Assembly: GCF_001463745.1 (NCBI RefSeq)
Contig: NZ_BBWJ01000028.1
Location: 1-64,000, forward strand
Direction: 5' to 3'
Length of the DNA stretch: 64,000 nucleotides
From: Aureimonas sp. AU22
GTDB lineage: Bacteria; Pseudomonadota; Alphaproteobacteria; Rhizobiales; Rhizobiaceae
The notes beneath the pieces are model-generated. The model saw only the letters and a program-made list of their open reading frames with translations. It was not told where the DNA came from and searched no databases. The position numbers and the translations under genes were made by a program. This document shows, one piece after another, positions 1-64,000 of the stretch. Position 1 is the first letter of the stretch, and each line of letters starts with the position of its first letter.

Positions 1-1070
1 GGCCCAATGGGCGCGGCGCCCGCCATGCCGCCCGCCCGGAAGCGCGCCATCAGGCCGTCCGCCCCTTCGGTCGAGCCGCGCAAGGACAGGCGCGCGAGTT
101 CGGCCCGTATCGCGCCCACCACGAGGCCGCGCACGAGGCCCGGATCGCGGAAGCGCACGTCGGCCTTCGCCGGATGGACGTTGACGTCGACGTCGCGCGG
201 GTCGACCTGGAGAAACAGGACGCAGACTGGATGCCGGTCGCGCGGCATGACGTCGGCATAGGCGCCGCGGATCGCCGACAGGATCAGCCGGTCGCGTACG
301 GGCCGGCCGTTGACGTAGACATACTGGTGCTGCGCCGTGCCCCGATGGAAGCTCGGCAGGCCCGCATGTCCGGTGAGGAACACGCCCTCGCGGCCGGCAT
401 CCAGCGCAAAGGCGTTCTCGGCAAAGGTCTCGCCGACGATTGCGCCGATGCGCTCGAGGGCTTGGGTCTCTGCCACGGCCGGCAGTACGAGCGGGCTGCG
501 GTCGTCGCCCGAAATCTCGAAACGCACGCCGGGAAAGGCGATGGCGATGCGGCGCACGACCTCGGTGATCGCAGCCGATTCCGCCCGGTCGCTCTTGAGG
601 AACTTGAGGCGCGCCGGCACCGCATGGAAGAGGTCGCGCACCTCGATCACCGTGCCGGCCGAGAGGGCCGCCGGCCGGGGTCCGTCCTGGCGCCCACTAT
701 TCACGAGGATCTCGTGCGCCGCGTCCGCGCCGCGCGCCCGCGAGCGGAGCGACAGACGCGCCACCGAGCCGATCGAGGGCAGCGCCTCGCCCCGGAAGCC
801 GAGGGTCTCGATGCTCTGAAGCCCGCCGTCCATCTTGGAGGTGCAGTGGCGGCGCACGGCGAGCGGCAGTTCGGACACGGGAATGCCGCAGCCGTCGTCG
901 GTGATGCGCACGAGGCTCTTGCCGCCGCCCGCCGTCACGATCTCGATGCGCCGCGCGCCCGCATCCAGCGCGTTCTCGACGAGTTCCTTCACGACGCTCG
1001 CCGGCCGCTCCACCACCTCGCCGGCGGCGATCTGGTCGATCAGGGTTTCGGAGAGCTGGCGGATCGGCAT
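1..1070 (-). CDS. mutL: DNA mismatch repair protein MutL (3' end outside window)
   Basis: MutL is the ATP-dependent matchmaker of mismatch repair, linking MutS recognition to downstream nicking and excision. The first 356 codons are visible; the gene runs off the left edge with no stop. The N-terminus [20 protein letters not shown], followed by [17 protein letters not shown] and [10 protein letters not shown], is the GHKL ATPase core in the expected order. Near the edge, [14 protein letters not shown] is the MutL transducer-domain signature. The ATG at 1068-1070 fits the family start exactly. It lies 69 bases downstream of glgX on the same strand, so it may be co-transcribed with the glycogen genes. 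The C-terminal dimerisation domain is not visible. Confidence 0.97.
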
Positions 1071-1139
1071 CGCGGGCCTTCGGCGCGGGGGACTGCCTGT
1101 CACATAGGCTGTGGCGCGCGCCGGGGCAAACGGCGGCTT

Positions 1140-3158
1140 TCAGCCTTCCACGACGATCGCGACGGACCGGGGCCCGACGGCGAGCGCCGCGTCCGGGTCG
1201 AGGGTCCGCTCGGCCTCGTCCGGCCGGTCCGAGGCGAGCGCGAGGCGATAGGAGCGTCCCGGCGGGGCAGGCGGCAGACGCAGGGAGAGCCCGTCGCGGC
1301 CGGCATTGAGATAGACGAGCGCCGCCGAGCCGTGCGCTGCCATCCGCGCGCCGAGCCAGTGCCGGCGGCCGTCCTGCCAGTCGTCCGGTCCCATCGGCGC
1401 GCCGTCGATCCCCAGCCAGGCGACATCCGGTGCACCGTCGACGCCGGCGCCGGTCAGGAAGGCGGGGGCGTGAAGCGCGGGAACGGCCGCGCGCAACGTC
1501 GCGAGCCGTGCGGTGAAGGCCGCGAGGTCCCCATCCGCGGCCGCCCAGTCGACCCAGACGGTCTCGTTGTCCTGCGCGTAGGCGTTGTTGTTGCCGCGCT
1601 GCGTGCGGCCCATCTCGTCCCCCATGACGATCATCGGGTTGCCGCGCGCGACGAAGAGCGTCGCCAGCAGCGCCCGGATGTCGCGCCGGCGGGCGGCGCG
1701 GATCGAGAGGTCGTCGGTCTCGCCTTCCACACCGTTGTTCCAGGAGTGGTTCTCGCCGTGCCCGTCGCGGTTTCCCTCGCCGTTGGCCTCGTTGTGCTTG
1801 TCGGCGAAGGCCACGATGTCGGCCAGCGTGAATCCGTCATGGGCGGCGGCGAAGTTGACGCCCGCTGCCGCATTGCGACCCGGCCCGGCGAAGAGATCGG
1901 GCGAGCCGGCGAGGCGGGTGGCGAGCGCGGAAAGAAGCCCGCCTTCGCCGCGCCAGAAACGCCTGACGTCGTCGCGGAACCGGTCCTGCCATTCGAGGAA
2001 CGGCGCGGGGAAGGCGCCGACCTGGTAGCCGCCAGGGCCGATGTCCCAGGGCTCCATCACGTGGAGCCGATCCCGCAGCACCGGATCGGCCATGAGGCGC
2101 TGGAGGAACGGCGCGTCGGGCCGGAAGCCCTCCGGCGTGCGGGCGAGAATCGTGCCGAGATCGTATCGGAACCCGTCCACCCCGCCGAACTCCACCCAGG
2201 CGCGCAGCGCGTCGATCCCGAGCTGGATCACGGGTTCGCGCCAGAAGGCGAAGGTGTTGCCGGTGCCCGTGTCGTTCACGAGCCGGTCTGGCTCGTCCGG
2301 GTCGGCGGCGTAGTAGGTGGCGTTGTCGAGCCCGCGATAGCACAGCGTCGGCCCGCCATGGTCGCTTTCGCCCGAATGGTTCAGCACCATGTCGAGAAGG
2401 ACGCGGATGCCGCGCGCGTGGAGCGCCCCGGTCACGCGCCACACCTCCGCCCAGCCGCCCGGCACGAGGCGCGGGTCGGGCGCCATCTGGCAGACCGGGT
2501 TGTAGCCCCAGGCGTTGGAGAGGCCGAGGTGGACGAGGTGCCGTTCGTCGATCGCGGCCGTGAGCGGCATCAGCTCTACGGTCTCGACACCGAGGCGCGA
2601 GAGGTGGTCGAGGACCGCGGGTTCGGCGAGCCCCCCGAGCGTGCCGCGCAACTCCGCGGGCACGCCGTCGTGGCGCTGCGTATAGGCGCGGACCAGAAGC
2701 TCGTAGGTGAAGCCGGGGGCGCGGCGGGGCAGCACCGGCGCTCCGGCTTCCGGCCGGCACACGACGGCACGCGGCACCAGCGCCGCGGTGTCGAGCTGCC
2801 GCACGGCCGGGCTCCCAAGCGCCGTGTGGTAGACGAAGGGCCGGTCGAGCTGCAGCGCATAGGGATCGACCAGGAGCTTTGACGGATCGAAGCGATGGCC
2901 TCGGCGGAGGTCGTAGGGCCCATGGGCGCGTAGCCCGTAGAGCGCGCCCTCGTCCAGTCCCGGCACGAAGCCGAAATGGACGTCGCCCGCGCGACCGGGC
3001 AGCGCCAGCCGCTTGGCTTCCGTGATCCCGCCGGGATCGAAGAGGCAGAGCTCGATCCGGGTCGCATGGGCGGAGAAGACCGCGACATGCGCCCCGTCCG
3101 CCTGGAGGCTCGCGCCCAGCCGCTCGGGCAGTCCGCGCTCTGCCGTGATGGTTGCCAT
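1140..3158 (-). CDS. glgX: Glycogen debranching enzyme GlgX (first copy)
   Basis: GlgX is a GH13 isoamylase-type enzyme that hydrolyses alpha-1,6 branches of glycogen after phosphorylase has trimmed the outer chains. The 672-residue product begins with an isoamylase CBM48-type domain (about 10-100) and then shows the four GH13 motifs in order: DMVLNH, GFRYDLG (nucleophile Asp), MEPWD (acid/base Glu) and AAHDG. RGNNNAYAQDNE is also typical of the family. It starts 12 bases after the DUF2585 gene and closes the glgC-glgA-pgm-DUF2585 run. It is shorter than the second GlgX at 52.3 kb (758 aa) and clearly diverged from it. Confidence 0.95.
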   Translation of the reverse strand: MATITAERGLPERLGASLQADGAHVAVFSAHATRIELCLFDPGGITEAKRLALPGRAGDVHFGFVPGLDEGALYGLRAHGPYDLRRGHRFDPSKLLVDPYALQLDRPFVYHTALGSPAVRQLDTAALVPRAVVCRPEAGAPVLPRRAPGFTYELLVRAYTQRHDGVPAELRGTLGGLAEPAVLDHLSRLGVETVELMPLTAAIDERHLVHLGLSNAWGYNPVCQMAPDPRLVPGGWAEVWRVTGALHARGIRVLLDMVLNHSGESDHGGPTLCYRGLDNATYYAADPDEPDRLVNDTGTGNTFAFWREPVIQLGIDALRAWVEFGGVDGFRYDLGTILARTPEGFRPDAPFLQRLMADPVLRDRLHVMEPWDIGPGGYQVGAFPAPFLEWQDRFRDDVRRFWRGEGGLLSALATRLAGSPDLFAGPGRNAAAGVNFAAAHDGFTLADIVAFADKHNEANGEGNRDGHGENHSWNNGVEGETDDLSIRAARRRDIRALLATLFVARGNPMIVMGDEMGRTQRGNNNAYAQDNETVWVDWAAADGDLAAFTARLATLRAAVPALHAPAFLTGAGVDGAPDVAWLGIDGAPMGPDDWQDGRRHWLGARMAAHGSAALVYLNAGRDGLSLRLPPAPPGRSYRLALASDRPDEAERTLDPDAALAVGPRSVAIVVEG

Positions 3159-3170
3159 GGATTCCCGTCC

Positions 3171-6827
<3,657 letters not shown>

Positions 6828-6831
<4 letters not shown>

Positions 6832-8096
6832 CCCTGGGCGAGCCGGTCGATCATCGACTGGGTGACGAGGCACACGCCCCCGGCCGAGCGGCGGAAGCGG
6901 CGCGCGTCGAGTTCGGGATCCTCGCCGATCACCAGCCCGTCGGGGATGTGGACGCCCCGGTCGAGGATCGCCTTCGTCACGCGCGAGCCCCGGCCGATAT
7001 GGCAATGGGGCAGGACCACGGCCTCGTTGAGCACGGAATAGGAGTTCTGTCGCACGCCGGTGAAGAGCAGCGAGCGGTGCAGCGAGCCGCCGGAGATGAT
7101 GCAGTCGCCCGAGACCAGCGAGGAGATCGCCATGCCGCGCCGCCCGTCCTCGTCATGGACGAACTTGGCCGGCGGCGTCACGTCGGCATAGGTCCAGATC
7201 GGCCAGTCGCGGTCGTAGATGTCGAGCTGGGGCACGACGTCGGTGAGGTCGATGTTCGCCTGCCAGTAGGCGTCCACGGTGCCGACATCCCGCCAGTAGG
7301 ACCCGTACTCCGCCTCCGAGCGCACCACCGAGGAGGAGAAGGTATGGGCGTAGGCAGTGCCGTGCTTGACGACATAGGGCACGATGTCGTGGCCGAAGTC
7401 GCGGCTGGAGCCGGGATCGGCTGCGTCCCGGCGCAGTTGCTCGGCGAGGAACTTGGTGTTGAAGACGTAGATGCCCATCGAGGCCAGCGCCGTGTCCGGA
7501 CGGCCCGGAATGGCCGGCGGATCGGCTGGCTTCTCGACGAAGGCGGTGATCTGGTTCTTCTCGTCGACATGCATCACGCCGAAGGCGACTGCCTCCATGC
7601 GCGGCACTTCCAGGCAGCCGATCGTCACGTCCGCGCCCGTGTCGACATGCTGCTGGAGCATGATCTCGTAGTCCATCTTGTAGACGTGGTCGCCTGCCAG
7701 GATGACGATGTATTCGGGCGCGTAGGCCTCGATGATGTCGATGTTCTGGTAGACGGCGTCCGCGGTGCCGGCATACCACTGGTCTTCGGATACGCGCTGC
7801 GAGGCGGGCAGGACGTCGAAGCTCTCGTTGCGCCCCGGCCTGAGGAAGTTCCAGCCGCGGTTGAGGTGGCGGATCAGGGAATGCGCCTTGTACTGCGTCG
7901 CGACGCCGATGCGGCGGATGCCGGAGTTGATCGCATTGGACAGGGCGAAGTCGATGATGCGCGACTTGCCGCCGAAATAGACCGCCGGCTTGGCGCGGTC
8001 GTCGGTCAGTTCCATGAGGCGCGAGCCGCGCCCGCCGGCCAGCACATAGGCCATCGTGTCACGGGAGATCGGCCCTGCGCGCCGGTGGTCAGCCAT
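6828..8096 (-). CDS. glgC: Glucose-1-phosphate adenylyltransferase
   Basis: GlgC makes ADP-glucose from glucose-1-phosphate and ATP, the committed and allosterically controlled step of bacterial glycogen synthesis. The 422-residue protein has the nucleotidyltransferase loop [12 protein letters not shown] (about 20-31), [10 protein letters not shown] with Lys36, the catalytic region [11 protein letters not shown], and a C-terminal left-handed beta-helix domain. A strong ribosome binding site, AGGAGGAGACG, ends three bases before the ATG at 8094-8096, so this start is preferred over longer in-frame extensions. It is the first gene of the glgC-glgA-pgm-DUF2585-glgX run and is separated from glgP by a terminator. 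Confidence 0.97.
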
Positions 8097-8261
8097 CCTC
8101 GTCTCCTCCTGCGCCGTCCGCCCTCGGCCTCCCGCCGGAGGGCGCCCCGGGTCCACTCTTCTGTGTTTCCGCCAGGGAAAGATAGGGCCGAGGCGCAACC
8201 GGCAACCGGCGCACCCGGCGGTTTGCACAGAGAATTTGCGGCGCGCGGCACCCATGTCGCC

Positions 8262-8294
8262 AAAAGGCCCCGGCGGTGCGTCCGCCGGGGCCTT
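8262..8294 (-). terminator. Rho-independent terminator after glgP
   Basis: A perfect 13-base-pair stem (8264-8276 with 8282-8294) with a five-base loop is followed, in the direction of glgP transcription, by TTTT. It starts about 30 bases after the glgP stop and should separate pgi-glgP transcripts from the glgC operon. Confidence 0.85.
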
Positions 8295-8323
8295 CGAGGC
8301 ATCGCTCGCGAGCCGCCGTGGCC

Positions 8324-10813
<2,490 letters not shown>

Positions 10814-10821
10814 GACAGGTC

Positions 10822-12471
10822 TCAGGTCCTCAGATGGGCGATGGCGGACACGAGGCCCGCCGTGGAGGAATCACGGGTGTCGGTCGAGGCCTCGCCGCGC
10901 ACCACGGGCAGGAGGCCGGTGGCCAGCTCCTTGCCGAGCTCGACGCCCCACTGGTCGAAGGCGTTGATGCCGAAGAGCTGGGCCTCGACGAAGACGCGGT
11001 GCTCGTAGAGCGCCACGAGGCGGCCGAAGGCGAAGGGGGAGAGCTTATCGTGGAGGATGGTGATCGAGGGCCGGTCGCCGGAGAATTCGCGATGCGGGGC
11101 GATGCGCTCGGCCTCTCCTTCCGAGCGGCCCGCGTCCAGAAGCTGCTGCCGGGCCTCCTCCAGCGTCCGGCCCTTCATCAGGGCTTCCGACTGGGCGAGG
11201 CAGTTGGCGAGAAGGAGATCCTGGTGGACGCGCATCTCGGGGCTCGTCTCGTGCGCGTTGGCGCCCACGATGAACTCGACCGGAATGATGTCGGTGCCCT
11301 GGTGCAGGAGCTGGAAGAAGGCGTGCTGGCCGTTGGTGCCGGGCTCGCCCCAGACCACGGGGCCGGTCGCCGTCGCCACGCGTCGTCCGTCGAGGCCGAC
11401 ATGCTTGCCGTTGGATTCCATGTCGAGCTGCTGGAGATAGGCCGGCAGTCGGGCGAGACGCTGGTCGTAGGGGATCACGGCGCGCGTGCGGTGCTTCTGC
11501 GGCACGCGGTGCCACCAGCCGACGAGGCCGAGGATCAAGGGCAAGTTCTCCGCCGCCGGCGCGTCCCGGAAATGGCGGTCCATGTCGCGCGCGCCGGCCA
11601 GGAACTCGCGGAAGCGCTCCGGTCCGATCGCGATCATCAGCGGCAGGCCGATCGCCGACCAGACGGAGTAGCGACCGCCAACCCAGTCCCAGAAGCCGAA
11701 GGTGCGGTCGGCGCCGATGCCGAAGGCGCCGACCTTGTCGAGCGCCGTCGAGACGGCGCAGAAATGGGCGCCGACCGCCGCCTCGCCGAGAGCGGCTGCG
11801 ACCCAGGCGCGCGCCGTCTGCGCGTTGGTCATGGTCTCGATCGTGGTGAAGGTCTTGGAGGCGACGATGAAGAGCGTCGTCTCGGGATCGAGGCCCTCGA
11901 GCGTGTCCGCCATATGGGCGCCGTCGATGTTGGACACGAAATGGGCGCGCGGGCCGTCGTGATAGGGCTTCAGCGCGATCGCCGCCATCACCGGCCCGAG
12001 GTCGGAGCCGCCGATGCCGATGTTGACGATGTCGGTGATCGCCTTGCCGGTCGCACCCTTCGTGGTGCCGCTGCGGATGCCGTCGGCAAAGCGCGACATG
12101 GCCACGAGGACCGCCTCGACCTCGGCGCCGACCGCCTGGCCTTCCACCGCGAACCCGTCCTCCACCTGCGCCCGCAGGGCGACGTGGAGCACGGCGCGGT
12201 TCTCGGTCGTGTTGATGCGCGCGCCCGCATACATCGCGTCGCGGCGCTCCAGGACCCCGACGGTGCGGGCATAGGCGTGAAGCGCCGCGAGGTCGTCGCC
12301 CGACAGCGCGGTCTTCGATACGTCGAGGAGGAGGTCGTCGTGCCGGAACGAGAAACGGCGGAAGCGATCCGGGTCGGCGGCGAAGAGGGCCCGGATGCCT
12401 TTCTGCGCCGCGGCTTCGCCCCGCGCCTTCAGCTGATCGAGAGTTACGTCGTTCGAGATCGGGTCGGTCAC
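10822..12471 (-). CDS. pgi: Glucose-6-phosphate isomerase
   Basis: Pgi interconverts glucose-6-phosphate and fructose-6-phosphate, joining gluconeogenesis to glycogen formation. The chosen GTG start at 12469-12471 gives 549 residues, the usual length of the family, and begins at [15 protein letters not shown] where homologous sequence should begin. [23 protein letters not shown], the signature [15 protein letters not shown] and [17 protein letters not shown] are all visible. A longer ORF upstream to 12597 has no family resemblance and is not included. No strong ribosome binding site precedes the GTG. The gene is eight bases upstream of glgP. Confidence 0.94.
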
Positions 12472-12672
12472 GCGTTCGATCCATGGCTGCGTCGGCGAGC
12501 CGACAGGCTCGCGCTCGGGCGCCGAAGGATAGAGCGTTTCGCAGCCGTGCCCAACAGTTTCCCGAACAGCCTCGGCTCTCCCGCCCCGGCTCGGCACCGG
12601 GCGGGGATGATCAATAGCCGAAAGCCATTACGGAATTGCCTACCCGTCACAGGCCCGTGAGAGGTGAAAACC

Positions 12673-12900
12673 TCAGGTTCGAAGGCCGGCCAGCTTCTCG
12701 ATGGCGTGATCCAGCGTCTGCGACATCGGGTCGATGCCGTCGGCGCGGTTCTCCGCGTCCACGCGGCGCTTCCACTCGCCGAGAATCGAACGCTTCTCGT
12801 GCGCGTCCAGGAACCCGTCCTCCACCACGGCCATGGGCGAATCGAACGACGTGCCGTCCTCGCGGTCGAACTTAGCGTGCTTAAGGGACTCGGTGCTCAT
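12673..12900 (-). CDS. Small hypothetical protein, 75 aa
   Basis: I do not recognise a named family. The product is hydrophilic, with a central segment DAHEKRSILGEWKRRVDAEN that should form an amphipathic helix and a C-terminal LDHAIEKLAGL helix. There is no signal peptide or membrane segment. The ATG at 12898-12900 has CAGGAG about nine bases upstream, supporting real translation. A longer in-frame ORF to 13284 is not supported. A small inverted repeat (GGCACCC/GGGTGCC, near 12918-12943) lies in the presumed leader. The gene is flanked by pgi downstream and tamB upstream on the same strand, with gaps of about 175-200 bases each side, so it is probably monocistronic. Confidence 0.75.
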   Translation of the reverse strand: MSTESLKHAKFDREDGTSFDSPMAVVEDGFLDAHEKRSILGEWKRRVDAENRADGIDPMSQTLDHAIEKLAGLRT

Positions 12901-13075
12901 GGCTGGGACTCCTGACGGGCACCCTTCACAGGGGGTGCCGTTCGAAACGTTCGAGCCGACGAGGCGGTTGCCCCTTTGCAGACGGTTTTGACACGCCAAG
13001 CGGGTCGGTCCGTCGTGCCGACCTGCTCCGCGGTGGTCTTGCCGGTGCTTCGCCGGAACCGTCCGAAAACGCCGC

Positions 13076-16000
13076 TCAATATTCCTTTTCGTAGAAGACG
13101 CCGACCTCGCCGCCGCCGTTGGCGGTGACCGCCGCGCGCGCCTTGATGTCGGCGCCGAGCTCGAGGTCGATCGAGACGCGACCGGTCGAATCGACGCCGA
13201 CATAGGTGTTCTCGTTGAGATAGCGCCCGACGCCGACAGCCGCCTGGCCGTCGGCAGTGGTCCGGATGTCGATGTCGTCGACACCGAGTTGCGAGCGCAG
13301 GTTGTCGAGAAGCCCGGTCGAGCCCCCGACGCCGGACAGCTGCGCCGCCGCCGAGGCGAGCTGAGCGATCTGGAGCGGTGACAGGTCGGCCGTTCCCTGG
13401 CCGAAGATCAGCCGCGCCAGCACCTCGTCCTGCGGCAGGGCAGGGGAGGAGGTGAAGTTGAAGCTCGGATTGTTGGCCGGGCCTGTGATGGCGATGTAGA
13501 CCGTGACCTCGCCCGTGTCGGACGCGGCCAGAAGGTCCAGCGTCGGCACGAGGTTGCCGTCGAAGGTGAGCGTGGCGCGCTGGAAGTCGAGCCGGCGCGA
13601 CAGGAGCTGGAAGCGGCCGCGCTGCAGCTCGAAGGCGCCGGATATGCCGAGGTTCGACACCGGCCCGGTGATGCGGATCGTGCCGCCGAGCTCGAGATCG
13701 AGACCGCGACCGCGCACGAAGACGCGGTTGGGCGCATTCAGCGTCACGTCGAGCCGGATGCCCCCGCTCGCCCCGCCTTCGCCGCTCGAGCCCTTCGGCT
13801 CGATCTCGCGGATCTGCTGGACCACGGCCGGCGGGGTGTTGCGCCGCTTGAGGTCGATCTCAGCCACCGAGCTCGGCAGGTTGTCCGGCACAAGAATCCC
13901 GATCTCGCGGGCGTCGATCGTGCCGGCCAGAAGCGCGTCGCCGGTCAGCGGCCCGGTGAGGGTCAATCCTGCGTCGAGGCGCACGGTGACGAGCTCGCCG
14001 TCGGCATAGCGCCCGTCCGCGACCTGGATGCGGAGGTCGGCGGGGAAGCCGGGGTCGAGGCCGATCGTACCAACCACGCTGACCGTGCCGCCGGCGCCGA
14101 GCTGGGCGGTGACGCTGGTCAGCGTCGCGGTGCGGCCGTTCAGCGAGACCTGCGCGTTGATGTTGTTAACAGCAAGATTGAGGCCGGTGTCGACGAAGGA
14201 CGCGCCGGCCGTCGAGATCGTGCCGGTGACGTCGGGCGCTGCCGCCGTGCCCTGCACGCGCGCGTCCACCCGGACCGTGCCCTGCACCGAGCGACCGCCT
14301 TCGGCGAGGATCCGGTTGGCGAGCGAGAGAGGCGCCGTGCCGTTGAGGGCGAGGTCGAAGGAGGGTGTGCCCGCGATGCCGACCGATCCGACCGCGGTGA
14401 AGGCCAGGCCGCTCCCCGAGAGCGAGCCGTCCACGCTCACGCGGTTGTCGGCGAAGGCGCCGCGCGCGGCGATGTCGAGCGCGCCGACGCCGGCCTCGCG
14501 GGTCTGCGTGACGGAGAAGCCGGTGAGGCGCAGGTCGTACTCGGCGCGCGGCGCCGACAGCGTGCCGGTGGCGCGCGCCGTGCCGTTCAGCGTGCCCTGC
14601 GGGTCGATGCCGCTCGCGGCGGCCGCCGCAAGCGAGGCCGGCACGTTGTCGAAGGCGACGTTGAGGTCGAGCCGCTGGCCCGCCGTGCCCGTGGCCGTCA
14701 CCGAGCCGGTACCGAGATCGATGCGGGCGGTCTGAAGCTGGACGGAGCCGTCGGCATATGAGCCGGCCGCCGTGGCGTCGATCGCCGGCGCGCCGGCGGC
14801 ACGCGTCTGCGCCACTGAAACATCGGCGGCACGAAGGTCGAAGGTGGCGGAGGGCGCCGCCAACGTACCGGTCGCAGCGAGGTTGCCCGACAGGGTGCCG
14901 CGCGCGTCGAGGCTCGGCTGCACCGCGTTGGCGAGCGCGACCGGAAGCTGGTCGAGGACGAGCCGGAGGTCGAGCGCGCGTCCGACGCTGCCGGACGCCT
15001 CGAGCGAGCCGGCACCCGTATCGATCCGGGCACGCTCGAAGCGCGCCGTCCCTTGTGCGAACGTGCCGGCGACATCGAGCGTCACGGCCTCAATGCCGCC
15101 CTGCCGCAGCGGCGCGGCCGACAGGCCGCTGCCCGCGAGCCGGAACGTGGCGCTGGGATCGGCGATGGAGCCGGTCGCCGTCGCTTCGCCGTTCAGCGTG
15201 CCGCGCGCGTCGAGCCCGGGGCGCAGGCCGTTGGCGAGCGCCAGCGGAAGCTCGTTGATCCCGAGCCGGAGGTCGAGCGCACGCCCCACCGTGCCCGTCG
15301 CCTCGATGCGTCCCGTTCCGGCCGTGAGCAGCGCCCGGTCGAGCCGTGCCGTGCCGCCGCGATAAAGGCCCGCAAGGTCCAGCGACAGTGGCTCGACGCC
15401 CGCGCGGCGCACCTCGGTCGCGGTGATGCCGCGCCCGGCGAGATCGAAGGTGACGGCGGGGTTCTCCAGGGAGCCGGTGGCCGAGGCCGTGCCGTTGATC
15501 GTTCCCTCGGCGCCGAGCCCGTCCACAAAGCCGTTGGCGAGCGCGACGGGCAGATCGGTGATGTTGAGGTCGAGATCGAGCGCTTTGCCGACCGTGCCGG
15601 TCGCCTCCACCGAGCCGGTGCCGAGGTCGACGCGCGCGGCCGAGAGCGTCGCCGTGCCGTCGCGATACTGGCCGGCGAAGGCGGCGTCGATCGCATCGAG
15701 GTTCGCGGCTCGGGTCTGCGAGGTCGCGACGCCATTGGCGCGCAGGTCGAAGTCGAGGTCCGGCGCGGCGGACAGGCCGCCGACGGCGACGGTGCCGCTG
15801 GCGCTGCCGGCCGCATCGAGCCCGGCGACGAAGGGGTTGGCGATGGCGAGCGGGAACCGGTCGAGCGCGAGGTCGAGGTCGAGCTGGTCGCCGGCCGAGC
15901 CCGACAACGTCAGGGAGCCCGGTCCGGCGTTGAGGCGGACTTCGCTCAAGGTGGTGCGCAACGAGCCGAGCGTCACGGCGGCGGGCGCTGCCAGCGACAG

Positions 16001-18454
16001 GGCGGCGTCCGGGATCGCGGCGTTCAGTCGGCGCAGCTCGATCACCGTGCCGGCGTCGGTGAAGGCGAGGTCGCCCGCGAGCTCGGTGGGAACGTCGTTC
16101 AGCCGAGCCGAAGCGTTCAGCGCCGTGGCGTTGTTGATCTCCTCCAGCGTGGCGTCGAGGCGCTCCACCGTCAGGCCGCCGCTGGAGAGCGAAGCGGCCG
16201 CCACTGTGCCCGCGGCGCGCGGAGCGGTCAGGTAATCCGTGGCGCGAAGCTGGATGCGGGCGCCGCGAAGGGCGGTCTCGGCATCGTTGCGCGTCAGCGT
16301 CAGCGCGTTGCTGGTGAGATCGAGATCGACGACCGGGGTGCCGCCGGTGCCGACCGCCAGCCCGATCGTGCCGTTGAGGTCGCCCGAGCCGTCCTGGCCG
16401 GCGAGCGAGAGCAGGGTCGTGGCATCGGGGATGGCGAGGCGGATCGCGCCGGTCGGGCGGTTCTCGCCGTCCAGCGCCACCTCGCCCTCGACCCGGTTCT
16501 CGCCCTGGCGAAGGAGAAGGTTGGTGAGGCGACGCACGTCGCCCTCCGTCGCGAGGTCGGCGGAAAGCGCGAGCGGCGCTCCGTCGAACGTGCCGTCGAG
16601 CGCTACCGTGCCGCTCGGCGCCTCGGGGGCGAAGGTGCCCTGCACCCGCGCCTGGAGATCGGTGAGCCGGCGGCCGACGACGTCGAGGTTGGACGCGGTG
16701 GCCGTCAGATCGACCACGGGGGCGCTCGTCGTGCCGGACGCCTTGAGGTCGAACTGCGCCTGGCCGTCGAGGGCCGAGTCGGCGATGGCGGCCTGGTTGA
16801 GCTGGCCGGTGATCGCGGCCGCGATCTCCTCGCCCGTGAGGCTGGCCGAGCCGGACAGGTCGAGCGCGTCGCCGTCGACGCGTAAGGCATCGACGCCGAA
16901 TGAGCCGTCCGCGGCGCGTCGTGCGTCGCCGGCGATCGCCACGCGCGGGCCGACATAGGGAACGGCATCGGCGGACAGTGCGGCGGTCTCGAAGTCGCTG
17001 TCGATCCGAAGCTGGAAGGTCGAGAAGTTCAGGGCGGCGCTGCCCGACAGGGCAAGGTTCGCCGCGCCCGTGGTCAGCTTGGCTGCGTTGAAGGTGAGCC
17101 CGTCGGCCGTCAGGGCGCCGTCGGCGTCGAGCGCGATCGGCCCCTCGAGGACGCGCGTCGCGATGCCGTCCGGCACGGAGGCGGACTGCGCATCGAGGTC
17201 CACCACCACGGCGCCGACGAGATTGTTGAGGTCGAAGCCGGGGCTGGTCGCGTTCAGCGTGAGCGCGTTGGCGACGTAGTCCTCGAAGCCGGCGGTGCGA
17301 GCCGCGGCCGCGACCTGGAGCGCGGCGGAGGACAGGCTGCCTCGCAAGGACGCGTCGACCGACGAGATTTCGAGCGCGGTGCGCGCCCCGTCGGAGCCGA
17401 ACGCCAGTGGCACGGGATTGGCGGCGTCGGTTCGCAGCTGGACGGAGAGATCGTTGCCGGCGCCCGCCTGATCGAACGTGCCCGACGCGACAAGGTCGAG
17501 CGGGCCGGACTGGAGGCGGCCGGCATCGATGCCGATTACGCCGTCGGGCCGCAGAAGGACGTTGGCGGCAAGCGTCAGGTTCTCGCCGACGACGCCTTGG
17601 TACGCCAAGGGCACGAAGGGGGCGGACAGGGCGGTGAGATCGACGCCGATGCGCCGGCCCTCGGCACCGTTCTGCACGGTGGCGCGCAAGGTGGCGGCCC
17701 GTTCGGAGCCGAGGTCCAGCGTGCCGTCGGCGGCGAAGTTGTCGAAGGGACCCGTGCCGTTGACCGCAAGGCGCACGGGCGGCGCGCCCGGCAGCTTCAG
17801 GAGCCCGGCGACGATGCCGCCCGCCGGCTCGCTGGCGTTGATCGCGATCTCAAGGCGGTTGGCATCCGGCTGGAAGCCGAGCTTCAGGGCGATGTCGCCG
17901 CCCTGGTCGAGACGCCGGATCGTCGCTGCGGCGTCGAGCTGGGCCGGATCGGGGGCGAGATTGAGCGAAGCTTCCGCGGAGAGGCGCGCCGGAATCCCGG
18001 CGACCGCCTCGCCCAGCACGAATTCGTCGATCGCGATGCGGTTGATGCGGGCGGTGATCGAGGGCAGCGAGAAGGGCTCGCTGCTTTCCTCCGTTGTGGT
18101 CGGGGGCGCCGCGCGCGGCAGGCGGTCCATCACGATCTGCCCGGCGGTCAGGGTCTCGACATCCACCGTCTTGCGCACCAGCGCCAGCGGCGACCAGTCG
18201 AGCGCGAGGTTGCGCAAGGTCAGCCAGACGCCGTCGCGGTCGGCCACCGTCACCTCGTCGATCCGCACCTCGCCGCTGAACGCGCCGGAAAGGCCCTGGA
18301 TCTTCACCTGCCGGTCCTCGGTGGACAGGAGGTTTTCCAGCTGCCCGGCCAGGAACTGCGCATGGGCCGGCTGGGCGCACAGGAGCGTGGCCACGACGAG
18401 GGCCGCGAGCCGGAGCTTCAGGAGAACGGCGGGAAGGAGGCGCATCGCGATCAT
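13076..18454 (-). CDS. tamB: Translocation and assembly module protein TamB, repeat-expanded
   Basis: TamB is an inner-membrane-anchored periplasmic protein that spans to the outer membrane, works with TamA, and is linked to outer-membrane protein assembly and phospholipid transport. The 1792-residue product has an N-terminal signal/anchor (about residues 5-33) and a very long beta-rich body. The C-terminal DUF490/TamB domain (about 1450-1792) contains FELQRGRFQLLSRRLDF and ends in the aromatic tail VGVFYEKEY. It is longer than Escherichia coli TamB (1259 aa). Much of the excess is a tandem array of about 100-residue units at roughly 865-1400. The ATG abuts the tamA stop directly; an ATG three codons later (18445) is an alternative. 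Confidence 0.95.
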   Translation of the reverse strand: MIAMRLLPAVLLKLRLAALVVATLLCAQPAHAQFLAGQLENLLSTEDRQVKIQGLSGAFSGEVRIDEVTVADRDGVWLTLRNLALDWSPLALVRKTVDVETLTAGQIVMDRLPRAAPPTTTEESSEPFSLPSITARINRIAIDEFVLGEAVAGIPARLSAEASLNLAPDPAQLDAAATIRRLDQGGDIALKLGFQPDANRLEIAINASEPAGGIVAGLLKLPGAPPVRLAVNGTGPFDNFAADGTLDLGSERAATLRATVQNGAEGRRIGVDLTALSAPFVPLAYQGVVGENLTLAANVLLRPDGVIGIDAGRLQSGPLDLVASGTFDQAGAGNDLSVQLRTDAANPVPLAFGSDGARTALEISSVDASLRGSLSSAALQVAAAARTAGFEDYVANALTLNATSPGFDLNNLVGAVVVDLDAQSASVPDGIATRVLEGPIALDADGALTADGLTFNAAKLTTGAANLALSGSAALNFSTFQLRIDSDFETAALSADAVPYVGPRVAIAGDARRAADGSFGVDALRVDGDALDLSGSASLTGEEIAAAITGQLNQAAIADSALDGQAQFDLKASGTTSAPVVDLTATASNLDVVGRRLTDLQARVQGTFAPEAPSGTVALDGTFDGAPLALSADLATEGDVRRLTNLLLRQGENRVEGEVALDGENRPTGAIRLAIPDATTLLSLAGQDGSGDLNGTIGLAVGTGGTPVVDLDLTSNALTLTRNDAETALRGARIQLRATDYLTAPRAAGTVAAASLSSGGLTVERLDATLEEINNATALNASARLNDVPTELAGDLAFTDAGTVIELRRLNAAIPDAALSLAAPAAVTLGSLRTTLSEVRLNAGPGSLTLSGSAGDQLDLDLALDRFPLAIANPFVAGLDAAGSASGTVAVGGLSAAPDLDFDLRANGVATSQTRAANLDAIDAAFAGQYRDGTATLSAARVDLGTGSVEATGTVGKALDLDLNITDLPVALANGFVDGLGAEGTINGTASATGSLENPAVTFDLAGRGITATEVRRAGVEPLSLDLAGLYRGGTARLDRALLTAGTGRIEATGTVGRALDLRLGINELPLALANGLRPGLDARGTLNGEATATGSIADPSATFRLAGSGLSAAPLRQGGIEAVTLDVAGTFAQGTARFERARIDTGAGSLEASGSVGRALDLRLVLDQLPVALANAVQPSLDARGTLSGNLAATGTLAAPSATFDLRAADVSVAQTRAAGAPAIDATAAGSYADGSVQLQTARIDLGTGSVTATGTAGQRLDLNVAFDNVPASLAAAAASGIDPQGTLNGTARATGTLSAPRAEYDLRLTGFSVTQTREAGVGALDIAARGAFADNRVSVDGSLSGSGLAFTAVGSVGIAGTPSFDLALNGTAPLSLANRILAEGGRSVQGTVRVDARVQGTAAAPDVTGTISTAGASFVDTGLNLAVNNINAQVSLNGRTATLTSVTAQLGAGGTVSVVGTIGLDPGFPADLRIQVADGRYADGELVTVRLDAGLTLTGPLTGDALLAGTIDAREIGILVPDNLPSSVAEIDLKRRNTPPAVVQQIREIEPKGSSGEGGASGGIRLDVTLNAPNRVFVRGRGLDLELGGTIRITGPVSNLGISGAFELQRGRFQLLSRRLDFQRATLTFDGNLVPTLDLLAASDTGEVTVYIAITGPANNPSFNFTSSPALPQDEVLARLIFGQGTADLSPLQIAQLASAAAQLSGVGGSTGLLDNLRSQLGVDDIDIRTTADGQAAVGVGRYLNENTYVGVDSTGRVSIDLELGADIKARAAVTANGGGEVGVFYEKEY
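14290..15870 (-). repeat. Tandem protein-coding repeats inside tamB
   Basis: About five repeats with a period near 300 bases (100 residues) encode a recurring pattern: a hydrophobic xLPVALAN segment, then GLDARGTLNG, ATATGSL, a PSATFDLA strand, and RIDLGTGSVEATGTVG. Recurrences of the LPxALAN-type segment fall near 15835, 15535, 15235, 14935 and 14630, with a weaker sixth near 14320. The coding identity between units is partial, so this is an old duplication array rather than recent slippage. Boundaries are approximate. Confidence 0.8.
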
Positions 18455-20428
18455 TCAGAAGGCCTGTCCGATGCCGGCGTAGATCTGGAACGACCCGTCG
18501 CGCGGGCCGGGGTCGAGGGGAATGCCGACATCGACGCGGATCGGGCCGAAGCCGGTGAGGTAGCGCGCGCCGACGCCCGCGCCGATCTTCAGCGCGCCGA
18601 AGTCGGGCGCGAAGTCGTCGCCCACCGTTCCGGCGTCCACGAAGGGCACGATCTGGATCTTGTCGGTGACGTTGAAGCGCAATTCGGCCGAGGCCTCGAA
18701 CACGGACAGGCCGCCGATCGGCGTGTTGACGAAGTCGGGGTCGGTGCCGGGGAAGGGAATGGGCGGATAGTAGGGGCCGATCGACTGGAAGACGTAGCCC
18801 CGCACCGAACCGCCGCCGCCGGCGAAGAAGCGCCGGTCGGCCGGCACGTCCTGAAGGTCCGCTCCCGCGATGATCCCGTAGCCGACGCGCCCCGCGACGA
18901 CGAAACGGTCGCGCTCGTCGAGCGACAGGTAGGCCGAGACGTCGCCGCGCGCCTTGATGAAGGGCGTGCCGTCCTCGATCTCGTAGGTCGGTTCGGCATA
19001 GAGCTTGGCGAGGAAGCCGGTCGTCGGGTTCAGCTCGTTGTCGCGCCCGTCGTAGGTGTAGGTGACGGGCACGGAGGCCAGCAGGAACTCGTCCTCGCCG
19101 AGATAGGTGCCGACCTTCTCGTATTCGGCCACCACGCTGACGACGAGCTTCTGTTGGTCGTCGATCATGTACTCGACGCCGTTGCTCACCGCGATGGACT
19201 GGCGGTCGTAGGCGAGCGGCTGTTCGGAGATCCCGGTGATCGAGCCGATATAGACCGAATCGGGACCGAGCACGCCCGGCTTGCGGAAGACGGCCGAGGC
19301 CCGGTAGTCGAAGCCGTCCGTCTCGCGTCCCGTATCGGACAATGTATTGGCGCCGATGCGCGAGACGGCGCCCTCGATGCGCAGGGATTCGGCGCGGCCG
19401 AAGAGGTTGCGGTGCTCCCAGTAGGCGTTGGCGCCCGCCCCTTCGGTGTTGGAGAAGGTGGCGCCGGCGCCGAAGACGCGGCGGGGTCGCTCGGCCACCG
19501 TCACCTGGATCGGCAGCGTACCATCGGCGGCCTGCGCGTCGGCCTCGCGGATCGTGGCGGTGGAGAAGACGTTGAGCTTGCGAAGCCGCTCGCGCGCCTT
19601 TTCGAGCGCGGCGGGCGAATAGGTGTCGCCCGGCCGGATGCCGGTCATGTAGGCGACGAAGCCCGGATTCATCCGCTCGGTTCCGGTCACGAAGGTCTGG
19701 CCGAAGGGAATCGTCTCGCCGGGCGACAGGGTGATGGCGATGTCGAGGCGCTGCGTCGCCGAGTCGGCCACGACGTCGCGCTTCGTCACGGCGACGAAGG
19801 GCCGGCCCTCGTTGCGCAGGTCCTGCACGATGCGGTTCTCGATCTGCAGGATGCGCACCGAATCGGCCGCGGAGCCCGGCGTCAGCTCGTAGGTCGCCGG
19901 ATCGAGCGGCACGCCGTTGGCGTCGAGCCGCACGGTGCCGACCTGGAACAGCGGGCCCGGCGTCACGTCGATCGTCACCGGCACGGGCCGCGAGGTGTCG
20001 AAGGTCGCGTCGGGCGCGAGATCCGCGATGTCCTGCCCCTCGATGCGGATCGTCACCAGTCCGTCGTAGCGCGCGTTCTCGTAGAGCGTGCCGACGAGGC
20101 GGCGGCGGTCGCCCTTCGCCTTGGCGAGAAGGCCGAGGGAGCCCGACACCGGCTCGTCCTCGTCGGCCTTCAGCGAGGAAGCCGCCTCCATCTTGTCCTG
20201 CAGGTCGTCCTCGTCCGGCGACACGTTCACCGTCACCTCGTAGCGGACGGGATCGGGCAGTTCGGCGGCGGCCTGCTCCTCCTTCGAGGGGCCGAAGAGG
20301 TTGAACGGATCGAGGAAGCCGAGGTCGAGCGCCCGGGCGGACGGCGCACCCAGCAGCAACGCGAAGGCGAGGGTCAGCGGGACGGAGACCGCCGGTCGGC
20401 GGGCGAGGCGCTTCAATCCAGAAATCAA
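18455..20428 (-). CDS. tamA: Outer membrane translocation and assembly module protein TamA
   Basis: TamA is an Omp85-family outer-membrane barrel that partners TamB. The product has a cleavable signal (LTLAFALLLGAPSARA), POTRA-like domains to about residue 240, and a C-terminal surface-antigen barrel. The barrel includes RRFFAGGGGSVRGYVFQSIGP, VFEASAELRFNV, RVDVGIPLDP and a terminal phenylalanine (YAGIGQAF), as expected for an outer-membrane protein. The open frame extends to an ATG at 20662, but that extension is basic and unlike the family. A TTG at 20426-20428 with purine-rich AAGAGAGAA upstream gives 657 residues; a TTG at 20416 is an alternative. It is immediately upstream of tamB with no intergenic bases. 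Confidence 0.92.
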   Translation of the reverse strand: MISGLKRLARRPAVSVPLTLAFALLLGAPSARALDLGFLDPFNLFGPSKEEQAAAELPDPVRYEVTVNVSPDEDDLQDKMEAASSLKADEDEPVSGSLGLLAKAKGDRRRLVGTLYENARYDGLVTIRIEGQDIADLAPDATFDTSRPVPVTIDVTPGPLFQVGTVRLDANGVPLDPATYELTPGSAADSVRILQIENRIVQDLRNEGRPFVAVTKRDVVADSATQRLDIAITLSPGETIPFGQTFVTGTERMNPGFVAYMTGIRPGDTYSPAALEKARERLRKLNVFSTATIREADAQAADGTLPIQVTVAERPRRVFGAGATFSNTEGAGANAYWEHRNLFGRAESLRIEGAVSRIGANTLSDTGRETDGFDYRASAVFRKPGVLGPDSVYIGSITGISEQPLAYDRQSIAVSNGVEYMIDDQQKLVVSVVAEYEKVGTYLGEDEFLLASVPVTYTYDGRDNELNPTTGFLAKLYAEPTYEIEDGTPFIKARGDVSAYLSLDERDRFVVAGRVGYGIIAGADLQDVPADRRFFAGGGGSVRGYVFQSIGPYYPPIPFPGTDPDFVNTPIGGLSVFEASAELRFNVTDKIQIVPFVDAGTVGDDFAPDFGALKIGAGVGARYLTGFGPIRVDVGIPLDPGPRDGSFQIYAGIGQAF

Positions 20429-20822
20429 CGCGGATTCTCTCTTCGCCTGGTCGGCCTTGCGGTTTCGGGGCGGAGGCCGGTTTCGCGACCGGTTTCTGGC
20501 GGTGCGCTCCCCGTCCGAAGGCGGCGAAACGCCCGTCGCCCTCCCCGAGCGACAAGGCTTCAAAATGCCGGACCGGGCCGAAATAACAACCGCTTGGTGA
20601 GCCTGGCGCAAGATTCGCGGGAGGTTTTGTGGGAGTTGCGCCACACTCGCGTTCCCGCCCACCGGGCTTGCGCCGGACCCACCGCGACCTTGCGTCGCGC
20701 AAGGCGTCGACGGGGTCGTGACGCCGTGGGGCGAGTGACGGGAGCCGGGCGATACCGGTCGATCGACGAAAAAAGGGCGAGCCCGTCGGGCCCGCCCTCC
20801 TCATGCCTGACGGGTGCACCCG
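20429..20822. other. Intergenic region upstream of tamA
   Basis: Nearly 400 bases separate the proposed tamA start from the BA14K gene. It holds the BA14K terminator at its right end and otherwise GC-rich sequence in which I see no convincing gene. If tamA really starts at 20662 about 230 bases of it would be coding. The tamA promoter must lie here, but no clear -35/-10 pair is visible. Confidence 0.5.
20769..20797 (-). terminator. Terminator after the first BA14K gene
   Basis: The inverted repeat 20775-20797 (GGGCG..CCCG paired with CGGGC..CGCCC) is followed by a run of six T in the minus-strand direction. It sits about 25 bases past the BA14K stop and also isolates tamA from that gene. Confidence 0.8.
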
Positions 20823-21269
20823 TCAGAGATTGCAGCGGCGCTCATAGCCGTCGTAGCCGACATAGGTGTCGCTGCGCGGGTCGTAGGAGCGATAACGGGC
20901 GAGGCAGCGCTCCACGTGGCTGCCGCCGCCCCGCGTGTAGGTGCCGTAGTCGTCGTAGTAGCGCGCCTGGCGCGGCTGGTAGTAGCGCGGCGGCGCGGGG
21001 ATCGTGTCCTCGTAGGACGGCGGCGCGACATAGACCGGGCGCGGCGGCGGCTCGTAGTAGCCCGGCGCAGGCGCGTAGTATTCCGGCTGACGGGGCTGCG
21101 ACAGCGCCGAGCCGAGAAGGGCGCCCGCCGCGAGCCCGACCGCGCCGCCGAGCAGCACGTCGCCGGTGTTCGACCGGTCGCGATGGCGCCAGGGATCGGC
21201 CTGCGCCGCGGGAACGGCAGCGGTGAAGGCCACGGCCGACGTTACGAGAGCAAGAAGCGTCTTGCGCAT
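20823..21269 (-). CDS. BA14K family secreted protein (first copy)
   Basis: BA14K proteins are small exported proteins of Rhizobiales, first described as a Brucella immunoreactive antigen with proposed lectin-like activity. The 148-residue product starts at MRKTLLALVTSAVAFTAA, a clear signal peptide ending near AAQA. A glycine-rich hydrophobic segment follows (GGAVGLAAGALLGSA), then a Tyr/Pro-rich linker. The C-terminal BA14K pattern is CLARYRSYDPRSDTYVGYDG..RRC. The ATG at 21267-21269 was chosen over an upstream ORF start because it begins the signal peptide. A related gene lies just upstream on the same strand. Confidence 0.9.
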   Translation of the reverse strand: MRKTLLALVTSAVAFTAAVPAAQADPWRHRDRSNTGDVLLGGAVGLAAGALLGSALSQPRQPEYYAPAPGYYEPPPRPVYVAPPSYEDTIPAPPRYYQPRQARYYDDYGTYTRGGGSHVERCLARYRSYDPRSDTYVGYDGYERRCNL

Positions 21270-21406
21270 GGAAACACTCCCATCCGGCACCGCCGGTTCG
21301 TTCGGAAGCGGGCACCGGCCCGCTTGTCGACGGTGATGAAGCACGAGTTCACATGAACGAGAACTGAACGCCGAGGTTTCCCGCGCCGACCATTAAAACG
21401 GCGAAA

Positions 21407-21430
21407 GGCGCCGGGCGGGTGCCCGGCGCC
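21407..21430 (-). terminator. Hairpin after the second BA14K gene
   Basis: A perfect 10-base-pair stem (21407-21416 with 21421-21430) with a four-base loop lies about 25 bases past the stop. Downstream on the minus strand is TTTCGCCGTTTT, an interrupted T tract, so termination is likely but not textbook. Confidence 0.65.
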
Positions 21431-21455
21431 TCGCGCGTCTCTCCGGCTAGCCGGA

Positions 21456-21896
21456 TCAGAGGTTGCAGATGCGACGCTCGCCCGCGCTGTTGGCCACGTA
21501 GGTGTTGGTGCGCGGATCATAGGTGCGATAGCGCGCGGCGCAGCGGGCGACATGGTCGCGGCTGTTGCCGCGATAGGCCGGGGCGCGGTTGCTGTTGGCG
21601 GCAGCCCCGACGGCGGCACCCGCGGCGAAGCCGAAGATCGCGGCGGCGGCCGCGTCGCCGCGGTTCCGGTCGCGGTAGTTCTCGCGGTACCAGCGGTTGT
21701 AGCGGCGGTCGTCCCAACGGCGGGCGTCACGGCGGAAGTCGCGGCAGTCGCGTGCTCCGGGGTTGCGGGCGCAGAAGCGCTCCACGAAGCGCTGGCGCTC
21801 GCGGAAGCTCTGGGCTTCGGCCTGCGGCGCGGAGAACGTGACGACACCGGTGGCCAGGACCGCGGCCGCCATGAAGGACTGGAACAGCTTACGCAT
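21456..21896 (-). CDS. BA14K family secreted protein (second copy)
   Basis: This 146-residue protein has a signal peptide (MRKLFQSFMAAAVLATGVV to about AEA) and a strongly Arg/Asp/Asn-rich middle. A short glycine/alanine hydrophobic stretch (AAIFGFAAGAAVGAAA) follows, and the C-terminal BA14K module is CAARYRTYDPRTNTYVANSAGERRIC. The start ATG at 21894-21896 begins the signal sequence. It shares the N-terminal MRK.., the hydrophobic patch and the C-terminal pattern with its downstream neighbour, so the two are tandem paralogs, diverged in the linker. Each has its own hairpin terminator and is probably expressed alone. Function in the envelope is inferred from family only. Confidence 0.9.
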   Translation of the reverse strand: MRKLFQSFMAAAVLATGVVTFSAPQAEAQSFRERQRFVERFCARNPGARDCRDFRRDARRWDDRRYNRWYRENYRDRNRGDAAAAAIFGFAAGAAVGAAANSNRAPAYRGNSRDHVARCAARYRTYDPRTNTYVANSAGERRICNL

Positions 21897-22125
21897 GAAG
21901 GACTTTCTCCCAAGGAAGCGGAAGGCCGCGGCGGCTGTTCGGCCGGCGCGGCGGACCGCAGGAACCGGCAAGGTCGCGTCCGGTTCCATCGATGGGTCGT
22001 AAGGTGGGCTTTGCAACCTGAACCGGGCGTGAACGGGTGCGGCGCTTTGGCGCTCCGATCAAGGGCCGGTGGATAAGTCGGATACCGCCATGGTCCGAAC
22101 GAAGCGGGAACATTATATCGTCGCG

Positions 22126-23361
22126 ATGAGCAAGCCGACCCTGATGCAGAAGCTCGCGATCCTCTCGGACGCCGCCAAGTACGACGCCTCCTGCGCGTCC
22201 AGCGGCACGTCGAAACGCGATTCCGTCAAGACCAAGGGCATCGGCTCGACGGAAGGGTCGGGCATCTGCCACGCCTATGCGCCGGACGGGCGGTGCATCT
22301 CGCTGCTCAAGATCTTGATGACCAACTTCTGCATCTACGACTGCGTCTACTGCGTGAACCGCTCCTCCTCCAACGTCGCGCGGGCGCGCTTCTCGGTGGA
22401 GGAGGTCGTGAAGCTGACGATGGAGTTCTACAAGCGGAACTACATCGAGGGCCTGTTCCTCTCGTCCGGCATCATCCGCAACTCCGACTACACGATGGAG
22501 GAGATGGTGCGCATCGCGAGGAAGCTGCGGATGGAGGAGAACTTCGCCGGCTATATCCACCTCAAGACCATTCCCGACGCCTCGCCGAAGCTGATCGAAG
22601 AGGCCGGCCTCTTCGCCGACCGCCTGTCGATCAACATCGAACTGCCGACCGACATCGCGCTGGAGGCGCTGGCGCCCGAGAAGAAGCCGCGCGACATCAA
22701 GCGCTCGATGGGCCACCTGCGGCTCAAGATCGACGAGCACAAGGGCGAGGCGAAGGACCGCGCCAGACCTGCGAAGTTCGCGCCCGGCGGCCAGTCGACG
22801 CAGATGATCATCGGCGCCGACGCCGCCAACGACGAGGATATCCTGGGCCGTTCGGAGAACCTCTACGGCAACTACCGTCTGCGGCGCGTGTACTACTCGG
22901 CCTTCTCCCCCATCCCGGACTCGTCCTCCCGCCTGCCCTTGTCCCGGCCGCCGCTGATGCGCGAGCACCGGCTCTACCAGGCCGACTGGCTGATGCGCTT
23001 CTATGGTTTCGGCAAGGACGAGATCGTGTCCGGTGGAACGGATGGCATGCTCGACCTCGCCATCGACCCGAAGCTCGCCTGGGCCCTGAAGAACCGCGGC
23101 CGCTTCCCCGTCGACGTCAACAGGGCCGACCGCGAGATGCTCCTGCGCGTGCCGGGCTTCGGCACCAAGGCCGTCGACCGCATCCTCTCCACCCGCCGCC
23201 ACCGGACGCTGCGGCTCGACGACGTCGCCCGCCTCTGCCATTCCGTCGAGAAGGTCCGCCCCTTCGTGCAGGCTCTGGACTGGACGCCGGGCGGGCTCAC
23301 CGACCGCGACAACCTGCGCGGGCTGGTGGCGCCGAAGGCGCAGCAGCTGAGCCTGTTCTGA
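22126..23361 (+). CDS. Putative DNA modification/repair radical SAM protein
   Basis: This belongs to a radical SAM family named for its expected role in DNA modification or repair; the reaction is unknown. The cluster-binding CX3CX2C motif is Cys69, Cys73 and Cys76 (NFCIYDCVYCVNRSSS). The C-terminal part has a helix-hairpin-helix unit, VDVNRADREMLLRVPGFGTK, suggesting contact with nucleic acid. The start at ATG 22126 (MSKPTLMQKLAILSDAAKYD) fits where family similarity begins, giving 411 residues. A GTG at 22069 with AAGGG upstream and an ATG at 22090 are in-frame alternatives. Its TGA overlaps the next gene's ATG by one base, tying it to the UdgX-type protein. Confidence 0.9.
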   Translation: MSKPTLMQKLAILSDAAKYDASCASSGTSKRDSVKTKGIGSTEGSGICHAYAPDGRCISLLKILMTNFCIYDCVYCVNRSSSNVARARFSVEEVVKLTMEFYKRNYIEGLFLSSGIIRNSDYTMEEMVRIARKLRMEENFAGYIHLKTIPDASPKLIEEAGLFADRLSINIELPTDIALEALAPEKKPRDIKRSMGHLRLKIDEHKGEAKDRARPAKFAPGGQSTQMIIGADAANDEDILGRSENLYGNYRLRRVYYSAFSPIPDSSSRLPLSRPPLMREHRLYQADWLMRFYGFGKDEIVSGGTDGMLDLAIDPKLAWALKNRGRFPVDVNRADREMLLRVPGFGTKAVDRILSTRRHRTLRLDDVARLCHSVEKVRPFVQALDWTPGGLTDRDNLRGLVAPKAQQLSLF

Positions 23362-24839
23362 TGTATCTGGCGCGCCTCGACCACCCCGCCGATTTCGACG
23401 GCTGGCGCGAGGCGGCCCGCACGGCGCTGGCCCTCCACGTGCCGCCGGAGGAGATGGCCTTCGCGGTGGGCGAGGAGCCCGTGCCGCTCTTTGCCGAACC
23501 CTTGCCCGAACGCCCGGCCGACGCGCCGCCCTTCAACGTGCCGAAGGCCTTTCCGGATGTGGCGCGCAAGCTGATCTGCCACGCCGACCCCGAACGCTTC
23601 CTCTTCGCCTATCGCCTCCTCTGGCGCCTGCAGGAGGAGAAGAAGCTCCTCGAGATCGTGTCCGACCCCGACACCCGCCGCGCCGTCGAGATGCAGAAGG
23701 CGGTCTATCGCGACAGCCACAAGATGAAGGCCTTCGTGCGCTTTCGCGAGATCGAGGACGAGAAGGGCGAGCGCCAGTACATCGCCTGGTTCGAGCCCTT
23801 CCACCACGTCGTCGAGTTCACCGCTCCCTTCTTCATGCGCCGCTTCCCCGGCATGATCTGGAGCATCCTGACGCCGAAGCGCTCCGTCCATTGGGACGGC
23901 GTCGATCTCGTCTTCGCCCCCGGCGCGGACGTGAGCCAGAAGCCCGCCGACGACGACATGGAAGCGCTCTGGCTCACCTACTACGCCTCGATCTTCAACC
24001 CGGCGCGGCTGAAGGTGAAGGCGATGCAGGCGGAAATGCCGAAGAAATACTGGCACAACCTGCCGGAAGCCACGCTCATCGAACCCCTGATCCGGGGTGC
24101 CGAGGCGGCGCAGCGCCGCATGATCGAAACCCAGCCGACCCTGCCGAGTTTCCGCCACGAGAAACAGGCGGAGCGCAACGACATGGCACGTGCGGCATCG
24201 ACGGTCCCGGCCTTCAACGGCTTCAACAAGCCGCCGGAAGATATTGAGGAGGCCCGTGAACAGGCCAGGCACTGCAAGGCCTGCCCGCTCTGGGAGCCCG
24301 CCACCCAGACCGTCTTCGGCAAGGGCCCGGCGGACGCACCCGTGATCTTCGTCGGCGAGCAGCCGGGCGACCAGGAGGATTTGGCCGGCGAGCCCTTCAT
24401 CGGCCCCGCCGGCAAGGTCTTCGACGAGGCGCTGGCCGCCGCCGGCATCGACCGTTCGCAAGCCTACGTCACCAATGCCGTCAAGCACTTCAAGTTCGAG
24501 CCGCGCGGCAAGCGCCGCATCCACGCCAAGCCCAACATGGGCGAGGTGAAGGTCTGTCGCTGGTGGCTCGAACAGGAGCGCGAGCTCATCAAGCCGAAGC
24601 TCATCGTGGCGTTGGGCGCCACCGCCGCCGCCTCGGTGCTGGGCAAGACCGTCACGATCCGCGACACGCGCTCCAAGCTCATCGACCTGCCCGGCGTCGA
24701 CACCAAGCTCCTCGTCACCGTCCACCCTGCCTACATCCTGCGCCTGCCCGACCCGGACGCCCAGGCCCGCGAACGCGCCGCCTTCCACGCCGACATGGAC
24801 CGCGCCAAGGCCTACGTGCCCGCGATTGCGCTGGGGTGA
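23361..24839 (+). CDS. DUF4130-UdgX fusion, uracil-DNA glycosylase superfamily protein
   Basis: The 492-residue protein has an N-terminal DUF4130 domain (about 1-270, including MKAFVRFREIE and HWDGVDLVF) and a C-terminal family-4-like uracil-DNA glycosylase domain. The latter shows the iron-sulfur type pair HCKACPLW, GEQPGDQEDLAGEPFIGPAG and a VHPAY motif. The loop GKRRIHAKPN, with His388, is the hallmark of UdgX, the enzyme known from mycobacteria to become covalently attached to DNA through this histidine after removing uracil. The first ATG overlaps the radical SAM gene stop (TGATG), so co-translation is likely. The pairing implies a shared DNA damage function. Confidence 0.93.
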   Translation: MYLARLDHPADFDGWREAARTALALHVPPEEMAFAVGEEPVPLFAEPLPERPADAPPFNVPKAFPDVARKLICHADPERFLFAYRLLWRLQEEKKLLEIVSDPDTRRAVEMQKAVYRDSHKMKAFVRFREIEDEKGERQYIAWFEPFHHVVEFTAPFFMRRFPGMIWSILTPKRSVHWDGVDLVFAPGADVSQKPADDDMEALWLTYYASIFNPARLKVKAMQAEMPKKYWHNLPEATLIEPLIRGAEAAQRRMIETQPTLPSFRHEKQAERNDMARAASTVPAFNGFNKPPEDIEEAREQARHCKACPLWEPATQTVFGKGPADAPVIFVGEQPGDQEDLAGEPFIGPAGKVFDEALAAAGIDRSQAYVTNAVKHFKFEPRGKRRIHAKPNMGEVKVCRWWLEQERELIKPKLIVALGATAAASVLGKTVTIRDTRSKLIDLPGVDTKLLVTVHPAYILRLPDPDAQARERAAFHADMDRAKAYVPAIALG

Positions 24840-24858
24840 GGGCGCGGACGTGGGTTGG

Positions 24859-25036
24859 CGGGGCTGCCGCCCCGAGCCCCGCTCGGGAAAGAATTCCCGA
24901 ACCCTTCTTTTGCCTTGGGACTTTTCCGAGATTGGGGAGGGCCGTCGGCCCTCCCCAATCTCGGACATCTCTCAACACATGAGGGGTCCAGGGGAAATCA
25001 TTTCCCCTGGCGGGGTGCAGGGGCCGCGCCCCTGCC
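24859..25036. repeat. Composite hairpin cluster, possible extragenic repeat element
   Basis: In order, I see CGGGG/CCCCG (24859-24874) and CCCGAGC/GCTCGGG (24871-24887). TCGGGAA/TTCCCGA follows around 24883-24900. A 19-base arm pair is at 24926-24944 with 24946-24964, CCAGGGGAAA/TTTCCCCTGG at 24988-25010, and GCAGGGG/CCCCTGC at 25018-25036. Such density is typical of REP-like extragenic elements or nested terminators. Copy number elsewhere in the genome cannot be judged from this window. Confidence 0.7.
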
Positions 25037-25100
25037 ATCGACGTTCGCCCTCTCGCCCCGGCGCCATCTCGTGCTAGGGCATCGGCGATGAGGCATGCCG

Positions 25101-25108
25101 GAGGAGGG
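25101..25108 (+). promoter_or_regulatory. Ribosome binding site deciding the isomerase start
   Basis: GAGGAGGG lies four bases before the ATG at 25113. It falls inside the extension that would result from the upstream ATG at 25095, so the downstream start is preferred. Confidence 0.75.
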
Positions 25109-25112
25109 CATC

Positions 25113-25811
25113 ATGAAGAGATCGCGGGTCAACGAGATCATCCGGCAGAGCGACGAGTTCATCCGCTCGTTCGGCTACGTCATGCCGCCCTTCGCCTATC
25201 TGTCGCCGGCCGAGATGCGGGCGCGGCGGGGCGATCTCCAGGCGGTGGTGGATCGGCGGCTCGGCTGGGACATCACCGACTACGGGCGCGGCGACTTCGA
25301 CGGGCTCGGCCTCTTCCTGTTCACGACGCGCAACGGCGACAATGCCGATCTGAAGGCGGGGCGCGGCATGCTCTATGCCGAGAAGATCATGATCTCGCGG
25401 AAAGATCAGCTGTCGCCGATGCACCGGCACGACCTGAAGGCCGAGGACATCATCAACCGGGGCGGTGCGACGCTGGCGCTGAAGCTCTACACGGCGGGGC
25501 CGGACGGTGAGATCGACAAATCGCTGCCCGTGAACGTCGTCACCGACGGCATGCGGCGGCAGATGAAGGGCGGCGATATCCTGCGTCTGTCGCCGGGCGA
25601 GAGCGTGACCCTGATGCCGCGCACCGACTGGCACGCCTTTTGGGGCGAAGGCGGGGACGTGCTGATCGGCGAGGTCTCCACCGTCAACGACGACATGACC
25701 GACAACGTCTTCGCGGAGCCGATCGGCCGGTTCTCCGAGATCGAGGAGGACGAGGAGCCGCTGCACCTTCTGGTTTCCGACTACGACACCTGGCTTGGCG
25801 GTAACCGATAA
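25113..25811 (+). CDS. D-lyxose ketol-isomerase family cupin
   Basis: The family isomerises D-lyxose and D-xylulose (and often D-mannose and D-fructose) using a divalent metal in a cupin fold. The 232-residue product begins MKRSRVNEIIRQSDEFIRSF and contains PMHRHDLKAEDIINRGG. Here His104, His106 and Glu111 match metal ligands, and WHAFWGEGGDVLIGEVSTVND should provide the last histidine and the core strand. It stands alone between a DNA repair pair and an ATPase gene, without sugar transport genes, so the physiological substrate is open. The start is set by the ribosome binding site. Confidence 0.85.
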   Translation: MKRSRVNEIIRQSDEFIRSFGYVMPPFAYLSPAEMRARRGDLQAVVDRRLGWDITDYGRGDFDGLGLFLFTTRNGDNADLKAGRGMLYAEKIMISRKDQLSPMHRHDLKAEDIINRGGATLALKLYTAGPDGEIDKSLPVNVVTDGMRRQMKGGDILRLSPGESVTLMPRTDWHAFWGEGGDVLIGEVSTVNDDMTDNVFAEPIGRFSEIEEDEEPLHLLVSDYDTWLGGNR

Positions 25812-25945
25812 CTGTGGACGCCGCAGGCTGCGGGACTCCAGAAATGGCGTGCCCTCCGCTAGGTTAAGTCGTCCTCGACCATGAACAATCCGGGCCCGCG
25901 CCATCCCTCGCGCGCGGGACCGTTCGCATTGCGGAGAAGAGCCGT

Positions 25946-27466
25946 TTGACCAAGGTCGCCGTCGATCTCGGAACGACCGCCACGGGCGAGCCGGCGGAGA
26001 TGGACCTGGAGGAACTCCTGTCCACGCGCCTTCTCGTGCAGGGCAATTCCGGTTCGGGCAAGTCGCATCTCTTCCGCCGCATCCTCGAGCAGAGCGCCGG
26101 CTGGGTGCAGCAGGCGATCATCGACCCGGAAGGCGACTTCGTCTCCTTCTCCGACCGGTTCGGGCATGTGGTGGTCGACGCCGACCGGACGCCCGCGGAG
26201 CTCGCGCGGATCGCGACGCGCATCCGCCAGCATCGCGCCTCCGTCGTTCTCAACCTCGAGGGGCTGGACGCCGAGGTGCAGATGAACTGCGCCGCCGCCT
26301 TCCTGAACGGGCTCTTCGACGCCGACCGGCACCACTGGTTCCCGATGCTGATTGCCGTCGACGAGGCGCAGATCTTCGCGCCCGCCATCGCCGGGGACGT
26401 CGGCGACGAGGCGCGGCGCATTTCGCTCGGCGCGATGACGAACCTTATGTGCCGCGGCCGCAAGCGCGGGCTGGCCGGCATGATCGCGACGCAGCGCCTC
26501 GCAAAGCTTGCCAAGAACGTCGCGGCCGAGGCGTCGAACTTCCTGATGGGCCGCACCTTCCTCGACATCGACATGGCACGCGCGGCCGATCTCCTTGGCA
26601 TGGACCGGCGGCAGGCCGAGCGCTTCCGCGATCTCGAGCCCGGCCATTTCGTGGCGCTCGGGCCGGCGCTCTCGCGCAAGCCGATCCCGCTTCGCATAGG
26701 TCCGGTGGAAACGGCCGGGCGCTCGGGGCGCCCCGTTCTGATGGCGCTGCCGGAGGCGAGCGCCGCCGAGATGGCCGATCTCATCTTCACGGCCGGCGCC
26801 GACGAGCCCGTCGCGCTGCCGGCGCCCGTCCGGCGCGAGCCGGCGGTGGCGACGCGTGAGCTTCTGGAGCGCGTCTCCGCGCCCCGGGTCGCGGGCTTTG
26901 CCCCCGTCGAGGAAGACCCCGAAGAGGACGAGGAGACGGTCGCCGAGCGTCAGGCCGGCATCGATGCGATCTTCGCCGAACTGATGGCGGATCCCGAAGC
27001 CGCCTTCCGCCCCGTCCAGACGCTCTACCAGGACTTCCTCACCCATTGCCGGTTGAAGCGCCTGTCGCCCGGCGCGCTGGACCTTGCCGGCTTCCGCCGC
27101 AAGCTGGCGCTGGCGCGTGCCGGCGTCGGGTCGGACGGCGAGGACGATGCCTGGGCCGAGGTCGTCGCGCGCTCGGAGGAACTCCCCGACGACATGCAGG
27201 GCGTCTACCTCATGCTCGCCAAGGCCGCGCGCGACGCCGAACCCTGTCCCGGCGACGAGGTTCTGGCGCGCGCCTACGGCAGCCATTCGCCCTCGCGCGG
27301 TCGCTTCCTCCTGACCTGGATGGCCGAGCGCGGCTACATCGCCGCCGAGACCGACTTCCGGGGCAACCGCGTCGTCACCATCGCCGGCAACAACTGGCGC
27401 ACGGGCGCGGGAAGCGCCAAGCCGCGCGGCGGTCAAGCCGCGCCGCGCCTGCGCCGCGTGAAGTGA
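25946..27466 (+). CDS. HerA/DUF87-like P-loop ATP-binding protein
   Basis: The 506-residue protein has a Walker A motif GNSGSGKS (about residues 33-40), Walker B MLIAVDEAQIF (about 137-147) and an arginine-rich CRGRKRGLAGMIATQR segment. This is the organisation of HerA/FtsK-type ATPases and conjugation-type motor proteins. After an acidic linker (EEDPEEDEETV) there is a C-terminal region ending in a winged-helix-like stretch, SRGRFLLTWMAERGYI. The TTG start at 25946-25948 has CGGAGAAG about eight bases upstream and no better ATG nearby. No NurA or other partner nuclease lies beside it. The cellular role is unknown. Confidence 0.8.
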   Translation: MTKVAVDLGTTATGEPAEMDLEELLSTRLLVQGNSGSGKSHLFRRILEQSAGWVQQAIIDPEGDFVSFSDRFGHVVVDADRTPAELARIATRIRQHRASVVLNLEGLDAEVQMNCAAAFLNGLFDADRHHWFPMLIAVDEAQIFAPAIAGDVGDEARRISLGAMTNLMCRGRKRGLAGMIATQRLAKLAKNVAAEASNFLMGRTFLDIDMARAADLLGMDRRQAERFRDLEPGHFVALGPALSRKPIPLRIGPVETAGRSGRPVLMALPEASAAEMADLIFTAGADEPVALPAPVRREPAVATRELLERVSAPRVAGFAPVEEDPEEDEETVAERQAGIDAIFAELMADPEAAFRPVQTLYQDFLTHCRLKRLSPGALDLAGFRRKLALARAGVGSDGEDDAWAEVVARSEELPDDMQGVYLMLAKAARDAEPCPGDEVLARAYGSHSPSRGRFLLTWMAERGYIAAETDFRGNRVVTIAGNNWRTGAGSAKPRGGQAAPRLRRVK

Positions 27467-27515
27467 GGAACGGTCAGGGCTCGTCCCCGCCGCAGATCCG
27501 TGCCAGAAGGGCCCC

Positions 27516-28040
27516 ATGTTTCCCGACACGCTCTGGACCGAAGACCTGATCCTCAGACCCATCGCCCTCGGCGATACGGGCGCGATCTTCGACGAGTATG
27601 CACAGGACCCCGAGGTCACGCGCTACCTCACATGGTCGCCGCACGCGTCCGTGCGCGAGACCGAGGACTATATCTCCGGCTGCATCGCGAGCGAGACCTC
27701 GCGCACCTTCACCCTTCTCGGTCGGCGCGACCGCCAGCTGCGCGGCGCGCTGACGATCCGCCGCGATGTGCCGGGCCGAATCGGCTTCGGCTACGTCCTG
27801 TCGCGCCGCTCCTGGAACCAGGGCCTGATGACCGAGGCTCTGACCGAGGTCGTCGGCTGGGCCATGAAGCAGCGCGACGTCTGGCGCGTCGGCGCGACCT
27901 GCGACGTCGACAACGTCGCGGCAGCACGCGTGATGGAGAAGGCCGGCCTTCTGCGCGAGGGGCTTCTCAAGCGCTGGATGGTGCATCCGAACGTCGAGGA
28001 CGCGCCGCGCGATTGCTGGATCTTCGCCCGGACGCGCTGA
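27516..28040 (+). CDS. GNAT family N-acetyltransferase (RimJ/RimL-like)
   Basis: The 174-residue protein has the layout of RimJ/RimL-type acetyltransferases that transfer an acetyl group from acetyl-CoA to an amino group. LWTEDLILRPIALGD at the start, GFGYVLSRRSWNQGLMTEAL with the CoA-binding region in the middle, and DVDNVAAARVMEKAGLLREG near the C-terminus are characteristic. The start ATG follows AGAAGGG. It ends three bases from the stop of the convergent DUF2585 gene. The substrate, a small molecule or a protein N-terminus, cannot be told from sequence. Confidence 0.88.
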   Translation: MFPDTLWTEDLILRPIALGDTGAIFDEYAQDPEVTRYLTWSPHASVRETEDYISGCIASETSRTFTLLGRRDRQLRGALTIRRDVPGRIGFGYVLSRRSWNQGLMTEALTEVVGWAMKQRDVWRVGATCDVDNVAAARVMEKAGLLREGLLKRWMVHPNVEDAPRDCWIFARTR

Positions 28041-28043
28041 CCG

Positions 28044-28634
28044 TCATACCGGCGGCACGGAGACGCCGAGAAGTCGCAGCGTGCCGAGGATGAAGCCATC
28101 GCGGATGGCGAGGGCGATGGCGAGTTCCAGGAGCACGACGAGCGCGATCGTGCCCTTGAGGGGCAGCCTGCGCGCGGCGAAGAATCCCAGCGCCACGAAC
28201 ACCGTGTCGCCGACGGCGTTGAGAACGCTGTCGCCATGGTAGTCCGGCGCGCCGACCGCCCCGCCGAACAAGGCGATGATCCACGGCGTGTTCTCCATTA
28301 TCTCCCATGCGGCGCTGGAGGCCAGCGCCGTGAGGAAAAGCCAGCTCGTCGGCCAGTGCGGACGAGCCCGGTCGAGCGCCAGGAACAGGCCGATGCCGTA
28401 GACGACGTGAAGCGCCGAATACCAGTCCGCGAATTGCTGAGAGGAACCCGGCGAATGCGGGTCGCCGTCCCAGAGACGGATCGTGCCGCAATCGCAGGCG
28501 ATCGGGCGCCCCAAGAGGTCGAGAATGGCCGCCATCGCGAGCACGATCGCGGCGCCGACGAGGATCTGCCCCCCCGAACTGCCGAAAATAGCGTGTGGCG
28601 CGTTCGTTCCGGGGCGGGGGGCCATATCTGTCAT
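28044..28634 (-). CDS. DUF2585 (UPF0314) integral membrane protein, second copy
   Basis: This 196-residue protein is a paralog of the one embedded in the glycogen operon at 3.2-3.8 kb. It shares CDCGTIRLWDG, QFADWYSALHVVYG, AWEIMENTP, DYHGDSVLNAVGDTVF and an AIRDGF motif near the end, with four to five hydrophobic segments. Unlike the first copy it has a normal ATG start (28632-28634). It is divergent from the crtX operon, with a gap of about 100 bases that must hold both promoters, and convergent with the GNAT gene. No function is known. The conserved acidic and histidine residues within membrane segments are the main clue. Confidence 0.85.
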   Translation of the reverse strand: MTDMAPRPGTNAPHAIFGSSGGQILVGAAIVLAMAAILDLLGRPIACDCGTIRLWDGDPHSPGSSQQFADWYSALHVVYGIGLFLALDRARPHWPTSWLFLTALASSAAWEIMENTPWIIALFGGAVGAPDYHGDSVLNAVGDTVFVALGFFAARRLPLKGTIALVVLLELAIALAIRDGFILGTLRLLGVSVPPV

Positions 28635-28732
28635 GGCGGGAGAACGCGCACCTCCCGATCACGGTTGCCGCACTTCGGCGCCGTCCACAGTCTTCTGCGT
28701 CGCTTCTTGGCCGATCCACGCTATCTCTAGCG

Positions 28733-30025
28733 GTGTCGCCCGCACGAACTTCCGGCACCATTTTGCATTTCGGCCTCGTCTGTCCTCCGTTCCCGAGCCA
28801 TGTGCGCGTCTTCGAGGCGATCGCCTGTGCGCTCACCGCTCGCGGCCACCGGGCCAGCTTTCTCCTCAACGCCGGTGCGGGGGCGCTGGTACGGTCCGGA
28901 CCTTGGAAGGTCCGCGAGGTCGGCCCCGGTCCCGCACAACGCGCAGGGACCGCCGGCTCCACCGGGCTCTTCGGCATCCTGCGCACCGTGGCGGACGCCG
29001 CCCGGCGCACCGAAAGCCTGGCGGTCGGGGGTGTAGCGGCCTTGGAAGCGATGGGCGTCGACGCGCTTCTCGGCGATCAGATGGAGCCGGCCTCCGGGCT
29101 TCTCGCCGCCCGTCTCGGCCTGCCGTTCGTGTCGATCGCCTCGGCGCTCGCCATCGATCCCGACCTGGCGACGCCGCCGCCCTATCTCGACTGGTCCTAT
29201 GACCCCAGCAGTGAAGGGTTGAAGCGCAACCGCGGGGGGCGGCGGATCGCCAACCTGCTTCTGCGTCGACAGGCCGAGACGATCCGCCGCAGCGCTCTTT
29301 CGCTCGGCCTGCCGCCGCACGGCACGATGGAAGACTGGCTCTCGCCGCTCGGAACGATCTCGCAGACCCCGCTCGCGTTCGAATTTCCCTATGGCGGGCG
29401 GCGCCGGATCCTCGGTGTCGGTCCGCTGCGCGCGCCGGGGGAGGGGGAGGAGCCGCTGCCCTTCGCGCCCAACCCGGCGCGGCCGCTCGTCTTCGCCTCG
29501 CTCGGCACGCTGCAGGGCCATCGGCTGGGCCTGTTTCGCGCCGTCGCGCAGGCTTGCCGGCGGCTCGGCCTCGACCTTGCCGTGGCCCATTGCGGCCGCT
29601 TGAGTGCGGACGAGGCGGCGACGATCGACGCACGGGTCGTCACCGACTTCCTGCCCCAGCGCGCCGTCCTGCGCGCGGCAAGCGCCTGCGTCACCCATGC
29701 CGGGCTCAACACCGTCCTCGATGCGATGGAGGCGGGCGTGCCGACGCTCGCCATCCCCATCGCCTACGACCAGCCGGGCGTCGCCGCCCGTCTCGTGCAT
29801 CACGGCGCGGGATTGAAGCTTTCGCGCCGGCGCCTTGCGCCCGACGCCGTGGAAACGGCGCTGGAACGGCTCCTGAACGAGCCTCGCTTCCGGGAGCGGG
29901 CAGAGGCGATCGGCGCGGCGATCGGACAGGCGGGGGGTGTGTCCCGCGCGGCCGACGCGATCGAGGACTGGATCGCCGAGGCGCGGCCGATGCGGCGCCC
30001 GGCCCGCAAGGCGGAGCCGGCATGA
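28733..30025 (+). CDS. crtX: Zeaxanthin glucosyltransferase CrtX
   Basis: CrtX transfers glucose from UDP-glucose to the hydroxyl groups of zeaxanthin. The N-terminal segment ILHFGLVCPPFPSHVRVFEA matches the start of Pantoea-type CrtX. The C-terminal half carries the glycosyltransferase donor-site region, VFASLGTLQGHRLGLFRAVA and CVTHAGLNTVLDAMEAGVPT. The GTG at 28733-28735 gives 430 residues, the family length; the longer ORF to 28595 has no family match. No good ribosome binding site is visible, so a downstream TTG remains possible. It is the first gene of crtX-crtY-crtI-crtB, and its stop overlaps crtY (ATGA). Confidence 0.92.
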   Translation: MSPARTSGTILHFGLVCPPFPSHVRVFEAIACALTARGHRASFLLNAGAGALVRSGPWKVREVGPGPAQRAGTAGSTGLFGILRTVADAARRTESLAVGGVAALEAMGVDALLGDQMEPASGLLAARLGLPFVSIASALAIDPDLATPPPYLDWSYDPSSEGLKRNRGGRRIANLLLRRQAETIRRSALSLGLPPHGTMEDWLSPLGTISQTPLAFEFPYGGRRRILGVGPLRAPGEGEEPLPFAPNPARPLVFASLGTLQGHRLGLFRAVAQACRRLGLDLAVAHCGRLSADEAATIDARVVTDFLPQRAVLRAASACVTHAGLNTVLDAMEAGVPTLAIPIAYDQPGVAARLVHHGAGLKLSRRRLAPDAVETALERLLNEPRFRERAEAIGAAIGQAGGVSRAADAIEDWIAEARPMRRPARKAEPA

Positions 30026-31188
30026 GCCTCGATGCCGATCTGATCCTCCTCGGCGGCGGTCTTGCCAACGGCCTCATCGCCCATCGGCTGGCCACGCGCC
30101 GGCCGGACCTGCGCATCCTCGTGATCGAGGGCGGCGAGACGCTGGGCGGCAATCACACCTGGAGTTTCCACGACGGCGATCTCAGCCAAGCCGAGCACGA
30201 GTGGATCGCGCCCTTCGTGGCTGCGCGCTGGACGGACTACGACGTGCGGTTCCCGCGGCGCGAGCGGCGTTTCGGCACGGGCTATGCCTCGGTCTCGTCC
30301 GAGCGCTTCCGGGAACTGCTGACGCGGCAGCTCGGACAGCGCATCCTCGCCGGCATCCCCGCTGTCGACGTCACTCCGACGAGCGTGACGCTGGCCGATC
30401 AGCGCAGTTTCAGCGCGCGCGCGGTGATCGACGGTCGCGGCGCACGGCCGAGCCCGCATCTCGATCTCGGCTTCCAGAAGTTCCTCGGCCAGGAATGGGA
30501 GTTCGATCGGCCGCACGGGCTGCAGCGTCCCGTCATCATGGATGCCACCGTGCCCCAGCGCGACGGCTATCGCTTCGTCTACGTCCTGCCCTTCTCGCCG
30601 ACGCGCCTTCTGGTGGAGGATACGTACTACGCTGACCGAGGCACGCTCGACACCGAGGTCCTGCGCGGCCATCTCGCCGACTACGCGACGCGAGCCGGTT
30701 GGGGCGAGGGGCGGCTCGTGCGCGAGGAGCACGGCATTCTGCCCATCGCGCTCGGCGGCGACATCGACGCCCTCATCGCGTCGTCGAACGGCATGCCGAC
30801 GGTGGGCCTTGCCCACGCGCTGTTCCATCCGACCACCGGGTACTCACTGCCCGACGCGGTGCATGTTGCCGATCTCGTCTCGCGCGCGCCGGACATCTCG
30901 CCGGAGGGGCTCGCGCGGCTTCTCGACGCGCATGCCCGCAACATCTGGAGCGACCGCAGCTATTTCCGGATGCTCAACCGGCTCCTGTTCCATGCGGGAC
31001 GCCCGGAAGAGCGTTACCGGATCCTCGAGCATTTCCACCGCCTGCCCGATCCGCTCGTGGCGCGGTTCTATGCCGCACGGCTGGACTTTGCCGACAAGGT
31101 CCGCATTCTCGCCGGCAAGCCCCCGGTCCCGGTGTTCAGCGCCCTGCGGGTGCTCGCCGCCTCCCGTTTGCCCAAGGAATCCGCATGA
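30022..31188 (+). CDS. crtY: Lycopene beta-cyclase CrtY
   Basis: CrtY cyclises both ends of lycopene to give beta-carotene in the membrane. The 388-residue protein starts with a dinucleotide-binding fold, DLILLGGGLANGLIAHRLA. It contains GGNHTWSFHD, DATVPQRDGYRFVYVLPFSP and LVEDTYY, and the cyclase motif LFHPTTGYSLPDAV. All are typical of the proteobacterial CrtY family. The ATG overlaps the crtX stop by four bases and its own stop overlaps crtI in the same way, so the genes are translationally coupled. Confidence 0.96.
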   Translation: MSLDADLILLGGGLANGLIAHRLATRRPDLRILVIEGGETLGGNHTWSFHDGDLSQAEHEWIAPFVAARWTDYDVRFPRRERRFGTGYASVSSERFRELLTRQLGQRILAGIPAVDVTPTSVTLADQRSFSARAVIDGRGARPSPHLDLGFQKFLGQEWEFDRPHGLQRPVIMDATVPQRDGYRFVYVLPFSPTRLLVEDTYYADRGTLDTEVLRGHLADYATRAGWGEGRLVREEHGILPIALGGDIDALIASSNGMPTVGLAHALFHPTTGYSLPDAVHVADLVSRAPDISPEGLARLLDAHARNIWSDRSYFRMLNRLLFHAGRPEERYRILEHFHRLPDPLVARFYAARLDFADKVRILAGKPPVPVFSALRVLAASRLPKESA

Positions 31189-32702
31189 ACGAAGAGATCC
31201 CGTCCGCCCGCTCCACCGCCCCGAAGACGGCCATCGTCATCGGTTCCGGCTTCGGCGGACTGGCCCTGGCGATTCGGCTCCAGGCGGCCGGAACCCAGAC
31301 CGTGCTTCTGGAGAAGCGCGACAAGCCGGGCGGGCGCGCCTATGTCTACGAGGATGGAGGTTTCGTGTTCGATGCCGGTCCCACCGTCATCACCGACCCG
31401 TCCGCGCTGGAAGAGCTCTTCGAGGTGGCCGGCAAGCGGCTTGCCGACTATGTCACGCTCCTGCCCGTCAGCCCGTTCTACCGGCTCTGCTGGGAGGACG
31501 GCTACAGCTTCGACTACGCCAACGACCAGGCCGAGCTGGACCGGCAGATCGGCGCCAAGAACCCGAGGGACGTCAAGGGCTACCGACGCTTCCTCGCCTA
31601 CTCGCGCGCGGTCTTCGAGGAGGGCTACCTCAAGCTCGGCACCGTGCCCTTCCTGCAGTTCCGCGACATGGTGCGCGCGGGGCCGCAGCTCGCCAAGCTC
31701 CAGGCCTGGCGTTCGGTCTATGCCAAGGTGTCCGAGTTCATCGAGGACGAGCAGCTCCGGCAGGCCTTCTCGTTCCATTCGCTGCTGGTCGGCGGCAACC
31801 CGTTCGCGACCTCCTCGATCTACGCGCTGATCCACGCGCTGGAGCGCGAATGGGGCGTCTGGTTTCCGAAGGGGGGCACGGGCGCGCTGATCAACGGCAT
31901 GGCCCGGCTCTTCACCGACATCGGCGGGCGGGTCGAGCTGAATGCCGAGGTCTCGCGCATCGCGGTGGACGGGCGGCGCGCGACCGGCGTCGTCCTCCAC
32001 GACGGGCGGAGCTTCGAGGCGGACGCCGTCGCCTCCAACGCCGACGTCGTCCACACCTACGACAAGCTCCTGAAGGGCACGACGCGCGGAGCCTCGCAGG
32101 CGGCCAAGCTCAAGCGCAAGCGCTTCTCCATGTCGCTCTTCGTCCTGTATTTCGGGCTGAAGCGGCACCAGACCCAGCTCCAGCACCACACGGTGCTGTT
32201 CGGCGCACGCTACCGGGCGCTGATCGACGAGATCTTCAAGGGCCGCGAACTCGCGGGCGACTTCTCGCTCTATCTGCACAGCCCCTGCGCCACCGACCCC
32301 TCGCTCGCACCGCCCGGCATGGGCAGCTACTACGTCCTGTCGCCGGTGCCGCACCTCGGCAACGCCGACATCGACTGGTCGGTGGAGGGGCCGCGCTACG
32401 CAACCCGTATCTTCGACTACCTGGAAGCGCGCTACATGCCGGGCCTGCGCGCCGATCTCGTGACACAGCGCATCTTCACCCCGAACGACTTCCAGTCGGA
32501 ACTCAACGCGCACCACGGCTCGGCTTTCTCGCTCGACCCGGTGCTCACCCAGTCCGCCTGGTTCCGTGCCCACAATCGCGACGACGCGATTCCCAATCTC
32601 TACCTCGTCGGCGCGGGCACCCATCCCGGCGCCGGGGTGCCGGGCGTCGTCGGCTCGGCCAAGGCGACGGCAGGCCTGATGCTCGGGCATGAGCGAGCCT
32701 GA
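31185..32702 (+). CDS. crtI: Phytoene desaturase CrtI
   Basis: CrtI performs four successive desaturations that convert phytoene to red lycopene, using FAD. The 505-residue protein has the FAD fold AIVIGSGFGGLALAIRLQAAG (about 16-36), EKRDKPGGRAYVYEDGGF, and the C-terminal bacterial-type signature NLYLVGAGTHPGAGVPGVVG. Length and motifs are normal. The ATG overlaps the crtY stop (ATGA). The 3' end overlaps crtB by 14 bases, making crtXYIB a tightly coupled operon. The fold resembles beta-carotene ketolases of the CrtO type, but neighbours and closest motifs favour CrtI. Confidence 0.97.
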   Translation: MNEEIPSARSTAPKTAIVIGSGFGGLALAIRLQAAGTQTVLLEKRDKPGGRAYVYEDGGFVFDAGPTVITDPSALEELFEVAGKRLADYVTLLPVSPFYRLCWEDGYSFDYANDQAELDRQIGAKNPRDVKGYRRFLAYSRAVFEEGYLKLGTVPFLQFRDMVRAGPQLAKLQAWRSVYAKVSEFIEDEQLRQAFSFHSLLVGGNPFATSSIYALIHALEREWGVWFPKGGTGALINGMARLFTDIGGRVELNAEVSRIAVDGRRATGVVLHDGRSFEADAVASNADVVHTYDKLLKGTTRGASQAAKLKRKRFSMSLFVLYFGLKRHQTQLQHHTVLFGARYRALIDEIFKGRELAGDFSLYLHSPCATDPSLAPPGMGSYYVLSPVPHLGNADIDWSVEGPRYATRIFDYLEARYMPGLRADLVTQRIFTPNDFQSELNAHHGSAFSLDPVLTQSAWFRAHNRDDAIPNLYLVGAGTHPGAGVPGVVGSAKATAGLMLGHERA

Positions 32703-33615
32703 TCTGGCGGCCTTCTCGGCCGCTTCCATCGCCAAGGGCTCGAAGAGCTTCGCCGCTGCCTCGCGGCTCTTCGACCGGCAGACGCGCCGGAGCGTCGTGA
32801 TGCTCTATGCCTGGTGTCGCCACTGCGACGACGTCGTGGACGACCAGGAGGCGGGATCGGCGCTTCGCCATGCGGACGAGCGCCCCGCCGGCCAGCGCAT
32901 CGCCGAGCTTCGTCGCGATACGGAGGCCGCCTTCGCGGGCGAAACGGCGGGCCTTCATCCCGCGTTCGCGGCGCTTGCAGAGGTCGCCCGGTGCCATGAC
33001 CTCAGCCGCACCGACGCCGCCGAGCATCTGGCGGGCTTTGCGATGGACGTCGACGAGGAGGTCTACCGGACCTTCGACGACCTCCTTCTCTACTGCTGGC
33101 GCGTGGCCGGGGTCGTCGGCGTGATGATGGCACGCATCATGGGCGTGCGGGACGAGGCGGTGCTCGACCGGGCGAGCGATCTCGGCCTCGCGTTCCAGCT
33201 CACCAACATCGCGCGCGACGTCGTGGACGACGCGGTGGCGGGCCGCGTCTACCTGCCGCTGGAATGGCTGGAACAGGAGGGGCTGACAGCGCGCGACCTC
33301 ACCGACCCGGCAAAGGCCGAGGCCGTGTTCCGGCTGCGCCGGCGCCTGGTGGAGGCGGCCGAGCCCTACTACGCCTCGGCGCGGATCGGCATCGCGGCCC
33401 TGCCGCGCCGTTCCGCCTGGGCCGTCGGCACGGCTTTCGGCGTGTATCGGCGGATCGGACTGAAGCTCGTCGCCCTCGGACCCCAACCCGTTCCCGGACG
33501 GGTCTCGACAACCGGCGCGGAGAAGCTCGCCGAGATCGGCCGGGGTGGCGCCATGGCCCTGCGCCGGGGTGGCGGGACCGCCCGCTCGCCCCTTCTGTGG
33601 ACGCGTCCGCGCTAG
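32689..33615 (+). CDS. crtB: Phytoene synthase CrtB
   Basis: CrtB condenses two geranylgeranyl diphosphates to phytoene, the first committed carotenoid. The 308-residue product has the first aspartate-rich motif DDVVDD at 47-52 and the second region LGLAFQLTNIARDVVDDAVAGR with YLPLEWL. These are the two diphosphate-binding signatures of squalene/phytoene synthases. It starts 14 bases inside crtI. Its TAG stop shares the palindrome CTAG with the stop of the convergent crtZ gene, so the two genes overlap by three bases. Confidence 0.97.
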   Translation: MSEPDLAAFSAASIAKGSKSFAAASRLFDRQTRRSVVMLYAWCRHCDDVVDDQEAGSALRHADERPAGQRIAELRRDTEAAFAGETAGLHPAFAALAEVARCHDLSRTDAAEHLAGFAMDVDEEVYRTFDDLLLYCWRVAGVVGVMMARIMGVRDEAVLDRASDLGLAFQLTNIARDVVDDAVAGRVYLPLEWLEQEGLTARDLTDPAKAEAVFRLRRRLVEAAEPYYASARIGIAALPRRSAWAVGTAFGVYRRIGLKLVALGPQPVPGRVSTTGAEKLAEIGRGGAMALRRGGGTARSPLLWTRPR

Positions 33616-34121
33616 CGCGCCACGCGTCGCTCCTCGGCCTCCGCTGCGACCTTTCCCGAGCGTTTGAGCTGGGCCGAGAGCTTGTCCACCGGCGGGGCGT
33701 AGAGGAAGCCGAACGACACGCAGTCGGCCTTGCCCTTCACGGCGTGATGCAGCCGATGCGCCTGGACGAGGCGCTTGGCATAGCCCCGGTGGGGAATGTG
33801 CCGGAACGGCCAGCGCTGGTGCACCAGCCCGTCGTGGACGATGAAGTAGAACAGGCCGTAGAGCGTGATGCCGGTGGCGATCGCCGTCACCACGGGCAGG
33901 TCCGCGAATGTGCCGAGCGCGAAGAGCGCGACCGCGAAGATCGCGAAGACCACGGCGTAGAGGTCGTTCTTCTCGAACAGATCGTCGTGCGGCTCGTGAT
34001 GGCTTTCGTGCCAGCCCCAGCCCCAGCCGTGCATGATGTATTTGTGCGCGGCCCAGGCCACCCATTCCATGACGAAGAAGACGGCGATCGCGATCGCGAT
34101 CAGGGCGGGCCAGCTGTCCAT
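33612..34121 (-). CDS. crtZ: Beta-carotene 3-hydroxylase CrtZ
   Basis: CrtZ is a non-haem di-iron membrane hydroxylase that converts beta-carotene to zeaxanthin through beta-cryptoxanthin. The 169-residue protein has the four histidine clusters of the family: HKYIMH, HESHH, HDGLVH and HRLHH, set between hydrophobic helices. The ATG at 34119-34121 (MDSWPALIAI) gives the usual length; an in-frame ATG 13 codons upstream (34160) is the alternative. Neither has a strong ribosome binding site. It lies head-on to crtB and downstream of crtE on the same strand, with a terminator-like hairpin between. Confidence 0.95.
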   Translation of the reverse strand: MDSWPALIAIAIAVFFVMEWVAWAAHKYIMHGWGWGWHESHHEPHDDLFEKNDLYAVVFAIFAVALFALGTFADLPVVTAIATGITLYGLFYFIVHDGLVHQRWPFRHIPHRGYAKRLVQAHRLHHAVKGKADCVSFGFLYAPPVDKLSAQLKRSGKVAAEAEERRVAR

Positions 34122-34179
34122 GGGTCGAGCGATCCCTTCCGGTCGAGACAAGGCATCCATATAGGATCGGGAGGCGGCG

Positions 34180-34225
34180 AAAAACCCCCCGCGATTTGCG
34201 GGATGCCCTTGCAAATCAGGGGTTT
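34180..34225 (-). terminator. Terminator-like hairpin between crtE and crtZ
   Basis: Paired arms AAACCCC (34182-34188) with GGGGTTT (34219-34225), and GATTTGC (34193-34199) with GCAAATC (34211-34217), form a long interrupted stem. In the minus-strand direction the stem is followed by TTTTT. It lies just after crtE and would limit read-through into crtZ. Confidence 0.7.
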
Positions 34226-34248
34226 GGAATGATTCCGGACTGGCGCGG

Positions 34249-35181
34249 TCAGCGCCGTCCGCTCTCCTGTTCCAGGGCCTGGGCGGGCTCGCCGGAGCCC
34301 TTTCGGGCCGACAGCGCCAGGGAGCAGACGAGCGCGTCGAGCCGCGAATCCGCGCCGAAGACGGTTTCGAGATGCGCGCGCGCCGCGCCGATATGCCGCT
34401 CGACGAGGCGCTGCGTGCGCTCCACGCCGACGAGCGCGACCACCGTCGACTTGCCGGCGTCCCGCCCGACGTCCTTGCCGATCGCGGCCGGATCCGCCGT
34501 GAGGTCCAGGAGATCGTCGAGGAGCTGGAAGGCGAGGCCGAGTTCGGCGGCGAAGGCGCTGAGGTTGGCGCGCTGGCCGGGCGTCGCGCCGGCCACGATC
34601 GCGCCGAGTTCCACCGCCGACAGGAAGAGGGCACCCGTCTTGCGCCCGTTGGCGTCGCCGATGTCCTGCGCCGACCGGGGACCCCGGCCGCCCCGAAGGT
34701 CCTGGTACTGGCCGCCCACGAGACCAAGCGCGCCGACCGCCGAGGCAAGGACGCCGACCGCCGCGTTGCGGCGCTCCGGGCTCAGGCCTTCAATGCGCGA
34801 CAGGACGGCGAAGGCCTCCGTCAGCATGGCGATGGACGCGAGCACCGCGACGTCCTCGCCGTGCCCGCGGTGGATCGCCGGGCGCCCCCGCCGCAGGGTC
34901 GCGTCGTCCATGCAGGGCAGGTCGTCGAGGATCAGGGACGCCGCATGCACCATCTCCACCGCGCAGCCGGCGTCGAGCGCCGCGTCCAGCGGCCCGCCGA
35001 GGTCCTGCGCCACGATTGCCGCAATCAGCGGGCGCAGGCGCTTGCCCGGCGCCAGCAGACTGTCGCGCATGGCCGCCTCCAGGCCCTGCTGCCCGGCCAG
35101 CACGACGGGAACCAGATCGGCCAGACGCGCGTCGATGCGGGAGAGGAGAGCGGAGTTCGGGCCGTCGGGTGAGGGGCTCAT
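34249..35181 (-). CDS. crtE: Geranylgeranyl diphosphate synthase CrtE
   Basis: CrtE elongates prenyl diphosphates with IPP to C20 geranylgeranyl diphosphate for CrtB. The 310-residue protein shows LLAPGKRLRPL, the first aspartate-rich motif DDLPCMDD at 86-93 with LRRGRPAIH, GQYQDL, GRKTGALF and the second motif FQLLDDLLDL. The four-residue spacer in the first motif and the family pattern fit bacterial CrtE/IspA-type enzymes. Because the carotenoid genes surround it, GGPP is the expected product, though a farnesyl diphosphate product cannot be excluded from sequence alone. Start ATG at 35179-35181 follows GGAAAG at some distance. It is divergent from fni, with 178 bases between. Confidence 0.93.
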   Translation of the reverse strand: MSPSPDGPNSALLSRIDARLADLVPVVLAGQQGLEAAMRDSLLAPGKRLRPLIAAIVAQDLGGPLDAALDAGCAVEMVHAASLILDDLPCMDDATLRRGRPAIHRGHGEDVAVLASIAMLTEAFAVLSRIEGLSPERRNAAVGVLASAVGALGLVGGQYQDLRGGRGPRSAQDIGDANGRKTGALFLSAVELGAIVAGATPGQRANLSAFAAELGLAFQLLDDLLDLTADPAAIGKDVGRDAGKSTVVALVGVERTQRLVERHIGAARAHLETVFGADSRLDALVCSLALSARKGSGEPAQALEQESGRR

Positions 35182-35359
35182 CGCGTCTTGGTCACTTTCC
35201 GGCACGGGGACATGTCTGAATGTCACGAAGGACTGGCGTTCGTTACGAGGTTGTAGCACGGGCAGGCGTCGCTGGAAGCGGCGGCGTCCCGAGGCGGCAG
35301 GAATGCGACGAATCGACGTAGCGCGAAAACGCTTGCGGTGATGGCATGCAGGGAAACGA

Positions 35360-36430
35360 ATGACGGCGGGCGAGGGCAAGGCAGGCATGGACGAGAGGAC
35401 CGGCGGCATCGCCGAGCGCAAGGCTGATCATCTCGACATCGTGCTGTCGCCCCGCCTTGCCGGGCCACGCGCGGCCTCGGGCTTTGATGCGGTCCGCTTC
35501 GAGCATGTCGCGCTTCCCGAGGTCGATCTCGACGCGATCGACCTCGGGACGCGGTTTCTCGGACGCTCGATGCGGGCGCCGATCCTGATCTCGTCGATGA
35601 CGGGCGGGCCGGAGCGGGCGGGCGTGATCAACGAGCGGCTGGCCGAGGCCGCCGAGCATCTCGGCCTCGCGCTCGCCGTCGGCTCGCAGCGCATCGCGCT
35701 GGAGGGTCGCGGCTCGGGCGGTCTCGACGGCGCGTTGCGCCGCCTGGCGCCCGGCGTTCCGCTGCTCGCCAACATCGGCGCCGCCCAGCTCGTCGCCGGC
35801 TGGGGGGCGGAGGAGGCCCGGCGCGCGGTCGGCATGATCGAGGCCGATGCGCTGATCGTCCACCTCAACCCCTTGCAGGAAGCGCTCCAGCCCGGCGGCG
35901 ACCGGCGCTGGCGCGGCGTCCTGCCGGCCATCGCGGCGCTCGTCGAGGCCGTCCGCTTCCCGGTGGTGGTCAAGGAGGTCGGCGCCGGTATCTCCGGCAC
36001 GCTGGCGCGCCGGCTCGTCGACGCCGGCGTGGCGGCGATCGACGTCGCCGGGGCGGGGGGCACGAGCTGGGCGGCGATCGAGGCCGAGCGCACGGGCGAC
36101 CCGCGCGCCAGGGCCGCGGCGCTCCTCTTCTCGGACTGGGGCATTCCCACGGCGCAGGCGATCGCCGATGCGAGGGCGGCCTGCCCGGACGCGGTGGTGA
36201 TCGGCTCGGGCGGCGTGCGCAACGGACTCGACGCCGCGCGCGCGATTCGCCTCGGCGCCGACCTCGTCGGGCAGGCCGCGGCCGGGCTGCCGGCCGCCGA
36301 CCGTTCGGCCGAGGCCGTGGTGGCGCATTTCGAACAGGTGATCGCCGAGCTGCGCATCGCCTGCTTCTGCACGGGTTCGCCCGATCTCGCCGCCTTGCGG
36401 TGCGCCCGCCTCCTGCCGCCTGTGGGGTGA
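35360..36430 (+). CDS. fni: Type 2 isopentenyl diphosphate isomerase
   Basis: This FMN-dependent isomerase interconverts IPP and DMAPP, supplying starter units for CrtE. The 356-residue product has [12 protein letters not shown] at the N-terminus, [56 protein letters not shown] and the phosphate-binding loop [20 protein letters not shown], all characteristic of the type 2 family and unlike the Nudix type 1 enzyme. The ATG at 35360 has AGGGAA upstream. Its position beside crtE matches carotenoid clusters of Pantoea, which also carry a type 2 isomerase gene. Confidence 0.95.
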
Positions 36431-36507
36431 GCGCCGCTTTCCGTTTGCCCGTTGTGCGCGCGATCCGCTAATCCCGCAGGGGACGCAAGGTTCGACACGG
36501 AGGACGC

Positions 36508-37551
36508 ATGACGACGCTGACCCAGTATCTCGACGCCCATGGGGCCGCGTCCCCCGAGCGGCGCGACGTCGCCGTCCTGATCGGCAAGCTGGCGGCGGCG
36601 GCGGGCGAGCTGCAGCGCCTGATCTCGACGGGCGCCACCGGCGACGCGGGGGCGGCCACGGGCCCGGGCGGCGATCCCAACGGCGGCGGCGACATCCAGA
36701 AGGTCCTGGACCGCGAGGCCGACCGCCTGTTCCTGGCGGCCGCGAGAGCCGCGCCCGTCGCCTTCTACGGCTCGGAGGAGCAGGACGAGGCGGTGCCGCT
36801 CGACCTCGGCTCGAGCCTTGCGATGGCGATCGATCCGCTCGACGGCTCGTCCAACATCGAGACCAACGTCTCGATCGGCACGATCTTCTCTGTTCTCCCC
36901 GTGACGGACGCGCATCGCGCGGCCCCCGACACCGTGTTCCGGCAGCCCGGCCGGGCGCAGCTTGCCGCCGGCTTCTTCGTCTACGGCCCGCGGCTGATGC
37001 TGGTGGTGACGCTCGGAGAGGGCACGCACGCCTTCGGCTGGTCGCCGGAGACGGGCGTCTTCACACGGATGGGCCCGCTCACCATCCCGCCGGTGGCCAA
37101 GGAATATTCGATCAACGCCTCCAACGCCCGCCACTGGGACGAGCCGGTGCGGCTCTATATCGAGCAGGCGCAGGCCGGCGCGGAAGGCCCGCGCGGTCGC
37201 GACTTCAACATGCGCTGGGTCGCCTCCATGGTGGCCGACGCCTACCGCATCTTCGTGCGCGGCGGCATCTACATCTACACCGGCGACCGCCGGAAGGGCT
37301 ACGACCGGGGCCGCATCCGGCTCGTCTACGAGGCGAACCCGGTCGGCTTCTGCGCTGAACAGGCGGGGGGCGCGGCGAGCGACGGGCTTCGTCCGATCCT
37401 CGACATCGTGCCGGAGGGGCTGCACCAGCGCACGCCGGTCGTCTTCGGCTCGCGCGAGGAGGTGGTGGAGTTCGCCCGCGTGATGGCCGATCCCGCCAGC
37501 CTCACCGAGACCTCGCCGCTCTTCGGCCAGCGCCCGATCGGGGGGATCTGA
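36508..37551 (+). CDS. fbp: Fructose-1,6-bisphosphatase, class I
   Basis: The enzyme hydrolyses fructose-1,6-bisphosphate to fructose-6-phosphate in gluconeogenesis. The 347-residue product has the class I metal site, [11 protein letters not shown] and [29 protein letters not shown] and [27 protein letters not shown] give the substrate-binding region. A CGGAGG ribosome binding site sits four bases before the ATG. It is one base from the following rpe gene, so the two are co-transcribed. No RuBisCO or phosphoribulokinase gene is in the window, so a Calvin-cycle role cannot be claimed; gluconeogenesis feeding glycogen is the simpler reading. Confidence 0.96.
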
Positions 37552-37552
37552 G

Positions 37553-38230
37553 ATGGCCGGCGGCATCCTCATCGCGCCCTCCATCCTGTCGTCGGACTTC
37601 TCTCGGCTTGGCGAAGAGATCGCGGCGGTGGACCGGGCGGGAGCGGACTGGATCCATCTCGACGTGATGGACGGGCACTTCGTGCCCAACATCACCTTCG
37701 GGCCGCCGGTCGTGGCGGCGGTGCGCGGCGCCTCGAAGAAGTTCTTCGACGCGCACCTGATGATCGCGCCGGCCGACCCCTATCTCGAGGCCTTCGCCAA
37801 GGCGGGCTGCGACGGGATCACGGTCCATGCCGAGGCCTGCACCCATCTCGACCGCACGCTCCAGGCGATCCGGGGGCTGGGGTGCAAGCCCGGCGTCGCG
37901 ATCAACCCGGCGACGCCCGAGACCGCGATCGAATACGTCCTCGACCGCGTCGACCTCGTGCTCGTGATGACGGTGAACCCCGGCTTCGGTGGCCAGAGCT
38001 TCATTCCGGCGACGCTGGAGAAGATCCGCCGCCTTCGCGCCCTCATCGGCGACCGGCCCATCCGCCTGCAGGTGGACGGGGGCGTCGCGCCCGACACGAT
38101 CGGCGCCATCCGGCAGGCGGGCGCGGACACGTTCGTGGCGGGTTCCGCCATCTATCGCGGCGGGACCGAGAATCATTACCGGGATAATATTGAAGCCTTA
38201 CGGAAGCACGCCGAGGTCAACAAAGCGTGA
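37553..38230 (+). CDS. rpe: Ribulose-phosphate 3-epimerase
   Basis: Rpe interconverts ribulose-5-phosphate and xylulose-5-phosphate in the pentose phosphate pathway. The 225-residue TIM-barrel protein has [13 protein letters not shown] at the start, [17 protein letters not shown] with catalytic Asp, [18 protein letters not shown] and [12 protein letters not shown]. It begins one base after the fbp stop. All expected catalytic residues are visible and the length is normal. Downstream is 270 bases without a gene before terC. Confidence 0.97.
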
Positions 38231-38382
38231 TGGCTGGCAAGTAATTCCGACAACACCCCTCCTTTCAACCGGTTCGTCGCCGATATGGGCGGGGGCGTTT
38301 CATGCCGCCCGGGCACATCTCCAAGATTTGTGCGATCGGGATATTGCATTGCGATATGGACTACACACCTAAGCGGCCGCGT

Positions 38383-38422
38383 GACCGGACCGGGGCCGAG
38401 GGCGATCGTCTCCGGTCCGGTC
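38383..38422 (+). promoter_or_regulatory. Stem-loop in the terC leader
   Basis: GACCGGACCGG (38383-38393) and CCGGTCCGGTC (38412-38422) form a perfect 11-base-pair stem with an 18-base loop. It lies about 80 bases before the TerC start and has no T run, so it looks more like a leader structure or protein site than a terminator. Confidence 0.5.
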
Positions 38423-38490
38423 CTCTATCGATGGATCGGTCGTGCGCGGCTGTGTGAGTTTTGGTGCCGATCCGGGATGGACGGCGTGAA

Positions 38491-38496
38491 GGAGGG
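38491..38496 (+). promoter_or_regulatory. Ribosome binding site deciding the TerC start
   Basis: GGAGGG lies four bases before the TTG at 38501 and inside the reading frame of the upstream ATG at 38477, favouring the TTG start. Confidence 0.65.
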
Positions 38497-38500
38497 ATCG

Positions 38501-39559
38501 TTGGAGCAATCACTTTCGGACGCGGCGGCGCAGACGGCCGCGACGGGCATCTCGCCCGACGTTGTGCCGACCTGGGTGTGGCTCGCCACCGTCGCCGGCA
38601 TCGCCGCGTTGTTCGTCTTCGACTTCGTCACCCACGTCCGCAAGCCGCACGAGCCGACCTTCAAGGAATCGGCCCTGTGGTCGACCTTCTACGTCGGTCT
38701 CGCGCTCCTGTTCGGCTGGGGCGTCTGGCACTTCTGGGACCGCGACCACGGTATCGAGTATTTCGCCGGTTTCGTGACCGAGAAGTCGCTGTCGGTCGAC
38801 AACCTCTTCGTGTTCGTCATCATCATGAAGAGCTTCCTGGTGCCGCGGGCCTACCAGCAGAAGGCGCTTCTCATCGGCATCGTGATCGCGCTCATCATGC
38901 GCGGCATCTTCATCGCGCTGGGCGCGGCGGCCATCGAGCGGTTCTCCTGGGTGTTCTACATCTTCGGCCTGTTCCTCCTGTGGACGGCGTGGAAGCTCAT
39001 CGTCGAAAGCCTGAAGCACCAGAAGTCGACGGACGAGGAATACGAGCCGAACGCCATCGTGACGTATTTCCAGCGGCACCTGAACACGACGGACGATTTC
39101 CGCGGCAACCAGCTCTGGGTGATCGAGAACGGCAAGCGCTTATTCACGCCCATGTTCATCGTGATCCTGGCGCTCGGCATGACCGACCTCCTGTTCGCGC
39201 TGGACTCGATCCCCGCGATCTACGGTCTGACGGACGCGCCCTACATCGTCTTCACCGCCAACGCCTTCGCGTTGCTCGGGCTGCTGCAACTGTACTTCCT
39301 GATCGGCGGGTTGCTCGATCGCCTCGTGTATCTCGGCATCGGCCTGTCGCTGATTCTCGCCTTCATCGGCCTGAAGCTGATCGTCCATGCCGTGGAGGCC
39401 AACACGCTGCCCTTCGTCAACGGGGGTGAGCCGATCGCGGTGCCGGCCTGGATGCATGTCGACACGACCACCTCGCTCATGGTCATCGTCGGCATCCTCG
39501 TCGTCACCACCGTGGCGAGCCTGCTGAAGAGCCGGTCGGACGGCAGGAAGGCCCACTGA
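38501..39559 (+). CDS. TerC family integral membrane protein (Alx-like)
   Basis: TerC/Alx proteins are membrane proteins; several are manganese exporters that also protect exoproteins during metalation, and others are linked to tellurite or pH stress. The 352-residue protein has about nine hydrophobic segments. EKSLSVDNLFVFVIIMKSF and the conserved pair LGMTDLLFALDSIPAIYGLT contribute intramembrane aspartates. A loop with RFSWVFYIFGLFLLWTAWK matches the family. The TTG start at 38501 is supported by GGAGGG; an ATG at 38477 is possible and the longer ORF to 38285 is not. A strong terminator follows the gene. Confidence 0.9.
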   Translation: MEQSLSDAAAQTAATGISPDVVPTWVWLATVAGIAALFVFDFVTHVRKPHEPTFKESALWSTFYVGLALLFGWGVWHFWDRDHGIEYFAGFVTEKSLSVDNLFVFVIIMKSFLVPRAYQQKALLIGIVIALIMRGIFIALGAAAIERFSWVFYIFGLFLLWTAWKLIVESLKHQKSTDEEYEPNAIVTYFQRHLNTTDDFRGNQLWVIENGKRLFTPMFIVILALGMTDLLFALDSIPAIYGLTDAPYIVFTANAFALLGLLQLYFLIGGLLDRLVYLGIGLSLILAFIGLKLIVHAVEANTLPFVNGGEPIAVPAWMHVDTTTSLMVIVGILVVTTVASLLKSRSDGRKAH

Positions 39560-39594
39560 AGACCGGGCTTTCCACAGCTTCGGCATACAGCGAG

Positions 39595-39620
39595 AGCCGG
39601 CCCTTCGGGGCCGGCTTTTT
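39595..39620 (+). terminator. Rho-independent terminator after terC
   Basis: AGCCGGCCC (39595-39603), a TTCG tetraloop and GGGCCGGCT (39608-39616) are followed by a T run to 39620. This is a textbook terminator about 35 bases past the stop. Confidence 0.93.
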
Positions 39621-39747
39621 CGTGCGCGCATCCTCGGCCTGCGCTGGGGCGCGGGGCCTGCCGCGGGGGACTTGCCCTTCCGTCGATTTCCCGGTCACAT
39701 ACGGGCGTTGACGCAAGGGATCCTGCGCTTCGGCGAGCGACACGGAA

Positions 39748-39765
39748 CTGTCACGCGTCGGTGAT
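39748..39765 (+). promoter_or_regulatory. PHO-box-like sequence upstream of the ABC importer
   Basis: CTGTCAC, four bases, then CGGTGAT resembles the rhizobial PhoB site (two CTGTCAT half sites, 11-base period), matching 11 of 14 half-site positions by eye. It lies 75 bases before the binding-protein ATG. The downstream gene set, ending in a PhoD-like phosphatase, fits phosphate-starvation control, but the match is imperfect. Confidence 0.4.
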
Positions 39766-39839
39766 AGTCCCCCGCACGGCCGATCGCAGGCGCTCGCCGC
39801 GCGGCATGCCCATAGCAAGAGAATTCTCAGGAGAGCTGG

Positions 39840-40955
39840 ATGATCGGGACAATGAAACAGGGCGTGTCGCTGGCGGTTCTCGCGAGCTTCGCGCTGGGCG
39901 CGGCCGCATCCGGCGCCCGGGCACAGGACATGGACGCGCTGGTCGCGGCCGCCAAGAAGGAAGGCTCGCTCACCACGATCGCCCTGCCGCACGACTGGTG
40001 CAACTACGGCGAGATGATCTCGGGCTTCAAGGCCAAGTACGGCCTGGAGGTCAACGAGCTGAACCCCGACGCCGGCTCGGCCGACGAGATCGAGGCGATC
40101 AAGGCCAACCAGGGCAACACCGGCCCGCAGGCGCCCGACGTCATCGACGTCGGCCTGTCCTTCGGCCCGCAGGCCAAGACCGACAAGCTCATCCAGCCCT
40201 ATAAGGTCGCGACCTGGGACGAGATCCCGGCCGACGCCAAGGATGCCGAGGGCTACTGGTACGGCGACTATTACGGCGTGCTCACCTTCGAGGTGAACAA
40301 GGACATCGTGTCCGACGTGCCGCAGGACTGGGCCGACCTCCTGAAGTCCGACTACGCCAACTCCGTCGCGCTCGCCGGTGACCCCCGCGCCTCGGCGCAG
40401 GCGATCCAGGCCGTCTACGCCGCGGGTCTCGCCAAGTCGCCGAACGGTTCGGCCGCCGAGATCGCCGATGCCGGCCTCGACTTCTTCAAGCAGCTCAACG
40501 CCGCCGGCAACTTCGTGCCCGTGATCGGCAAGCCGGCCTCGCTCGCGCAGGGCACGACGCCGATCATGATCCGTTGGGACTACAACGCCCTGTCGAGCCG
40601 CGACACCTTGAACGGCAACCCCGAGGTCGAGGTCGTGGTGCCCAAGACCGGCGTTCTCGCCGGCGTCTACGTCCAGGCGATCAGCGCCTACGCGCCGCAC
40701 CCGAACGCCGCCAAGCTCTGGATGGAGTACATCTACTCCGACGAGGGCCAGCTGACCTACCTCAAGGGCTACTGCCACCCGATCCGCTTCAACGAGATGG
40801 CCAAGGCCGGCAAGATCCCGCAGGATCTCCTCGACCGTCTGCCGCCCGCGGCAAGCTACGAGGCCGCCAAGTTCCCCTCGCTCGACGACCAGAACGCCGC
40901 CAAGGCGGAGATCACCACCAAGTGGGATCAGGTCGTCGGCGCCAACGTCCAGTAA
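39840..40955 (+). CDS. ABC transporter periplasmic substrate-binding protein
   Basis: The 371-residue protein has a signal peptide (SLAVLASFALGAAASGARAQ) and the fold of family 1 extracellular solute-binding proteins. Landmarks include LVAAAKKEGSLTTIALPHDW near the N-terminus, YYGVLTFEVNKDIV, and AYAPHPNAAKLWMEYIYSDEGQ. It is the first gene of a five-gene set with two permeases, an ATPase and a PhoD-like phosphatase. Relatives import iron(III), polyamines or 2-aminoethylphosphonate. The company of a phosphatase and a PHO-box-like site favours a phosphorus compound, but this is inference. The ATG follows CAGGAGAG by five bases. Confidence 0.9.
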   Translation: MIGTMKQGVSLAVLASFALGAAASGARAQDMDALVAAAKKEGSLTTIALPHDWCNYGEMISGFKAKYGLEVNELNPDAGSADEIEAIKANQGNTGPQAPDVIDVGLSFGPQAKTDKLIQPYKVATWDEIPADAKDAEGYWYGDYYGVLTFEVNKDIVSDVPQDWADLLKSDYANSVALAGDPRASAQAIQAVYAAGLAKSPNGSAAEIADAGLDFFKQLNAAGNFVPVIGKPASLAQGTTPIMIRWDYNALSSRDTLNGNPEVEVVVPKTGVLAGVYVQAISAYAPHPNAAKLWMEYIYSDEGQLTYLKGYCHPIRFNEMAKAGKIPQDLLDRLPPAASYEAAKFPSLDDQNAAKAEITTKWDQVVGANVQ

Positions 40956-41143
40956 GGTCGCAACCGCCGGAGCATTCCGGCGAAGGCCAAGTGGGCCTTC
41001 GCGCCCGGGCCACGCGACGAAGAAATGTCTGGAGCACGTCCCCTGAACCTCGGGTTCGACGGACGTGCTCCAACGTCCGCCGCGCCCGCGCGGCGGTCCC
41101 GTCTCCTCCCGCCGCCTCGCGGCTCCAGTGAAAGGGTCCGTCG
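40956..41143 (+). other. Intercistronic hairpins between binding protein and permease genes
   Basis: Two perfect inverted repeats lie here: GCGAAGGCC (40980-40988) with GGCCTTCGC (40994-41002), and GGAGCACGTCC (41031-41041) with GGACGTGCTCC (41061-41071). Neither has a T run. Such structures after a binding-protein gene often stabilise the upstream message so that binding protein exceeds permease. Confidence 0.6.
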
Positions 41144-42061
41144 TTGAGTGTCCAGGCCCTCGATCCCGGCATGGGCGGCGCGGTCGCTGCCGCCGGCCCG
41201 CCTGTGGAGCGCGCGCGAAAGGGATCGCTGGCCTGGCTCGGCGTCGTCCCCTTCTTCGCCTTCGCCATCCTGTTCCTGATCGCGCCGACCTTCTATCTCG
41301 TGGTCGGCGCCTTCCAGAACCCGGCCGGCGCCTTCACGCTCGACAACATCGCGGGCCTCTTCCAGCCGCAGATCCTGTCGGCCTACTGGATCTCGATCCG
41401 CATCAGCCTCGCCTCCGCCGGCCTCGGCACGCTGCTCGGCTTCTTCCTGGCCTACGCCATCGTGCATGGCGGGCTGCCGTCCTGGATCCGCTCCTCGGTC
41501 GTCACCTTCTCGGGCGTCGCGTCCAACTTCGCCGGCATCCCGCTCGCCTTCGCCTTCCTCGCGACGCTCGGGCGCATCGGCCTCGTCACCTGGTTCCTGA
41601 ACGAGGCGTTCGGGATCAACATCTACCGCCTCGGCTTCAACCTCCTCAGCTTCTGGGGCCTGACGATCACCTATCTCTACTTCCAGATCCCGCTGATGGT
41701 GCTGATCATCACGCCGGCGCTGGACGGCCTGAAGCGGGAATGGCGCGAAGCGTCCTCGATTCTGGGCGCCTCCAACTGGCAGTACTGGCGCATGGTGGCG
41801 CTGCCCGTCCTGTTCCCCAGCATCATGGGCTGCTTCCTGCTGCTCTTCGCCAACGCCTTTGGCGCCATCGCCACAGCCTACGCGCTCACCGGCTCCTCGC
41901 TGAACATCGTGCCGATCCTGCTCTATGCGCAGATCCGGGGCGACGTCCTCTACAACCCCAATCTCGGCTATGCGCTGGCCTTCGGCATGATCGTCATCAC
42001 CGGCTGCTCCAACCTCCTCTATATCTGGCTGCGCTCGCGCGCCGAGCGGTGGCTGCGATGA
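41144..42061 (+). CDS. ABC transporter permease, first subunit
   Basis: The 305-residue membrane protein has about six to seven hydrophobic segments. A cytoplasmic EAA loop, EWREASSILGASNWQYWRMVALPVLFPSI, marks the ATPase-contact site of binding-protein-dependent permeases. The TTG start at 41144 has GAAAGGG upstream and gives a short cytoplasmic N-terminus. It overlaps the second permease by four bases (ATGA). Together with the binding protein and ATPase it forms one importer. Substrate specificity does not reside in recognisable motifs here. Confidence 0.9.
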   Translation: MSVQALDPGMGGAVAAAGPPVERARKGSLAWLGVVPFFAFAILFLIAPTFYLVVGAFQNPAGAFTLDNIAGLFQPQILSAYWISIRISLASAGLGTLLGFFLAYAIVHGGLPSWIRSSVVTFSGVASNFAGIPLAFAFLATLGRIGLVTWFLNEAFGINIYRLGFNLLSFWGLTITYLYFQIPLMVLIITPALDGLKREWREASSILGASNWQYWRMVALPVLFPSIMGCFLLLFANAFGAIATAYALTGSSLNIVPILLYAQIRGDVLYNPNLGYALAFGMIVITGCSNLLYIWLRSRAERWLR

Positions 42062-42873
42062 AGGCCCCCCGCATCCTCGCCACGATCGCGGTGGTGCTGG
42101 CCGCGCTCTACTTTCTTCTGCCGCTTTGGGCCACCTTCCAGTTCTCGCTGTCGATGCTGCGCGGGCAGTGGACGTTCGAGGCCTACCGCGTCGTCTTCGC
42201 CGACGACCGGTTCCAGAACACCTTCCTGTTCTCCGGCATCTGCGCGCTCGCCACGATCGTGCTCGGTGCGCTCCTGGTGGTGCCGACGGCCTATTGGGTG
42301 CGCCTGCGCCTGCCGCGGCTGCGTCCCGTCGTCGAGTTCGTCACGCTCCTGCCGCTCGTGATCCCGCCGATCGTCCTCGTGTTCGGCTATCTCCGGCTCT
42401 ACAACTCCTCCTCGTGGCTGCCCTTCACGGGCACCGTCTGGGGCACCAACGTCATCCTCGTGTTCGGCTACACGGTGCTGGCGCTGCCCTACATGTACCG
42501 CGCCGTCGACACCGGCCTCCAGGCGATCGACATCCGCACGCTGACCGAGGCGGCGGAAAGTCTCGGCGCCAAGCGCTCCACCATCATGGCGCAGGTGATC
42601 CTGCCCAACGTCCGGGCGGCGGTCCTGTCGGGCGCCTTCCTGACATTCGCCATCGTGATCGGCGAGTTCGTGCTGGCGAGCCTCCTCAACCGCCCGGCCT
42701 TCGGGCCCTATCTCCAGAACGTCGGCGCCAACCGGGCCTACGAGCCGGCGGCGCTCGCGATGATCGCCTTCGCGGTCACCTGGGGCTGCATGGTCTGCCT
42801 GCATCTCCTTGGCGGCGCCGGGCCGGGCCGCGCGCGCTCCTTCTTCAAACCCAAGGCGAGGGCTGTTCCATGA
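42058..42873 (+). CDS. ABC transporter permease, second subunit
   Basis: This 271-residue inner-membrane protein has six hydrophobic segments and the EAA loop TLTEAAESLGAKRSTIMAQVILPNVRAAV near residue 160. The N-terminal helix ILATIAVVLAALYFLLPLWATF is typical of the PotC/PhnV-like permease half. The ATG overlaps the first permease stop and its stop overlaps the ATPase gene, each by four bases, so translation of the three genes is coupled. Confidence 0.92.
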   Translation: MKAPRILATIAVVLAALYFLLPLWATFQFSLSMLRGQWTFEAYRVVFADDRFQNTFLFSGICALATIVLGALLVVPTAYWVRLRLPRLRPVVEFVTLLPLVIPPIVLVFGYLRLYNSSSWLPFTGTVWGTNVILVFGYTVLALPYMYRAVDTGLQAIDIRTLTEAAESLGAKRSTIMAQVILPNVRAAVLSGAFLTFAIVIGEFVLASLLNRPAFGPYLQNVGANRAYEPAALAMIAFAVTWGCMVCLHLLGGAGPGRARSFFKPKARAVP

Positions 42874-43991
42874 GCTTTCTCGAGATCGCGGGCGTCGCCA
42901 AGAGCTTCGGACCGAACACGGTGCTGCATGGGTTCGACCTCGGTGTCGAGAAGGGCGAGTTCGTCACCTTCCTCGGCCCCTCCGGCTGCGGGAAGACGAC
43001 GATGCTGCGCATCGTCGCCGGCTTCGAGACCGCGAGCCGCGGCACGGTGCGCATCGACGGGCAGGATGTCACCGACCTTGCGCCCAACGCCCGGCGCATC
43101 GGCATGGTGTTCCAGGCCTACGCCCTCTTTCCCAACATGACGGTGGCCGACAACGTAGCCTTCGGTCTGAAGGTCGCGGGCGTGCCGAAGGCCGAGCGCC
43201 GGACGCGCGTCGAGGACATGCTGCGCCTCATCGGCCTGCCCCACATCGCCGACCGCTACCCCTACCAGTTGTCGGGCGGCCAGCAGCAGCGCGTGGCGCT
43301 CGCCCGCGCCATCGCGCCGCGCCCGCGCGTCCTTCTGCTCGACGAGCCGCTCTCGGCCCTCGACGCCAAGATCCGCGTCTCGCTGCGCACCGAGATCCGC
43401 GACCTCCAGCGCGAGCTCGGCATCACCACGATCTTCGTCACGCACGACCAGGAGGAAGCGCTCTCCATGTCGGACCGGATCGTGGTCATGTCGGAAGGGC
43501 GCATCGAGCAGGTCGGCACGCCGTTCGAGATCTACAACCGCCCGCGCACCCGCTTCGTCGCCTCCTTCGTCGGCACGCTCGGGCTTCTGAAGGGCGAGGT
43601 CGTCCATGGCGACCGGGTGATCGTCGACGGGCAGGAGATCGAGGCCGATGCCGGCGAGGCGCGGGTGGGCGACACGGTGACGCTGGCGCTGCGCCCCGAG
43701 GCCCTGTCGCTCAACCCCAGCCGCGAGCGCTCCAACGAATTGCGCGGCGAGATTACCGCCGTCGCCTTCCTCGGCTCCGTCGTACGCCTGCGCGCCCGGT
43801 TTGGCCGCGACGAGCTCCTGATCGACACGTTCAACGATCCCGCCATGCCCCCGCCGGGACACGGCGAGACGGTGGCGGTGCATTTCGCGCCCACCGATGT
43901 CCTGTGCCTGGGCGCCGAACCCGGAGCGTCCAATTCGGGACCCCGCTCGCAGGCGCCCGCGGCGGGGCTTCGGGCACCCCTCGCGGTCTGA
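42870..43991 (+). CDS. ABC transporter ATP-binding protein
   Basis: The 373-residue ATPase powers the importer. Walker A is GPSGCGKTT (36-44), with Q-loop VFQAYALFPNMTV, signature LSGGQQQRVALARA, Walker B VLLLDEPLSALD and switch histidine VTHDQEEAL. After the nucleotide-binding domain a C-terminal TOBE-type domain (about 280-350) includes LALRPEALSL. This layout belongs to the polyamine/phosphonate/iron importer class. The last 25 residues are low-complexity and not conserved-looking. Confidence 0.95.
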   Translation: MSFLEIAGVAKSFGPNTVLHGFDLGVEKGEFVTFLGPSGCGKTTMLRIVAGFETASRGTVRIDGQDVTDLAPNARRIGMVFQAYALFPNMTVADNVAFGLKVAGVPKAERRTRVEDMLRLIGLPHIADRYPYQLSGGQQQRVALARAIAPRPRVLLLDEPLSALDAKIRVSLRTEIRDLQRELGITTIFVTHDQEEALSMSDRIVVMSEGRIEQVGTPFEIYNRPRTRFVASFVGTLGLLKGEVVHGDRVIVDGQEIEADAGEARVGDTVTLALRPEALSLNPSRERSNELRGEITAVAFLGSVVRLRARFGRDELLIDTFNDPAMPPPGHGETVAVHFAPTDVLCLGAEPGASNSGPRSQAPAAGLRAPLAV

Positions 43992-44075
43992 GGTCGGCTT
44001 TCCACCTTGTTTCGGTGGCCCCGCGCACGACATGTGCGCCTCTGAAGGGCCGCCGAGCCGAGGATCCGAAGACCA

Positions 44076-45530
44076 TTGAGCACTCCCGATCGTCACGAGC
44101 CGACCCTTGTCGCCGGCCCCGTCCTTTACGCGCGCGGGGCGGACGGCGAGGGCGTGCGGCTCGGCCTCGTCGCCGTCACCCGTGAGGGCGCGCCGGCGCC
44201 GCGTCTCGAAGCCGACGGGGCGGAACCCGTCGCCCTCGCGCTGCGCGCGGAACTCTTCGGCCATGCCGTCTGGGGCGCCGAATTCTCGCTGCCTACGGGT
44301 GAGGACGTCGGCTACCGGCTGGATGGCCGCCGTTTCCCCGTCGTGACCGATCTGTCGGGCGACGTCGCGGTCGGCTTCGTGTCCTGCAACGGGCAGGAGA
44401 ACGGCGACGAAGGCCGCAGCCACGAGGACCGCGACGTCATGTGGCGGCGGCTGGCGACCGAGCACCGCGCCCGCCCGTTCGCCCTCCTGCTGCACGGCGG
44501 CGACCAGCTCTATGCCGACGAGGCGGTGGAGGCCCATCCCGAGACGCGCCGCTGGGCGGCGCTGTCGATCAACGAGAAGCCCGGTGTCGCCTTCGACGCG
44601 CCGATGGAGGAGGCCGTGCGCGGCTACTTCTTCCGCCGCTATCTCGCGCTGATGCGCCAGCCGGCCTTCGCCGAGCTCGGCGCCCGCGTACCCTCCCTGA
44701 TGATCTGGGACGACCACGACATCTTCGACGGCTGGGGCAGCCATCCCGCTGGCCTGCAGGAGAGCCCGGTGGCGCTCGGCCTTTTCCGGGCGGCGCGCGA
44801 GATGTTCATGCTGTTCCAGCTCGGCGCCGACCCCGCCGCCCTGCCGCTCACCTGCCGCGACCGGTCGGGCGCGAGCTTCTCGCAGGACGCGCGCTTTCCC
44901 GGCTTCTCGGTGCTGCTGCCGGACCTTCGCTCGGAGCGCACGCCGGAGCGCGTCATGGGGGAACGGGGCTGGGAGGCCTTCGAGGCGGGACTGGAGGCCG
45001 CACCGGACGGCGATCGGCGGATCGTGGTCTCCAGCGTTCCCGCACTCGGGCCGCGCCTGTCGCTCGTCGAGGCGCTGCTCGACCTTTATCCCGGACAGCA
45101 GCAATACGAGGACGACCTGCGCGACCAGTGGCAGAGCCGGGGCCACCGGGCCGAATGGGCGCGCTTCCTCTTCGCGATGGAACGCGAAGCCGTGACTCGC
45201 GGTGGCCCGGTGACGGTGGTCTCGGGCGAGATCCATCTGGCGACGCGCGGCGAGATGCGCCTGTCGGACGGATCCTCGCTGCACCAGCTCGTGGCGTCGG
45301 GCATCACCCATCCCAAGCCCCCCGCGGCGCTCGGGCTCGGCCTCGGCCTCCTGTCGCGGCTCGGCCATTCGCCGCTCCCCGGCCGCCCGATCCGGCTGAA
45401 GCGCCTGCCGGGGCAGGCAAGGGTCTATACCGCCGAGCGCAACTACCTCGTGCTGCGCCGGCGCGCCGGCCATTGGACGGCTGCCTGGGAGCTGGAGGAA
45501 TCCGGTCGCACGGCCGAACTCGGCCTCTGA
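44076..45530 (+). CDS. PhoD-like alkaline phosphatase/phosphodiesterase, cytoplasmic
   Basis: The 484-residue protein belongs to the alkaline phosphatase D (metallophosphatase) superfamily. Metal-ligand motifs are visible: FVSCNGQ, LLHGGDQLYADE (His140, Asp143), WDDHDIFDGWGSH (Asp212-Asp215) and the C-terminal SGEIHLATRGE. Classical PhoD is exported by Tat. Here no twin-arginine or other signal is present, so the enzyme should act in the cytoplasm on what the upstream ABC importer brings in. The TTG start at 44076 lies 84 bases after the ATPase gene, and the upstream AGGA is distant, so the exact start is uncertain. It is convergent with the SLC13 permease gene, seven bases apart. Confidence 0.88.
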   Translation: MSTPDRHEPTLVAGPVLYARGADGEGVRLGLVAVTREGAPAPRLEADGAEPVALALRAELFGHAVWGAEFSLPTGEDVGYRLDGRRFPVVTDLSGDVAVGFVSCNGQENGDEGRSHEDRDVMWRRLATEHRARPFALLLHGGDQLYADEAVEAHPETRRWAALSINEKPGVAFDAPMEEAVRGYFFRRYLALMRQPAFAELGARVPSLMIWDDHDIFDGWGSHPAGLQESPVALGLFRAAREMFMLFQLGADPAALPLTCRDRSGASFSQDARFPGFSVLLPDLRSERTPERVMGERGWEAFEAGLEAAPDGDRRIVVSSVPALGPRLSLVEALLDLYPGQQQYEDDLRDQWQSRGHRAEWARFLFAMEREAVTRGGPVTVVSGEIHLATRGEMRLSDGSSLHQLVASGITHPKPPAALGLGLGLLSRLGHSPLPGRPIRLKRLPGQARVYTAERNYLVLRRRAGHWTAAWELEESGRTAELGL

Positions 45531-45537
45531 CGGGGAA

Positions 45538-47307
45538 TCAGCCCCCCACCGGCCAGAACAGCGCGATCAGCGGCACGCCCACGACCAGCACGATCACCGA
45601 CAGCGGCAGTCCGAGGCGCCAGTAGTCGCCGAACCGGTAGCCGCCGGGCGCCATGACGATCGTGTTGCACTGGTGGCCGATCGGGGTGAGGAAGTCGCAA
45701 GCCGCGCCGAGCGCCACCGCCATCAGGAACGGGTCGGGGTTCAGCCCCAGCCGGATCGCGAGGCTGCCGGCGATCGGCCCGAGCATCAGCACCGTCGCCG
45801 CGTTGTTGAGGAACGGCGTGACAGCCATGGCGAGCAACGTCACCATGAACAGCGAGGTGAGCGGCGACAGGCCGTGCAGCGCGGTGGACAGCCATCCGGC
45901 GATGAGATCCGTGCCGCCCGTCGTCTGGATCGCCTCCGAGAGCGGGATGAGCGCGGCGAGGAGCACGATCACCGAGGCTTCCACCGTCTGATAGGCCTCG
46001 TGCATGCTCATGACGCGCAGGAGAAGCAGGATCACCGCCGCGCCGAAGAAGGCGGCGACGGCCGGAACGTAGCCCGTCGCCGTCAGCACCATCGCGGCGA
46101 CGAGGATTCCCAGCGGAATGAAGGACCGACGCGAGCGGCCGAGCACGATGGAGCGTTCGGCGAGCGGCAGGATGCGCAAGTTCGCGAGCGCCGCCGGCAC
46201 GCTCTCGCTGGTGCCCTTGAGGACGAGGACGTCGCCCTCGCGAAGGCGGAGCGAGGCGAGGCGCTGACCGATCGGCCGCCCCGACCGGCTGACGGCCAGC
46301 GCTGCCACGCCGTGGGCGGATTCCAGGGAAAGCTTTCCGAGGCGCGAGCCGATCACCGGCGACTGCGGCGTCACGACGCCCTCGACGACGCTCTCCGTCT
46401 CGATGTCGCCACCGGCCGGCAGGTCGCCCGTGAGATGAAGGCCGGCGCGTGCCACCGCGCGCTCGATGCCCTCCGGCTCGCCGCCCAGAAGCAGGAGGTC
46501 GCCCGCCTTCAGCACCATGCCGGGCGTCGGCTCGTGGCGGCGGAAGCGCTCGCGGATCACGAGCCGCACGGCGATGTCGTTGTCGGCGGCGGATTCCAGT
46601 TCGGCCACCGTGCGGCCGGCGATGGCGGAGGTCTCGGGAACCTCGGCTTCCGCGGTATAGGCGTCGAGCGCGAAGGCCTCGCCCATGCCGCCGGCGGGCT
46701 TGCGCTTGGGGATGAGGCCGGACGCGAGCGACAGGAACAGGAAGCCGCAGACCACGACGCCGAGACCGACGGGCGCGTAGTCGAACATGGCGAAGGGTTG
46801 GCCCGTCATGTCCTGGCGGATCTTCGAGACGATGATGTTGGGCGAGGTGCCCACCAGCGTCACGAGGCCGCCGATCAGCGAGCCGAAGGCCATCGGCATC
46901 AGGAGCTGCGAGATCGACGTGCCGTTCTTGCGCGAGACCTGCGCGGCGATCGGCATGAACATGGCGAGCGCGCCGACGTTCTTGGTCACCATGGAGAGCA
47001 GCGTCACCGCGCCGACGAGTACGAACACCTGGCTTCGCGCCGTCTTCATGTGCGGCATGAGGGGGCGCATGATGTCCTCGACGACGCCCGAACGCGCGAT
47101 CGCGGCGCTGACGAGGAGCGCGGCCACCACGATCACCACCACGTCGTCGGCAAAGCCGGTGAACGCGCTCTTCACCGGCACGATGCCGGTGACGACCCCT
47201 GCGAGGAGGCCGAGCAGCGCGATCAGGTCGTAGGGCAGCCGCCCCCAGACGAAGCCGGCGACGGTGAGGCCGACAAGGCCAAAGGCGAGGGCTTGGTCGA
47301 GTGTCAT
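45538..47307 (-). CDS. SLC13-type permease with two TrkA-C domains
   Basis: The 589-residue protein has an N-terminal membrane half, two soluble TrkA-C (RCK-C) domains (about 205-290 and 295-370) and a C-terminal membrane half, the layout of SLC13/DASS-like permeases. GTSPNIIVSK and the second-half FLTPIGHQCNTIVMAPG are the paired substrate/sodium-binding signatures. Relatives carry sulfate, dicarboxylates or other anions; the ligand here is not evident. The ATG at 47305-47307 (MTLDQALAFGLVGL) was chosen; a GTG nine bases upstream is an alternative. It is divergent from the hybrid kinase gene. Confidence 0.9.
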   Translation of the reverse strand: MTLDQALAFGLVGLTVAGFVWGRLPYDLIALLGLLAGVVTGIVPVKSAFTGFADDVVVIVVAALLVSAAIARSGVVEDIMRPLMPHMKTARSQVFVLVGAVTLLSMVTKNVGALAMFMPIAAQVSRKNGTSISQLLMPMAFGSLIGGLVTLVGTSPNIIVSKIRQDMTGQPFAMFDYAPVGLGVVVCGFLFLSLASGLIPKRKPAGGMGEAFALDAYTAEAEVPETSAIAGRTVAELESAADNDIAVRLVIRERFRRHEPTPGMVLKAGDLLLLGGEPEGIERAVARAGLHLTGDLPAGGDIETESVVEGVVTPQSPVIGSRLGKLSLESAHGVAALAVSRSGRPIGQRLASLRLREGDVLVLKGTSESVPAALANLRILPLAERSIVLGRSRRSFIPLGILVAAMVLTATGYVPAVAAFFGAAVILLLLRVMSMHEAYQTVEASVIVLLAALIPLSEAIQTTGGTDLIAGWLSTALHGLSPLTSLFMVTLLAMAVTPFLNNAATVLMLGPIAGSLAIRLGLNPDPFLMAVALGAACDFLTPIGHQCNTIVMAPGGYRFGDYWRLGLPLSVIVLVVGVPLIALFWPVGG

Positions 47308-47442
47308 GGCGCTCACGGAAGGGGGCGGCGGGGAACGATCGAAAATCTGCGTGCAAGGACCGTGCCCGTCGAACGAAATCCGGCCATCGCCGTTACCCCG
47401 ATCGGTGCGGCGCCGTCGTCCGCATTCGGGGGACTTTCGAGC

Positions 47443-50819
<3,377 letters not shown>

Positions 50820-50823
<4 letters not shown>

Positions 50824-51200
50824 CACGCATCCTGCTGGTCGAGGACCACGAAGAAATCTGGGACTTCCTGTCCCGCCGCCTCCAGCGGCGCGGCTACGAG
50901 GTCGTGCTCGCGCACGACGGGCAGGACGGGATCGAGAAGGCGCGCGGCACCGCGCCCGACATCATCCTTCTCGACATGAACCTGCCGGTGCTGGACGGCT
51001 GGACCGCCGCGCGCACCATGCGCGCCGACGCCTCGATCCCGCGCATTCCCATCATCGCTCTCACCGCTCATGCCATGTCGGGCGACAAGGAAAAGACGCT
51101 GGCTGCCGGCTGCGACGACTATCATGCCAAGCCGGTGGACTTCTCCAAGCTCCTCGGCCAGATCGAGGCCCTGCTGCCGCAAGCGGCGGCGGCGCAATAG
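50820..51200 (+). CDS. Stand-alone response regulator receiver
   Basis: This 126-residue protein is a single receiver domain with the acidic pair near the start (VEDHEE), the phospho-acceptor in LLDMNLPVLDGWTAAR, the threonine region IIALTAHAMSGD and the lysine in DYHAKPVDF. There is no DNA-binding output domain. Its start codon overlaps the hybrid kinase stop by four bases. It is therefore probably a diffusible third receiver in the same phosphorelay, comparable to DivK/CpdR-type regulators in architecture. Confidence 0.95.
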
Positions 51201-51211
51201 GGGCGGCGGGC

Positions 51212-51805
51212 TTGAGCTTCGAATGGCTGTGGCGTCTTGCGGGGCGCCAGGCGGGTCCTCGTGACGGGCAGGGCTTGAACCTCGAGGCCATGGACCTTCC
51301 GGGCATCGAGGCGGTTGGCGGCACGATCGCGCTTCCCGCTGGGTCGCGGCGCGACGAGATCGAGGGATCGCTCGCCCTCAAGGTCCTGTCGGCGCATCTG
51401 GCGAACTTCCGGCAGGTGTCCTTTCCCCTCACGCTGGACTTCCGGTCCTTCTCGAACGAGGAAGCGGCGCTGGTGATGGAGGCCGCGGCCCTGGCGCTCG
51501 AGGCCGACGATGGCGGCTGGGCGGATGCGGGGCGGCGGGAGAAGGCAGCGGAAACGCTGGCGCGGCTCGGCGCTTCGCCCGAGCAGCGCGCGACACTGCT
51601 GGCGCCTTCGATGCCCGTCGGCTCGGTCGGCTCGATGGTCGAGACGGCGCGGCGGCTCGACAAGGCCGCGCACGCCTATGCCGTCTCGCTCGTCGTCCTC
51701 GGCCACCGATCGGCGGTGGCCCAGGCCTATCTGACCTATCTCGCCGCGCGCCTCGGGCTCACCAGCAATGTCGTCGGCAGCCTCAACCGGCGCTTTCGCG
51801 CGTGA
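51212..51805 (+). CDS. TerB/DUF533-like helical protein
   Basis: The 197-residue product has a C-terminal half rich in helices. HAYAVSLVVLGHRSAVAQAYLTYLAARLGL resembles the end of DUF533/TerB-like proteins, which are found beside stress and tellurite genes. The N-terminal part, with LNLEAMDLPGIEAVGG, is not recognised. There is no signal peptide or clear membrane segment. The TTG at 51212 is the best start, 11 bases after the receiver stop; a downstream ATG is possible. Its place directly behind the receiver gene suggests shared transcription with the phosphorelay, but the role is unknown. Confidence 0.6.
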   Translation: MSFEWLWRLAGRQAGPRDGQGLNLEAMDLPGIEAVGGTIALPAGSRRDEIEGSLALKVLSAHLANFRQVSFPLTLDFRSFSNEEAALVMEAAALALEADDGGWADAGRREKAAETLARLGASPEQRATLLAPSMPVGSVGSMVETARRLDKAAHAYAVSLVVLGHRSAVAQAYLTYLAARLGLTSNVVGSLNRRFRA

Positions 51806-52211
51806 TTTCGCGAAGGCCGGCCTGAAGGGTCTGCGAGTCCAGAAGAAGCACCCGCGACAGGTCCGCCAGGGTCACCCAGCCGACCACCGTGCCGCCGCCT
51901 TGCGTGACGGCGAGGCGTCGGACCCGGTGCGCCGTCATCAGATCCATCGCCGCCTGGAGACTGTCGTCCGCCCGGCAGGAGATCAAGGGCGACGACATCA
52001 CGTCGCGCGCCCGCACCTGTGAGGCGTCGAGGCCACGCGCCACGACGCGGTAGAGGATGTCCCGGTCGGTGACGACGCCCTTCGGATCCTCCGGCGTGCC
52101 GATCGGCAGCGATCCGACATCGAGGTCGCCCATGGTGACGGCAAGTTCGGTCACGAGTTCGTCGGCGCCGGCGAACTCGACATGCCGGTTCATCACGTCC
52201 TGGATCTTCAA
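51783..52211 (-). CDS. CBS-pair domain protein
   Basis: The 142-residue protein consists of two CBS motifs, LKIQDVMNRHVEFAGADELV through GVVTDRDIL, and RARDVMSSPLISCRADDSLQ through VGWVTLADL. Tandem CBS pairs bind adenine nucleotides and usually act as energy-sensing regulators. The TTG at 52209-52211 starts the protein at the point where such proteins normally begin and has AGGA nine bases upstream. It is divergent from the second glgX, 132 bases away, and overlaps the 3' end of the TerB-like gene by 23 bases on the opposite strand. Confidence 0.88.
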   Translation of the reverse strand: MKIQDVMNRHVEFAGADELVTELAVTMGDLDVGSLPIGTPEDPKGVVTDRDILYRVVARGLDASQVRARDVMSSPLISCRADDSLQAAMDLMTAHRVRRLAVTQGGGTVVGWVTLADLSRVLLLDSQTLQAGLREITRESAG

Positions 52212-52343
52212 GGGCTCGGGTCCTGACAGGGAAGGTGTGACCTCAACGCATCGGGGCGCGAAGGGTTCGGCGATGCGGGAACCAAAAGCTGCACTGCGAT
52301 CTTCTTCTCCTCGGCGTGTTTCCTTTATGACGGGATCGATCCC

Positions 52344-54620
52344 TTGAACATTCAACCGAATGAATCCGACTTTGCGTCCACCCTCGCGAAGCCGGGCTTG
52401 AAGCGCTCGCGGGTCGAGGCGGGACGGCCTTTCCCGCGCGGCGCGACCTGGGACGGGCTGGGCGTCAACTTCGCCCTGTTCTCCGCCAATGCGACGAAGG
52501 TCGAGCTCTGCCTCTTCGACGAGACGGGCACGACCGAACTCGAGCGCATCGTCCTGCCCGAATACACGAACGAGGTGTTCCACGGCTATCTGCCGGACGC
52601 GCGCCCCGGTCTCGTCTACGGCTACCGCGTTCACGGTCCCTACGAGCCCGATGCCGGCCATCGGTTCAATCCCAACAAGCTGCTTCTCGATCCCTATGCC
52701 AGGCAGCATCTGGGCGAATTGAAGTGGGACCACGCCCTGTTCGGCTACACGATCGGCCATGCCGACGGCGACCTCTCGTTCGACGAGCGCGACTCCGCCG
52801 CCTTCGTGCCGAAGTCGCAGATCGTCGACCCCGCCTTCACCTGGGGCAACGACCGCCGGCCGAACGTCGCCTGGGAGCGCACCATCTTCTACGAAACCCA
52901 CGTCAAGGGTTTCACGCAGCGCCATCCGAGCCTGACGGATCGCGACCGCGGCAAGTTCTCCGGCCTCGCGCACCATGACGTCGTCCAGTACATCAAGAGC
53001 CTCGGCGTCACGTCGGTCGAGCTGCTGCCGATCCACGCCTTCGTGGACGACAGCTATCTCGTCGAGAAGGGCCTCAGGAACTTCTGGGGCTACAACACGC
53101 TCGGCTTCTTCGCGCCCGACCCGCGCTACATGGCGACGCCCTTCGTCAACGAGTTCAAGGAACTCGTGTCGACCTTCCATCACAACGGCCTCGAGGTCAT
53201 CCTCGACGTCGTCTACAACCACACGGCGGAAGGCAACGAGAACGGTCCGACGCTGTCCTTCAAGGGCATCGACAACGCGACCTACTACCGGCTCCTGCCG
53301 GACAACAAGCGCTACTACATCAACGACACCGGCACCGGAAACACGGTCAACACCTCGCATCCCCGCGTGATGCAGTTGGTGATGGATAGCTTGCGCTACT
53401 GGGCCGGCGAGATGCGGGTGGACGGGTTCCGCTTCGACCTTGCCACGATCCTGGCGCGCGAGCCGACCGGCTTCTCCGAGGAATCCTCCTTCCTCCACGC
53501 CACGATGCAGGATCCGCTCCTCAGCCAGGTCAAGCTCATCGCCGAGCCCTGGGACTGCGGTCCGGGCGGCTATCAGGTCGGCCGCTTCCCGCCGGGCTGG
53601 GCCGAATGGAACGACGGCTACCGCGACACGGTGCGCGCCTACTGGCGCGGCGACGAGGGCAAGGTGCCGGCGGTGGCGGGCAAGATCTCGGCCTCGGCCG
53701 ACCTCTTCAACAATCGCGGCCGCCAGCCCTGGGCGAGCGTCAACTTCATCACCGCCCACGACGGTTTCACGCTGCACGACACGGTCTGCTACAACGAGAA
53801 GCACAACGAGGCGAACGGCGAAGACAATCGCGACGGCCACTCGCACAACCTCTCGAACAACTACGGCGTCGAGGGGCCGACGGACGATCCCGAGATCAAC
53901 AACGTCCGCTTCCGCCAGCTGCGCAACTTCTTTGCGACGTTGCTCCTGTCGCGCGGCACGCCGATGATCCTCGCCGGCGACGAGTTCGCCCGCACGCAGG
54001 GGGGCAACAACAACGCCTACGCGCAGGACAACGAGATCGGCTGGGTCGACTGGAACGTCTCGAAGGAGGGCGAGGACCTCGCCGAGTTCGTGCAGAAGCT
54101 GATCATGCTGCGTCAGGCGCTGCCGATGCTGCGTCGCGGACGCTTCCTGCAGGGCCGCTTCGATGAGGAGATCGGCGCCAAGGACGTGACGTGGATGTCG
54201 CCCTCGGGCGGCGAGATGCAGCAGGCCGAATGGGAGGACGCGGGCGCGCGTTGCTTCGGCGTCCTCCTCGACGGTCGCGCGCAGGCGGAAGGCATCAAGC
54301 GTGTCGGCTCCGACGCCACCATGCTGCTCATCCTCAACGCCCATCATGACGTCGTGAACTTCAAGCTGCCGACGGCGCCCGGCGGCCATCGCTGGCACTG
54401 CATCATCGACACCAACATGCCGGATCGCGACGAGCTGATGCCCTTCGAATTCGAGACGGACTACATGGTGACCGGCCGGTCGGTGCTGGCCTTCATCCTG
54501 GAGCCGGAGGACGGCTACTCCCTGTCGGACGAGGCCCACCAGGCCTTCGCCCACGTGTCGGAGGCCTTCCAGCGTGCGGCGGCCGAGAAGGTCCACATCG
54601 TGCGACCCGAACAGGGCTGA
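52344..54620 (+). CDS. glgX: Glycogen debranching enzyme GlgX (second copy)
   Basis: The 758-residue GH13 isoamylase-type enzyme has an N-terminal CBM48-like domain (GATWDGLGVNFALFSANATKVELCL, about 28-110). The catalytic motifs are DVVYNH, GFRFDLAT, AEPWD and TAHDG, followed by GGNNNAYAQDNEIGWVDW. It is longer than the operon copy at 1.1-3.2 kb and closer to the canonical GlgX/TreX length of 650-750. The TTG start at 52344 has only weak GGGA upstream, and other starts could exist within the first 20 codons. It is not next to trehalose genes (treY, treZ) here. A hairpin follows the gene. Confidence 0.93.
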   Translation: MNIQPNESDFASTLAKPGLKRSRVEAGRPFPRGATWDGLGVNFALFSANATKVELCLFDETGTTELERIVLPEYTNEVFHGYLPDARPGLVYGYRVHGPYEPDAGHRFNPNKLLLDPYARQHLGELKWDHALFGYTIGHADGDLSFDERDSAAFVPKSQIVDPAFTWGNDRRPNVAWERTIFYETHVKGFTQRHPSLTDRDRGKFSGLAHHDVVQYIKSLGVTSVELLPIHAFVDDSYLVEKGLRNFWGYNTLGFFAPDPRYMATPFVNEFKELVSTFHHNGLEVILDVVYNHTAEGNENGPTLSFKGIDNATYYRLLPDNKRYYINDTGTGNTVNTSHPRVMQLVMDSLRYWAGEMRVDGFRFDLATILAREPTGFSEESSFLHATMQDPLLSQVKLIAEPWDCGPGGYQVGRFPPGWAEWNDGYRDTVRAYWRGDEGKVPAVAGKISASADLFNNRGRQPWASVNFITAHDGFTLHDTVCYNEKHNEANGEDNRDGHSHNLSNNYGVEGPTDDPEINNVRFRQLRNFFATLLLSRGTPMILAGDEFARTQGGNNNAYAQDNEIGWVDWNVSKEGEDLAEFVQKLIMLRQALPMLRRGRFLQGRFDEEIGAKDVTWMSPSGGEMQQAEWEDAGARCFGVLLDGRAQAEGIKRVGSDATMLLILNAHHDVVNFKLPTAPGGHRWHCIIDTNMPDRDELMPFEFETDYMVTGRSVLAFILEPEDGYSLSDEAHQAFAHVSEAFQRAAAEKVHIVRPEQG

Positions 54621-54647
54621 CGCACGCAAACCAGACCTAGACGCATG

Positions 54648-54680
54648 ACGAAGGCCGTCCCGATCCGGGGCGGCCTTCGT
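54648..54680 (+). terminator. Hairpin after the second glgX
   Basis: ACGAAGGCCG (54648-54657) pairs with CGGCCTTCGT (54671-54680), with an inner CCC/GGG extension. It starts about 27 bases after the stop. No clear T run follows, so it may serve weakly in both directions between the convergent genes. Confidence 0.6.
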
Positions 54681-54822
54681 CGTTCAGCGAGGGTTCGTGG
54701 AACGCGCGATCCCGGTCGCGCCGTGCATGTCTTGCGCCCGAAACGGTGTGGCATGAGGCGTCCGGACGGCGCCAACCGCCGCCCGAACGTGACCGCTCGG
54801 CTATGACTCGATGACGATCGTC

Positions 54823-56823
54823 TCAGGCCGTCGCCGCGATCGCCGGCTCCACCCTGGTCTCGTCCGCCACGTCGGGGGCGGCCGGCGCTTCCGGCTCGGG
54901 CACGTGCCCTTGCTGTCCCGACATCTCCAGCGCGGCGGCAAGCGCCCCGTTCAGCGTCGTGACCAGCGCGTCGGCATGGACGCGGCGCTTCAACTCCTGC
55001 AGCATGGCCGGGTCGCGCTGGCGCCAGATGCCGATCAGGATCCGCGCGCGCGGCGCCACGCGATGGACGCGCCGCACTGCCTGGCGCAGGTGCACCGTGG
55101 ACAGCGGCTCGACGAAGGACAGACAGACGAGGGCCACGCCCTCGGCGTCCTGCGGGCTCGGCGGGTTCTTCTGAAGGGTCGCGAGGTCCAGCGCTTCCGC
55201 ACGCAGGCCGTGACGCGTCAGGACCTGGGCCAGCATGGCGGTGACCGCGCCGTCGAGCGCGTTGACGCCGGCGAGGCACACGACGGGGCGCTCGCCCCGC
55301 CAAGCCGGCAGGAGATCCTGCCGGCGCTGCACGATGCGCGTGACCTCCTGGTCGGGCCCGGCGGCATCGACGGCCGCGGCGGCCTCCGCGGTCAGGTTCT
55401 TCTTGGAGCGCCGTCCCCGCTGGGCGGAGGTGCGCACGTTCTTCAGCCCGTCGACCAGTTCCAGCGTCGAGCGTTGAAGCGTCTCCAGACGCTCGCCCTC
55501 GACGGCGAACCGCGCGACGTCCTCGTGGGCGATCCGCAGGCCTTCGAGGGCGACTTCGTCGTAGTAGGTCGCCAGTTCGCGCTCGCGCAGGAACTCGTGC
55601 GCCTGATCGATCGCCTCGCGCGGTCCGCCAGCCAGCATGCGCTGGTAGAAGATCTGCGCGGGCGACAGCGCCGGCCGGTCGCCGAACATCACGTCGATGA
55701 AGGATAGGCGCGGCACGTGGCGCCCCATGACGACGAGGCAGATCGTCAGCGGCGTCGCGAGGATCAGGCCGACCGGTCCCCAGAGGAAGGCCCAGATGGT
55801 GGCGGCGAGGAGGATGGCGACCGGCGAAAGGCCGGTGGAATGGCCGTAGAGGACGGGTTCCACGACGTTCGACAGGATGGCCTCCGCGCCGAGGTAAAGC
55901 ACCGCGGTCCAGATCACCATGGACCAGCCGGGATCGACGGCGAAGGCCAGCAGCATCGGCAGCCCCGCGCCGACGAAGCCGCCGACATAGGGGATGAAGC
56001 GCAGGATGCCGCCGAGGATTCCCCAGAGCGCCGGGCTCGGCACGCCGAGAAGCCAGAGGCCGAGCGCGGTGACGACGCCGAAGGCGGCGTTCACGCCGAG
56101 CTGGAACAGGAGAAGCTTCGACAGGCGCCTCGCGGCATCGTCGATGGCCGCGGTCGTCTGCTGGAGGTCGTCGGTGCCGGCAAGGCGTATGAAGCGATTC
56201 CGCAGGTCCTCGCGCTGGAGGAGGATGAAGATCGCGAAGATGATGACGACGCCGAAGGTCGCGAGCGGCTGGAGCAGCGGCAGCGCGATGGCGCTGATCG
56301 TGCTGAGGATCGAACTGTCGTTCTCGACCGTGACCGGGATCGGGTGGGGCGTCGCCGTTCCCTCCTCGCCTTCTCCGCCGGCCGGCGACGAGCCGGCCAT
56401 GGCCTGGATATCGGCCGCCATCTCTTCGAGCGCCACGGCAGCCCGGCTGAAGGGGCCGTTGCCGGTCGCCTGTGCCGAGGCCGAGAGCGACTGGAGCTTC
56501 TGCTGGACGGTGATGCGATAGGAGGGGATCTCGCCGACGAGCGACGTGATCTGCGTCGCGATCACGAAGCCCAGCGCGACGATGACCACCGTGGCGGCCA
56601 GGATCGCGCCCGATATCGCCAGCATGCGTGGAACGCGCATGCGCTGCAGCTTGATGACGATCGGCGCCAGGATGAAGGCGAGGAGAATGCCGAGCGCGAA
56701 GGGCACGAAGATCTCGCGCCCGAGCGTCAGGATCGCGGCGATGGTGAGCGTCAGGACGCCGATCGCCAGCGCCGTGAACAGGGGAAGCGCGCGGCGCAGC
56801 ATCTGCGAAGTGACGATATCCAA
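54823..56823 (-). CDS. AI-2E family permease with degenerate B12-binding-like C-terminus
   Basis: The N-terminal 370 residues have eight or so hydrophobic segments in the pattern of the AI-2E exporter family, including FIPYVGGFVGAGLPMLLA and LILATPLTICLVVMGRHV. The family includes transporters named for autoinducer-2 and several sodium/proton antiporters. After a coiled linker (about 400-510) comes a Rossmann-like segment, VVCLAGVNALDGAVTAMLAQVL and GLRAEALDLATL. It resembles cobalamin-binding domains but lacks the DxHxxG histidine loop. The TTG at 56821-56823 has AGGAG ten bases upstream and gives 666 residues; the longer ORF to 56919 is not supported. Confidence 0.85.
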   Translation of the reverse strand: MDIVTSQMLRRALPLFTALAIGVLTLTIAAILTLGREIFVPFALGILLAFILAPIVIKLQRMRVPRMLAISGAILAATVVIVALGFVIATQITSLVGEIPSYRITVQQKLQSLSASAQATGNGPFSRAAVALEEMAADIQAMAGSSPAGGEGEEGTATPHPIPVTVENDSSILSTISAIALPLLQPLATFGVVIIFAIFILLQREDLRNRFIRLAGTDDLQQTTAAIDDAARRLSKLLLFQLGVNAAFGVVTALGLWLLGVPSPALWGILGGILRFIPYVGGFVGAGLPMLLAFAVDPGWSMVIWTAVLYLGAEAILSNVVEPVLYGHSTGLSPVAILLAATIWAFLWGPVGLILATPLTICLVVMGRHVPRLSFIDVMFGDRPALSPAQIFYQRMLAGGPREAIDQAHEFLRERELATYYDEVALEGLRIAHEDVARFAVEGERLETLQRSTLELVDGLKNVRTSAQRGRRSKKNLTAEAAAAVDAAGPDQEVTRIVQRRQDLLPAWRGERPVVCLAGVNALDGAVTAMLAQVLTRHGLRAEALDLATLQKNPPSPQDAEGVALVCLSFVEPLSTVHLRQAVRRVHRVAPRARILIGIWRQRDPAMLQELKRRVHADALVTTLNGALAAALEMSGQQGHVPEPEAPAAPDVADETRVEPAIAATA

Positions 56824-57052
56824 CGCCCGGCAACTCCTGCATGGCGTCGGACGAAAGCGACGCGAACTCGGCCAAACGCAGGACCGGCCGAGCGGTTCCC
56901 ATGGCGGCGCGCGACGCACAAATCGGTCGATCTCGGCCAGCTATGCAGGATCCGTATGGCTGCCGCGCCGAAACACCGCTTCAAAGTCGTGGGGGAAAGG
57001 CCCATCTTCCCGTCAGACGAACAGAGACAAACCCCCTGAAAGGACGATCTCG

Positions 57053-57232
57053 ATGAGCCCCCGCAACAACCGCACGCGCTCCTTCGGCCAGCGGCTCCGC
57101 AGCATGACCGAGACCTTCGGCGGCATCGCGGCCTGCGCGGCGGCGGCCGAGGCCGGCAAGCGCCCGTCGCGCGCGGCACTCAAGGCGGCCGGGATCGAGC
57201 CCAACGCGTTCGACGACGTCCACCTCGGCTGA
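57053..57232 (+). CDS. Small hypothetical protein, 59 aa
   Basis: The product is basic at the N-terminus (SPRNNRTRSFGQRLRSM) and ends with a helix-forming region, KRPSRAALKAAGIEPNAF. The second half resembles small rhizobial proteins in which a short helix-turn motif follows an alanine-rich stretch (ACAAAAEAG), but I cannot name a family. A good ribosome binding site, AAAGGA, lies nine bases before the ATG at 57053. The gene is followed within 35 bases by a strong terminator. The longer in-frame ORF upstream has no coding look. It is likely a free-standing gene. Confidence 0.7.
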   Translation: MSPRNNRTRSFGQRLRSMTETFGGIAACAAAAEAGKRPSRAALKAAGIEPNAFDDVHLG

Positions 57233-57262
57233 CGCCGACATCTTAACGACCCATGCATGAAA

Positions 57263-57294
57263 AGGGCGGCTTTCTCGCGAAAGCCGCCCTTTTT
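57263..57294. terminator. Bidirectional terminator between the small gene and tctA
   Basis: AGGGCGGCTTT (57263-57273) pairs perfectly with AAAGCCGCCCT (57280-57290) around a six-base loop. T runs follow on both strands (TTTTT to 57294 on plus, TTTT on minus), as expected for convergent genes. Confidence 0.92.
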
Positions 57295-57319
57295 CGTTCG
57301 TTGGAAACAAGGAGCGAGG

Positions 57320-58930
57320 TCAGTCCTCGTCGGCCGCCATCTGCGACAGGATCTGACCGCGACCGCGAGCGCGCAGGATCATCGGCACCACCAGCGCCAG
57401 CACCGCGAGCGTCAGGAGGGCGATGGCGAGCCAGGAATGGACCAGGATCGACGGATCACCCTGGCTGATGGCGAGTGCGCGGCGGAGCTGCTGCTCGGCC
57501 ATCGGCCCGAGGATCAGGCCGACCACGACCGGGGCGATCGGATAGCCGAAGCGGCGCAGCATGTAGCCGATCAGACCGAAAAGCAGCAGCATGCCGAGCT
57601 CGACCGGCGAGGGGTTGGCGCCGATGCAGCCGAGCGTCGCGAAGACGAGGATGCCCGCGTAGAGCCAGGGGCGCGGGATCGTCAGCAGGCGCACCCAGAG
57701 GCCGATCAGCGGCAGGTTGAGCACCACCAGCATCAGGTTGGCGATCAGGAGGCTGGCGACGAGGCCCCAGACGATCTGCGGCGAGGTGATGAAGAGAAGC
57801 GGGCCGGGCTGGAGCCCGAACTGCTGGAAGGCGGCGAGCATGATTGCGGCGGTGGCCGAGGTCGGCAGGCCGAGCGTGAGGAGCGGCACCAGCGTGCCGG
57901 CGGCGGACGCGTTGTTGGCGGCTTCCGGGCCCGCCACACCCTCGATCGCGCCGTTGCCGAACTCCTCCGGGTACTTCGTGAGGTTCTTTTCCATCGAATA
58001 GGAAAGGAAGGTGCCGATCTCGGCGCCGCCGGCCGGCATCGCGCCGATCGGGAAGCCGACCGCGGTGCCCCGCAGCCACGGCTTCCAGGACCGCTTCCAA
58101 TCCTCCTTGGTCATCCAGAGCGAGCCCGTCACCGCTTGGACCGTGTCGGGCGTGCGGGTCGCGGCGGCCGCCACCACGAGACACTCGCCGATGGCAAAGA
58201 GCGCGACGGCGAGCGTTGTCACCTCGATGCCGTCGAGAAGATTGGCCGAGATGCCGCCGAAGAGCCCGGCGAGTGAGGCCCAGAGACCGTGCATAGAGGC
58301 GGCGGGGTCGGCGGCCATGCCCTGGAAGTACTGGGCGATCGGCGTCAGCGTCAGGCGGGCCTGTCCGGTCTGGAGGTCGATGCCGACGAGGCCGAGCGTC
58401 AGGCCGAGGACGAGCGCGGTGAGGCCGCGCAGCGCCGAGTCGCCGAACGCCGCCGACACGGTGACGAAGGCGAGCAGCATCAACGCGAAATACTCGGCCG
58501 GGCCGAACGACAAGGCGAAGGAGACGATGACCGGCGCCAGGAAGGCGAGTCCGAGCGTCGCGATGAGCCCGGCGACGAAGGAGCCGATCGCGGCGGTCGC
58601 GAGCGCCGGTCCGCCGCGGCCCTTGCGGGCCATCTTGTTGCCCTCGAGCGCGGTGATGATCGACGCGCTCTCGCCCGGCGTGTTGAGGAGGATCGAGGTC
58701 GTCGAGCCGCCGTACATGCCGCCGTAGTAGATGCCCGCGAACATGATCAGCGAGCCGGCGGCATCGAGCTGGTAGGTGACGGGCAGGAGAAGCGCGACGG
58801 TCAGCGCGGGGCCGATGCCCGGCAGCACGCCGACGGCGGTGCCGAGCGTCACGCCGATCAGCGCGTAGAGGAGGTTCATCGGCTGGGCGGCCGTCGCCAG
58901 GCCTTGACCGAGAAGCGCGAAGGTATCCAT
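57320..58930 (-). CDS. tctA: Tripartite tricarboxylate transporter large permease TctA
   Basis: TctA is the large membrane subunit of a secondary transporter that uses a periplasmic binding protein, TctC, and a small permease, TctB. The 536-residue protein has about eleven to twelve hydrophobic segments. Family signatures are [37 protein letters not shown] and [19 protein letters not shown]. It is the last gene of tctC-tctB-tctA, 96 bases downstream of tctB, and ends before a bidirectional terminator. Substrates of this family include citrate and other carboxylates; the exact one cannot be read from sequence. Confidence 0.95.
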
Positions 58931-59026
58931 CGCTTGAGACCCGTGGTTCGAGCGGGCGCGGCCGGCCGTGGGCGGCGGCGCCGGAGAAGGACTTAAGCCT
59001 CCGACGAAAGGCCGGAGGCGGACGGC

Positions 59027-59515
59027 TCAGCCGAAGAGGCGTTCCAACGGACCGGCCGGCAGCGCAAGGTTCAGGACCTTCGTGAACATCAGCCAGATGG
59101 CGAGGCTGAGAAGGATGCCGACGGGGATCGACACGTAGAGCTTGCGCTTGCCGAAGGCGCGGGCGGTGGCCGCGAAGAGAAGGCCGGTGGCGATGGAGAA
59201 GCCGGCGGTGGTCAGGAGCAGAAGCTGGGCCGCGAGGCCGCCGACGATCCAGACGATCGGAGCGAACTCGTCGTGGTCCCGCTCCGGGAAATCGCCGCGC
59301 CAGGCCTCCACCATCGTCCAGCCGGCCAGCCCCAGGAGCGCGGCGCCGATCAGGAACGGAAAGGTCGCCGGCCCGATGCGCGCATAGGCGCCGCCGCCGA
59401 TCTGGCTGGCGTCCAGAAGCACGAGAAGGCCGAGAATTCCCAGGCCTATGCCGATGGCAAACGCCGCCCGGTCGGGGCGGCGTTCGGTCGGCTCATGGTC
59501 CGACGGGGCGGTCAT
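59027..59515 (-). CDS. tctB: Tripartite tricarboxylate transporter small permease TctB
   Basis: The 162-residue membrane protein has four hydrophobic segments (GIGLGILGLLVLLD, FPFLIGAALLGLAGW, IVWIVGGLAAQLLLLT, LYVSIPVGILLSLAIWLMF) and the ARIGPATFPFLIG motif typical of TctB. The ATG overlaps the tctC stop by one base (TAATG), which fixes the start and indicates coupled translation. It completes the tripartite set with TctA and TctC. Confidence 0.93.
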   Translation of the reverse strand: MTAPSDHEPTERRPDRAAFAIGIGLGILGLLVLLDASQIGGGAYARIGPATFPFLIGAALLGLAGWTMVEAWRGDFPERDHDEFAPIVWIVGGLAAQLLLLTTAGFSIATGLLFAATARAFGKRKLYVSIPVGILLSLAIWLMFTKVLNLALPAGPLERLFG

Positions 59516-60465
59516 TACTGGACGAGGCCGATCGCGGTGAGGACGGTCCGGGTGTCCTCGATGTTCTTGGCGAGTTCGGTCTTGAAGGCGTCGCCGGCGA
59601 GGAACGTGTCCACCCAGTTGTTGCGCTCGAGGACCGCCTTCCATTCCGGCGTCTGCACCATCTTCTCCATGTTGGCGATGACGGCGGCCGTCTCCTCGGC
59701 CGAGATGCCGGGCGCGCCGGCGACCATGCGCCAGTTCTGCAGTTCCATGTCGATGCCCGCTTCCTTCAGCGTCGGCGCCTGCGAGCCCTTGACGCGCTCG
59801 GCGCCGGTGGTGGCGAGAAGGCGGAGCGTGCCGGCCTGCACCTGGCTTTCGAACTCGCCGTAGCCCGAGATGCCGGCCGCGACCTGCTGGCCGAGAATGG
59901 CGGCGAGCGCCTCGCCGCCGCCCGAGAAGGCGATGTAGTTGATCGCCTTCGGATCGGCGCCGACGGCCTGGGCCAGAAGGCCGGCCGCGATGTGGTCAGT
60001 GCCGCCGGCCGAGCCGCCGGCGATCGCCACGGCGCCGGGGTTCTCCTTCAGCGCCTTCACGAGATCGTCGATCGTCTGGTAGGGCGAGGACGCCGGCACC
60101 ACGATGGCCTCGTCCTCACCGGTGAGGCGGGCGAGCGGCGTGACCTGGTCGAGGGTGACGGGCGACTTGTTGGTGAGGATCGCGCCGACCATGACGTAGC
60201 CGCCGACGAGCAGGGCGTTCGGGTTGCCCGACTTGGTGGACACGAACTGCGCGAGGCCGATCGTGCCACCGGCGCCGGGGACGTTGACGACCTGCACGTT
60301 GCTGGCGAGCTTGGATTCCTGCAGCACGTTCTGCATGGCGCGGGCGGTCTGGTCCCAGCCGCCGCCCGGCGAGGCGGGCGCCATGATCTCGTAGGCGGGC
60401 GCCTGGGCGAAGGCGCTGGTGGACACGAGAAGCGCGGCGAGCGCGCCCAGAAGCATGGACTTCAT
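59515..60465 (-). CDS. tctC: Tripartite tricarboxylate transporter substrate-binding protein TctC
   Basis: TctC captures the carboxylate in the periplasm and delivers it to TctAB. The 316-residue protein has a signal peptide ([20 protein letters not shown]) and the Bug/TctC fold with [34 protein letters not shown] and a C-terminal helix region. The start ATG at 60463-60465 has GGGAGGA about nine bases upstream. The gene is downstream of the TctDE-type regulators on the same strand, with a 231-base gap holding a direct repeat that may be the regulator's site. Confidence 0.95.
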
Positions 60466-60594
60466 GAATAGATCCTCCCGAATGGCGACGCGTGGCGTCC
60501 CAGGACAACGATGGATGGTCGCGGGGAGGGCGGCGCACGATGATCGCGTCGGCTTCGGGTGACCGCGTCGCCCCTCCAGGCTCTTCGGTCGATC

Positions 60595-60611
60595 GGCGGC
60601 CTCAGGCCGCC
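60595..60611 (-). promoter_or_regulatory. Palindromic hairpin between kinase-fusion gene and tctC
   Basis: GGCGGCCT (60595-60602) and AGGCCGCC (60604-60611) form an 8-base-pair inverted repeat with one base between. It lies in the presumed tctC leader and has no T run. It could be a weak terminator for the upstream gene or a leader structure. Confidence 0.4.
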
Positions 60612-60663
60612 CGCGGTCGCATCCAGCCTCCCCGGCCGTCTGGAAACATCCTAACAAAGTGTT

Positions 60664-60681
60664 CCTGTCAAAAACCTGTCA
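60664..60681 (-). promoter_or_regulatory. Direct repeat, candidate TctD operator
   Basis: Two exact copies of CCTGTCA (60664-60670 and 60675-60681; TGACAGG on the coding strand of tctC) are spaced by an 11-base period, as OmpR/PhoB-family regulators require. The second copy forms TTGACA, a possible -35 element. It lies 200 bases upstream of tctC. The same repeat also fits the general PHO-box pattern, so the regulator is inferred from context only. Confidence 0.5.
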
Positions 60682-60696
60682 CGGCTCGGCCGTGCC

Positions 60697-63342
60697 TCAT
60701 TGCGGTGCAACGATCTCCATCCACGTGTCCAGAAACCGGGCACGGCGCTGGCGGTCGAGCCCGACCAAGAGCGAGGGCCCGAGCGGCACGGGCTGCACGG
60801 CGCCGCGCCCCAGCGCCGCGATGCTCTCCGCCGTCCAGCGCCCCGGCGATCCCGGCACCACGGCGCCGAGCGCGGCGGAGCCGGCGAGGATCGCCTGGCC
60901 GTCCGCCGACAGGGCGAACTGGAGGAAGGCCTCGCCGAGATCGGGACGCCTGGCCCCGACCGGCACGAACATCGAGCGGGTGACCACGAGGACGTAATCG
61001 TCTGGCACCACGATGCCGATGCGCGCGCCCGCCGCCTGGCGCGCGAAGGCATAGGAGCCGAGAACGTTGTAACCGAGCGCGAGGTCACCGCGCTCGATGC
61101 CGTCGAGGATGGCGGGGCTCGCGCCCGACAGGCGCACGCCGGCTCGGCCGAATGCGCTGGCGAGACGCCAGAAATAGGACGAGACCGACTGATCCTGCGC
61201 GGCCAGCATGTAGCCGACCCCGGAGCGCGCGACGTCGTAGGTCGCGATCCGGCCGGCGAGGCGCACGGCTTGGCGCTCGAGGAGTTCGGCAAGCTCCAGA
61301 TGGCTGCGCGGCACCTCGTCCTCGGAGATGATGTCGGGGTTGTAGACGATCACCGCCGGCTCGAAGGTGAAGCCGAAGAGCTCCGAGCGCCATTGCGCCC
61401 AACCCGGCAGGGACGCGGCGCCGGACAGGGTCAGGCCTCGTGCGAAGCCGTCGTTCACGAGCTTGACCTGCAGGTCCGAGGCCGAGCTCATCATGATGTC
61501 GGGCTGCGGGGTCATCCCCTTGGCGAACGCCTCGTAGATGCCCAGCGTCTCGCCCTCGTCGTAGGCGACGGTGACGTCCGGCCGCTGCATCTGGAAGCCG
61601 CGCACCAGATGGGCGAAGAGGGCGGTGTCCGTGGCGCCGAGGATGGTGAGGCGCGCGCCCTGCGATCCGTCGGGCGCGGGATAGATCGTCTCGGCGGCGC
61701 CGGCCCCCCCGATCGGCAGCAGCAGGACGGCCAGAAGCAAGAGAGCCGCGAGCGCGCGGGGCGGGCCGTTGCCGCCGCCGGTGTCCGCCCGCGGCAGGGC
61801 GAGGCGCACGAGGAGCCCACCGCCCGGCCTGTCCTCCAGGCTGATGCGCCCGCGCTGCGCCTCGACCGCGCGCCGGACGATGGCAAGGCCGAGGCCCGAT
61901 CCGTTGGTGCCGCCGGAGGCCGCGCCGCGGCGAAAGCGCGCGAACACCGCCTCGCGCTCGTCCACGGCGATCCCCGGTCCCCGGTCGGCGACATCGATGC
62001 CGACCGTGCCGTGGGCGAGCGCGGAGACGGCGATCTCCACCGGCCCGTCGCTGTAGGTGAGCGCATTGTCCACGAGGTTGCGCAGCATCTCGCGAAGCAC
62101 CACGCGGTCGGCGCCGAGCGTGGCTTCGGTGAGACCCGTCTCGATCCGCACGGTGACGCGATCGGCCAGGTCCGGATCCAGCCGGCGCACCACCTCGGCC
62201 ACCACGGCGCCGATGGGCGTCGCGCCGACCGGGGCGGTGTCGAGGCGATGCGAGATGGTGGCGTCCATGAGGAGCTGCGAGACGAGCTGGCTCGCCTGCA
62301 CCGCCTCGTCGTGGATGCGCGCGACCTGGGCGCGCAGGGCCTCGGGGTCGCGCTCGCTGCGCGCCACCTCGGCCTGGAGGCGCAGCGACGCGAGCGGCGT
62401 GCGCACCTCGTGCGCGGCTTCCGCCACCAGGGCCTCCAGCCGTTCGCGCGCGAGAGCCAGCCGGGCCATGAAGTCGTTAAGCGCGCCGACGAGCTGGGCC
62501 GCTTCCAGCGGCACCGGCAGGTCCAGGGGGGCAAGGTTCTCCGGCGCGCGGGCCCGCAGGTGGCGCTCCAGCGTTAGGAGCGGCCGGAAGGCGCGGCCGA
62601 TGCCGAACCAGAGGATGGCGAGGGCGAGGAGCAGGAGCGCCACGACGGGAAGCAGCGCGTTGCCGAAGATCTCGCGGGCGAGCGCCTGCCGCTCGCCGAG
62701 CGTCTCGGCGACACGCACCGTCGCCCAGCCGGTGCCCGACGCCGTCGAGACGAGGCGCCCGGCGCTCGCCACGCGCACCCGCTCGCCGCGATAGACGGCA
62801 TCCGCGAAGGTCGGCTCGCTGTCGTCTTCCGGCGCCAGGCCCTGCGACAGGTCGGGATAGCCGGTGACGTTGGTGCCATCAGGCGCTTCCACGGCATAGA
62901 AGATGCGGTCCCGACCGGAGAACATGGCGAAGGAGGCGAGCGGCAGTTCCACCGTCACCTCACCCTCCTCGAGCTGAACGGCGCCCGCGATGGTGAGCGC
63001 CGAGGCCCCGAGCAGCCGGTCGAAGGCCCGCTCGGAGGCGCGTTCGGCATAGTCGCGGACGAAGGCGACGAGGACGAGGGCGGCCAGAAAGAGAAGAAGC
63101 GTCGCGGCGACGAGCACCCGGCGCCGGATGGAAACGGACCGTGGAGCCCGGACCGGGGCCTTGCCGGATCGGTCGGCCGCGACGTTTCGCCCCTCACCAG
63201 GGAGCGAGCCGCAAGTCTCGTCCGGTCCCCCGGAGCGTTGCCGCTGCCCGCCGGCGCCATCGGCCGCGTCACGCGCCTCGCCGTGGGGCGACGATGTCCC
63301 GCCCGGACTCTCTGCGGAGGCGTCGTTGCGAGCGCTATCCAC
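60697..63342 (-). CDS. TctE-like sensor histidine kinase fused to a periplasmic solute-binding domain
   Basis: The 881-residue frame begins with GTG at 63340-63342, overlapping the response regulator by eight bases. A hydrophilic region of about 70 residues leads to TM1 (RRVLVAATLLLFLAALVLV), a periplasmic 2CSK-type sensor domain and TM2 (LLPVVALLLLALAILWF). A HAMP-like linker is followed by HisKA with His311 (EAAHEVRTPLAS) and an ATPase domain ending near 520 (GSGLGLAIVRRAV). Without a stop comes a third hydrophobic segment, ALAALLLLAVLLLPIGGAGA (about 528-548). A family-type solute-binding protein of about 330 residues then follows (LTILGATDTALFAHLVRGF, GYNVLGSYAFARQ). In related loci these are usually separate genes. 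Confidence 0.88.
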   Translation of the reverse strand: MDSARNDASAESPGGTSSPHGEARDAADGAGGQRQRSGGPDETCGSLPGEGRNVAADRSGKAPVRAPRSVSIRRRVLVAATLLLFLAALVLVAFVRDYAERASERAFDRLLGASALTIAGAVQLEEGEVTVELPLASFAMFSGRDRIFYAVEAPDGTNVTGYPDLSQGLAPEDDSEPTFADAVYRGERVRVASAGRLVSTASGTGWATVRVAETLGERQALAREIFGNALLPVVALLLLALAILWFGIGRAFRPLLTLERHLRARAPENLAPLDLPVPLEAAQLVGALNDFMARLALARERLEALVAEAAHEVRTPLASLRLQAEVARSERDPEALRAQVARIHDEAVQASQLVSQLLMDATISHRLDTAPVGATPIGAVVAEVVRRLDPDLADRVTVRIETGLTEATLGADRVVLREMLRNLVDNALTYSDGPVEIAVSALAHGTVGIDVADRGPGIAVDEREAVFARFRRGAASGGTNGSGLGLAIVRRAVEAQRGRISLEDRPGGGLLVRLALPRADTGGGNGPPRALAALLLLAVLLLPIGGAGAAETIYPAPDGSQGARLTILGATDTALFAHLVRGFQMQRPDVTVAYDEGETLGIYEAFAKGMTPQPDIMMSSASDLQVKLVNDGFARGLTLSGAASLPGWAQWRSELFGFTFEPAVIVYNPDIISEDEVPRSHLELAELLERQAVRLAGRIATYDVARSGVGYMLAAQDQSVSSYFWRLASAFGRAGVRLSGASPAILDGIERGDLALGYNVLGSYAFARQAAGARIGIVVPDDYVLVVTRSMFVPVGARRPDLGEAFLQFALSADGQAILAGSAALGAVVPGSPGRWTAESIAALGRGAVQPVPLGPSLLVGLDRQRRARFLDTWMEIVAPQ

Positions 63343-64000
63343 CTTCGCGCACCCGCGCGACGTATCCCGAACCCCTCACGGTGCCGATCTCCAGCGCCGA
63401 GCCCTCGAGCTTGCGGCGAAGGCGCGAGACGTAGAGCTCCAGCGCGTTGATCGAGACCGCCTCGTCGAAGGAGAAGAGCTGCGCCATGAGCTGTTCCTTG
63501 CCCACCACGACGCCCGGCCGCGACAGGAGGATCTCGAGCAGGCGGAACTCGCGGCGCCCGATGTCGAGACGCTCGCCGCTCCGGCTCACCGCGTGACCCG
63601 CAAGGTCCACCGTGACGTCGCCGAAGGCCGAGACGCTGGAGGTCTGGCCGGCCGGGCGGCGCAGAAGCGCCCGCAGGCGGGCGTCCAGCTCGCGAAGGTC
63701 GAAGGGTTTCACGAGGTAGTCGTCGGCGCCCTGGTCGAGGAGGCTCACCTTGTCGTCGATCTCGGAGCGCGCCGTCATCACCAGGATCGGGACGGCCGAA
63801 CGGGCACGGCGGACCTGCGAGATCACCCAGAGCCCGTCGCGGCCGGGCAGCGTCAGGTCGAGGATCACGGCGTCGAACGTGTCGAGCCCGAAGGCCTCCA
63901 CCGCGTCTTCGGCGCTGCGCACCCATTCCACGGCATGGCCCGCGCCCCGCAGGTGGCGGTTCACCGCATCGCCCAGTCCCTCGTTGTCCTCCACCAGGAG
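63335..64000 (-). CDS. tctD: OmpR-family response regulator, TctD-like (5' end outside window)
   Basis: The visible 221 residues start within the receiver domain (LLVEDNEGLGDAVNRHL) with phospho-acceptor LDLTLPGRDGLW and Lys in YLVKPFDLREL. They continue into a winged-helix DNA-binding domain (RREFRLLEILLSRPGVVV, INALELYVSRLRRKLEG, IGTVRGSGYVA). The first one or few codons lie beyond the right edge. It overlaps the kinase gene by eight bases and, with it, should regulate tctCBA in response to external carboxylates. The name follows from gene order and family. Confidence 0.88.
   Translation of the reverse strand, partial: LLVEDNEGLGDAVNRHLRGAGHAVEWVRSAEDAVEAFGLDTFDAVILDLTLPGRDGLWVISQVRRARSAVPILVMTARSEIDDKVSLLDQGADDYLVKPFDLRELDARLRALLRRPAGQTSSVSAFGDVTVDLAGHAVSRSGERLDIGRREFRLLEILLSRPGVVVGKEQLMAQLFSFDEAVSINALELYVSRLRRKLEGSALEIGTVRGSGYVARVREGG

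Follow-up and report, generated by a model that had tools for sequence, protein, structure and literature searches.

Does a sensor kinase gene that runs in frame into a complete solute-binding protein (SBP) encode a single tethered receptor, or two proteins that are made as one chain and then separated? The question is raised by a gene in the window, the 64,000-nucleotide stretch of Aureimonas sp. AU22 analysed here (contig NZ_BBWJ01000028.1, positions 1 to 64,000). Positions 60697–63342 of its minus strand form a single frame of 881 residues without an internal stop, reading from a TctE-type kinase through a third hydrophobic segment into a complete SBP. The kinase half, all on the minus strand, is a TctE-type (2CSK_N) sensor histidine kinase with 2CSK_N, HisKA, HATPase_c and two flanking transmembrane segments all present: TM1 (residues ~74–94, 63061–63123), assigned from hydrophobicity and lying in a long helix of the structure model (residues 72–121); the 2CSK_N sensor domain (residues 84–225, 62668–63093; Pfam PF08521, E 3.1e-36); TM2 (residues ~229–249, 62596–62658), assigned likewise (model helix 215–264); the HisKA dimerisation/phosphoacceptor domain (residues 303–363, 62254–62436), in which His311 is invariant across 27 sequences; and the HATPase_c catalytic domain (residues 412–518, 61789–62109). 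The third segment ('TM3', residues 529–549, 61696–61758) follows, and then the mature SBP (residues 550–881, 60700–61695), of which residues 566–820 match SBP_bac_11. The order of kinase, third hydrophobic segment and binding protein, proposed earlier from the sequence alone, fits these Pfam domains. All four domains score above their own Pfam cut-offs, and all four are matched at E ≤ 0.001 by each of the 27 members of the alignment of fused proteins. The first ~65 residues are poorly conserved among relatives; thus, the start codon of the kinase cannot be placed precisely among the first ~65 codons and may lie further in. A full-length structure model (pTM 0.47) is too weak to place the SBP against the sensor. 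A 625-codon open frame on the plus strand, antisense to the fusion gene (60700–62577), resembles a shadow frame of G+C-rich coding DNA.

The fused frame itself is real. A frameshift or a false assembly join could have produced it artificially, and a homopolymer is present at the junction: a run of seven C at 61704–61710, previously flagged as a likely hot spot for sequencing errors. The run encodes two glycines and the first base of Ala547, just ahead of the putative cut and outside the mature SBP. Close relatives share the frame on either side of it (e.g. LLLLPAGGAGAAETVYPAPDGS in L043 and L076), which excludes a frameshift there. Additionally, other genomes keep one frame through both sides of the junction, and the fused genes of Azospirillum and Peteryoungia are annotated as one CDS, titled 'extracellular solute-binding protein'. 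The probability of an artefact is therefore negligible. Within the genus, 19 of 20 other genomes contain single-frame matches from query residue ~44–68 to the end, and G313 gave no match at E ≤ 1e-40. Two of the genus genomes (G311 and G314) carry one TGA each inside the genome match; this lies in the poorly conserved N-terminal part, as the open frames (864 and 829 codons, respectively) cover query residues 48 or 66 to 881.

A search of relatives for the same fusion, as the sequence-only reading had suggested, found it in 108 of 142 loci. The comparison comprised L001, L010–L056 and L058–L151, some genomes being represented twice, and was made apart from the paralogues of the window's own genome (L002–L008) and the duplicates L009 and L057. 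The 34 loci classed as unfused include L136, which is cut by a contig end so that its fusion state is not assignable, and the 108 include L142 (Devosia sp. A8/3-2), whose frame is seemingly broken and is open for only 501 residues, with parts of the kinase and SBP. The fused loci represent 84 distinct proteins, among them the partial L102 and L142. Among the best 80 of 103 relatives, fused genes occur in Aureimonas, Devosia, Pelagibacterium, Labrys, Mesorhizobium, Pararhizobium, Inquilinus, Skermanella, Yoonia, other Rhodobacteraceae and Alcaligenes. Six further distinct fused proteins were found in four Azospirillum, in Peteryoungia and as a second copy in G310; for plasmids, this covers 20 of 32 records listed, with four of the 11 Azospirillum records and the Peteryoungia record examined. 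The SBP was matched in 80 of 297 order-level genomes at E ≤ 1e-25, and 30 loci with sequence were compared in that survey. Long open frames there suggested additional fusions in L036 (823 residues), L022 and L024, which were rejected as the kinase lies in another frame. In a class sample at E ≤ 1e-75, five of 385 genomes matched (the window's own, two with confirmed fusions, G577 and G656, one kinase-only and one SBP-only), and in a phylum sample six of 398 (four kinase-only and one SBP-only besides the window's own); since two candidates per genome were scored at a strict threshold, these two samples may overlook weaker fusions. The second copy in G310 (L162, G310:C2:243009-245375) is a very divergent fused kinase-SBP beside the orthologue, with an SBP 31% identical and on a very long branch. 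A record labelled Mycobacterium sp. KBS0706 (L139, NZ_VCCH02000072.1) contains a fused gene nested with Inquilinus limosus on very short branches of the SBP tree and is probably mislabelled or contaminated.

With respect to ARRANGEMENTS and origin, the 34 unfused loci consist of 11 with the kinase followed by the SBP in tandem, four with the SBP followed by the kinase, 13 with the genes on opposite strands and six in which no related kinase was seen (L136 included). In each of the 11 tandem pairs, the stop of the kinase and the start of the SBP share four bases in shifted frames (ATGA in ten, GTGA in one). A single indel in this overlap would join the two frames, with the signal peptide retained. 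A tree of 116 SBPs contains five changes between fused and separate rows, and a more careful tree of 44 representatives contains six, four of which are forced by well-supported branches; these counts are minima, and as the trees are unrooted, fusions and splits are indistinguishable. L136, cut by its contig end, and L142, with its broken frame, are in neither tree. L069 groups with the unfused L067 with full support and may thus represent a separate fusion, although both branches are long. Two Devosia loci (L122 and L127) lie inside the fused clade, yet their SBP is a gene of its own upstream of the kinase, the same gene order as in Bartonella (L141 and L144). These tree changes and the separate SBP genes within the fused clade suggest that the fusion is probably recurrent and that the tether does not seem essential to the system. 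The number of separate fusion events is uncertain because L162, L068 and L069 are on long branches. The polyprotein proposed below probably arose several times from gene pairs with a four-base overlap.

The nature of the third segment determines how the chain should be viewed. Over the 84 fused proteins, the linker is variable in length and sequence, and differs strongly between genera. A common pattern is nevertheless seen: a short hydrophobic core, a few residues, a small-x-small site and the start of the mature domain, which often resembles YPAPDGS. Proline or glycine occurs between core and site in 76 of the 79 rows with the landmark. The median 19-residue hydrophobicity of the third segment is 1.94, compared to 1.88 for the signal peptides of the unfused SBPs, 3.02 for TM1 and 2.52 for TM2. 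A strict site ([AV]xA not followed by proline, within 15 residues) follows the third segment in 69 of 84 proteins, TM1 in 20 and TM2 in 19, where the shuffled expectations are 0.57 (the third segment lies in an alanine-rich region, in which chance sites are common), 0.59 and 0.31, respectively, the TM1 control window is misplaced in some rows, as minimum hydrophobicity shows, and the counts are not independent, since the rows are related by descent. Such a site also follows the signal peptide in 27 of the 34 loci classed as unfused (L136 included). The mature-start motif is present in 79 of 84 proteins; measured from it, 59 proteins have the strict site, compared to 29.4 on average and 41 at most in 500 shuffles, and 40 of these 59 sites lie at one distance. 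In L087, L092, L093 and L130 the script picked a site away from the usual place; by eye, three of them have a site at the usual place and L092 does not. The six added proteins also have a small-x-small site by eye. An internal signal-peptide-like segment with small residues at -3 and -1 is therefore found ahead of the mature domain, with L092 as a weak case. For the protein of the window, the predicted signal peptidase I cut is A547-G548-A549|A550 (AGA|AE).

The third segment thus looks like a cleavable signal peptide, as judged from its sequence, rather than a membrane anchor. Part of the topology put forward earlier holds, as the N-in/C-out direction of this segment would fit; the anchor fits less well, since the hydrophobicity and the [AV]xA site point rather to a signal peptide. 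A signal peptide that has been kept, together with its signal peptidase I site, accounts for the data better than the tethered chain of ~90 kDa that had been expected, and the mature form is thus more likely a pair of proteins, the kinase and a free periplasmic SBP. The chain is probably split after synthesis into these two partners. If it were left uncut, as first proposed, TM3 would hold the SBP at the membrane beside the sensor of the kinase, and two receptor domains of one polypeptide would communicate. We regard this as unlikely: the third segment is less hydrophobic than TM1 and TM2 and carries a positioned site, the linker is conserved in neither sequence nor length, and close relatives have separate genes. 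In favour of the uncut chain, the frame is continuous in many genera and has probably arisen on more than one occasion. The hydrophobic h-region of ~14 residues could, in principle, remain in the membrane. In the full-length model, residues 521–549 contain no helix of four or more residues and have pLDDT below 50, which argues weakly against an anchor, as the alignment is poor there. The Bartonella loci lend the uncut chain some support, since their separate SBPs look membrane-anchored: their N-termini are more hydrophobic (2.57 and 2.73), a strict [AV]xA site is missing from one of them, and a membrane-held form of the SBP may therefore work. When the Bartonella loci were compared with the window's neighbouring genes, the regulator was found but no TctA, TctB or TctC. 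In Devosia sp. YR412 (L122), the separate SBP, just upstream of 5977, has LVAC in its signal region, which we take to be a possible lipobox; hence, this SBP may be a lipoprotein.

The SBP might instead be produced, partly or wholly, from a start codon in the end of the kinase, as in the overlapping gene pairs, with the long product being minor. At least one ATG, GTG or TTG is present in the junction of 82 of the 84 fused genes, and a Shine-Dalgarno-like match of at least four accompanies one in 45 genes (at least five in 18). Matches of at least four are somewhat commoner in the junction (0.39 of 194 codons) than in the kinase (0.28 of 2280). However, such codons are not conserved in the 73 of 84 fused proteins covered: no column contains a start-like codon in 60% of the rows among 20 Aureimonas sequences, and among a further 55 rows, two of them shared with the first set, the only such column is a valine inside the ATPase domain. 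Moreover, an open frame through the junction would be needless if internal initiation were the sole route. We consider this explanation improbable.

The SBP domain had been described as TctC-like, an assignment that does not stand. It matches SBP_bac_11, SBP_bac_8, SBP_bac_1 and SBP_bac_6, and does not match PF03401 at E ≤ 0.01, the family of the true TctC encoded by the next gene downstream (59515–60471, minus strand; E 1.3e-24). The domain groups with MctA, a metal-citrate-binding SBP, and with 3c9h of Agrobacterium, and is related to the MctA type in sequence and fold over its whole length. Five of the six MctA residues mutated in the solved 7f6 structures are kept. The sixth, Ser26, is not kept and is mostly threonine, valine or alanine in the fused SBPs; hence, the ligand may differ from that of MctA. 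No useful match on MctA was obtained among those listed from full-text literature. The carboxylate sensing proposed earlier gains support from the MctA relationship and the tct operon, and is retained as a probable interpretation.

The tct transporter genes lie nearby on the same strand, and an OmpR-type regulator adjoins the fusion gene. Downstream of tctC are tctB (59027–59515, minus strand; PF07331, E 1.7e-20 on the longer frame 59027–59644), whose start was put at the ATG at 59515 by reading and which was compared across loci without its first 42 residues, and the permease gene tctA (57320–58930, minus strand; PF01970, E 2.4e-144). The upstream gene (63335–63994, minus strand) encodes a TctD/OmpR-type response regulator with Response_reg and Trans_reg_C domains and overlaps the listed kinase start by eight bases; its best NCBIfam match is TctD (183 bits, below the cut-off of 337), and as the frame runs on unbroken to the end of the window, the start of the gene may be outside it. 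In principle, the SBP could serve transport, through an ABC or the Tct transporter, with the fusion to the kinase arising incidentally from gene order, since MctA and 3c9h are titled as SBPs of ABC transporters, unlike the kinase-fused SBP here. We find this very improbable, because no PF00528-type ABC permease was found within ~18 kb of the fusion gene, the transporter here has its own TctC, and relatives of the SBP stay with the kinase gene in several arrangements (fused, tandem, divergent and SBP first).

Our preferred explanation, to which we assign a probability of roughly 0.6, is that the gene encodes a kinase-SBP polyprotein from which signal peptidase I would release a periplasmic citrate co-receptor, and that this co-receptor and the kinase would jointly control tctCBA. 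The fusion and its conservation are established, as are the signal-peptide-like nature of the junction, the relationship of the SBP, most of the pocket residues and the operon; cleavage, ligand, sensor contact and the regulation of tctCBA are what we infer. The kinase half (TM1, the 2CSK_N sensor, TM2, HisKA and HATPase) would be made first and remain in the inner membrane. The segment behind the ATPase domain, presumably a signal peptide that once belonged to a downstream SBP gene, would then send the SBP through Sec, and signal peptidase I would cut at A-G-A|A. The products, in a 1:1 ratio, would be a TctE-type kinase and an MctA-type SBP that is soluble in the periplasm. Once it carries (metal-)citrate or a comparable carboxylate, the SBP could bind the 2CSK_N sensor and switch the kinase, which would phosphorylate the TctD-like regulator and thereby adjust tctCBA. 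The single reading frame may replace the translational coupling that the four-base overlap gives to the tandem, unfused relatives. More generally, we lean towards viewing the family as a recurrent signalling polyprotein, in which a kinase and its own co-receptor, exported by an internal signal peptide and freed by signal peptidase I, would be supplied in a 1:1 ratio, the latter adjoining the kinase. The extent of cleavage may itself regulate signalling.

The locus resembles BctC-BctE-BctD/BctCBA and TctDE-TctCBA, in which a two-component system lies beside a tripartite citrate transporter, and its SBP gene is linked to the kinase gene as in three-component systems of the BctC-BctE type. In Bordetella, the kinase BctE depends on the SBP BctC in its citrate-loaded form to raise bctCBA expression; that co-receptor is the transporter's own TctC-type SBP, encoded by a separate gene, whereas here a second, MctA-type SBP lies in the kinase frame (PMC5812351, PMC9602780). 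Adjoining SBP and kinase genes are not always functionally linked: in Pseudomonas, one report describes a neighbouring SBP and kinase sensor that did not interact in tests (PMC11113362). We propose that the SBP-kinase logic of BctC-BctE may also apply here, with a dedicated MctA-type SBP.

An arrangement comparable to the proposed polyprotein is that of FbcH, the cytochrome b/c1 polyprotein of Bradyrhizobium. FbcH likewise yields two proteins from a single chain that contains an internal signal sequence, and its cut has reportedly been shown experimentally; it belongs to a respiratory complex, whereas the present proteins would be signalling partners separated by a predicted cut. Bacterial polyproteins are rare, and we know of none that joins a sensor kinase to its periplasmic co-receptor. 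In BvgS and EvgS, the SBP domains precede the catalytic core and form the periplasmic sensor of the kinase itself. Here, by contrast, Pfam places the SBP C-terminal of the ATPase domain. BvgS and EvgS are described as combining a kinase and Venus-flytrap SBP-type domains in one chain (PMC8534201). A precedent for a cut after membrane segments is the Gram-positive synthase LtaS of Staphylococcus, which the signal peptidase SpsB cuts between its membrane part and extracellular domain, thereby inactivating or regulating it (PMC11898559).

If the chain is cut, a kinase is wrongly named in the records titled 'extracellular solute-binding protein', which also conceal a second protein; an uncut chain would be a kinase whose receptor lies beyond its catalytic core. 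The natural series of overlapping, fused, divergent and SBP-upstream genes makes the effect of the SBP:kinase ratio and of tethering on signalling testable. We rate the fusion as a new variant of SBP-dependent three-component signalling. Among the literature matches listed, no title or abstract opening describes a kinase with a C-terminal SBP. In a survey of Azospirillum two-component systems, an SBP_bac_1 'input domain' is counted in one classic kinase of three of four strains; the part of the survey available gives this tally without discussing a C-terminal position, a signal peptide or cleavage (PMC4618731). As Azospirillum has the fused gene, that kinase is probably the same protein, and the architecture has then already been counted. 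On the Azospirillum plasmids of L152, L159 and L161, genes for a Tct permease, a TerC-family protein and a universal stress protein are located ahead of the regulator and fused gene, while A. thermophilum (L160) has different genes ahead of them and a malic enzyme gene behind.
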